A DNA stretch of 37,815 nt. Origin: Candidatus Izemoplasma sp. GTDB taxonomy: Bacteria; Bacillota_I; Bacilli_A; Izemoplasmatales; Izemoplasmataceae. Shown here in pieces: positions 1-37,815 of the stretch. The notes beneath the pieces were generated by a model that did not search any database, had not been told where the DNA came from, and saw only the letters and a list, made by a program, of their open reading frames with translations. Both the position numbers and the translations under genes were made by a program. The stretch covers positions 1 to 37,815 of the forward strand of contig SKFU01000088.1 in the NCBI GenBank assembly GCA_007117835.1, read 5' to 3'. Position 1 is the stretch's first letter. Every line of letters begins with the position of its first letter.

Positions 1-167
1 CGCATAATCAACGCTGCAGGAACGTCTAAAATACCGGCGGTAGCATTCATTATATTTTGCCATTTTTTTTGAATATCACGATTGATTTGTCCTATCGACT
101 TTTCTGTTTCAATGGGAATGGTTGTCATTTCATCGCGTGCTTTAATTAATACCGTTGTTTCTATCAT
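1..167 (-). CDS. N-terminal fragment of a GAF-domain signalling protein
   Basis: Reading the minus strand from an ATG at 167 gives an open frame of 55 codons that runs off the left edge. The visible protein begins MIETTVLIKARDEM and ends WQNIMNATAGILDVPAALIMR. The W-x(n)-D-V-P-A-A-L-I-M-R pattern is what I know from the start of GAF domains in bacterial sensor kinases and diguanylate cyclases. An AAGGTG ribosome site lies about 7 bases upstream, and a good promoter (TTGAGA, 17 bases, TATAAT) lies at 233-261. The output domain is outside the window, so kinase, cyclase or other function cannot be decided. A forward frame at 82-363 overlaps it but has no family likeness and is taken as a shadow. 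Confidence 0.65.
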   Translation of the reverse strand, partial: MIETTVLIKARDEMTTIPIETEKSIGQINRDIQKKWQNIMNATAGILDVPAALIM

Positions 168-232
168 AAGTATGCACCTTTCTATTTATATTTTAAACCA
201 ATCTTACGCTTACCATTACAGAGATCTTAAAA

Positions 233-261
233 ATTATACCAATTATTTAGTAATTTCTCAA
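233..261 (-). promoter_or_regulatory. Promoter of the GAF-domain gene
   Basis: On the minus strand, TTGAGA (261-256), a 17-base spacer and TATAAT (238-233) match the housekeeping sigma consensus. The predicted leader is about 60 bases. Confidence 0.6.
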
Positions 262-365
262 TGGCAAAATGATGAATATTATCACGTTGTCAAGAAACAA
301 CACGCCGACTACTTACATGTCAGACTGGATGTCTTTTTTACAAAGACACTTATCGTGCATTGAAC

Positions 366-401
366 AAAAAAAATTGAGTTTTATTAGAACTCAATTTTTT
401 T
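366..401 (-). terminator. Intrinsic terminator after acr3
   Basis: AAAAATTGAGTT pairs with AACTCAATTTTT around a short TTATTAG loop. A- and T-runs lie on both sides, so it could work in both directions. It sits 16 bases past the acr3 stop. Confidence 0.75.
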
Positions 402-417
402 CAAGATTTACCCGTGA

Positions 418-1482
418 TTAAACTACTTCTGGAAACCAAGACTTCGTTTTATTGGCAATCACAACAAGACCTAACATCACGGGTACTTCAACAATAATGC
501 CAACCGTTGTTGCCAGTGCTACTGGTGAGGTTGCGCCAAATAAAGCAATGGCTACTGCGACTGCCAGTTCGAAAAAGTTAGACGCACCAATCATCCCTGC
601 AGGTGCTGCAACATCATGGGTTAAGCGCATTTTTTTCGCACCATAGTAGGCTATAAAAAAGATTAAAAACGTTTGAATGATCAACGGTATTGCAATCAAT
701 ACGATATGGAATGGATTGTTCATAATGACTTCTGTTTGGAATGAAAAGATTAAGATTAGTGTAAGTAATAATCCAATTACTGTAATGTGCTTAAATTTTG
801 GTAAGAACTGATTGTTAAAGTAATCATCGCCTCTGCGTTTAATTAATTGAGTTCGTGTGATGACACCGGCTGACAGTGGAATTACCACAAACAAGATAAC
901 GGATATAAGTAGTGTGTCCCAAGGTAGTGCAATACCAACTGTATCCAAAACACCTGTAAAACTAATAAGAAGCGCAACGATAGGTGTAAATAGTACGAGT
1001 AAGATAATATTATTGGTCGCCACTTGGACGACGGTGTATGCTGGGTTACCTTTGGTGAGGTGACTCCAAACAAAAACCATTGCTGTACAAGGTGCAGCAC
1101 CGAGTATGACAGCACCCGCTAAGTATTGGCGTGCTAAATCATTTTCGATAAACGGACTCAGTATCACAAAGAAAAACAACCCGGCGATGGCAAACATAGT
1201 AAACGGTTTAATAAGCCAGTTAACTACCCATGTAAGGTAAAGGCCTTTAGGGCTTTTTCTTACATCCTTTAGACTTGTAAAGTCAACTTTGAGCATCATT
1301 GGATAAATCATAAACCAAATGAGTATTGCAATCGGTATTGAGATTTCTGCATAGGTAAAACGGTCTAAAAAAATAGGAATAAACTCAAAGTAATTGCCAA
1401 TGATTAGACCGACAACCATGCACAATAATACCCATACTGTTAAATATTTTTCAAATACATTGATGCCTTGATTTGTTTTCAT
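418..1482 (-). CDS. acr3: Arsenite efflux permease, ACR3 family
   Basis: This 354-residue, almost wholly hydrophobic protein should be a ten-helix inner-membrane carrier that expels As(III) using the proton gradient. The family signature is plain at residues 128-139 (GAAPCTAMVFVW, with Cys132 the expected arsenite-translocating cysteine), followed by SHLTKGNPAYTVVQ. A second conserved stretch (APAGMIGASNFFELAVAVAIALFG region) lies in the C-terminal third. Length matches bacterial ACR3 proteins (about 350). The ATG has an AGAGGTG ribosome site. It follows arsR by 35 bases and is surely co-transcribed with it, so expression should be induced by arsenite or antimonite. No arsenate reductase (arsC) is seen in the window. 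Confidence 0.95.
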   Translation of the reverse strand: MKTNQGINVFEKYLTVWVLLCMVVGLIIGNYFEFIPIFLDRFTYAEISIPIAILIWFMIYPMMLKVDFTSLKDVRKSPKGLYLTWVVNWLIKPFTMFAIAGLFFFVILSPFIENDLARQYLAGAVILGAAPCTAMVFVWSHLTKGNPAYTVVQVATNNIILLVLFTPIVALLISFTGVLDTVGIALPWDTLLISVILFVVIPLSAGVITRTQLIKRRGDDYFNNQFLPKFKHITVIGLLLTLILIFSFQTEVIMNNPFHIVLIAIPLIIQTFLIFFIAYYGAKKMRLTHDVAAPAGMIGASNFFELAVAVAIALFGATSPVALATTVGIIVEVPVMLGLVVIANKTKSWFPEVV

Positions 1483-1517
1483 TTGTTCGCACCTCTTAAG
1501 TTTTTTAGTTCATGCAC

Positions 1518-1847
1518 TTACTCAAGTTTGCATGTGTTCTTTTCGAAATTCATCAGTTTTTCTTGTGTCGCTTTATAAAACGCTGTGTTTTGAATCAACG
1601 GATAGATTAACGGAAACGCGTCAATTAGTTTTGGTGAAAGTCTATAGTGTATCCATTGTGTGTCTCTTCTGCCCTCAATTAAACCGTGTTTCCGAAATGC
1701 CATTAGATGCTTAGACACATTGGCTTGCTTAAGTTGCAGAAACCTTTCAATGTCACATACACAATACTCGTCTTCCATAAGCATCGTGAATATAGCCAGA
1801 CGGTTGGGCTCTGCGAGTAGTTTGAAAAGTGATATTATATCTTTCAT
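1518..1847 (-). CDS. arsR: ArsR-family metalloregulatory repressor
   Basis: A 109-residue winged-helix repressor, the usual length for ArsR/SmtB proteins. The recognition helix lies near residues 41-57 (QANVSKHLMAFRKHGLI). The metal site EYCVCDIE gives Cys29 and Cys31, the ELCVCDL motif of As(III)-sensing ArsR; a third cysteine (about residue 106) lies near the C-terminus. The protein should bind the dyad at 1857-1878 over its own promoter and leave on binding arsenite. It is first in the arsR-acr3 operon and starts with ATG after AGGTGA. Confidence 0.93.
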   Translation of the reverse strand: MKDIISLFKLLAEPNRLAIFTMLMEDEYCVCDIERFLQLKQANVSKHLMAFRKHGLIEGRRDTQWIHYRLSPKLIDAFPLIYPLIQNTAFYKATQEKLMNFEKNTCKLE

Positions 1848-1856
1848 TATTCACCT

Positions 1857-1878
1857 CATATTACTATTTGGTAATATG
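1857..1878. promoter_or_regulatory. Probable ArsR operator
   Basis: A perfect inverted repeat, CATATTAC - 6 bases - GTAATATG, lies just upstream of arsR. Its distal arm overlaps the predicted arsR -10 box, as expected of a repressor site. Confidence 0.75.
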
Positions 1879-1904
1879 TTATCATATAAGCTTTTTAATG
1901 ACAA
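1876..1904 (-). promoter_or_regulatory. arsR-acr3 promoter
   Basis: On the minus strand, TTGTCA (1904-1899), 17 bases, TAACAT (1881-1876). The -10 box overlaps the operator dyad. Confidence 0.6.
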
Positions 1905-1914
1905 GTAATAAGAG

Positions 1915-1943
1915 ATGACTGAATCAAATTTTCGTGATATGAT
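1915..1943 (+). promoter_or_regulatory. Probable moaB promoter
   Basis: ATGACT (1915-1920), a 17-base spacer and TATGAT (1938-1943), with an extended -10 TG at 1935-1936. It overlaps the first codons of the longest possible moaB frame, which argues for the start at 1975. Confidence 0.5.
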
Positions 1944-1974
1944 AAAGTTAATAACAAATATTGGTGGTGAGTTT

Positions 1975-2469
1975 ATGTTTAGAGCAACAGTAATCACATG
2001 TAGCGACAAAGGTGCTAAAGGCTTAAGACAAGATACTTCCGGACCTTATATTAAAAGTTTTTTGGAACAATTAGGTTTTGACGTAGTTGATCAAATCATC
2101 ATTAGTGATGACCTTGAAATCATCGAAAAATCGTTGTTACACTACGCAGATTCAGTTCACGTTGATTTAATTATCACCACAGGTGGTACAGGTTTCTCAC
2201 CGAGAGACAATACACCTGAGGCAACGCTGAAAGTGATAAAAAGAATTGTGCCCGGCATTCCTGAAATGTTGCGTGCTGAATCCTATCTTGTCACTAAAAA
2301 AGCCTATTTATCTAGAGGTGTTGCGGGGATTAGAAATCGTACTTTAATTATTAATTTGCCGGGTAGTCTTAAAGCGGTTAAAGAACAACTTGAGTGGCTA
2401 GATAATGTGTTTGATCATGGTTTAAAAATACTGAAACATCTTGATACGGATTGTGGTGAATCCTCGTAA
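1975..2469 (+). CDS. moaB: Molybdopterin adenylyltransferase-type protein (MogA/MoaB)
   Basis: A 164-residue protein, the typical MogA/MoaB length. The frame is open back to 1915, but the ATG at 1975 is preferred: it follows a GGTGGTGAG ribosome site, and MFRATVITCSD is a normal family N-terminus. The family activates molybdopterin by adenylation before metal insertion by MoeA. Motifs are TTGGTG (68-73), SPRDNTPEA (75-83) and NLPG (127-130). It stands alone on the plus strand, transcribed away from arsR, and shares a convergent terminator with the thiF-like gene. Context makes it part of the tungsten/molybdenum pterin island. MogA and MoaB cannot be separated from sequence alone. Confidence 0.9.
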   Translation: MFRATVITCSDKGAKGLRQDTSGPYIKSFLEQLGFDVVDQIIISDDLEIIEKSLLHYADSVHVDLIITTGGTGFSPRDNTPEATLKVIKRIVPGIPEMLRAESYLVTKKAYLSRGVAGIRNRTLIINLPGSLKAVKEQLEWLDNVFDHGLKILKHLDTDCGESS

Positions 2470-2483
2470 ATTTAACGAACAAT

Positions 2484-2530
2484 AAAAAGCACAGCGTCAT
2501 TGATTATTCATCAAGACGCTGTGCTTTTTT
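2484..2530. terminator. Bidirectional terminator between moaB and thiF-like gene
   Basis: AAAAAGCACAGCGTC pairs perfectly with GACGCTGTGCTTTTT over a 16-base loop. It lies 14 bases after the moaB stop. From the other side, the last codons and TGA stop of the thiF-like gene are inside the stem and loop. Confidence 0.9.
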
Positions 2531-3200
2531 TCTTTGTTTTATCAAATACAATCGAATAATTGTGATCTTTTAAATCCACTAACATCAATTTATTAATTAA
2601 TGTTTCTGGGATTCCAAAAATGTATTTAATGTATTCGGTAACCATCATATTTGCGATGATTGGCGGAATAAATGTTGGACTTCCTAGCACTTTTTCAATA
2701 CCTGATTTCTTGTTTTGATAAATCGTTTCTAGTATCTTAGAGCCTGGCAGTACAACGCCAAACTGCCCATACCAACCGCCGATGGCACCGTGAACAAGGG
2801 GAATGTGATTGTCGTTTGCATATCGTTCTAACCATAACCGTGTCTCGATATTATCAACACAATCAAACACCACATCAATCCTATCTAAACTGTTTACTGA
2901 TTGTATTTTACGTTGCTGTGTGTCAACTTTAATATCGGGGTTAATTAATAAAAGATTGGTTTTAATGACGTCAACTTTCGATTGCCCCAATACTTCAGTT
3001 GATGAAAAAAGTTGGCGATTTAGATTACTCATAGTAAAACAATCAAAGTCAACTAAAGTTAAATTTTCAACACCCAATCGTACTAAAGCATTTGCCACAA
3101 AGCCGCCCAGTCCCCCTAAACCGACAATCAACACGTGTTTGGTTTGGATTTTTTGATTATAGTCGGTGCCTAATAACTTTTTATTTTCATTAAATATCAT
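2511..3200 (-). CDS. ThiF/MoeB-like E1 adenylating enzyme
   Basis: A 229-residue E1-type enzyme that should adenylate the C-terminal Gly-Gly of a small ubiquitin-like sulfur carrier. Visible motifs are the nucleotide loop GLGGLGG (27-33), acidic Asp51 ending the next strand, NLNRQ (59-63) and FDCVDNIETR (112-121). Only two cysteines occur (54 and 114), so the two CxxC zinc pairs of classical MoeB/ThiF are absent, as is a cysteine in the crossover loop. It is last in the aor operon, 2 bases after moaD, with a GGTGGG ribosome site inside the moaD end. I infer that its partner is that MoaD and that the pair provides sulfur for the AOR pterin. A HesA-like role cannot be excluded. Confidence 0.85.
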   Translation of the reverse strand: MIFNENKKLLGTDYNQKIQTKHVLIVGLGGLGGFVANALVRLGVENLTLVDFDCFTMSNLNRQLFSSTEVLGQSKVDVIKTNLLLINPDIKVDTQQRKIQSVNSLDRIDVVFDCVDNIETRLWLERYANDNHIPLVHGAIGGWYGQFGVVLPGSKILETIYQNKKSGIEKVLGSPTFIPPIIANMMVTEYIKYIFGIPETLINKLMLVDLKDHNYSIVFDKTKKKSTAS

Positions 3201-3202
3201 TG

Positions 3203-3436
3203 TTACCCACCGGCTACTGGTGGAAAGAAATGGATAAGCGAATCAGGTTTTACTGGGTGGTCAACCATACGACTCGGAATATCATCTTTCCCATCACAAA
3301 TGACGATCGAAACGTCAGCTAAATTTAAATTTAGTGCTTTAGCAACGTCTTTAATGGTCATGCCTTCTTCATATGACAGTTCAACACTTTTTCCACGATT
3401 ATCACGAAGATAGGCATAAAGTTTTACTGTAATCAT
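3203..3436 (-). CDS. moaD: MoaD-type sulfur carrier
   Basis: A 77-residue beta-grasp protein that ends in Gly-Gly (PPVAGG), the tail that is adenylated and thiocarboxylated in MoaD/ThiS carriers. The LYAYLRD start and the SLIHFFPPVAGG end fit MoaD better than ThiS. It should give sulfur to precursor Z to form the dithiolene. The ATG follows a GAGGTGA site. It sits between the radical SAM maturase (21-base gap) and the E1-like gene (2-base gap). Catalytic subunit MoaE is not found anywhere in the window. Confidence 0.9.
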   Translation of the reverse strand: MITVKLYAYLRDNRGKSVELSYEEGMTIKDVAKALNLNLADVSIVICDGKDDIPSRMVDHPVKPDSLIHFFPPVAGG

Positions 3437-3457
3437 AGTTTATTGTCACCTCACAAT

Positions 3458-4510
3458 TTAAGTACATCTAATTATTCTGCGATTCCAAAGGCAGTCAGCG
3501 CAGCTTGGTGAATAACCCGAACAATCATATTCGCTGGTTTCGATAAAATCGCAGCCATCTCTAAACTCGCAATCGACACAACTTGGATGCAGTGAATAAT
3601 GAACTGCATGCCTAAAACATTGATAGACTTCACTATGATATATGTCTTGAATCGATTGTGTATTTACATTGCCAAACGTATGTTTTTTAACTTGTTTTTT
3701 CCGACCAAAAACATATTCTTTGTATGTTGAGGCCAATCGATAACATGGAACGACATCACCTTTAAAATCGATGTAGGTATAATCATTTTCAATAAAATGG
3801 CACAGGCGTTCTGTTTTAATCTCCATGTACGGAAACGAAACGACGACTCGGTTTTTAAAATACGCATAATTACTGACTTCTGCAGCAAATTTTCGGCCTT
3901 CTGCATTGAAGTGTTCATCATAATAAATGGCTTTTGTTTGCGCATCATTTTGTGGTAGTAAATGAGAAACCAACACACGTTTCACATCGTACTGACTCGC
4001 AAGATCTATGACTGAAAATAAGCTGTCTTTATTGTTTTTAGACAAAACAAACGCAAACTCGATTTGAGGTGTTCTTAAACGGTTGTTTTTTTTGTAGTTT
4101 TTGATGAATTCTAGTGTATTGATGACTTGTTTGAAATCAGTTTTTCGAATATGAAAATAGGTTTCCTCTGTCCCATCAACACTGACAATGATATTGTCAA
4201 AATGCTGGCAAATCATGTCAAGATTTCGCTTTGAAAGCACACCATTCGTAGTAATTTCAAGACGGTGGTCTTTAAACAGTCGAACTGCGTATTCAAACTG
4301 CTTTGCGACACTCGGTTCGCCAATACCTCCAAATACGATACCAACATCCTTGTTTAATCCTGTGGCGATTTTATCCAATGTTTCTTTGGTCATATCGTCG
4401 AGTGGTGTTTCCCAAGAGTTACGGTAACACATCACACAGTTTAAGTTGCAACGATTGGTGAGTTCTAAGTATATTTTTTTCATATAAGACAAGGAATGAA
4501 TGGGAGCCAT
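3458..4510 (-). CDS. Radical SAM/SPASM maturase of tungsten oxidoreductase
   Basis: 350 residues with the radical SAM cluster CNLNCVMC (Cys21, Cys25, Cys28), the GGIGEP strand (61-66), and a cysteine-rich C-terminal SPASM-type region (VPCYRLAS, then CVDCEFRDGC, CSGYSPSCADC). I recognise this architecture beside AOR as the family known as tungsten cofactor oxidoreductase radical SAM maturase; its chemistry is not firmly established as far as I know. It follows aor by 20 bases. The ATG at 4510 has AAAGGA 4 bases upstream, but both lie in a 13-bp perfect hairpin (4491-4519). The next in-frame ATG (4483; protein MKKIYLELTNRCN) lies past the hairpin but has no ribosome site. Confidence 0.85.
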   Translation of the reverse strand: MAPIHSLSYMKKIYLELTNRCNLNCVMCYRNSWETPLDDMTKETLDKIATGLNKDVGIVFGGIGEPSVAKQFEYAVRLFKDHRLEITTNGVLSKRNLDMICQHFDNIIVSVDGTEETYFHIRKTDFKQVINTLEFIKNYKKNNRLRTPQIEFAFVLSKNNKDSLFSVIDLASQYDVKRVLVSHLLPQNDAQTKAIYYDEHFNAEGRKFAAEVSNYAYFKNRVVVSFPYMEIKTERLCHFIENDYTYIDFKGDVVPCYRLASTYKEYVFGRKKQVKKHTFGNVNTQSIQDIYHSEVYQCFRHAVHYSLHPSCVDCEFRDGCDFIETSEYDCSGYSPSCADCLWNRRIIRCT

Positions 4511-4519
4511 TCATTCCTT
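4491..4519 (-). promoter_or_regulatory. Hairpin enclosing ribosome site and start of the radical SAM gene
   Basis: AAGGAATGAATGG and CCATTCATTCCTT form a perfect 13-bp stem with a 3-base loop. In the aor-operon mRNA the 5' arm holds the AAGGA site and the AUG of the maturase. No T-run follows, so it is not a classical terminator. It may damp or switch translation of the maturase, or protect the 3' end of an aor message. Confidence 0.75.
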
Positions 4520-4530
4520 TACCAACCTTT

Positions 4531-6318
4531 CTATTCTAACCCTAATTCAACCAATCTTTCCTGTGTAGGAATACCCATTTCATTCCAGCCTCTTAACTGA
4601 TAATACTCAGGTAATAGTTTATCTAACTGATGGACATGTCCTTTGGTTGGTCCCTCAGGCATTGGTACTTTAAGTAAACGTTCTGGTAATGTATCATCGC
4701 TTGCAGTAAACCCTGCAGCTAAGTTGAACTGACGCTCGATATTATAAATTCTTTCACCGGCTTTAAGTACATCATCACCAGTCCATTCAGTGCCTACGAC
4801 CGCGTTATAAATATTGGCATAATCATCAGCACCCAAGGCAAACGAGGTGAATAAGCAAAGCCCAGAAGAATCGATAAACGCAGTTAAATCTTGGAATATT
4901 TTAACCCATAATGGCTTATCTTGTAGTTCCATGCGATCGAGTTTATCTGGTAAGCCTAAGATTTCTGGTGAAATCATGTAGCCACGAACATGGCAACCAC
5001 CACGATTGCTCGTCGCATATGTTAATCCGTGTCCTTGAACACCGCGTGGGTCGTAGGCAGGAATTTCTAAGCCTTTAACTGTCATCGATAAATCTTCACG
5101 CCCATAAGACTTACACAAAACAAGTGAACCATCTGCCATTTTATCGCCAAAGCCTTCACGTTTGCCCATTTTGTGAAGCCAATAAACCATTGCTTCAGCG
5201 TTGCCAAAGTCAAGGGGTTGGCCTTCGAAATCAACGTCTTCTAAATAGCCTTTTTCTTTAAGCTCCATTGCGGCTGCGAGTGTAGCACCAGCGGTAATCG
5301 TATCGATTCCATACTGGTTACACCAGTGATTCGCTTCGATAATCGCTTCTAAGTCTTTGACACCACAATCTGAACCAAACGCCCAAATTGTTTCGTATTC
5401 TGGTCCGCCACCTTCGACTTTTTTTGTTTTCGTATAACGACCACATGCGATTGGACAACGGTGACAAGGGTCTTTACGAACCAAATATTTTTCAGCAAGG
5501 GTTTCACCCGATATATCATCGGCTGCATCAAAAACACCGCCCTGGAAGTTATTGGTTGGTAATATACCATTGGCATTGATAACATTGACAAGAACTGCAG
5601 TACCATAAGTTGGCAAACCTTGTCCAGTCACTGGATTGTCTTTTAACTTGTTTGTTGCTTCTTTATTATTCGCACGCGTTTTTTCTTCATCAAATAGGTT
5701 AACTTTCATTTTGCCCCTAACAACAATGGCTTTAAGATTTTTACTTCCCATGACAGCACCCACACCACTGCGTCCTGCTGCACGGTCTTTTTCATTCATA
5801 ACTGCAGCCATGCGGCTTAGTTTTTCACCGCCTGGACCAATAGTTAAAACATTGGTGTTTTTATCTTTTTGTAAAATATCAGTAGTTTCATGTACCAGTT
5901 TACCCCAAACATGTGATGCATCTTTAATTTCAACGTCTTCTTCATTAATTTCTAAATAAACTGGTGCTTCTGATTTTCCTTCTACAATAATCCCATCATA
6001 TCCAGCGTATTTGAGACGTGCGCCCCACGTACCACCAGAGTTTGATGATGCGATGGTTCCTGAGAGTGGTGATTTAGTAATGACCATGTAGCGTCCACCT
6101 GTTGGTGTTGGTGTCCCAGACATTGGACCATTCATAAAAATAATCTTGTTGTCAGGGCTTAACGGATCGATTTTCGGATCGATTTCATCAAATAAAAGTT
6201 TGGTTCCTAACCCACGTCCGCCAACATACTTTTTAGCGAGATCAAAATCCAAATCGTCAACTTTAATGGTGCGTTTTGTTAAATTGACTCTCAAAATTTT
6301 TCCCATGTATCCGTACAT
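4531..6318 (-). CDS. aor: Aldehyde:ferredoxin oxidoreductase (tungsten enzyme)
   Basis: 595 residues, near the length of Pyrococcus AOR. The enzyme oxidises aldehydes to acids and reduces ferredoxin at a bis-pterin tungsten site with one 4Fe-4S cluster. The cluster ligands are visible as Cys285-x2-Cys288-x3-Cys292 and Cys488 (SSGLC), almost the same spacing as in characterised AOR. The N-terminus (MYGYMGKILRVNLT, YVGGRGLG) and the pterin-binding GRYMVITKSPLSG region are typical. The ATG has an AAAGGAGG site 6 bases upstream. It leads the operon aor - radical SAM - moaD - thiF-like from its own promoter at 6361-6389, with a leader of about 35 bases and no visible riboswitch. It is cytoplasmic. 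The true aldehyde substrate is unknown. Confidence 0.96.
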   Translation of the reverse strand: MYGYMGKILRVNLTKRTIKVDDLDFDLAKKYVGGRGLGTKLLFDEIDPKIDPLSPDNKIIFMNGPMSGTPTPTGGRYMVITKSPLSGTIASSNSGGTWGARLKYAGYDGIIVEGKSEAPVYLEINEEDVEIKDASHVWGKLVHETTDILQKDKNTNVLTIGPGGEKLSRMAAVMNEKDRAAGRSGVGAVMGSKNLKAIVVRGKMKVNLFDEEKTRANNKEATNKLKDNPVTGQGLPTYGTAVLVNVINANGILPTNNFQGGVFDAADDISGETLAEKYLVRKDPCHRCPIACGRYTKTKKVEGGGPEYETIWAFGSDCGVKDLEAIIEANHWCNQYGIDTITAGATLAAAMELKEKGYLEDVDFEGQPLDFGNAEAMVYWLHKMGKREGFGDKMADGSLVLCKSYGREDLSMTVKGLEIPAYDPRGVQGHGLTYATSNRGGCHVRGYMISPEILGLPDKLDRMELQDKPLWVKIFQDLTAFIDSSGLCLFTSFALGADDYANIYNAVVGTEWTGDDVLKAGERIYNIERQFNLAAGFTASDDTLPERLLKVPMPEGPTKGHVHQLDKLLPEYYQLRGWNEMGIPTQERLVELGLE

Positions 6319-6360
6319 ATAAATGCCTCCTTTAGGCTGTTATTTTTGAATACTATCTTT

Positions 6361-6389
6361 ATTATACTTAAAGCAACTTCAAATTTCAA
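6361..6389 (-). promoter_or_regulatory. aor operon promoter
   Basis: TTGAAA (6389-6384), 17 bases, TATAAT (6366-6361) on the minus strand. This is one of the best consensus matches in the window. Confidence 0.75.
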
Positions 6390-6450
6390 ATCAATTTAGG
6401 CGACCCACTTCTTATTTAAATTTTTTTTAGTTAAGAGCAATTTACATAAA

Positions 6451-6484
6451 TTGACTGTAAATATGACGTGTTATACGCTATAAT
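6451..6484 (+). promoter_or_regulatory. Putative promoter of the riboswitch-tup operon
   Basis: TATAAT at 6479-6484 would start RNA near 6491, just before the aptamer. TTGACT at 6451-6456 is a good -35 hexamer, but the 22-base gap is too long. Either the -10 box is used with a weak -35, or TATACG (6472-6477, 15-base gap) is the partner. Confidence 0.45.
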
Positions 6485-6497
6485 AAACTCAATTAAA

Positions 6498-6589
6498 GCA
6501 TTCCGAGTTGGGTTTTCTAAGGGAAACTATGAAGCCCAACCGATGGGTATAAATAGAAATGTTTATGCCTCCCACGTTGGAAAGGAAGC
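6498..6589 (+). ncRNA. Moco-type (molybdenum/tungsten cofactor) riboswitch aptamer
   Basis: Three stems can be drawn by hand. P1 is GC(A)TTCC at 6498-6504 with GGAAGC at 6584-6589. P2 is GTTGGGTTTTC with GAAGCCCAAC (6507-6540), capped by a GGGAAAC loop. The third arm is ATGGG...CCCA(C) with an inner ATAAA/TTTAT helix (6543-6575). The conserved-looking pieces CCGAG, GGGAAAC, GCCTCCCAC and GGAAAGG recall the Moco RNA motif from memory. All downstream genes are tungstate uptake or pterin synthesis, the expected targets. The third arm is present; whether the ligand is Moco or the tungsten form is open. A covariance-model search was not possible here. Confidence 0.75.
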
Positions 6590-6631
6590 GAGTTTTTCAC
6601 TTCTTTTTCGATGTGAAAAACTCGTTTTTTT
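6589..6631 (+). terminator. Riboswitch expression-platform terminator
   Basis: CGAGTTTTTCAC and GTGAAAAACTCG form a 12-bp perfect stem over a 12-base loop, followed by seven Ts. It starts on the last base of aptamer P1. The sequence CGAGTT also occurs at 6504-6509 in the aptamer and could pair with AACTCG (6619-6624) as an antiterminator. This predicts ligand-induced termination. Confidence 0.85.
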
Positions 6632-6642
6632 GGTGAAATAAT

Positions 6643-7425
6643 ATGAGAAAAATCATCGCTTTATGTTTAATCATTATCACTTTATTTTTAGTTACTGCAT
6701 GTCAAAAAAGACCACTCATGTTAGCGACGACTACGTCTCTTGAAAACAGTGGCCTATTGGCATATTTATTGCCTTATTTTGAACATGATACAGGCATTAC
6801 TGTCAATGTTGTCGCATTGGGAACTGGTGCGGTTTTATCGTTGGCTGAAAAGGGTGGTGCTGATGTCATTATTGTTCATGATTATGCACGCGAAATGGTT
6901 TTTATGAACGCTGGGTTTGGTGAAAAACGTGCCGAATTTATGTATAATGATTTCGTTTTTGTAGGTCCACACGCGATCGATGCGATGGACTTGAAAACAT
7001 TTTTACAAATGTTATTAGCCTCTCAAAGCTTTTACTCACGCGGTGATGATTCTGGCACCCATGCAAGAGAACGTTTTTTGTGGGAATATTTTGATTTAGA
7101 CATCCAAGATTTCGGTCTCAGATATCAAGAAGTTGGCCAAGGAATGGAATCGACATTAATGATGGCTTCCCATAAAAACATGTATACTTTGAGCGATCGC
7201 AGCACATATTTAGCAATGAAAGCCAACTTAAATCTCATGATTGTTTTTGAAAATCACGCGCTATTACATAACCCATATGCGATCATTAAAGTCGACCCAT
7301 CACGCCATGGACGAAGTGATGATGCGGCCAATCGTTTTTATGATTGGATGTTATCTAACAAAGCAAAGCAATTGATTACTCAATTTAAAATAAACAATGA
7401 CCAACTATTTTTCGTGTATGACTAG
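6643..7425 (+). CDS. tupA: Tungstate ABC importer, substrate-binding lipoprotein
   Basis: 260 residues with a lipoprotein signal (positive start, hydrophobic core, LVTAC lipobox, Cys20), so it is anchored outside the membrane. ATTTS (28-32) is the first oxyanion-binding segment of TupA/WtpA-like proteins; the later SRGDDSGTHARE segment supplies further ligand contacts. The TupA family binds tungstate with very high affinity and selects against molybdate, but the specificity here is inferred from family and the AOR next door. GGTGA lies 6 bases before the ATG, immediately after the riboswitch terminator. It is the first gene of an eight-gene operon. Confidence 0.9.
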   Translation: MRKIIALCLIIITLFLVTACQKRPLMLATTTSLENSGLLAYLLPYFEHDTGITVNVVALGTGAVLSLAEKGGADVIIVHDYAREMVFMNAGFGEKRAEFMYNDFVFVGPHAIDAMDLKTFLQMLLASQSFYSRGDDSGTHARERFLWEYFDLDIQDFGLRYQEVGQGMESTLMMASHKNMYTLSDRSTYLAMKANLNLMIVFENHALLHNPYAIIKVDPSRHGRSDDAANRFYDWMLSNKAKQLITQFKINNDQLFFVYD

Positions 7426-7436
7426 GAGGCTATTTC

Positions 7437-8120
7437 ATGATTGTTGATGGCTTTAAAGAAGCATTGCAACTACTTGTTTCACTTGATTCAGAAATAATTC
7501 AAATTATTGCGCTATCACTTGGCATTTCTTTACTTGCAACAGTAACTGCTGGTTTTTTTGCGACGTTGTTTGGGATATTAATCAGTATCACCACTTTTCC
7601 TTTTAAAAACCTCGTTAAGAAATTGATTTTTACATTTATGGGCATACCACCTGTCGTTCTTGGGCTCTTTGTTTTACTACTTTTGATTGGGCCTTTAAGC
7701 CATTTAAATTTAGTGTTTACTAAAACTGCAATGTACATCGCACAAACACTACTTGTCTTTCCCATTGTTGCTGGAAACATCATTATTTCAAGCGAAAAAA
7801 CCCAGCAAAATATTTTAGAAACCGCAACAACACTGGGTGCATCAAAATCAGATAAAATTTGGCTCATTGTAAAAGAAACCAAACCATTCATACTGCTGAG
7901 TTTAATGCTTGGTTTTTCAAGAGCAATTAGTGAGGTAGGCGCCGTGATGCTCGTTGGGGGAAACATCCGTGGTGAAACACGTGTTATTACCACGTTCATC
8001 GCACTTAACACGAATATGGGTAACTATGCATCATCCATCGCCATGGGTATAATTTTGCTTGGTTTAGCCTTCATAATCCATTCATTTATTGCTTCATTTA
8101 AAGGTGGTTTATATGATTAA
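7437..8120 (+). CDS. tupB: Tungstate ABC importer, permease
   Basis: 227 residues with about five membrane helices and the EAA-type cytoplasmic loop (ETATTLGASKSDKIWLIV, then AISEVGAVMLVGGNI), which docks the ATPase. It matches TupB permeases in length and in the GGNIRGETRVITT stretch. AGGAGG precedes the ATG. It starts 11 bases after tupA and overlaps tupC by 8 bases. It should form a homodimer in the membrane. Confidence 0.9.
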   Translation: MIVDGFKEALQLLVSLDSEIIQIIALSLGISLLATVTAGFFATLFGILISITTFPFKNLVKKLIFTFMGIPPVVLGLFVLLLLIGPLSHLNLVFTKTAMYIAQTLLVFPIVAGNIIISSEKTQQNILETATTLGASKSDKIWLIVKETKPFILLSLMLGFSRAISEVGAVMLVGGNIRGETRVITTFIALNTNMGNYASSIAMGIILLGLAFIIHSFIASFKGGLYD

Positions 8121-8712
8121 AATAGATAATTTGTCTGTTTGTTTTTCCAATATTGTCATTAATTACCCAAATAAAACGTTTAAAAAAAATAAAGCGACAT
8201 TTATTACTGGAAGAAATGGTGTTGGAAAAACGACTTTATTAAAAAGTCTTGCACGACTACTTAAATATGAAGGTTCGATAGCGTATCAAGGTGTTGCCAC
8301 CTATCTTTCACAGGAACCCACACTTTTTAACCGCAGTGTTTATGAAAACATTGTGTATCCTTTAAGAATTAGACAGTGTAACCTTGACCTGTATAACCCC
8401 GAAATTTTTACATATGCGAAAATGCTTGAACTAGATCATTTACTGTATCAGAACGCAAAAACATTGTCTTCTGGTGAGAAAATGAAAACAGCGTTTTTAC
8501 GCAGTATTATTTTCTCACCAGATTTGGTCTTACTTGATGAACCCACCACACATCTTGATATCGAGTCGATTGAGCAAATAACACAATTGATACAGACATT
8601 AAAAAAGACCATGACTTTTTTAATTATCAGTCATAACAAATCATTTCTCAGTGCACTCAAAGATGATGAATATTACCTAGGAGGTTCACATGTTCAACGT
8701 AAAAACGATTGA
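8113..8712 (+). CDS. tupC: Tungstate ABC importer, ATPase
   Basis: 199 residues starting MIKIDNLSVCF. This ATG is chosen over an in-frame ATG at 8089 because it has an AAAGGTGG site and overlaps the tupB stop by only 8 bases (ATGATTAA). Motifs are Walker A GRNGVGKT (33-40), signature LSSGE (118-122), Walker B DLVLLDE (137-143) and a switch histidine (ISHNKSF). It is a compact ABC ATPase without a regulatory TOBE domain, as usual for TupC. Its 3' end overlaps moeA by 23 bases. Confidence 0.9.
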   Translation: MIKIDNLSVCFSNIVINYPNKTFKKNKATFITGRNGVGKTTLLKSLARLLKYEGSIAYQGVATYLSQEPTLFNRSVYENIVYPLRIRQCNLDLYNPEIFTYAKMLELDHLLYQNAKTLSSGEKMKTAFLRSIIFSPDLVLLDEPTTHLDIESIEQITQLIQTLKKTMTFLIISHNKSFLSALKDDEYYLGGSHVQRKND

Positions 8713-9910
8713 TGAAACCAAAACATTATTAAGAAAGTTTACCCAAGATTATGGCTTGAAAACATTTAAAATAGATATCGATGCTGCACTTGGTTATGTC
8801 AGTGCTGAAACCGTTTACTCGCAGACTGATGTCCCTCATTTTAATCGTTCTACTGTCGATGGCTATGCTGTGTTTCATAATGTTGTGGCATTTGCAAGTG
8901 CGTCCTCTATTGTGCCACTTGCGATGCGTGGCATCGTTGAAATGGGGAAACCGTGTGATCTTTTACTCGATAACGAAAGTTGTGTTTATGTTCCAACTGG
9001 TGGTCATATACCTAACAATGCCACAGCCGTTGTGATGATAGAAAACACTGAAGTTTTGGGTGAGGATGTTTTAATTAAAAAACGTGCATCTAAGTGGGAT
9101 AATGTACTTTTAAAAGGTTCAGACATAAACCACGGTGCAGTTGTAATGAAACCAAACCAAGTGATTACAGACCGTTTAATTGGGGTTTTAAAAGCCACAG
9201 GGGTTCAAGCAGTGACTGTATTTAAACCACTAACAGCGTTAGTGATTTCTACCGGTGATGAAATCACAGATCGCTTGCCACTTAAAACGGGTAGAATTCT
9301 TGATATCAATACGCATACAGTTAAGCATTATCTGCATAAACATCATGTTCGTGTTGAAAAAACTGTTGTGATTGATGATAATTTCGCGGTCTATAAAGAG
9401 ACCGTCATAGAAGGGTTCAAGCAATACGATTTAGTCATTGCATCTGGTGGAAGTTCCGTGGGCACACATGATTACACCTTTGACATCATGCAATCACTGA
9501 ATGCTGAAATATTCGTTCATGGCATTAGCATTAAGCCTGGAAAGCCGACAATATTTGCCATGCATAACAATAAACTGTTTGTTGGTTTGCCTGGGCAACC
9601 AACAAGTGCATACATCGTTTTACATACGTTTTTTTCAACCATTTACGCAGGCATATTTCGGCTTAAAGATTCTTTGCCTGAGGCTTATCTTATTGCGAAA
9701 CTTACACAAAATGTCATGGGTTCCTTAGGAAGAACAACGGTTCAACTGGTCAAGATTTGTAATGACGATGAAATCTTAGTAACACCAATCCATGCAAAAT
9801 CTGGAATGATTGATGCATTAAGCACAGCGGATGGATACATTATTATTGATGCAGATTGTGAAGGCTACTCGGAAGGCGACAGCGTTCATGTTTATCGGTG
9901 GGGGGATTAG
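8690..9910 (+). CDS. moeA: Molybdopterin molybdenumtransferase (MoeA)
   Basis: 406 residues, the full MoeA length. MoeA hydrolyses adenylylated pterin and inserts the metal. Motifs seen are VPHFNRSTVDGYAV (48-61), ISTGDEI, the GGSSVGTHDYT phosphate loop and GISIKPGKPTIF. AGGAGG precedes the ATG inside tupC. The next gene is a second MoeA, starting directly on the base after this stop. Two MoeA copies are common where both Mo and W, or two pterin enzymes, are used; which metal each handles is unknown. Confidence 0.93.
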   Translation: MFNVKTIDETKTLLRKFTQDYGLKTFKIDIDAALGYVSAETVYSQTDVPHFNRSTVDGYAVFHNVVAFASASSIVPLAMRGIVEMGKPCDLLLDNESCVYVPTGGHIPNNATAVVMIENTEVLGEDVLIKKRASKWDNVLLKGSDINHGAVVMKPNQVITDRLIGVLKATGVQAVTVFKPLTALVISTGDEITDRLPLKTGRILDINTHTVKHYLHKHHVRVEKTVVIDDNFAVYKETVIEGFKQYDLVIASGGSSVGTHDYTFDIMQSLNAEIFVHGISIKPGKPTIFAMHNNKLFVGLPGQPTSAYIVLHTFFSTIYAGIFRLKDSLPEAYLIAKLTQNVMGSLGRTTVQLVKICNDDEILVTPIHAKSGMIDALSTADGYIIIDADCEGYSEGDSVHVYRWGD

Positions 9911-11800
9911 ATGAAACAAAATGTTTATTTGAAAAGCACGCCTTTAGAAAAAGTACTTAGAATCTTAAAATCGGAGTGTCCATTACACCAAAAAACTGAG
10001 CGAATCAACATAAAAAATAGTTTACATCGAATCACTTATGACCCGGTCATTGCTGAAGTGTCATCCCCTGTATTTAATGCCAGTGCGATGGATGGTGTTA
10101 TGGTTGTGGCCGCAATGACTGAGGAGGCAACTGAAACCAATCCTGTGACGCTTTCTGACCAAGATTTCGTCTATGTCAATACTGGAAATCCTGTTAATGA
10201 ACCCTATAACGCAGTGATAAAATTGGAAGACTTAATTGAGAACAATACCACGAATCGCGTAACCATTATCAAGTCTGCCTCACCTTATCAGCACATTCGA
10301 CCGATTGGTGAAGATGTGATTGAAAAAACAGTAATTTTGCCTAAGTATCATAAAATTAGACCGATTGATATTGCGGCAATGCTTGCGGGTGGCGTTGAGA
10401 CAATAACCGTTTTGGCAAAACCGAAAGTGTGTGTGATTCCAACGGGTGATGAAATCATACGTGATGTAAAAAAACTTACCCAAGGTAAAATTTTAGACTC
10501 AAACTCTTTTTATCTTGAAAACGAACTACTGTCATTGGGTGTTGATGTCACTATTCACGATATTGTTGCCGATGATTATCCTTATTTAGAATCGGTAATC
10601 ACAAATGCTTCACTGAACTACGACCTTGTTTTAATTGGTGCTGGAAGTAGTTCTGGATCTAAAGATTTTGCTAAATCTATCGTGGAAAAGCATGGACAAG
10701 TTTTTGTTCATGGCATTGCCATCAAACCAGGCAAACCGACAATCATAGGTAAAATTAATAACGCCACGGTCATTGGGTTGCCAGGTTATCCGGTATCGAC
10801 TTTTATTGCTTTTGAGTGCGTTGTAAAACCCCTGCTTTTTCACTACTTTCACCAACATCTTTCAAGACCATTATTGCAAGCTAAAATCACCGGTAAACTG
10901 GTTGGTTCGCTCGAGAGTGAAGAGTATGTGCGTGTCAAACTAAACAAAGTTAAGGACAACTTTATTGCCACCCCATTATCTCGGGGGGCCGGGGTTACAA
11001 CAAGTGTTGTACAGGCTGATGGTTTGCTGATTATACCACGCCATGTTGAGGGTTATGATGCGTATGAAAGCGTGAATGTTTGGCCACTTAAAACACTAGA
11101 AATGATTGAAAATACTATCACAGTAATTGGGTCACATGATATACTCTTAGATGAGATTGATGCGCTATTAAGACATTCAAACATCATACTTTCTAGCACA
11201 CATGTCGGTAGTTTTGGTGGTGTACAGGCGATTAAAACCGACGAATGTCATATTGCACCCATTCATTTACTTGATGCGTTTGGGCAGTATAATCGGTATG
11301 TTATTGATAAGTACCTAAGTAATGATTTTGTGATTATTCGTGGTGTTGATCGTATCCAAGGTTTATACACAAAAGCGTCGAACCCTAAAAACATTGGTTC
11401 AATTAGCGATTTAACGCGACAAGAAATTCGGTTTGTCAACAGACAACGCGGCAGTGGGACACGAATTTTTTTCGATAATCTACTAAAAACTAACGCCATT
11501 AAAACGCATTTAATACATGGTTACTCGTACGAACTACCCACACACACAATGGTTGCTTCTGCAATCAAAGAAGGCGCGTATGATGCTGGTGTGGGTATTG
11601 AAAGTGTTGCCAAACTCTATGGACTTAATTTTATCGAGTTGGGGGTTGAGCAATATGATTTTTTAGTTCATAAATCTCAATTGAAAACAAATAAAGTAAA
11701 AGCGTTCATCGCGGTGCTTAAAGGCGAGCAGTTCAAGCAAAAGATACTATCAATCGGAGGGTATCGCATCGAAGATATTGGTGAGATTATCCATGGGTGA
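9911..11800 (+). CDS. MoeA fused to a periplasmic-binding-protein-like domain
   Basis: 629 residues. The first 400 are a complete MoeA module: SPVFNASAMDGVMV, IPTGDEI, GAGSSSGSKDF, GIAIKPGKPTIIG and the C-terminal MoeA barrel ending near VNVWPL. From about residue 410 (VIGSHDILLDEID) to the end is a second domain of about 220 residues with RQRGSGTRIFFDNLL, GVGIESVAKLYGLNFIELG and related segments. This is the PBP-like fold (LysR effector/TupA-like) often found fused to MoeA. I infer that it presents or senses tungstate or molybdate in the cytoplasm. The ATG abuts the moeA stop, with GGGGGA as ribosome site; moaA follows after 9 bases. Confidence 0.9.
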   Translation: MKQNVYLKSTPLEKVLRILKSECPLHQKTERINIKNSLHRITYDPVIAEVSSPVFNASAMDGVMVVAAMTEEATETNPVTLSDQDFVYVNTGNPVNEPYNAVIKLEDLIENNTTNRVTIIKSASPYQHIRPIGEDVIEKTVILPKYHKIRPIDIAAMLAGGVETITVLAKPKVCVIPTGDEIIRDVKKLTQGKILDSNSFYLENELLSLGVDVTIHDIVADDYPYLESVITNASLNYDLVLIGAGSSSGSKDFAKSIVEKHGQVFVHGIAIKPGKPTIIGKINNATVIGLPGYPVSTFIAFECVVKPLLFHYFHQHLSRPLLQAKITGKLVGSLESEEYVRVKLNKVKDNFIATPLSRGAGVTTSVVQADGLLIIPRHVEGYDAYESVNVWPLKTLEMIENTITVIGSHDILLDEIDALLRHSNIILSSTHVGSFGGVQAIKTDECHIAPIHLLDAFGQYNRYVIDKYLSNDFVIIRGVDRIQGLYTKASNPKNIGSISDLTRQEIRFVNRQRGSGTRIFFDNLLKTNAIKTHLIHGYSYELPTHTMVASAIKEGAYDAGVGIESVAKLYGLNFIELGVEQYDFLVHKSQLKTNKVKAFIAVLKGEQFKQKILSIGGYRIEDIGEIIHG

Positions 11801-11809
11801 GGTGACGTT

Positions 11810-12754
11810 ATGATAGACCCGTTTAAACGAAATATTGATTATTTACGCGTTAGCGTTACTGAACGCTGTAATTTACGCTGCTTTTACTGTATGCCTGAAG
11901 AAGGCATTAAGAAGAAAGAACATAATGATATTTTAAGAGATGAAGACATCGTTAATGCTGTTAAAGCGGCGGTGAACTTAGGTCTAAAAAAGATTAGACT
12001 AACCGGTGGCGAACCTTTGGTACGCCGTGGGATCTACGAATTAATAAAGAAAATCTCTAACATTGATGGCGTTGAAGAAATTGATTTAACAACCAATGGT
12101 TTGTTGTTAAAAAATCAGATTAAACGGTTGAAAGCTGCTGGAATTAAACGGGTTAACTTGAGTTTAGATTCATTAAAACCAGACGTTTATAAAGCCATAA
12201 CACATTCAAACGTATCTTTAGATTATCACGCCATTATTAAAGAACTCATTGCGCATGATATGTTACCGATTAAGATTAATGCGGTTTTATTAAACGGAAT
12301 CAACGATAATGAAGTCGGTGACTTTATTGAACTGGCAAACACCTATGATATCCATGTTCGATTTATCGAACTCATGCCGATTGGGCATTTAAATTTCAAT
12401 TACAATACGCATTTCATTTCTAAGGCAGCCATTTTAGAGCGCCATCCGGCGTTGCAATTTGAACAAAAACATAAAATTGCTGAGTACTATACAGTGCCTG
12501 GAAAAAATGGAAAAATTGGTTTTATTAATCCCATGAGTAACCATTTTTGTAATCAGTGTAACCGCCTAAGACTCACAGCAGATGGTCATTTAAAGCCTTG
12601 TCTACACACAAATGAAGAAATCTCTATTAAGCATCTAGATTTTAATGAAATGGTGAAAACTTTTGAAAAAGCGATTCACAAAAAACCAGAAAAGCATCGT
12701 TTAAACGACAAGCAAAGGCCAATACATCGCTCGATGCATAAGATAGGAGGATAA
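11810..12754 (+). CDS. moaA: GTP 3',8-cyclase
   Basis: 314 residues. This radical SAM enzyme carries out the first step of pterin synthesis, making 3',8-cyclo-H2-GTP from GTP. The N-terminal cluster is CNLRCFYC (Cys20, Cys24, Cys27), with LTGGEP (64-69). The C-terminal, substrate-binding cluster is [14 protein letters not shown] (Cys247, Cys250) with Cys264. The essential C-terminal Gly-Gly is present. A GAGGTGACG site precedes the ATG; moaC starts 2 bases after the stop. Confidence 0.97.
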
Positions 12755-12756
12755 CC

Positions 12757-13254
12757 ATGAAACTTTCACATATGAATCAAGAAGGCCGCGCATATATGGT
12801 CGATGTTTCTGATAAAGCTGTTACCAAACGAATTGCTAAAGCACAAGCAACAATACACATGAAACCACAGACTTTAAAACGGATACTTGATGGTGGTATT
12901 CATAAGGGCGATGTCTTAGCTGTGGCACAAGTTGCTGGCGTTCAAGCTGCTAAATCAACACATCATTTAATTCCAATGTGTCATCCTTTACAGTTAACGC
13001 ATGTTAATTTAGCGTTTTCTCAAAGTTTAAAACACAGCACACTCACACTCACAAGTACAGTTGCGACTGATGGTAAAACTGGTGTCGAAATGGAAGCACT
13101 CACCGCTGTAAGTGTTGCGGCATTAACTGTATATGATATGTGTAAAAGCATTGATCAATCAATGTGCATTAGAAACATATTATTGCTAGAAAAATCAGGT
13201 GGTAAGCAAGGCAACTTTAAATACCATAATCAGGAGGAAATTAACCATGGCTAA
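12757..13254 (+). CDS. moaC: Cyclic pyranopterin monophosphate synthase
   Basis: 165 residues, the normal MoaC length. It converts the MoaA product to cPMP (precursor Z). The [10 protein letters not shown] segment (about 70-79), [21 protein letters not shown] and the DMCK motif hold the known active-site residues. AGGAGG lies inside the moaA end. The stop overlaps the MOSC start by 8 bases (ATGGCTAA), suggesting coupled translation. Confidence 0.97.
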
Positions 13255-13690
13255 AGTGATTTCAATTAATTTAAGCGAAAAAAAAGGTGTCATTAAGCAC
13301 CCAATTGAACACGGTGTTTTCAAAGATGATTTTGGGTTAGTTAATGATGCACACGCAGGAAAATGGCATCGACAAGTGAGTTTTTTGGGATTAGAAAGTT
13401 TTGATAAACTGGCTAAAATGGGCAATATTGATAACCTGAAACCTGGAATTTTTGCTGAAAATATTACGACAGAGGGCATTACTTTATACACACTCCCGAT
13501 TGGCACCAAACTTCGCATTGGCAATACCGAGCACGAAGTCACACAAATCGGTAAAGAATGCCATCATGGGTGTGAGATTTTTCATAAGGTTGGCGATTGT
13601 GTCATGCCACGAGAAGGCATCTTTACACGCGTAATTAAAGGTGGTATTGTTTATCCTGGAGATATCATTGAAGTGATTAGCGAGGTATAA
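13247..13690 (+). CDS. Small MOSC-domain protein
   Basis: 147 residues from the ATG at 13247 ([19 protein letters not shown]), chosen because CAGGAGGAAA lies just upstream; an upstream start at 13199 would lie deep in moaC without a site. MOSC features are [21 protein letters not shown] and [26 protein letters not shown] proteins carry or transfer sulfur to pterin-bound metals, or present the cofactor to enzymes; the cysteine in the CxxxC-type segment is the likely functional residue. It is the last gene of the riboswitch-led operon. Confidence 0.88.
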
Positions 13691-13705
13691 TGGCTTCTAT
13701 AAAAT

Positions 13706-13758
13706 AAAAAAATGATTCATTTTGATCAGATAAAACCAAAATGAATCATTTTTTTTGC
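13706..13758. terminator. Terminator ending the tup-moa operon
   Basis: AATGATTCATTTTG pairs with CAAAATGAATCATT over a 12-base loop. An A-run on the left and eight Ts on the right could stop transcription from both sides. Confidence 0.9.
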
Positions 13759-13803
13759 ATAATGAAACTGAAATATCACTGAAAAAACAAACATGTTTAA
13801 GGC

Positions 13804-14418
13804 TTAATTACTCTGTTTTTTAGTGAAGACATTGTGATCAATAAACCAATGTTTTAATTGTTTTTCAAAGCTTAAAGATAAGTAAGATTTTGTGTCTTGA
13901 TTTACCGCACCAAATTGAATAAAAATTAGGATTTGTTCTAAAAATCCAATCATGAAAATAATCAATATAACACTTAGAAGCACTGATGTGTTAATAAAAA
14001 AAGACATTAACATCATACAATAAACAAATACTGCGTTGCTTCTCAAAATACGCGTGTGTAGTGTATACACCTTTTTGATGCGAATAAGTGGTACCAAAAA
14101 ACTTAATGCATAAACACTGAAAGCAGCGATTAAAAAATAACGATTTGAAAGAATTGCTTGCGGATATAAATAGTACAAGAAATATGCCACGGAAATATAA
14201 AAAAACATGTCAGCAATTGTATCGAGCGCTTTGCCTAACTGACTAACTTGGTTCCACTTTCTTGCCAAATACCCATCAAAGAAATCTGTTGACCCTAAGA
14301 TTGTAAATGATACGAAAAAATGTACTGGTCTGTCTTGCCATAAAAATATGTAAAGCGACGGCAAGAAAACCAATCGAGATAAGCTTAAACTGTTAGGAAC
14401 TGTCAATATTTTTTTCAT
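13804..14418 (-). CDS. CDP-alcohol phosphatidyltransferase family membrane protein
   Basis: 204 residues with about six helices. The catalytic signature is complete: DFFDGYLARKWNQVSQLGKA followed by LDTIAD, fitting DxxDGxxAR...GxxxDxxxD. The family transfers a phosphatidyl group from CDP-diacylglycerol to an alcohol acceptor (glycerol phosphate, inositol phosphate, serine and others). The acceptor cannot be told from the sequence, and a PgsA or phosphatidylinositol-phosphate synthase role are both possible. Its ATG has a GAGGG site. The promoter at 14457-14484 makes it a single-gene unit. Confidence 0.85.
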   Translation of the reverse strand: MKKILTVPNSLSLSRLVFLPSLYIFLWQDRPVHFFVSFTILGSTDFFDGYLARKWNQVSQLGKALDTIADMFFYISVAYFLYYLYPQAILSNRYFLIAAFSVYALSFLVPLIRIKKVYTLHTRILRSNAVFVYCMMLMSFFINTSVLLSVILIIFMIGFLEQILIFIQFGAVNQDTKSYLSLSFEKQLKHWFIDHNVFTKKQSN

Positions 14419-14456
14419 TATATCCCTCTATGAAATATCGTGTTTGATATCGTTAG

Positions 14457-14484
14457 TGTATACCAGTAGTCTATTAAAAGTCAA
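14457..14484 (-). promoter_or_regulatory. Promoter of the CDP-alcohol phosphatidyltransferase gene
   Basis: TTGACT (14484-14479), 16 bases, TATACA (14462-14457), with an extended TGG before the -10 box. Confidence 0.6.
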
Positions 14485-14567
14485 CCAGTGTACTCGTCAA
14501 TAATGAAGAGTCAATCCTTGACACAGCCGATAATTTTGCCATATAACCGATATCTTTCCGTTAAGAA

Positions 14568-14602
14568 AAAACTCAAACCGCTTAAATCGCTGTTTGAGTT
14601 TT
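14568..14602 (-). terminator. Terminator at the end of the katA-ybaN unit
   Basis: AAAACTCAAAC pairs with GTTTGAGTTTT. On the minus strand the second arm runs into TTTTTTCTT. The final codons and stop of the YbaN-like gene lie in the first arm and loop. Confidence 0.8.
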
Positions 14603-15013
14603 CATTTCAGTTTGTTTTCGGTATAACATTTGTTCCTTTTTTAATGTTTTTAACATCAATAAATGGATGGTTACAGCAGCACCAATGACAATGAGAATGA
14701 TGGTTACATAAGTGCGTTCAACAATAATCATACTAAATACCATTGTCGTCCATAATAAGATGATGGCACCAACTTTTGTTTTTAAGTCAATGGCTTTATA
14801 TGTGATATAACTATAAATGTAAATGCCGAATATTTTATGATGAATCAGCCAATCATATCTTTTTTTCGAGCTTTTAACGTAGCAGTATGCACCAAGCAAT
14901 AAGAAAGGTGTTGTCGGCAATAAAGGCAATATAATACCAAGCGCACCTAAAACTACAGATAGTGTTCCGCCAAGAATCAGCAGACTGTTTTTCAGCTTAC
15001 TTGATTGCTTCAT
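14582..15013 (-). CDS. YbaN/DUF454-family inner-membrane protein
   Basis: 143 residues. The [20 protein letters not shown] segment followed by a short loop with [13 protein letters not shown] is the mark of the YbaN (DUF454) family, small membrane proteins of unknown function. Three to four helices are visible. The ATG at 15013 is preferred to the in-frame TTG at 15016. It overlaps the end of katA by 17 bases and has no clear ribosome site, so translation is probably coupled to catalase. Confidence 0.8.
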
Positions 15014-16463
15014 CAAGCGGTATGTTCAGTGCTTTGGCGACACCTTCACCATACGCCTTATCTGCAAGATAGCAGTGCTTAATATGACGCAGTTTAATGG
15101 CTTTAGGTATATCACCCATATTGCGTGCTGTATTCATAAATAATCGCGCTTGTTCTTCTTGTGGTAATAAACGAAAGAGTTGACCTGGTTGCGTAAAGTA
15201 ATCTGTATCATCTTCTCTAAAATCATAATTGTAGGCATCACCTTCTAAGGCTAGCGGTGGTTCTTTTAACGCTTTTGAGTCATCCCACTCTTCTTCACTG
15301 TTTGGCCAGTAACCCACGCGACCATTCGCATTGTCATCCACACGCATCATGCCGTCACGATGATAGCTGTTGGCTTTGTTTTTTGGCGCATTCACAGGAA
15401 TCGAGGCATGATTAACTCCCAAGCGATAACGTTGTGCATCACCATAAGAAAATAGTCTACCTTGTAACATTCGGTCTGGTGAAAACCCTATTCCAGGTAC
15501 GATGTTGGCAGGATTAAACGCGGCTTGTTCAACATCTCGGAAATAGTTTCCAGGGTTTTTATTGAGTTCAAAATACCCGACTTGAATTAATGGATAATCG
15601 CTTTTATACCAAACTTTTGTTAAATCAAATGGATTGGTTGGATGATTTACAGCTTGTGCTTCAGTCATGACTTGAATGTACATTGTCCAACGTGGATAGT
15701 CTTTGTTATCAATGGCAGTTAATAAATCATGTTGATGGGATTCACGGTCTTTCCCAATTAGCATTTCCGCGGCCTCATCGGTAAGATATTCTATCCCTTG
15801 ATTAGTTTTTAAATGGAATTTAACCCATACTCTTTCATTATTACTATTAATCATGCTATAAGTATGTGAACCATACCCGTTCATATGTCGATAGGTCTTA
15901 GAAATACCACGATCACTCATGGTTATGGTCACTTGATGCAACGCTTCGGGTAACAAAGTCCAGAAGTCCCAATTGTTCTTCGCACTACGCTCATTGGTGT
16001 AAGGATCACGTTTAACGGCTCTGTTTAAATCAGGAAAACGGTGTGGGTCACGAATAAAAAACACTGGCGTGTTATTTCCGACCAAATCCCAATTGCCTTC
16101 TTCTGTGTAAAACTTCATTGCGAAACCACGAATATCGCGTTCAGCATCGGCTGCGCCCCGCTCACCAGCAACGGTAGAGAAACGAACAAACATTGGTGTT
16201 TCTTTGCCAATTTCAGAAAATATGCTGGCTTTGGTGTATTTGGTAATATCGTGAGTAACCACAAACTGACCAAACGCGCCCGAGCCCTTAGCATGCATGC
16301 GACGTTCAGGAATTACTTCTCTATCAAAATGCGCAAGTTTTTCTAAATACCAAACATCTTGTAACAACATTGGACCACGTTTGCCCGCGGTCATTGCATT
16401 TTCATTGTCTGGTACTGGTGCCCCCACATAATTTGTTAACTTAGGTTTTTTAGTTTTCGGCAT
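14997..16463 (-). CDS. katA: Monofunctional haem catalase
   Basis: 488 residues, the small-subunit clade 3 size. It breaks hydrogen peroxide into water and oxygen. His57 lies in [14 protein letters not shown]-like context ([20 protein letters not shown]), Asn130 in [13 protein letters not shown], and the haem-ligand Tyr340 in [14 protein letters not shown]. The AAGGAGGATAT site is strong and the promoter is at 16505-16533. Presence of catalase beside an oxygen-sensitive AOR pathway suggests an organism that meets oxygen at times. Confidence 0.98.
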
Positions 16464-16504
16464 ATATCCTCCTTATTTTTTTGTGCTTTAGCACTTATAC
16501 CTTA

Positions 16505-16533
16505 ATAGTACTTTGTATGCTGTCTAATGTAAA
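16505..16533 (-). promoter_or_regulatory. katA promoter
   Basis: TTTACA (16533-16528), 17 bases, TACTAT (16510-16505) on the minus strand. Confidence 0.55.
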
Positions 16534-16730
16534 AGATTTTCTAATGTTCTTAATAAAAACCGTTTTATTTATAATTAGAAAACAGTGATATGCGTGTTTA
16601 TTAGCAACCTTTAGTAGACAGTGTTATTGATCTGCAACATTTTTAGTTGGATATTTTGGTGGTTGTGTTAATGATACATCCATGACTATTGTGATGACAT
16701 TTAACCTTTTTATATGAAAATAGAGAAAAT

Positions 16731-16764
16731 AAAAACTAGACATTCACTTGTTTGTCCAGTTTTT
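16731..16764 (-). terminator. Terminator after the proXWV operon
   Basis: AAAAACTAGACA pairs with TGTCCAGTTTTT with one mismatch. It lies about 50 bases past the proV stop. Confidence 0.65.
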
Positions 16765-16817
16765 ATCTTTAATTTACAGGGTCATACAGATGATAATTAT
16801 TATTGTAATCACCATGC

Positions 16818-17993
16818 TTAATCGGCAAGCACATTAATAATATCATCATTTGATATAACACCTCTTAAACGTTTTTTACCATCTAAAACTGCAACTTCAA
16901 ATGTTGCATCACTAAGGTTTTTCCAAATGTCTTTTAAATAAGCATTACGGTTAATCACGGTGTTATCTTCAGTAACTAAACGTTCAAGTGATTTTGCCTT
17001 TGATCGTTTAAGTTGTTCAGTTGTAACATAGCCTAAAAACTTATTATCATCATCCGTTACATAACAAAATTCTAAGTTGCCAGACTCAAGTTTTTCTAGC
17101 AGTGTCTTTGGATGATCACTCGGTAATGCCGTATACGAAGGTTTTCTCATAACACTTCTAACTTTCAAAATACGTGTTTTATCGACATCGGCGATGAAAT
17201 CACGCACATAATCATTTGCGGGATTTTCAAAAAAGTCTTTGGGTGTGCCAATTTGAACTACTTCGGCATCTCTCATGAGTGCAATGCGTTCGCCCAATCG
17301 GAATGCTTCATTCATATCATGGGTGATAAAAACGATTGTTCGATCAAATGAATCATCTAAGTTTAATAACTCATTTTGCATATCGCGTCGAATGAGGGGA
17401 TCAAGCGCACTATAGGGTTCATCCATAAGCAATAGTTCTGGGTTATTAACCAATGCACGGGCAAGGCCCACACGTTGTTTCATGCCGCCACTTAACTGAC
17501 TTGGCATGTGATGTTCCCATCCATCTAAACCGACTTGTTTAATCGCTTCAAGTGCTTTTTCTGTGCGTTCTTTCTTATCCACATGTTGAATTTCCAAAGG
17601 ATACTCAACATTTTCCAATACATTACGGTGACTTAACAAGCCAAAGTGTTGAAACACCATCGATACTTCTTTACGACGGAATGTGCGTAAACGCATATTA
17701 TCCATATCATTGATGTTTTCACCATCAATGATAATGTCTCCACGTGTTGGTTTGTTTAAACCATTTAATGTTCTGATAAACGTACTTTTTCCACTACCAC
17801 TAAGACCAACAATGACAAAAAGTTCATCAGGATAAATTTCAAAATTAACATTTCTATTGGCCACAGTAACGCCTGTTTTCTCCATGATTTCACTGACATG
17901 CATATCTGTATCTAGCATGCTTTTTGCTTGTTCTACTTGACTGGGTTTCCCAAATATAACACTTAAGTTCTCTACTTTAATATGTTTAGACAT
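16818..17993 (-). CDS. proV: Glycine betaine/proline ABC importer, ATPase with CBS domains
   Basis: 391 residues from the ATG at 17993, which has a GGAGGG site and overlaps the permease stop by 8 bases (ATGTCTAA); a longer frame to 18026 lacks a site. Walker A is GLSGSGKS (63-70), then QLSGGMKQRVGLARAL and LLLMDEPYSALDP. Residues from about 270 to the end form a CBS pair (YVTDDDNKFLGYVTTEQL, LDGKKRLRGVISNDD), which in OpuA senses ionic strength or c-di-AMP. It forms the importer with proW and proX for compatible solutes in osmotic stress. Confidence 0.93.
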   Translation of the reverse strand: MSKHIKVENLSVIFGKPSQVEQAKSMLDTDMHVSEIMEKTGVTVANRNVNFEIYPDELFVIVGLSGSGKSTFIRTLNGLNKPTRGDIIIDGENINDMDNMRLRTFRRKEVSMVFQHFGLLSHRNVLENVEYPLEIQHVDKKERTEKALEAIKQVGLDGWEHHMPSQLSGGMKQRVGLARALVNNPELLLMDEPYSALDPLIRRDMQNELLNLDDSFDRTIVFITHDMNEAFRLGERIALMRDAEVVQIGTPKDFFENPANDYVRDFIADVDKTRILKVRSVMRKPSYTALPSDHPKTLLEKLESGNLEFCYVTDDDNKFLGYVTTEQLKRSKAKSLERLVTEDNTVINRNAYLKDIWKNLSDATFEVAVLDGKKRLRGVISNDDIINVLAD

Positions 17994-18849
17994 CCAATCC
18001 CTCCGTACGGTTAAATTTAGAAGCAAACCCTTGCAGGATTCGATCGAGAATAATTGCTAAAAACACAATGGCCAATCCGGCTTGAAAACCTCTTCCGACT
18101 TCAAGTCGTCGAATCGATATTAAAACTTCATCTCCAATACCTTCTGCACCGATCATTGAAGCAATAACAACCATTGCCATTGCCATCATTGTGGTTTGAT
18201 TAATTCCCGTCATAATGGTTGAAATCGATTGCGGTATTTCAATTTTAAATAGCATTTGGGCAGGTGTAGAACCAAAACTTTTACCTGCTTCTACCACTTC
18301 TTTGTTCACATTAGTAATACCTAGATAAGTCAGTCTTATTAGCGGTGGGACTGCGTAAATGGTCGTTGCAACAACTGCCGGCACACGTCCTATACCAAAT
18401 AACATGATTGCTGGTATTAAATAAACAAAACTTGGCATCGTTTGCATACCATCTAAGATTGGTTTGAATATTGATTCAATAGGCTTAGATTTTGCCATAA
18501 TAATCCCACTTGGAATACCGATAATAAGACTGACAAAAACACTAATAAAAATAATGACTAAAGTGTAAATCATCGGATCCCAAAGTCCAAACATGGCGAT
18601 TAAGAATAACATTGTGGCCAGTATAAGACCACCTAAGTAACTGTATAGTTTAAAACCAAGATAAGCAACCGCTATAATATAAATCCACCATGGAATGGCA
18701 CTAAGCACAAAATCAAACCCATTAAATAATGCCAAGACAACGGTTGTAATCACATCAAAGAGTCCGCCAAATGTGTCTAAAATCCAATCGACAAAGCGAT
18801 CAATGATACCACTTATTTCAAAAATGAACTGTTCTGGATAATGTAACAT
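17986..18849 (-). CDS. proW: Glycine betaine/proline ABC importer, permease
   Basis: 287 residues with an amphipathic N-terminus and about seven helices. The ATPase-docking loop is GITNVNKEVVEAGKSFGSTP followed by ATMAMAMVVIASMIGAEGIGDEV-like text, typical for ProW/OpuAB. The AAGGAGACATT site fits the ATG. A hairpin at 18871-18899 separates it from proX. There is no fused binding domain, so the binding protein is the separate proX. Confidence 0.93.
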   Translation of the reverse strand: MLHYPEQFIFEISGIIDRFVDWILDTFGGLFDVITTVVLALFNGFDFVLSAIPWWIYIIAVAYLGFKLYSYLGGLILATMLFLIAMFGLWDPMIYTLVIIFISVFVSLIIGIPSGIIMAKSKPIESIFKPILDGMQTMPSFVYLIPAIMLFGIGRVPAVVATTIYAVPPLIRLTYLGITNVNKEVVEAGKSFGSTPAQMLFKIEIPQSISTIMTGINQTTMMAMAMVVIASMIGAEGIGDEVLISIRRLEVGRGFQAGLAIVFLAIILDRILQGFASKFNRTEGLDV

Positions 18850-18870
18850 AATGTCTCCTTCTTTCTTTAA

Positions 18871-18899
18871 ATAGACACAGCGTTAGACGCTGCGTCTAT
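18871..18899 (-). promoter_or_regulatory. Intercistronic hairpin between proX and proW
   Basis: ATAGAC-A-CAGCG and CGCTG-C-GTCTAT form an 11-bp stem with one internal mismatch and a 5-base loop. It has no strong T-run, so it probably protects the proX message end or partly attenuates, raising binding protein over permease. Confidence 0.65.
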
Positions 18900-18920
18900 C
18901 CAATAATATTCATTTAGTAT

Positions 18921-19904
18921 TTATTGTACTGTTTCGTTATTTAGTGCATCTAAAATCTTTGTAAGTGCTTCATCACTAACCCATTTAGACCAAATGTCTT
19001 CATTATTTTTTAAGAACCAAATGGCAGTTTCTCTACCCGTTGCATCATTATCAACCATGTAACCTAAAGCATCACTTGTAAGATCTGAAGAGCTTGTATA
19101 GTTTCTTAAAAACTCTGTGATTTCAGGATAACGTGCTTCGAAATCATTGGTAATAACAATATCGACACTCACACTTGGGAATGCCCCAATGCCCTCAGCA
19201 AAATCGCTTTCTGAGTATTGGGTATCTTCTAGTAATACCATATCATAAATTCCCATTATCCATGTGGGTTCCCAGTTGTATCCAACCCAAGGCTGTTCAT
19301 CTCGGTAAGCATCCGCTAAGGTTGCAGATAAAATAGAGTTTGAATCAATACTTCTAAACTCGTAATAGTCACCCAGTCCATAAACTTCTATTTTATCTTC
19401 TAAGAAAGCTGTCGCTGCCCATCCTTGTGGGCCACCATAAATAATGCCTTTGTCGCCACCTTCAGGATGTGGGAAAAGATGTGCAAAGTCTTTTAAATCT
19501 TCGACAGTTTGTAACTCAGGATATTCTTCTGTTAAATATTTCGGAATATATAATCCTTGAGCATTATCACCGAAATTGACACCTAATCTGATGTACTCAC
19601 CGGCAGCCAAATCTGCGGAATAAGTTGGAATATTATCCGACCAAATCTCCATTGCCACATCGATGTCACCTGTTTTTAATGTCGAAATCATAATGGCTGT
19701 ATCGGCTGAAACAGAACGTGTTGGCACATCGTATCCGTTTTCAATTATATAACGCGCAACTTCATCATGAAACACGTTACTATCCCAATCACCTTGTCCA
19801 AATACTATTTCTTCTTGCTGATCACATGCAGCTACGGTCATAAATAATAACATCAAAACTGCAATCATCAGTATTTTTTTCTGTGTTTGCTTAATATATT
19901 TCAT
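18921..19904 (-). CDS. proX: Glycine betaine/proline-binding lipoprotein
   Basis: 327 residues from the ATG at 19904 (MKYIKQTQKKILMIAVL), which has an AGGAG site; a frame back to 19943 lacks one and would spoil the signal. The lipobox is MTVAAC, so it is membrane-tethered. The mature part begins with EEIVFGQGDWDSNVFHDEVA, the usual start of OpuAC/ProX-like type II binding proteins, and has WVGYNWEPTWIMGIYD late in the chain. The aromatic residues there probably cage the quaternary amine. It is first in the operon; promoter at 19929-19957. Confidence 0.92.
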   Translation of the reverse strand: MKYIKQTQKKILMIAVLMLLFMTVAACDQQEEIVFGQGDWDSNVFHDEVARYIIENGYDVPTRSVSADTAIMISTLKTGDIDVAMEIWSDNIPTYSADLAAGEYIRLGVNFGDNAQGLYIPKYLTEEYPELQTVEDLKDFAHLFPHPEGGDKGIIYGGPQGWAATAFLEDKIEVYGLGDYYEFRSIDSNSILSATLADAYRDEQPWVGYNWEPTWIMGIYDMVLLEDTQYSESDFAEGIGAFPSVSVDIVITNDFEARYPEITEFLRNYTSSSDLTSDALGYMVDNDATGRETAIWFLKNNEDIWSKWVSDEALTKILDALNNETVQ

Positions 19905-19928
19905 TATATCAACTCCTATAGACACCTT

Positions 19929-19957
19929 AACATAAAAGCGCACAAATGTTAAGTAAA
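19929..19957 (-). promoter_or_regulatory. proX promoter
   Basis: TTTACT (19957-19952), 17 bases, TATGTT (19934-19929). The leader would be about 20 bases, carrying AGGAG. Confidence 0.5.
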
Positions 19958-20034
19958 CGCGCGTTGTCTAAAAAACTAGTTTTAAAGCCCTTCATAAAGG
20001 CGACAACAAGGGTTTGAAAACGCCTAAATAATTA

Positions 20035-20061
20035 AGAAAGCGTTTTCTGTATACGCTTACA
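20035..20061. promoter_or_regulatory. Two abutting cre-like (CcpA/LacI-type) boxes
   Basis: AGAAAGCGTTTTCT (20035-20048) and TGTATACGCTTACA (20048-20061) share one base. The second, read in reverse, is TGTAAGCGTATACA, fitting the relaxed cre form TGNAANCGNWNNCW. They lie about 80-110 bases upstream of the proX promoter. Confidence 0.45.
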
Positions 20062-20335
20062 TTTTAATAAAATGCTTTGTTTTCCCAACTATTTTGAAAA
20101 TAATATAGATTTTTTCATTGATTTTTATATGATATTTTTTCATAATTATCCGGTATTATTCGTACAAAAACATATTATATGGCTAAGTGAGTAACAAGCG
20201 ATGTGCGACGTTAAAATAACTCAGTTTGTATGGTTGTCTAACCATTTTAACTGCCTTGGTTTATTATCTACTATAATCACATTCATCAGTGATATCTAAA
20301 TTGTACTCAACCGCTGAAAAATGATGCCGATTGAG

Positions 20336-20393
20336 AAAAAATATGAAAAAATCTTAGTCTAGTGTTTAAACCTAAGATTTTTTTCATATTTTT
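20336..20393. terminator. Terminator after the GGDEF/HD-GYP gene
   Basis: A long stem: AAAAATATGAAAAAATCTTAG against CTAAGATTTTTTTCATATTTTT, with a 14-base loop. It lies 18 bases past the minus-strand stop and is symmetrical enough to act both ways. Confidence 0.85.
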
Positions 20394-20410
20394 GGCTTAT
20401 TTAAATCGCT

Positions 20411-22393
20411 TTAATTTTGAAGGGTTTGTTTCATTTGCTCAATAAACTTATTTGCAACCTGTGGATCAAACTGGCTGCCCATATGTGTTTGTATTTCAAT
20501 GAGTGCTTCTACTTTGGTTAAGACCTTGCGATATGTTCTTTGTTCAGTCATGGCGTCATAAGCATCCACCACAGCAATAATTCTTGCCTCTAAAGGAATT
20601 TCATCACCCTTAATGCCTTTAGGGTAACCCAAACCATCAAAGCGTTCATGATGGGTATAAACAATATTTGCAATGTGGGCATATTCTGGGACTGATGACA
20701 AAATCTTAAATCCTGAGACAGGATGTTTTTTTATTTGTTCATATTCTTGGTTTGTGAGTAAGTCTGGTTTATCTAAAATTGTTTCTGAAATATTGATTTT
20801 ACCAATGTCATGCAAACGCGCTGCAAGTTTAACACGATTAACAAACTCTGGATTCGGGTCAAACTGTCTCGCAATCTGTCCAGCAATTTGACTGACTCTT
20901 TCTGAGTGCATTTTTTCTCTAGGACTTTTTTCAAACAAGGTAGACATGATAATATCAACTGTTTTTTTCGATATACTTGACCCTTCATACACTTTATTTT
21001 CATGCAGTTTAATCACTGCTTTATTAAATGTTTCGGTCAATGGTTTGGTGCGATTGTCTGATACTGCATACCCATAACTCATTTTCAAATCAAGATTATG
21101 GTATTCAAGTGATTCTGATGCGTGTTTTATGGATTGAATAATGGTTTGAATCGTCTGTTTATCCAAACCTTCACTGATTAACGAAAATTCATCACCACCC
21201 GTACGGTATACGTCAACCTCAGGATAAACATCAGTCACTGTTTCAATCGTTTGTGCGACAGTTTTAAGAATCTCATTACCAACACTATATCCCAATGTTG
21301 TATTAAATATTTGGAACGCATTAATGTCAAAGATGATTACAGTGACAGGATAAACAAACAGTGATTCATCCTTAAAGAATTGTTCATCAAACGACATACG
21401 GTTATTTAAGCCGGTTAAGAGGTCCTTTTTTTTCAGTTGGTCAATGTTTTGTTTTTGTGAAAGTTCTTCGGTTAAATCTTCAACGATACCAATCCCACCA
21501 ATAACACGGTTTTCTTCGTAAATCGGCGAAAACTGAACTCTTACAGGCACCTCGTGTCCAGATAATATCGATTGATAAGGGCCTTCATAGCGTGATTTTA
21601 ACCCCTTGATAGAATCGTTTACACCGGCAACAATGTCAGTGTTTGGTAATGTCTTCATATCAAGACCTTTTAACTGTTTTGTGGTGGTCTTTAGAATATC
21701 AGCGAATGCTTGATTCGCAAGTTCAATCACCCCAAAAGTATTGTAATGAAAAATCCCAAGTTTTGAGGTATCAATCAGTGTTCGGTATTTTTTTTCGCTT
21801 GCACTTAATAATTTTTGTTGGTCTAACCGGTTTTGATGGTTGAGTAAGGCAATACTTAACAGTGCTGTGGCGATTGGAAATGCAAGTATCATTACTGGGC
21901 CTAACAATCTAATAACGGTTATGTTTAGTGGATAAGGGAATGCCAGTTGGGCCATAATGACAAATAAATGCACTAAAAGTCCAAATAAATAAAACTGACT
22001 CAGGCGATTGATCTTTAACCGGTGGATAATGTATCTTTTCCAAATCAAGCCAATTATCAACGCTAATAACAGTGATAATATGCCGGCATAAACGCCAACA
22101 CCGCCAACATATAGGCGATAAGCCATTGCAATGACAGTCGCTACCACTGCCGTAAGATGAGGGAAAAACAATGCTGTAACACCAATCATCACACTTCGGG
22201 TATCAAAAATAGCGCCAGTTGATAGTGTCCAAGCATTCATCATAATGACGACAGTAATGCCGCCTATCAAAACACCTATCAAACCATTGATAAGTGGTTT
22301 TTTTAAGTCGAAACGGGCGCCTGGAAGTGTAACGATGAACACCAAACCAAACAATAAGATGATGTTAACGCTAATGTCTCTAATTAGTTCCAT
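20411..22393 (-). CDS. Membrane 5TM-PAS-GGDEF-HD-GYP signalling protein
   Basis: 660 residues. Residues 1-185 are a LytS-type membrane sensor (5TM-5TMR), with GAIFDTRSVMIG (60-71) and AYRLYVGGVGVYAG typical of it. A PAS domain follows (about 198-310), then GGDEF (about 322-480; intact GGDEF 399-403, no RxxD inhibitory site), then HD-GYP with HDIGK (528-532) and HHERFDGLGYPKG (581-593). It could both make and break c-di-GMP or related cyclic dinucleotides; which activity prevails is unknown. A GAGAG site precedes the ATG. It starts 52 bases after the TPR-GAF-GGDEF gene and probably shares its promoter. Confidence 0.93.
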   Translation of the reverse strand: MELIRDISVNIILLFGLVFIVTLPGARFDLKKPLINGLIGVLIGGITVVIMMNAWTLSTGAIFDTRSVMIGVTALFFPHLTAVVATVIAMAYRLYVGGVGVYAGILSLLLALIIGLIWKRYIIHRLKINRLSQFYLFGLLVHLFVIMAQLAFPYPLNITVIRLLGPVMILAFPIATALLSIALLNHQNRLDQQKLLSASEKKYRTLIDTSKLGIFHYNTFGVIELANQAFADILKTTTKQLKGLDMKTLPNTDIVAGVNDSIKGLKSRYEGPYQSILSGHEVPVRVQFSPIYEENRVIGGIGIVEDLTEELSQKQNIDQLKKKDLLTGLNNRMSFDEQFFKDESLFVYPVTVIIFDINAFQIFNTTLGYSVGNEILKTVAQTIETVTDVYPEVDVYRTGGDEFSLISEGLDKQTIQTIIQSIKHASESLEYHNLDLKMSYGYAVSDNRTKPLTETFNKAVIKLHENKVYEGSSISKKTVDIIMSTLFEKSPREKMHSERVSQIAGQIARQFDPNPEFVNRVKLAARLHDIGKINISETILDKPDLLTNQEYEQIKKHPVSGFKILSSVPEYAHIANIVYTHHERFDGLGYPKGIKGDEIPLEARIIAVVDAYDAMTEQRTYRKVLTKVEALIEIQTHMGSQFDPQVANKFIEQMKQTLQN

Positions 22394-22445
22394 GATTAGA
22401 CTCTCTTTTATAAGACCTGTGACTCTTTTTAAACATTAATTGTAA

Positions 22446-24569
22446 TTATTCAGTAGTAAAGTGCATTGCAGTCACTTTGTTTTTACCGTGTTTTTTACTT
22501 TGATAAAGCTGTTGATCAGCGTGTTTAATAAATTGTTCTGGTTGTATGGTTTGCGTGGGTAGAATTGTCGAAAGCCCAATCGAAACCGTAATCTTTCCAG
22601 ACACGTGTTCAAGATGTTTCATGGCGTGAATCGATTGCGTGAGCTGTGCTGCATATCGTTTCGCCTCGTCGAGTTTAGTATCCGGTAAAAGCATCACAAA
22701 CTCATCACCACCATAACGCGCAACAAAGTAATCGATTGGTTTGTTTTTATCTAAATAATAGGCAACATTTTTAATCACTTCATCACCGGTTAAATGACCG
22801 TAAGTGTCATTAAAGTCTTTAAAGTTGTCGATATCAACAAACAGCATGGAAAGCGGCGATTTTTTTTGCTTTGCGGATGCCAACATCGATACCAATGTTT
22901 CATCAAACAAGCGGCGATTAGGAATGCCGGTTAACCCATCCGATTCAGAAAGCAATTTCAACTTTTGATTTAAGATTGCGAGTTCTTTGGTGTGTTTTGC
23001 ATTTTTAATTGAAATCGCTAAATAATACGCGAGTGTTTGCAGTAAAACCTCATGCATTTCCGTATACATGTTACGGTTTTTAGCTTGAATAGTTACTGTC
23101 CCAATTGGTTCACCTTCGACAATTAGCGGTGCATACATTGCAGACATCATTAATTCGCTACGACTTGAAGAAAAATCTTTAATATAGGCTTTATACTCTT
23201 TTTTAACATCATTTATTCTAAACGTTTCTTGATTAACAAAACAATAAACACTTAAACTCATTTTACTATCTAAAGAAAATGAAAGCGGTTCTTGCCTAAG
23301 ATTGTTTTCGATAAATAAATCAATGTCTAATGAATTGGTTTCTTTATTGTGAAATCCAATTGCTAACGTGTCTACAACCATCAATTGATTGATGTTTTCA
23401 GATATTTTAGTGAAAATATCTTCCAAATCGTGGGTTGCAGTCATGCTTCTACCAATATTGCTTAACACTTGCATTTGCTTAAAGTTTTTTCGTAACTGCT
23501 CAGAAAGCAATCGGTACGTTTCTGTTTCTTGAATCGCTGTGTTTAATTTCGTTTGAAACTCAATGTTTTTGATACGCTCTATACGGCGATTTTCTTGAAC
23601 GATTAAGCTCGAGTCAAAATACGCTTTGTAGTGGATATAGGCGTTATCTTTGAGCTGAGTGCGTTCATAAAATAAAGCCAGCTGTTCATGAACACGCGGC
23701 ATAAACTCTACGGAGTCTAGACGTTTTGCCAGTGAAAAAGCTGTTTCAAAATGGGTTTTTGCCGCATCGACAGCTTGGGCTTGGTCATACGCGTTAGCAA
23801 GTTCAATATGAAGTCTTACTAAAATATAAAAATCCTGACTCTCCTCAGCACTAACGATACCTTTTTTAAGTTGTTCTATACTGCATTCATAATTATTAAT
23901 CTTTCGGTAATACTGACCAAAAGCATAGTAGCTATGCGCAAGTAATAGTGTTTGTTCGAAGTCAATCGCATGCTGATATGCGTTTATAAATTTGTCGTAA
24001 GCCTGATCTAATTTATCTAAGTTTAAGTAGACATTACCAATGTTTAAGTACGCAATCGCAATCGCGTATTCATCAGCGTTAATTTGTGCAAGTTGATAAC
24101 TTTTTTGGTAAAAATCCAACGCAGTTGGGTAATTTTTCAAATCCTCGTGCAATGTGCCTAAATTATTAAAAAGTTTTGACTTTTGCTCATCAAGATTTTT
24201 TTCTTCTACAAGCTTAAGCGCCGTTGTATAGTAGTTAAGTGCTTGATCTGTAAATTCAATCGTAATGTAAACATTGCCTAGCCCTATCAGTGCTTCGGCT
24301 TGGGTTTCATGGTGCTCAATTTTGGTCGCGAGTTCCAGAGATTGGCTTAAAAAATCAACGGCTTTATCAAAATCACCGTTAATCCAATAACAGCGTCCAA
24401 TACGCATTTTACTTCTTGCAATTCCTTCATTAATGCCCTGTTCAATTGACAATACAAGCGCTTTTTCAGCAATTTTAAGCGCTTCTTCTGTACTTTTTCT
24501 CTCGGCACTTAACGCTTCTAACAAAAGTTCTTCAACCTGTTTGAAATGATTATTTCTTTCAACCTTCAT
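22446..24569 (-). CDS. TPR-GAF-GGDEF diguanylate cyclase
   Basis: 707 residues from the ATG at 24569, placed 7 bases after GTGGAG; an in-frame GTG at 24581 is part of that site. The first 330 residues are about seven to eight TPR units (ARSKMRIGRCYWINGDFDKA, AEALIGLGNVYITIEFTDQA and so on), then a helical linker, a GAF domain (about 360-535) and a C-terminal GGDEF domain with LTGIPNRRLFDE and RYGGDEF intact. No RxxD product-inhibition site is visible. There are no membrane segments, so it is cytoplasmic. It is first of the two-gene c-di-GMP unit. Confidence 0.93.
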   Translation of the reverse strand: MKVERNNHFKQVEELLLEALSAERKSTEEALKIAEKALVLSIEQGINEGIARSKMRIGRCYWINGDFDKAVDFLSQSLELATKIEHHETQAEALIGLGNVYITIEFTDQALNYYTTALKLVEEKNLDEQKSKLFNNLGTLHEDLKNYPTALDFYQKSYQLAQINADEYAIAIAYLNIGNVYLNLDKLDQAYDKFINAYQHAIDFEQTLLLAHSYYAFGQYYRKINNYECSIEQLKKGIVSAEESQDFYILVRLHIELANAYDQAQAVDAAKTHFETAFSLAKRLDSVEFMPRVHEQLALFYERTQLKDNAYIHYKAYFDSSLIVQENRRIERIKNIEFQTKLNTAIQETETYRLLSEQLRKNFKQMQVLSNIGRSMTATHDLEDIFTKISENINQLMVVDTLAIGFHNKETNSLDIDLFIENNLRQEPLSFSLDSKMSLSVYCFVNQETFRINDVKKEYKAYIKDFSSSRSELMMSAMYAPLIVEGEPIGTVTIQAKNRNMYTEMHEVLLQTLAYYLAISIKNAKHTKELAILNQKLKLLSESDGLTGIPNRRLFDETLVSMLASAKQKKSPLSMLFVDIDNFKDFNDTYGHLTGDEVIKNVAYYLDKNKPIDYFVARYGGDEFVMLLPDTKLDEAKRYAAQLTQSIHAMKHLEHVSGKITVSIGLSTILPTQTIQPEQFIKHADQQLYQSKKHGKNKVTAMHFTTE

Positions 24570-24603
24570 GTTTAGCTCCACAAATTTTGACGTTGATAAT
24601 CTT

Positions 24604-24632
24604 ATTATAACACTTGCTACTTAAATACTAAA
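24604..24632 (-). promoter_or_regulatory. Promoter of the two GGDEF genes
   Basis: TATAAT (24609-24604) with an extended TGT before it; TTTAGT (24632-24627) is a weak -35 at 17 bases. Confidence 0.55.
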
Positions 24633-24654
24633 ACACATTTTCAGTGGACTTTTT

Positions 24655-25449
24655 TTATGTTTGTTTTTTTGCAACAATAATCATTGATAGTGGCAACCCT
24701 TGATGGTCGATATGATCAAACATATTCCCAACACAGTAATCAAATTCTTGATACTGAGTAATCGACAGTCCATTAGCAATCATCGCTGAAAAAACATCCG
24801 ATAACGTATGCGAAAAACTGGTAAATACTGTGTCTTTTTTTAGTGTATCAGACATGTATCCCATACCACTTTCTTTCCAGATAGTCTTGCCGAAATAGTC
24901 ATAAACTATTCGCTTAGGATCGCTTTGAACATATTGATCTTCACCTTTTGTTGCAAACATCAACTCAAATGGATGCGCCTCATGAATGAAAAGTGTGGCG
25001 TTGGGTTTTAATGTTTTTACGACCTTCCTAAAAAAATGATTTAAGTCTTCAAACCAACACAGTGCGCCAACAGTAATAAATCCATAATCAAACATCGTAT
25101 CATACAAAGAATCTAATTGTAATATATCGGCTTGAATGAATGTTGTCGGTAAGTTCAGTTTCTTTGCGGCATCATTCGCATAATCCACCATATTTTCAGC
25201 AATATCAAATCCCACCGCTTTATGTACCCCCATCATCGATAGCTGCATCAGTTCACGACCATTGTTTGTACAAAACTGAACAATCGTTTGGTTTTTTAAG
25301 TCATACGCTTTAATAACAGATAAGAAATCTTGGTGTAAAAAGGGGTTATCATTTGCGTTTAAACGCTCGAGTAAGTCTTTTGCGTACTCACCAGAACGAT
25401 GATCAAACGCTGATTCCCACGCCTTTTTGTTGCCTTTTGTGTAATCCAT
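24655..25449 (-). CDS. Class I SAM-dependent methyltransferase
   Basis: 264 residues. Motif I is modified to VQFCTNNGRELMQLS (usual E/DxGxGxG is here CTNNGREL), followed by VGFDIAENMVDYAN (motif II acidic residue) and QADILQLD (motif III). This arrangement resembles a Methyltransf_11/25-type family common in Bacillota. The substrate is unknown. AGGAGATAATT precedes the ATG. Confidence 0.8.
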   Translation of the reverse strand: MDYTKGNKKAWESAFDHRSGEYAKDLLERLNANDNPFLHQDFLSVIKAYDLKNQTIVQFCTNNGRELMQLSMMGVHKAVGFDIAENMVDYANDAAKKLNLPTTFIQADILQLDSLYDTMFDYGFITVGALCWFEDLNHFFRKVVKTLKPNATLFIHEAHPFELMFATKGEDQYVQSDPKRIVYDYFGKTIWKESGMGYMSDTLKKDTVFTSFSHTLSDVFSAMIANGLSITQYQEFDYCVGNMFDHIDHQGLPLSMIIVAKKQT

Positions 25450-25738
25450 AATTATCTCCTAGATTGAGTCATTTAGGTTTGAGTGTAAACAGCTGATTCG
25501 ATGTTTTTTACCCTACACTGGATTTTTTATAAATTTATTGATTGGTATTGATACTAATCTTCATAAGTCAAATTGACGTATGATTTTTACAATACTAATA
25601 CCATTGTAGTGTATCGAGCATGTTATGGCAATAAACTTATTGACATTAGTCAGTATAAGTTTGGGTCGATTCATCAAAAATTTTGCAATAAAAAAACATC
25701 TTGCAAAGTCTTTACAAGATGTTTTAATCACTACATGC
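25450..25738. other. Intergenic stretch with terminator, otherwise nothing recognised
   Basis: Short frames occur on both strands (60-72 codons), but none has a ribosome site or family likeness. The only clear element is the terminator at 25693-25725. Confidence 0.5.
25693..25725 (-). terminator. Terminator after the GlsB-like gene
   Basis: AAAACATCTTG pairs with CAAGATGTTTT. On the minus strand it ends in seven or more Ts. Confidence 0.8.
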
Positions 25739-25978
25739 TTACATTTTTCGCATAATCCAAATGAATAAGACTGCGCCACCTAAGGCAATGCCAAAACCTT
25801 CTAAGGTAAACTTAGTTACTGAGCCAAACCCTAATAATGAAGCTAAAAACCCACCAATTATGGCACCGATTAATCCAACCAAAATATTCCGAATCAAACC
25901 ACGACGTTTTGTCCCCATAATAATGCTCGCAACCCAACCAACAAGTGCGCCAAATATAATCCATACGAATATGTTCAT
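25739..25978 (-). CDS. GlsB/YeaQ/YmgE-family small membrane protein
   Basis: 79 residues from the ATG at 25978, which follows GAGGGGAAGATATT; a frame to 26011 lacks a site. Three helices are evident, with IIFGALVGWVASIIMGT, the RNILVGLIGAIIGGFLAS segment and a glycine-rich tail, typical of the transglycosylase-associated/GlsB family. Members are often stress-induced, but their role is not known. It is monocistronic with its own terminator. Confidence 0.85.
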   Translation of the reverse strand: MNIFVWIIFGALVGWVASIIMGTKRRGLIRNILVGLIGAIIGGFLASLLGFGSVTKFTLEGFGIALGGAVLFIWIMRKM

Positions 25979-26095
25979 AATATCTTCCCCTCTAATTGAC
26001 AGTGATTTCACTGTATTTTACGTTTGCATGGTAATGATACAACATTACGCATTTTTTACAAAGAAAATCATTTGGATACATGGGTGTCTAAGGTA

Positions 26096-26133
26096 AAAAA
26101 ATTCAACCTATCTTAATGTTAGGTTGAATTTTA
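26096..26133 (-). terminator. Terminator after nhaC
   Basis: AAATTCAACCTA pairs with TAGGTTGAATTT over a 9-base loop, with T-runs on both strands. It is 10 bases past the nhaC stop. Confidence 0.85.
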
Positions 26134-26142
26134 TTATGAGTA

Positions 26143-27657
26143 TTACTTCTGATTTGGCTGTATTTTATACTTATAAACCAAAACAAAGACGACAACACCG
26201 ATAATCAATACGGCATAGGATAAAACAATCATTTGTGTGAAACCATACATTAAGTATCCAAGCGCAGCAATACCTGCAGTCACAAGTACATAAGGTAACT
26301 GTGAGATAAAGTGAGCATAAAGTGTCGACTGTGCACCTGTGGCACTAAGTACTGTTGTATCTGACACGGGTGATGAATGGTCACCAACCACTGCCCCACC
26401 AAGTACTGCGGCGATGACGCCTGGCATCATAATTGGATTAATGGCCATTACAATTGGCACTGCGATAGGTAATAAAATCCCAAAAGCACCCCAACTTGTA
26501 CCGGTTGCAAACGCAATAAATGCTGCCACAAAGAACATTAAAAACGGTAAAAATGCACCAGATATATTTGTGCTTGCAATCACGTCTGCGATCATTTCAC
26601 CGAGTTCTAAATCTTGAATAGCGCCTGAAATCATCCAAGCCAAGATTAAAATAACGACAGCCGATTTAAGCATTCCAAACATGCCCTCACGTGAGACTCT
26701 AAATAAGTCTTTTGTTTTAACTCCAGGATCAGCAAAACCAAAGATTAATGCAACGATAAACGCAACCAAACCACCGATAAATAACGGGATTGTAATGTCT
26801 TGGTCCATAAATGCACTTGCATTGAACTCCGCTGCTCTAAACATCATAAACAATGTGGTAATTATAAGTAACCCAACAGGTACGATTAATGTCCATTGTG
26901 TCGCTTTAGTGCCTTGAACTTGATCTTCAGAGACAACTTCACCATCAATCATTTTTGATTCATCATTGCCTGCGAGAGCTTTTTCTTCAAAATCTTTCAT
27001 TGGTCCAATGTTAATTTTATACCAGACAACAACAAAAACCATAACAATTGCAGTAATTGGGTAAAATTGATAAGGAATTGACGCTAAAAATCCGCCAAAC
27101 GCATTGTGGCCTTGATAGTTATGTGTCGCAAATAACCCACCCAATATACCAATAATGTAAGCGCCCCATGTGGAAATCGGCATTAAAATAACAACGGGTG
27201 CACTCGTCGAGTCAATGATGTAGGCAAGTTTCGCACGTGACACCTTATATTTATCAGTAATTGGTTTTGAAATCTCACCGATAACCAAGGCGTTGAAGTA
27301 GTCATCAATAAAAATTAGTAAACCTAAAAACCAAGTCAATAGCTTTGCAGAAACAGGGTTTTTAACCTTGCTAACAGCCCAATCTGCAAAAGCACGAATA
27401 CCGCCACTCAAAGCGATAACAGACGTGATTCCACCGATGAGGATGACAAACCCCACAATTGGCATATACCAGTCTAAATCGGTGATAATGCCATTAAAGG
27501 AATTCCAAAAATACGTGTACGCGTCACCAAAATTAAAGTTACTGTAAACCAATGCCGCTAAAAATACACCAACACCTAACGACAGCAATACTTTCCTCGT
27601 CAAGATGACGAGTGTAATCATGATTATTGCAGGTAATAACGCTAAAAATAAATCCAT
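26143..27657 (-). CDS. nhaC: NhaC-family Na+/H+ antiporter
   Basis: 504 residues from the ATG at 27657, preceded by AAAGGAG; a longer frame to 27729 has no site and reads through the promoter. Eleven or twelve helices are visible. Family features are FIDDYFNALVIGEISKPITDKY, SAPVVILMPISTWGAY, FATGTSWGAFGILLPIAVP and LGGAVVGDHSSPVSDTTVLS. It exchanges sodium, or in some members metabolite anions such as malate and lactate, for protons. It is divergent from the heliorhodopsin gene, 163 bases apart. Confidence 0.9.
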   Translation of the reverse strand: MDLFLALLPAIIMITLVILTRKVLLSLGVGVFLAALVYSNFNFGDAYTYFWNSFNGIITDLDWYMPIVGFVILIGGITSVIALSGGIRAFADWAVSKVKNPVSAKLLTWFLGLLIFIDDYFNALVIGEISKPITDKYKVSRAKLAYIIDSTSAPVVILMPISTWGAYIIGILGGLFATHNYQGHNAFGGFLASIPYQFYPITAIVMVFVVVWYKINIGPMKDFEEKALAGNDESKMIDGEVVSEDQVQGTKATQWTLIVPVGLLIITTLFMMFRAAEFNASAFMDQDITIPLFIGGLVAFIVALIFGFADPGVKTKDLFRVSREGMFGMLKSAVVILILAWMISGAIQDLELGEMIADVIASTNISGAFLPFLMFFVAAFIAFATGTSWGAFGILLPIAVPIVMAINPIMMPGVIAAVLGGAVVGDHSSPVSDTTVLSATGAQSTLYAHFISQLPYVLVTAGIAALGYLMYGFTQMIVLSYAVLIIGVVVFVLVYKYKIQPNQK

Positions 27658-27685
27658 ATCATTGCTCCTTTCGTTTATTAAAAAA

Positions 27686-27714
27686 ATAATACTACAATGC
27701 CACCCGCATTTCAA
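27686..27714 (-). promoter_or_regulatory. nhaC promoter
   Basis: TTGAAA (27714-27709), 17 bases, TATTAT (27691-27686). It gives a leader of about 20 bases. Confidence 0.7.
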
Positions 27715-27786
27715 TGTTTTTATGCACAAAAATCATATGCCTGTGGTATCTTGTAAAGCATCTCGCATTATTAAGCACACATTTGA

Positions 27787-27795
27787 TGGTATACT
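27787..27795 (+). promoter_or_regulatory. Putative heliorhodopsin promoter
   Basis: Extended -10 element TGGTATACT (27787-27795) about 25 bases before the start codon. There is no good -35 hexamer. Confidence 0.45.
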
Positions 27796-27820
27796 TATTT
27801 ATATATATAGGGGGTTTTTT

Positions 27821-28585
27821 ATGAACAAAACACTACTTGCTTTTAATCGAAAAATGGGTTTTTTACATTTAATACAAGGCTTAGCTATACTGATATTATC
27901 ACTCACTGTGGATGTTTTTAAAGACTTTAAACCAACGGTATTCGGACGTTTTTTTGAGGTGTACGAATCGGGTGGCTATGGTCCTGTAACACAGGCTATG
28001 TTCGATTTGCCTTTTGGGATTTTAGTCTCACTTTTTTTATTGTTGAGTGCCTTGTTTCATTTTTTAATTTCTGGACCGTTTAAAGACTATTATTTAACAA
28101 ACATAGACAAAGGTATAAATACGTTAAGATGGTATGAATACGCTTTATCTTCATCGATTATGATTGTCTTGCTTGCGGCCATGTTTGGTCTACTTACAAT
28201 AGAAGCAATAATCTTAATTTTCACCATCAATGCACTGATGAATCTTTTTGGCTTGTTAATGGAAAAAATGAATCCATTAGATCGCACTAAAACGGATTGG
28301 ACTGCCCATTGGTTTGGTTGGGTTGCAGGGCTCGCACCTTGGGTAATGATTGTGATTTATATGCTTAATAACGGGGATTTATCTCAACTGCCATGGTTTG
28401 TGATCCCTGGATTAATTTTCTATTTCTTAACCTTTAACTTGTTTGCCTTCAATCAATACTTTCAATACAAAAAAATAGGGCCATGGAAAGACTATATCTA
28501 TGGTGAGCGTATGTATGTTTGGTTAAGTTTATTTGGAAAATCAGTGTTGGCGTGGTTTATCTTTCTAGGCATACTTTTGGCTTAA
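27821..28585 (+). CDS. Heliorhodopsin
   Basis: 254 residues with seven helices (about 13-31, 62-84, 105-122, 127-147, 164-182, 190-212, 231-253), the length of the type member 48C12. Helix 3 has RWYEYALSSSIMIV, with Glu106 in the place of the Schiff-base counterion. Helix 7 has WLSLFGKSVLAWFIF, with Lys240 as the retinal-binding lysine and Ser236 four residues before it. His80 in ALFHFL also fits. The N-terminal NRKMGFLHLIQG is typical. Heliorhodopsins bind all-trans retinal, face inside-out relative to other rhodopsins and have slow photocycles; their job is still debated. The ATG follows AGGGGG. It is divergent from nhaC and probably monocistronic. No carotenoid cleavage dioxygenase is seen in the window. 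Confidence 0.93.
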   Translation: MNKTLLAFNRKMGFLHLIQGLAILILSLTVDVFKDFKPTVFGRFFEVYESGGYGPVTQAMFDLPFGILVSLFLLLSALFHFLISGPFKDYYLTNIDKGINTLRWYEYALSSSIMIVLLAAMFGLLTIEAIILIFTINALMNLFGLLMEKMNPLDRTKTDWTAHWFGWVAGLAPWVMIVIYMLNNGDLSQLPWFVIPGLIFYFLTFNLFAFNQYFQYKKIGPWKDYIYGERMYVWLSLFGKSVLAWFIFLGILLA

Positions 28586-28659
28586 TAAGACACAGATTAT
28601 GTCAATCAAGACGCACCCTCAAACATCGATTATGCATCAAAAAGCACAAATGTAGTTAA

Positions 28660-28693
28660 AGAAAAATCCTGGCTTTAGGTCGCCTATTTTTCT
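28660..28693 (+). terminator. Possible heliorhodopsin terminator
   Basis: AGAAAAAT pairs with ATTTTTCT, with an inner GGC/GCC helix. The T-rich right arm serves as the run; the stem is imperfect. Confidence 0.45.
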
Positions 28694-28743
28694 GGTTTAA
28701 AACCGCAATAATTTCAAATGGTTTAATTTGATTAATTGATGTT

Positions 28744-28794
28744 AAAAAAAATGAGCGGCACGACAAACGTATTACGTCGTGTCACTCATTTTTT
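28744..28794. terminator. Terminator after rluF
   Basis: AAAAAATGAG-CG-GCACGAC pairs with GTCGTGT-CA-CTCATTTTTT. It lies 10 bases past the rluF stop and may also back up heliorhodopsin termination. Confidence 0.8.
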
Positions 28795-28803
28795 AATTAT
28801 AAC

Positions 28804-29496
28804 TTAACCAATCAACTGAAACAGTGTTTGCAGTTCAGTGGGTGTTAGTGCGCGATATTTTCCGACAGGCACATCTAAATGTATGTGCATAATTCGCGTT
28901 CTTTTTAGTGAAACAACTTGGTACCCAAAGTATGTACACATACGTCTAATTTGGCGATTCAAGCCTTCGGTAAGAACAATACTAAAGGTTTTGTCGCTTA
29001 TTTGTTTTATTGTACAAGGTTTTGTGACTGTGTTTAAAATTGGCACACCTTTGGACATGTTAATAATGAAATCATGGGTGATTTTTTTATTAACTGAAAC
29101 AATGTACTCTTTTTCATGATTGTTTTCAGCCCTTAGTATTTTATTGACGATATCGCCATCATTGGTCATTAATATCAAGCCTTCACTGTCTTTATCAAGT
29201 CTTCCAACATGAAAAATACGTGTGTTGTATCGCATGAAATCGATCATGTTGTTCTTAATTAAGAGATCGGTTGTCGAGACGATGCCGACGGGTTTGTTAA
29301 ATGCCAAATAAACCCAATCATCGGGTCTTGATATGGGTATGCCATTGACAGTAATAATGTCTTCTTTACTCACTTTAGATCCAATCTCTGCCAGCTGTCC
29401 GTTGATTTTTATTTTTTGCTGCGCGATTAAACGGTCGGCCTCTCTTCGAGAACAATACCCCGATTCACTGAGATACTTGTTTATTCTTGTGTCCAA
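28804..29496 (-). CDS. rluF: 23S rRNA pseudouridine synthase, RluF type
   Basis: 230 residues from a TTG start at 29496. TTG is preferred because GGAGGTG lies 6 bases before it and the protein then begins at the conserved RINKYLSESG; the upstream in-frame ATG (29520) has no site and includes the ribosome site as codons. The S4 domain is at residues 5-55 (SRREADRLI). The catalytic GRLDKDSEGL holds the active-site Asp, and the KEYIVSV and GLNRQIRRMC motifs follow. RluF makes pseudouridine in 23S rRNA (position 2604 in E. coli). Confidence 0.9.
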   Translation of the reverse strand: MDTRINKYLSESGYCSRREADRLIAQQKIKINGQLAEIGSKVSKEDIITVNGIPISRPDDWVYLAFNKPVGIVSTTDLLIKNNMIDFMRYNTRIFHVGRLDKDSEGLILMTNDGDIVNKILRAENNHEKEYIVSVNKKITHDFIINMSKGVPILNTVTKPCTIKQISDKTFSIVLTEGLNRQIRRMCTYFGYQVVSLKRTRIMHIHLDVPVGKYRALTPTELQTLFQLIG

Positions 29497-29552
29497 CGGT
29501 TTCACCTCCAAGGCATTCATGTGCTTGAATTCATTGTTACATTGTGTATAGA

Positions 29553-30734
29553 TTAGGCATCGTTTCTCATAATATATGTTTTAAAGATATCGAGTGTTGC
29601 ATCAATCGCTTCAACTTCGATTGCATCGACGGTGTCATTGGGTGTATGGTAAACACTTGCGCGGGTTTGATTACTCCATGGCATGGCGATTAAGGTGGTG
29701 GCTTCTACGCCAACTTTAGCCAGTTCACCGGCATCTGTACCACCGGTCAAAAAAGCAATGGGTTTATCGACTGCAGGATAGTTTTTTTCATGGGCGATTT
29801 CAACCAAGGCTTTGGCTAAGTTTTCAGACAGTTTTACGGTCGTATTAATATCACTTGTGAGAAAAAACAACTCTTTTAATTCATATGGGCAATCCACATT
29901 TAACATCGTTGTCGGTATTTTTTTTAATGATTGTGCGTGTTTCTTAGCGTAAGCCCTTGCGCCTCTTAATCCTTCTTCTTCTGCATCAAAACTTGCGATA
30001 ATAAGTCTTGTTTTATTGAGTTTGTTCACACTGAAATAGTTGCCCAATACAATGGCCATAGCACTAGCAATTAAATTATCACCGGCACCAGGCGTGCCTT
30101 TTTTAGACACGAAAAACCACAATTGGCCCGTTAGTAAAAATCCAATAGATAACACTATCTTGATGCTTAGTGATACTGCCTCGTTGCTTACAAATACCAA
30201 TAACAAAGACAGTAGTAAGAGTGCAATCATTAAAGCAATCCCGCCAGTAACGCGGATATTATACAGTTTCGGTTGATGAATAAAAAAGTTGAATATTCGT
30301 GCACTGTCGTGATGGCCACTTATAATAATTTGTTTTTCTGCGGGTGCTTTGGGCTCAACCGTACCAATGACATTATATCCGGTTTTTTTAGGATATAAAA
30401 AATCAATGATTGGTTTATAAAAAAAGAATTGAAAAACTAAAATTAGCATGCTGATGATTGCAAGTATCAATGCCACGATTGGCAAATTAAACCATAGCGC
30501 AATCACACCCACAAAATACGATGCAACTAAGATTTTAATCCATCCCAAAAAAGCACCTTGGTGAAGAATAAATGGTTCTTTTTCGACCGTGTCCGCAAAT
30601 GGTTTCATTGCCTCAACAAGTAAATCGGCGGTTTCTTGACAGGCTTTTGTACCTGCGAGTCTGGGCCCTTTTTCGTTGATTATAGATTCGGTAATGCGTA
30701 GTGACTCATGTCTCAAATCAAGGATAGTTTTCAT
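29553..30734 (-). CDS. Membrane-embedded M28-family metallopeptidase
   Basis: 393 residues. Metal ligands of M28 aminopeptidases can be followed: IISGHHDSA, GAGDNLIAS, FDAEEEGLRGA (with catalytic Glu), MLNVDC, and a late TPNDTVDAIE histidine region. Two hydrophobic hairpins (about 64-110 and 163-210) are inserted around the first metal-binding strand. The LTGGTDAGELAKVGVEATTLI segment is typical. It is probably anchored in the membrane; which side the active site faces is unclear. The site before the ATG (GAGGTATAAAGCA) is moderate. Confidence 0.85.
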   Translation of the reverse strand: MKTILDLRHESLRITESIINEKGPRLAGTKACQETADLLVEAMKPFADTVEKEPFILHQGAFLGWIKILVASYFVGVIALWFNLPIVALILAIISMLILVFQFFFYKPIIDFLYPKKTGYNVIGTVEPKAPAEKQIIISGHHDSARIFNFFIHQPKLYNIRVTGGIALMIALLLLSLLLVFVSNEAVSLSIKIVLSIGFLLTGQLWFFVSKKGTPGAGDNLIASAMAIVLGNYFSVNKLNKTRLIIASFDAEEEGLRGARAYAKKHAQSLKKIPTTMLNVDCPYELKELFFLTSDINTTVKLSENLAKALVEIAHEKNYPAVDKPIAFLTGGTDAGELAKVGVEATTLIAMPWSNQTRASVYHTPNDTVDAIEVEAIDATLDIFKTYIMRNDA

Positions 30735-30841
30735 TGCTTTATACCTCGCTTTATCTTAATTAATTAAACACAATGCATGACATAGCAGTCAAATAAATTG
30801 AATATTGTCGTTAAAACCAAAAGACAGTGTCGCACGTTTAA

Positions 30842-30868
30842 GGTTAAATGCTTTGCGCGTATTTAACC
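30842..30868 (-). terminator. Inverted repeat after the PAF-AH-like gene
   Basis: GGTTAAAT and ATTTAACC, perfect 8 bp, begin 2 bases past the stop at 30870. There is no T-run, so terminator function is doubtful. Confidence 0.35.
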
Positions 30869-30869
30869 G

Positions 30870-32264
30870 TTATTGGACTGGTTTAACTTCTTGCCATTGT
30901 TCATGATCAAGTTCACTGTTTGAAAAATTTCTTAACGTCTTGTCAAAAAAGTCAGTGACCATATGCTTTAGCATAATATTTAAATATTCACCGTCTAAAT
31001 CACCACTAAAACCAATGACTTTAGTCAGTGGTGAGTACATGTAAATCATTGTAAAATCAGTGTGTGTGGTGCCATCTATTTGATATAACTGCGGTGTATA
31101 ACTACTGCTTTCTATCAATGATTTTAAGGTGATGTTGTTCGGTCCTGTTTCCCAAGTTTCACTTCTTAAAAATAAAACCGGTATGTTTAAGCCGTTAATA
31201 ATTTCTGTTTCTTTGATTGGCTCTACCCATGCATCAAAGCCGATGATTGCATCAATCCGTGCATCACTTAAGGCCACAGTAACGCTGGCACCACCGCCAG
31301 TAGAGTGTCCCAACAATCCAATTGTTGTTAGGTCCATTGACTGACTGAACCTTGAGTAAGCATCTTGGTTCATTACTTCTAAAAAGTCGAGCGTTGTGAT
31401 TATGTCAGAGGCATATGTATTCACCAATCGATTGGCATATTCTAAAAAATCAGGGGTTGTGTCACGCCATGGCAGTGCCGATTTATCAAGATAAATCACG
31501 GTATCATTAATTACTGTTGCAACTGAGCCATATGTATGATCTACTGCCACAACAATGTACCCAATACTGGCAAGTTCTTCTGCCATATCTGTGTGAAGAT
31601 TTCTAAAGCCTCGCCAACCATGTGAGATGATAACAACTGGATAATCATCAATGGCATTACTGATGGGTGCGCTTAAATATGCGTTGGATAAAATTGTTGC
31701 GGTGTGATCTAATACAAAAAATGGTAAGCCGTTATCTTGGCTTAATCCTCTTGCAATATCAATGCCATCTTCTAACCATGGCGCACGCTCATAGCCATCG
31801 ATTGTTTCTGCAGGATACCACAATTGAATCTTGAATTTTCTGATATCACCAGTTTCATTGCCATATATCTCGATTCTGCTTTGATCTTCTATCACAAATG
31901 ATTCGGTGCCAATCAAATAGGGCCCACTGGGCGTGGGCACAGCATAAACCGGGAATATTATTACTGATATTATCGATGCGATAAGTGAGACTAGTGCTAT
32001 GCCAAGCAAACCTTTTAACACAAAGTGTGTCTTTGGCGTTTTTTTAAAATGCTGAAACATGACCATAATCAAAAGCAAGAACACCGCGAAATAAAGTGGG
32101 TACAGTTGCCATCTAATGTGGCCAATAAATACGTGGAGTGCGAGCGTCAACCAAAAAAATCCAAACAGTATGAAGATACTGTTTTTTTTAAGTTGTGGTT
32201 TCATCATTAGCAGTCCTACCATAATAAATCCATAAACATAGAGTAACACTTCAATTATTTGCAT
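30870..32264 (-). CDS. Membrane-anchored alpha/beta hydrolase (PAF acetylhydrolase-like)
   Basis: 464 residues. Four helices at the N-terminus (about 1-110) anchor it. The hydrolase part starts near residue 115: oxyanion segment VVIISHGWRGFR, nucleophile elbow GLLGHSTGGGASV, acid in IGFDAWVEP and histidine in DGTTHTDF. This layout follows bacterial lipases of the PAF acetylhydrolase II type, which clip short acyl chains from phospholipids or polyesters. The real substrate is unknown. AAGGAGCGAAACG precedes the ATG. Twelve bases separate it from the GNAT gene upstream. Confidence 0.8.
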   Translation of the reverse strand: MQIIEVLLYVYGFIMVGLLMMKPQLKKNSIFILFGFFWLTLALHVFIGHIRWQLYPLYFAVFLLLIMVMFQHFKKTPKTHFVLKGLLGIALVSLIASIISVIIFPVYAVPTPSGPYLIGTESFVIEDQSRIEIYGNETGDIRKFKIQLWYPAETIDGYERAPWLEDGIDIARGLSQDNGLPFFVLDHTATILSNAYLSAPISNAIDDYPVVIISHGWRGFRNLHTDMAEELASIGYIVVAVDHTYGSVATVINDTVIYLDKSALPWRDTTPDFLEYANRLVNTYASDIITTLDFLEVMNQDAYSRFSQSMDLTTIGLLGHSTGGGASVTVALSDARIDAIIGFDAWVEPIKETEIINGLNIPVLFLRSETWETGPNNITLKSLIESSSYTPQLYQIDGTTHTDFTMIYMYSPLTKVIGFSGDLDGEYLNIMLKHMVTDFFDKTLRNFSNSELDHEQWQEVKPVQ

Positions 32265-32275
32265 CGTTTCGCTCC

Positions 32276-33130
32276 TTAAAGACGGGTATAAGGATACGGT
32301 ATTTTTTTATATACCGTATATTCTTTAAACCCGATTGGATAATCATAAATTGACATGACTTCTTTATACCCTCTTTTTTTGTAAAAGTCTAATGCTTGAA
32401 ATTCAAACGTGGTTAAATAAAGATTATAAACGCCTCTATTTTTTGCGTCATCTTCAATTAAATCCATCAGTTTACTCGCGATGTGCTGTCCCCGATAATC
32501 TTCATCAACAAACAAGACATTGATAAATAAGTAATCATACTGATAGTTCCCATAAATACCACCAATAAATGTGGTGTCATCTAATGCAACAAATTGAACA
32601 TCGACAGTTTCCGAAGAAAAGTTCAGTGATTGTCTTAATTGTTTATTTTCGATTGCCATTTTTTTGTCGTAAGCAGGAATGTTTTTAGCGGTGCTTTCAA
32701 CTGAGTAGTGATGTTTAGTTGTGTAGGGTTTAAAGTCTGTGTTAAGCAAAAACACATTATCTAAATCACTGGGCATCGCTTCTAATCTGCCTTTTTCAAT
32801 AAAGCCAAGCGCTTTAAAGTCGGCAACTATTTCTGGTATTCTACTGTTAAACTGAATGCCTTCAACTTTTTGATGATAATAGCGCTTAATATCATTCAGC
32901 ACCATTTTTAATGCCTCTTTATCTTCGTAATATATCTTTTTTATATGACACCAATCTGAGGCCATCTTTGTGTGGCATACACCTAAGATTTTATCGTCTA
33001 AACAAACATAAAAATTTTGTTTATCTTTTTCACGATAACCTGCTTGTGAACGATTAAATGCATTTAACTTTTTAATAATTTCATCGTTATATTTAAACGT
33101 TTTATCGTTAATAAATCGTAATTTATTCAC
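32276..33130 (-). CDS. GNAT-family N-acetyltransferase with extra N-terminal half
   Basis: 284 residues from a GTG start with GGAAGTG upstream. The C-terminal 140 residues form a clear GNAT fold: LFVDEDYRGQHIASKLMDLIEDDAKNRG (acetyl-CoA loop variant RGQHIAS) and ALDFYKKRGYKEV. The N-terminal 140 residues also look like a degenerate acyltransferase fold (KIYYEDKEALKMVLNDIKRYY, FKALGFIEKGRLEA), so it may be a tandem GNAT. The substrate is unknown. It may be co-transcribed with the hydrolase downstream. Confidence 0.8.
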   Translation of the reverse strand: MNKLRFINDKTFKYNDEIIKKLNAFNRSQAGYREKDKQNFYVCLDDKILGVCHTKMASDWCHIKKIYYEDKEALKMVLNDIKRYYHQKVEGIQFNSRIPEIVADFKALGFIEKGRLEAMPSDLDNVFLLNTDFKPYTTKHHYSVESTAKNIPAYDKKMAIENKQLRQSLNFSSETVDVQFVALDDTTFIGGIYGNYQYDYLFINVLFVDEDYRGQHIASKLMDLIEDDAKNRGVYNLYLTTFEFQALDFYKKRGYKEVMSIYDYPIGFKEYTVYKKIPYPYTRL

Positions 33131-33197
33131 TGTTTCACTTCCTTTTAAATGCGTTTAAGTAAAAACCCAAAATAAGACACCGTGATAAAATACTTGT

Positions 33198-33620
33198 TTA
33201 AGAAAGCATTTCAATAAGTTTATCTATTTGTTCATCTTCGTTCATTGATTTTTTAGTGATGTCTGTAACCGATTTATAGTCATCGCGTTGTTTTATTTTA
33301 CTGCCGCCTGATGTGACCACAAGATGTGTGGTTTCCTTTGGATAAAGCTTAAAAAACTCTCTAACCGCCGGTGATAAATCTCCAGCCCACAGTGGTGATA
33401 CCACAATAATTTGATCCCTGTTTTCTAATGGTTTAGCCACTGTGATTTTGACTGTCTTATTGCTAGAAGCATAAAATCCTGCTTTAATGTATCCAAAAAA
33501 TCCTTGCCAGTTTTTATTGTCGGTAATTGCAATTGCCTCAGTCGTTAACCGTTTAGCAAGCTTTTCAGCAACGCGCTTTGAGTTGCCTGTTCTTGTAAAA
33601 TAGACGACGTGCCTTGTCAT
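33198..33620 (-). CDS. Small flavodoxin-like protein
   Basis: 140 residues from the ATG at 33620 (AAGGAGGGAAAACTG before it); a frame to 33707 reads through the leader. The FMN phosphate loop FTRTGNSKRVAEKL (T/S-x-T-G-x-T/S) is at residues 8-21, and the second loop is SPLWAGDLSPAVREF. Length suits a flavodoxin family member. It could carry electrons to radical SAM enzymes or the FAD oxidoreductases nearby, but nothing ties it to one. Confidence 0.85.
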   Translation of the reverse strand: MTRHVVYFTRTGNSKRVAEKLAKRLTTEAIAITDNKNWQGFFGYIKAGFYASSNKTVKITVAKPLENRDQIIVVSPLWAGDLSPAVREFFKLYPKETTHLVVTSGGSKIKQRDDYKSVTDITKKSMNEDEQIDKLIEMLS

Positions 33621-33650
33621 CAGTTTTCCCTCCTTGTAACTGTCGTTAAA

Positions 33651-33687
33651 CAACGTATACTCATTAATATATTGGACATATACGTTG
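33651..33687. promoter_or_regulatory. 9-bp inverted repeat in the flavodoxin leader
   Basis: CAACGTATA (33651-33659) and TATACGTTG (33679-33687) are perfect complements 19 bases apart, directly downstream of a minus-strand TATAAT (33704-33699). It is either an operator or a leader hairpin. Confidence 0.5.
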
Positions 33688-33775
33688 AACCTACTTCTAT
33701 TATACAATAATAATCAACACTGGTTATCAGTTATTAAAAATAGTTAGCATTTATGGCTATTTTAAAGGGTTGTTA

Positions 33776-33784
33776 TGCTATAAT
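33776..33784 (+). promoter_or_regulatory. Promoter of the NTF2-SDR-FAD operon
   Basis: Extended -10 element TGCTATAAT (33776-33784), about 40 bases before the start codon; the -35 region is weak. It resembles the riboswitch promoter (TTATnnGCTATAAT). Confidence 0.55.
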
Positions 33785-33822
33785 ATGAATAATTTAATAG
33801 AACACTTTGGGGGTAATCGTGG

Positions 33823-34281
33823 ATGTCAAGTGATAATAAACTTAAATTAAAGCCGCTTACATTGGATACAATTTATAGTGAGTGGTCTAAAACGTATAAC
33901 AAAGAAGGTAAACCTGATTGGTCGCATATATTCCCATATTACCATGAACAAATCAGGTTTCATGACTCAATTCAAAAAATCAATGGCATTGTACCGTTTA
34001 AAGCCATGTGTGCGCGTTTAACTAAACGCTGTCGAAGTTTGCACATGGACATTCTAAACGTTACACACAATGATAACATTATTATGTTTGAGTGGATAAT
34101 GACCATGAAATTTCGCGTGTTTCCAAGTACACCAATGTATGGCAGTACACGATTAACAATTCATGATAATGGCCAAATCATTGAACAAAGAGACTACTAC
34201 GATATTTGGGGAGATATCAAAAATGGTATTCCTGTGTATCGAAAACTATACCGCTTTTTTATGCGGGTATTTTTTGGATAA
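33823..34281 (+). CDS. NTF2/SnoaL-like protein
   Basis: 152 residues with the cone-like alpha+beta pattern of NTF2/SnoaL proteins: an early helix region, IRFHDSIQKINGI, MFEWIMTMKFRV and the ending GQIIEQRDYYDIWGD. It has no signal peptide. In many bacteria a protein of this kind precedes an SDR and an FAD oxidoreductase in light-induced clusters (recalled, not searched). Members can be enzymes (isomerase, hydrolase) or binding proteins; no function is assigned. A GGGGG site precedes the ATG. The SDR starts 24 bases later. Confidence 0.7.
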   Translation: MSSDNKLKLKPLTLDTIYSEWSKTYNKEGKPDWSHIFPYYHEQIRFHDSIQKINGIVPFKAMCARLTKRCRSLHMDILNVTHNDNIIMFEWIMTMKFRVFPSTPMYGSTRLTIHDNGQIIEQRDYYDIWGDIKNGIPVYRKLYRFFMRVFFG

Positions 34282-34305
34282 ATTTTAAGGGGAAGGATTT
34301 GTGCT

Positions 34306-35223
34306 ATGAAGTTTCCTGATGAGTTAATGTTTTTAAAAAATGGGCGTGCCAAACAAAAACAAACAAGTCTGTCGATGACAGGGCTTTTAACTGTGGTTAG
34401 CGGCGCCACATCTGGTGTCGGTTTATCGACGATTAAACGGCTTGCGAAAGCCGGGTCAAACATTGTCATGGTATGTCGTAACCAGGCGAAAGCTGAACCG
34501 ATAAAACGCGCGATTGAATCTCAATATTCAGTCTCTGTCGATATCGTTATCGCTGATTTTATGGTCTTTGATTCTGTAAAATCTGCGGCGAGTCTAATCA
34601 ATAAAAGCTATGATCGAATCGATGTTTTGATTAATAGTGTTGGCATTCATTCAACCAAAAAGATATATACCAAGGATGGCATTGAATCGAGTTTTTGTGT
34701 CAATCATTTAAGTGTGTTTTTGTTTACTGAGCTATTGCTTGATAAGTTAATAAAAAGCGCGCCTGCGAGAATTATTCATGTGAGTTCAGAAGGTCATAGA
34801 TTTAGTGGTGTGAACCTTAAAGACGTCAACTTTAAGCGTCGCATTTATACTGGTCTAAGAGGGTATGGCCAATCAAAAAGTGCTCAACTGTTGGCCATGA
34901 GTGCGCATAATGAACTACTTAAAGGGACAGGTGTTACGATTAATGCCTGTCATCCTGGTGCAGTAAAAACCAATATCGGAAACAATAATGGCCTATTATA
35001 CCGAGTGTTTTCTAAAGTGATTACATCCCGTTTCTTAAAAGACGTTTCACGCGCTTCAGACGCGCTTTATTACTTAGCCGCAGACCCTTCGATGCAGGCG
35101 ATATCCGGTAAATTTTTTCATCTAACGATCGAAGAAAAACCGGCAAAACATGCATTAACCCATGATTTAGTCAATCCCGTCTATAATTTAAGTAAAGTCA
35201 TGACAGGCCTAGCCAATGAATGA
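34306..35223 (+). CDS. Short-chain dehydrogenase, retinol-dehydrogenase-like
   Basis: 305 residues. The cofactor loop is SGATSGVG (about 32-39) and is followed by MVCRNQAKAE, whose Arg fits NADP(H). NSVG replaces the common NNAG. Catalytic serine is in HVSSEGHRFSG, and Tyr-x3-Lys is YGQSK. The overall pattern resembles the RDH11-14/WWOX subgroup, which acts on retinoids or other long polyenes and steroids, but substrate cannot be read from sequence. GGAAGGA precedes the ATG. Its stop overlaps the next start by 8 bases (ATGAATGA). Confidence 0.85.
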   Translation: MKFPDELMFLKNGRAKQKQTSLSMTGLLTVVSGATSGVGLSTIKRLAKAGSNIVMVCRNQAKAEPIKRAIESQYSVSVDIVIADFMVFDSVKSAASLINKSYDRIDVLINSVGIHSTKKIYTKDGIESSFCVNHLSVFLFTELLLDKLIKSAPARIIHVSSEGHRFSGVNLKDVNFKRRIYTGLRGYGQSKSAQLLAMSAHNELLKGTGVTINACHPGAVKTNIGNNNGLLYRVFSKVITSRFLKDVSRASDALYYLAADPSMQAISGKFFHLTIEEKPAKHALTHDLVNPVYNLSKVMTGLANE

Positions 35224-36799
35224 TTATGATGTGATTATTGTCGGTGGGGGTATCGCCGGGTTGACGGCCGCAGCGTATGCATCAAAAGCCAATTTACGTG
35301 TCTGTTTAATTGAAAAACACACCAGTTTCGGTGGAAACATTAGTTCTTTTTCATATCATGGTCACCAGTTTGATGGTGGTATTCGTTCGATTGAATCCTC
35401 AGGTGTTTTAAAGCCGATGATCGCTGATTTAGATCTTGATATTACTTTGATAAAAAGTCCTGTCACATTAGGTATAAAGCATGATGTCATCACGCTGAGT
35501 GATAGAAATGATATGGACGCTTACGAAGCCTTACTGATAAAGCATTTTCCAAAAGAAGCCGGGGCAATCAAGGCGATTGTTAAAAAAATGAAAAATATAT
35601 TGAACCACATGGATGTTTTGTATGGCATTGACAATCCTATCATTGTCGATATAAAAAAAAGACCACGGTATGCGTTAAGCTTAATCCCTTGGTTGTTTAA
35701 GTTTATCCCAACCATATTAACCATTAACCGACTTACCATGCCTGTCAATAATTACTTGAGAAAGTATACAAATAATCAAGCATTAATTGATATAATCACT
35801 CAACATTTTTTTAAGTCAACACCCACTTTTTTTGCACTTGGTTATTTCAATATATACTTTGATTACTATTACCCATTGGGAGGCACAGGGCAATTGATTA
35901 AAGCGCTAGAAGACAGTCTCTCAACCACAAATGCAACGCTTTTAAAATCTAAAAAAATCACATCAATTGATGCATATAATCACGAAGTTACCGATCATCA
36001 AGGCACGGTTTATCGCTATAAGAAGTTGGTATGGGCCGCAGACCTTAATGCTTTATACAATCAGTTAACCCCTTTAAACACATTCAACCCGCGTACTCAA
36101 TCAAGGATTAACGCAAAAAAAGAACTGTTAATCAATAAACGGGGTGCCGAATCTGTGTTGACAGTTTATCTTCAAACTGACTTACCGCTTGATTATTTTA
36201 GTGCAATTGCGAGTGGGCATTTCTTTTACACAGCGAGCACGTTAGGCATCCACGCCAACACGTATGATTACTCAAAAGATCAAAGCACGCTGTTTGATAC
36301 ATTAAAATCGCTTTACGATTTAGAAACTTATGAAATCTCGATCCCCGCTTTAAGAGATTCTTCGCTCTCACCCAAAAATGAAACAGGACTAATTGTGGCT
36401 ATCTTGTTTTCATATGATTTGATCAAACACATTGAAGATTGCGGTTTTTATGATGATTTTAAAGCAATGACACAAACACACTTCATTAAGCATTTGTCAC
36501 AGTCAATCTATCCCAATCTTGAAAACCACATTATCCGTAGCTTTTGCTCAACACCACTTACTGTTAAAAACAATACAAGCAGTACTGATGGGGCAATCAT
36601 TGGTTGGGCTTATGACAGTAATCCGATACCGGTACATCATAAAATGTCAAAAATTACCCAATCGGTTAATACACCAATTCCTGATATCTATCAAGCCGGA
36701 CAATGGTCATTCAGTCCTGCCGGTGTGCCAATTTCAATCATTACAGGAAAACTTGCGGCGGACAAAACCATAAAGGCTTTAAAACCTATAAAATACTAA
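35216..36799 (+). CDS. CrtI/CrtISO-type FAD-dependent oxidoreductase (first of two)
   Basis: 527 residues. The N-terminal FAD/NAD fingerprint is VIIVGGGIAGLTAAAYASK, ending in LIEKH; the C-terminal FAD site is [36 protein letters not shown] in the middle is typical of phytoene desaturase, carotenoid isomerase and retinol saturase-like enzymes. It should act on a hydrophobic polyene or lipid, perhaps at the membrane surface. Translation is probably coupled to the SDR. The next gene is a paralogue 15 bases downstream. No phytoene synthase is seen in the window. Confidence 0.85.
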   Translation: MNDYDVIIVGGGIAGLTAAAYASKANLRVCLIEKHTSFGGNISSFSYHGHQFDGGIRSIESSGVLKPMIADLDLDITLIKSPVTLGIKHDVITLSDRNDMDAYEALLIKHFPKEAGAIKAIVKKMKNILNHMDVLYGIDNPIIVDIKKRPRYALSLIPWLFKFIPTILTINRLTMPVNNYLRKYTNNQALIDIITQHFFKSTPTFFALGYFNIYFDYYYPLGGTGQLIKALEDSLSTTNATLLKSKKITSIDAYNHEVTDHQGTVYRYKKLVWAADLNALYNQLTPLNTFNPRTQSRINAKKELLINKRGAESVLTVYLQTDLPLDYFSAIASGHFFYTASTLGIHANTYDYSKDQSTLFDTLKSLYDLETYEISIPALRDSSLSPKNETGLIVAILFSYDLIKHIEDCGFYDDFKAMTQTHFIKHLSQSIYPNLENHIIRSFCSTPLTVKNNTSSTDGAIIGWAYDSNPIPVHHKMSKITQSVNTPIPDIYQAGQWSFSPAGVPISIITGKLAADKTIKALKPIKY

Positions 36800-36814
36800 A
36801 AGGAGGCCACTTTT

Positions 36815-37815
36815 ATGACAAAACGTATTGTTATTGTCGGCGCTGGCATTTCTGGATTAACAGCGGCTGCATATTTAGCAAAAGCTGGTCACCATGTCAC
36901 CTTATTAGAAAAATCTGAAGATATCGGTGGTTTGGTTGGCAGTTTTACGGTCAATGGATTCACTTTTGATCATGGTATTCGTGGCGTAGAAAACTCAGGT
37001 ACGCTTTTTCCGATGTTAAAACAACTGGGTATTGCGATTGATTTTTTACCAAATGTTGTTGATATGGGGATTGCTGAGCAGATGATTTCGATTACGCCTG
37101 AAAACAATTTCGGTACTTACAAAGATTTGTTGCTAAAGACCTATCCTAATGACGCTGTTGCCATTGAAAAAATCTTTATAGATGTTAAAAAAATCTCGCG
37201 CTACATGAATGTTTTGTATGATATCGATAACCCATTATTTTTGGACCCAAAAGAAGATTACAAGTATTTACTTAAAACAATCGTGCCATGGATGTTTAAA
37301 TATACCTTCACCATCGGTAAAATAGAGAAACTGAAACAACCGATTGTTCCCTATTTAAAAAAATATACCCAAAATATGGATTTAATTGATGCCATAAGCC
37401 AACACTTTTTTACTGATACACCAGCGTTTTTTGCACTGAGCTATCTAAAAATGCATAGTGACTACTACTATCCTTTGGGGGGGACTCAGTCGATTGTTTA
37501 TGCGTTACGCGATTTCATTGTCCAACATCAAGGCATAATAAAAACACACACTGAAGTTACCGCGACTGATGTCAACGCAAAAATAGCTTACAGTGGTAGT
37601 GATGCTTATCCTTATGATGTGTTACTGTGGTGTGGTGATTTAAATCATATGTATCAAGGCATCCGCAATACTGATATCAATTATCATCACCCTCAAGCAG
37701 AGCTCGCCAAAGCAAAAGGCAATGATTCTTTATACCAAATGTACGTATCCGTAGATTTGGATTATTCGTATTATCAAGAAAAGTTCTCAGGGCATGTGTT
37801 TTACATGCCACAAAA
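36815..37815 (+). CDS. CrtI/CrtISO-type FAD-dependent oxidoreductase (second, truncated by window end)
   Basis: The frame opens at an ATG with AGGAGG upstream and stays open for 333 codons to the edge. It begins [21 protein letters not shown] and shares many landmarks with its neighbour: [11 protein letters not shown] (versus DGGIRSIESSG), VLYDIDNP (versus VLYGIDNP), [13 protein letters not shown] and [17 protein letters not shown]. It is thus a tandem paralogue, diverged well beyond a recent copy. The C-terminal FAD site is outside the window. Paired desaturase-like enzymes may form a heteromer or act in succession. Confidence 0.85.

Follow-up and report, generated by a model that had tools for sequence, protein, structure and literature searches.

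Soluble enzymes and membrane transporters have been published as heliorhodopsin partners (PMC9529153, PMC9769723, PMC11109279). AbHeR with glutamine synthetase (PMC9529153), TfHeR with photolyase (PMC9769723) and OcHeR with OmrDE (PMC11109279) stand for an operon-coupled regulatory type, which is defined by a conserved partner in the same operon; TfHeR binds its photolyase (PMC9769723), and the membrane transporter OmrDE is both bound and stimulated (PMC11109279). Viral heliorhodopsins transport protons, which in V2HeR3 has been connected with Glu191 and Trp195, and the prokaryotic 48C12 and TaHeR are reported to be without transport (PMC9448325). Colour has been connected with positions 148, 213 and 240 (48C12 numbering): replacing Gln by Met at 213, or Ala by Ser at 240, gave a blue shift of 5 nm, and the opposite replacements gave red shifts of 9 and 6 nm; exchanges at both positions together moved the absorption by 12 nm (PMC7807009). 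No conserved same-operon partner of the kind found in those three systems was seen for the heliorhodopsin gene described here.

This gene lies in a 37,815 bp stretch, referred to below as the window, which makes up an entire contig of a 1.36-Mb MAG of Candidatus Izemoplasma sp. that is 91% complete. The Izemoplasmatales belong to the class Bacilli in GTDB. The named relatives of the window protein come from Candidatus Izimaplasma, Mollicutes, Tenericutes and Acholeplasmataceae MAGs, which makes a host from the Izemoplasmatales most likely. The features of the window that bear on the gene are as follows.

26143 to 27657, minus strand: NhaC-type Na+/H+ antiporter (PF03553, Pfam match), divergent from the heliorhodopsin gene
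27810 to 27814, plus strand: probable ribosome-binding site GGGGG, read in the sequence, six bases before the ATG
27821 to 28585, plus strand: heliorhodopsin gene of clade B, 254 aa (ORF, profile matches, AlphaFold model, Foldseek)
28130 to 28156, plus strand: TM3 motif WYEYALSSS, residues 104 to 112, with counterion Glu106 (sequence and alignment)
28526 to 28555, plus strand: TM7 motif SLFGKSVLAW, residues 236 to 245, with Ser236, Gly239 and Schiff-base Lys240 (sequence and alignment)
28745 to 28795, either strand: bidirectional hairpin resembling an intrinsic terminator (A-run, GC stem, T-run), where the heliorhodopsin and RluF-like genes converge (intergenic z = -4.9)
28804 to 29520, minus strand: RluF-like 23S rRNA pseudouridine synthase, convergent neighbour (profile matches)
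34306 to 37815, plus strand: SDR oxidoreductase and two tandem CrtI-like FAD oxidoreductases, the second cut by the contig end (profile and homology); link to the heliorhodopsin unproven

The ORF is a genuine, intact, full-length heliorhodopsin. The initial annotation had proposed this identity from seven helices, from Glu106, Ser236, Lys240 and His80, and from a numbering close to that of the founding member, and all of these points were borne out. PF18761 covers the whole protein (275.7 bits, E = 3.8e-82; curated cut-off 26.7 bits), and the NCBIfam HeR equivalog NF038020 matches over the full length with 268.4 bits (cut-off 100 bits). When the protein was used to query PDB sequences with phmmer, heliorhodopsins were the sole matches, with E = 4e-49 for the 48C12 structures and 3e-47 for the Thermoplasmatales HeR. 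The HMMER alignment pairs H16, H80, E106, S236 and K240 with His23, His80, Glu107, Ser237 and Lys241 of 48C12. These five residues are kept in nearly all relatives; S236 and K240 form the SxxxK of TM7, and E106 is the TM3 glutamate counterion.

An AlphaFold model made with 30 relatives as input (pLDDT 89.7) has seven TM helices and an extracellular beta hairpin in the first extracellular loop (residues 39-47/53-62). The best ten Foldseek matches in the PDB were all heliorhodopsins (TM 0.85-0.90, rmsd 1.6-2.8 A), after which the matches dropped to type-1 rhodopsins at E of about 1e-3, and the modelled fold matches the 48C12 structures, the overlay that the initial annotation had proposed as a check. 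Neither outcome that the annotation named as refuting, a missing profile hit or a Lys240 outside the retinal pocket, arose in the profile searches and in this model of the protein chain alone. The predicted loops carry positive charge on the side of the N terminus, a pattern that would agree with an inverted topology (N terminus inside). Against orthologues, dN is 0.09-0.13 and dS is saturated, hence no dN/dS ratio could be computed; on these sequence comparisons the gene is under strong purifying selection and is a real gene, not a chance reading frame. An IMG/VR scan with the protein found no viral relatives.

In trees of 65 and 82 sequences, the window protein falls inside a monophyletic group, here named clade B, and the clade-B members compared with it are 63-86% identical; the other heliorhodopsins compared share 40-54% identity. 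The tuning sites 148, 213 and 240 (48C12 numbering) correspond to M147, Q212 and G239 of the window protein. This Met/Gln/Gly triad is present in 21/21 clade-B sequences and in 0/60 others, and all 60 sequences retrieved from outside clade B have Met/Met/Ala. The survey set of relatives' genomes contained 12 Met/Gln/Gly, 49 Met/Met/Ala and two Met/Met/Ser triads, and one truncated sequence. Twelve positions, including Gln212 and Gly239, are specific to clade B; they lie mostly in helices, several of them in TM5-TM7. Judged by these residues, clade B is an Izemoplasmatales sub-branch with a retuned retinal pocket (Met147/Gln212/Gly239), set against the Met/Met/Ala pocket of the same lineage. 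No published description of this signature was found in the heliorhodopsin literature searched; the window protein adds one more member to a known family, and the pocket signature is the part that appears to be undescribed. By analogy with the published variants, clade B probably absorbs at a somewhat longer wavelength than its Met/Met/Ala paralogues, with the proviso that Gly at 240 is not among the substitutions of PMC7807009.

Heliorhodopsins above the family cut-off were found in 64 of 150 relatives, with at most three per genome. Ten of the 11 surveyed clade-B genomes also hold a heliorhodopsin from outside clade B, the exception being the genome of the window. It is conceivable, though rather unlikely, that clade-B (Met/Gln/Gly) and clade-A or clade-C (Met/Met/Ala) proteins in one cell compare two wavelengths with retinal from other organisms; the window genome, seemingly with clade B only, would then hold a reduced version of such a two-colour system.

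Several individual loci deserve mention. At L050:9352-10761 (G113) an intact heliorhodopsin stands in tandem with broken fragments of heliorhodopsin, which suggests duplication and decay. A clade-B heliorhodopsin with 67% identity to that of the window is present on contig L109, whose title reads 'Staphylococcus epidermidis' (MAG GE-07nov19-22), a species label that is probably wrong. Isolate SURF_22 (L116) has a clade-B heliorhodopsin with 77% identity to the window protein; SURF_22 presumably comes from a deep-mine site, and if so, a light protein has been kept in a dark habitat, an odd and unobvious place for a light sensor, which weighs against the regulatory reading given below.

In the window the heliorhodopsin gene stands alone, with NhaC divergent and the RluF-like gene convergent. 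Because of the terminator-like hairpin at 28745 to 28795, its message is probably monocistronic. A simple terminator scan passed over this hairpin, probably on account of its long loop. A promoter scan near the gene returned sites no commoner than in shuffled sequence, and the sole Rfam match in the window is a molybdenum-cofactor riboswitch far from the heliorhodopsin. That riboswitch (RF01055, 6489-6603) belongs to the segment 2511-13254, where it is followed by genes for a molybdate/tungstate-type ABC transporter, MoeA, MoeA-PBP, MoaA and MoaC; facing these on the minus strand are genes for an aldehyde ferredoxin oxidoreductase, a radical SAM/SPASM protein and ThiF. A catalase gene is found at 14997-16463, and an 85% identical catalase at L038:13110-14573 (G002) lies 6 kb from a clade-C heliorhodopsin. 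Tandem c-di-GMP genes (TPR-GAF-GGDEF and 5TMR-PAS-GGDEF-HD-GYP; 20411-24581) lie 3-7 kb from the heliorhodopsin and are not conserved beside other clade-B genes.

The neighbours of clade-B genes differ in nearly every genus despite the 63-86% identity of the proteins, and the clade-B partner is for this reason probably encoded elsewhere, unlinked. In two close relatives, a DJ-1/PfpI-family gene lies 28-37 bp downstream of the clade-B heliorhodopsin (L098:8346-8855 and L114:1928-2437), possibly as part of one operon. An SDR gene lies upstream of the clade-B heliorhodopsin in G030 and in four genomes of genus g5, and is the immediate upstream neighbour in L047 and L102; both the DJ-1/PfpI and the SDR gene are missing beside the window heliorhodopsin.

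No RPE65-family oxygenase scored above the cut-off in 150 relatives, in a search that detected two positive controls, and no BCD/Blh did so in these relatives or across 392 genomes of the phylum, in a search run without a positive control. The window genome, 91% complete, likewise yielded no retinal-forming oxygenase (Blh/BCD, RPE65), and as none was found retinal is probably scavenged. A role for CrtI in a carotenoid route of the window genome was considered and dropped, with only a squalene/phytoene synthase and low-scoring CrtI-like enzymes present; CrtI-family matches above the cut-off occurred in 12 of the 61 genomes searched.

We consider it probable (roughly 0.6) that the window heliorhodopsin is a non-pumping, light-responsive membrane regulator that uses scavenged retinal, acts on an unlinked partner and serves a response to light damage. 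Retinal, presumably taken up from outside, would form a Schiff base with Lys240, with Glu106 as its counterion. Photoisomerisation would then alter the cytoplasmic face of the protein, which would act on a partner whose gene lies at another locus, and the likely benefit would be a light-dependent response against light damage. We infer regulation rather than transport as the function, and in the same manner the uptake of retinal, the colour and the unlinked partner.

Four other readings were weighed against this one. The initial annotation had taken the NhaC gene across the 163 bp gap, a distance that was confirmed (NhaC ATG at 27657), as a sign of light sensing tied to ion stress. The two genes might form a light-controlled unit of ion homeostasis, with the antiporter modulated by the lit heliorhodopsin or with shared divergent regulation, and the stimulation of OmrDE by a heliorhodopsin lends this some substance. 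However, NhaC adjoins no other clade-B heliorhodopsin, the nearest case being L098, where it is 5.5 kb away, and PF03553 is absent among the recurrent upstream neighbours of heliorhodopsins. A partnership with NhaC was rejected since the adjacency is not conserved, and the position of NhaC looks, on gene order, like chance and not part of the system. A wider parallel had at first seemed strong. The commonest family directly downstream of heliorhodopsins is the PF00999 Na+/H+ exchanger (10/110 distinct loci), with a TrkA-domain K+ channel in the same position at 5/110; the exchanger follows clade-A and clade-C heliorhodopsins of several genera, in every case on their strand and at a distance of about 95-160 bp. 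A general pairing of heliorhodopsin and exchanger was abandoned when each of these gaps proved to hold a fluoride riboswitch (RF01734, 50-62 bits; gathering score 34), followed in most by a hairpin and T-run, an intrinsic terminator. The riboswitches in these gaps (at least 10 loci) are as follows.

L083:10414-10473, fluoride riboswitch
L064:9512-9576, fluoride riboswitch
L073:10338-10400, fluoride riboswitch
L074:10310-10369, fluoride riboswitch
L038:7155-7213, fluoride riboswitch
L174:6913-6971, fluoride riboswitch
L155:3561-3621, fluoride riboswitch
L086:4977-5043, fluoride riboswitch
L179:3062-3122, fluoride riboswitch
L067:3856-3916, fluoride riboswitch

With a riboswitch in each gap, the exchangers are under fluoride control, and transcriptional coupling to the heliorhodopsin appears unlikely. 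The window genome carries this riboswitch-exchanger module too, on another contig; its exchanger shares 51-62% identity with those behind heliorhodopsins, and upstream of it lies a PAS-type gene in divergent orientation, with no trace of a heliorhodopsin. As the module is kept without a heliorhodopsin, antiporter adjacency in this order is poor evidence of a functional tie, and we regard a unit with NhaC as decidedly improbable. The polyene-redox-like operon noted in the initial annotation is real, as an SDR and tandem CrtI-like FAD enzymes on the same strand 5.7 kb away, and a retinoid module could be imagined in which an SDR or polyene-redox enzyme converts scavenged retinol to retinal. In addition to the SDR genes of L047 and L102, a homologue lies three genes upstream of the clade-B heliorhodopsin in four genomes of another genus (g5), and in one other genus a clade-A heliorhodopsin has a related pair of FAD enzyme genes as its immediate divergent neighbour (L177:1317-4858 and L184:10498-13952; G062 and G076), one of them about 43% identical to its window homologue. 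Yet SDRs are common, a search of the window genome with the linked SDR gave nothing at E<=1e-30, most genomes with homologues of the window FAD enzymes have them away from heliorhodopsin, and no solved close relative names a substrate; such a module is as doubtful as the unit with NhaC.

Help to photolyase as the chief task, as reported for Trichococcus, is also unlikely, if slightly less so. Photolyase was detected in 36/42 genomes with heliorhodopsin and 5/19 without (61 genomes; p=1e-5, with phylogeny and completeness as confounders), and permutation within genera gave p=0.04. The two are jointly present or jointly absent in genera g7 and g9, a photolyase-family gene lies within 4 kb of the heliorhodopsin at 13/134 loci, and in G030 a photolyase gene is divergent from the SDR-heliorhodopsin pair. 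On the other hand, the photolyase gene of the window genome is on another contig than the heliorhodopsin, and several heliorhodopsin genomes of family f3 are without detected photolyase. The co-occurrence gives no more than indirect support to the link with light and oxidative stress that had been suggested for the window; the ion-stress part of that suggestion, which leaned on NhaC, found no support. Finally, a light-gated or light-driven ion transporter, for which the proton transport of viral heliorhodopsins and the several pocket and TM6/TM7 residues peculiar to clade B might speak, is very unlikely: V2HeR3 Glu191 and Trp195 align with Tyr201 and Phe205 of the window protein, so that the proton-transport hallmark is absent, and the prokaryotic proteins 48C12 and TaHeR are reported not to transport (PMC9448325).

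The function of heliorhodopsins has been argued mainly from gene neighbours, and the window illustrates how such an argument can mislead: the sole recurrent antiporter neighbour in the order is accounted for by fluoride, and the protein is conserved as its neighbours change. Independently of this, the clade-B signature and the frequent presence of two or three heliorhodopsins of different tuning in cells where retinal synthesis was not detected raise a testable question, namely what is sensed.

Among known systems, 48C12 from a freshwater actinobacterium (PDB 6SU3, 6SU4, 6UH3) resembles the window protein in fold (TM 0.85-0.88), key residues, near-identical numbering and Gln213, but the two are only 42-44% identical, and the window protein has Met for Gln at 148, has Gly for Ala before the lysine and is six residues longer near the first extracellular loop. 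The closest solved fold is that of TaHeR from Thermoplasmatales (PDB 6IS6, 7U55; TM 0.90, rmsd 1.6-1.9 A), although identity is 37% and its host is archaeal. TfHeR (PMC9769723) shares a low-GC Gram-positive host and an association with photolyase that is also seen in Izemoplasmatales; there, however, a class II photolyase is in the same operon, whereas the window gene is alone. OcHeR with OmrDE (PMC11109279) and AbHeR with glutamine synthetase (PMC9529153) offer the model of a heliorhodopsin that regulates a partner protein, while clade B has no conserved operon partner. The order's own clade-A and clade-C heliorhodopsins (L053-L091, for example) belong to the same family and frequently share a genome with clade B, but differ in their Met/Met/Ala triad and, in several genera, in the fluoride-riboswitch exchanger behind them.
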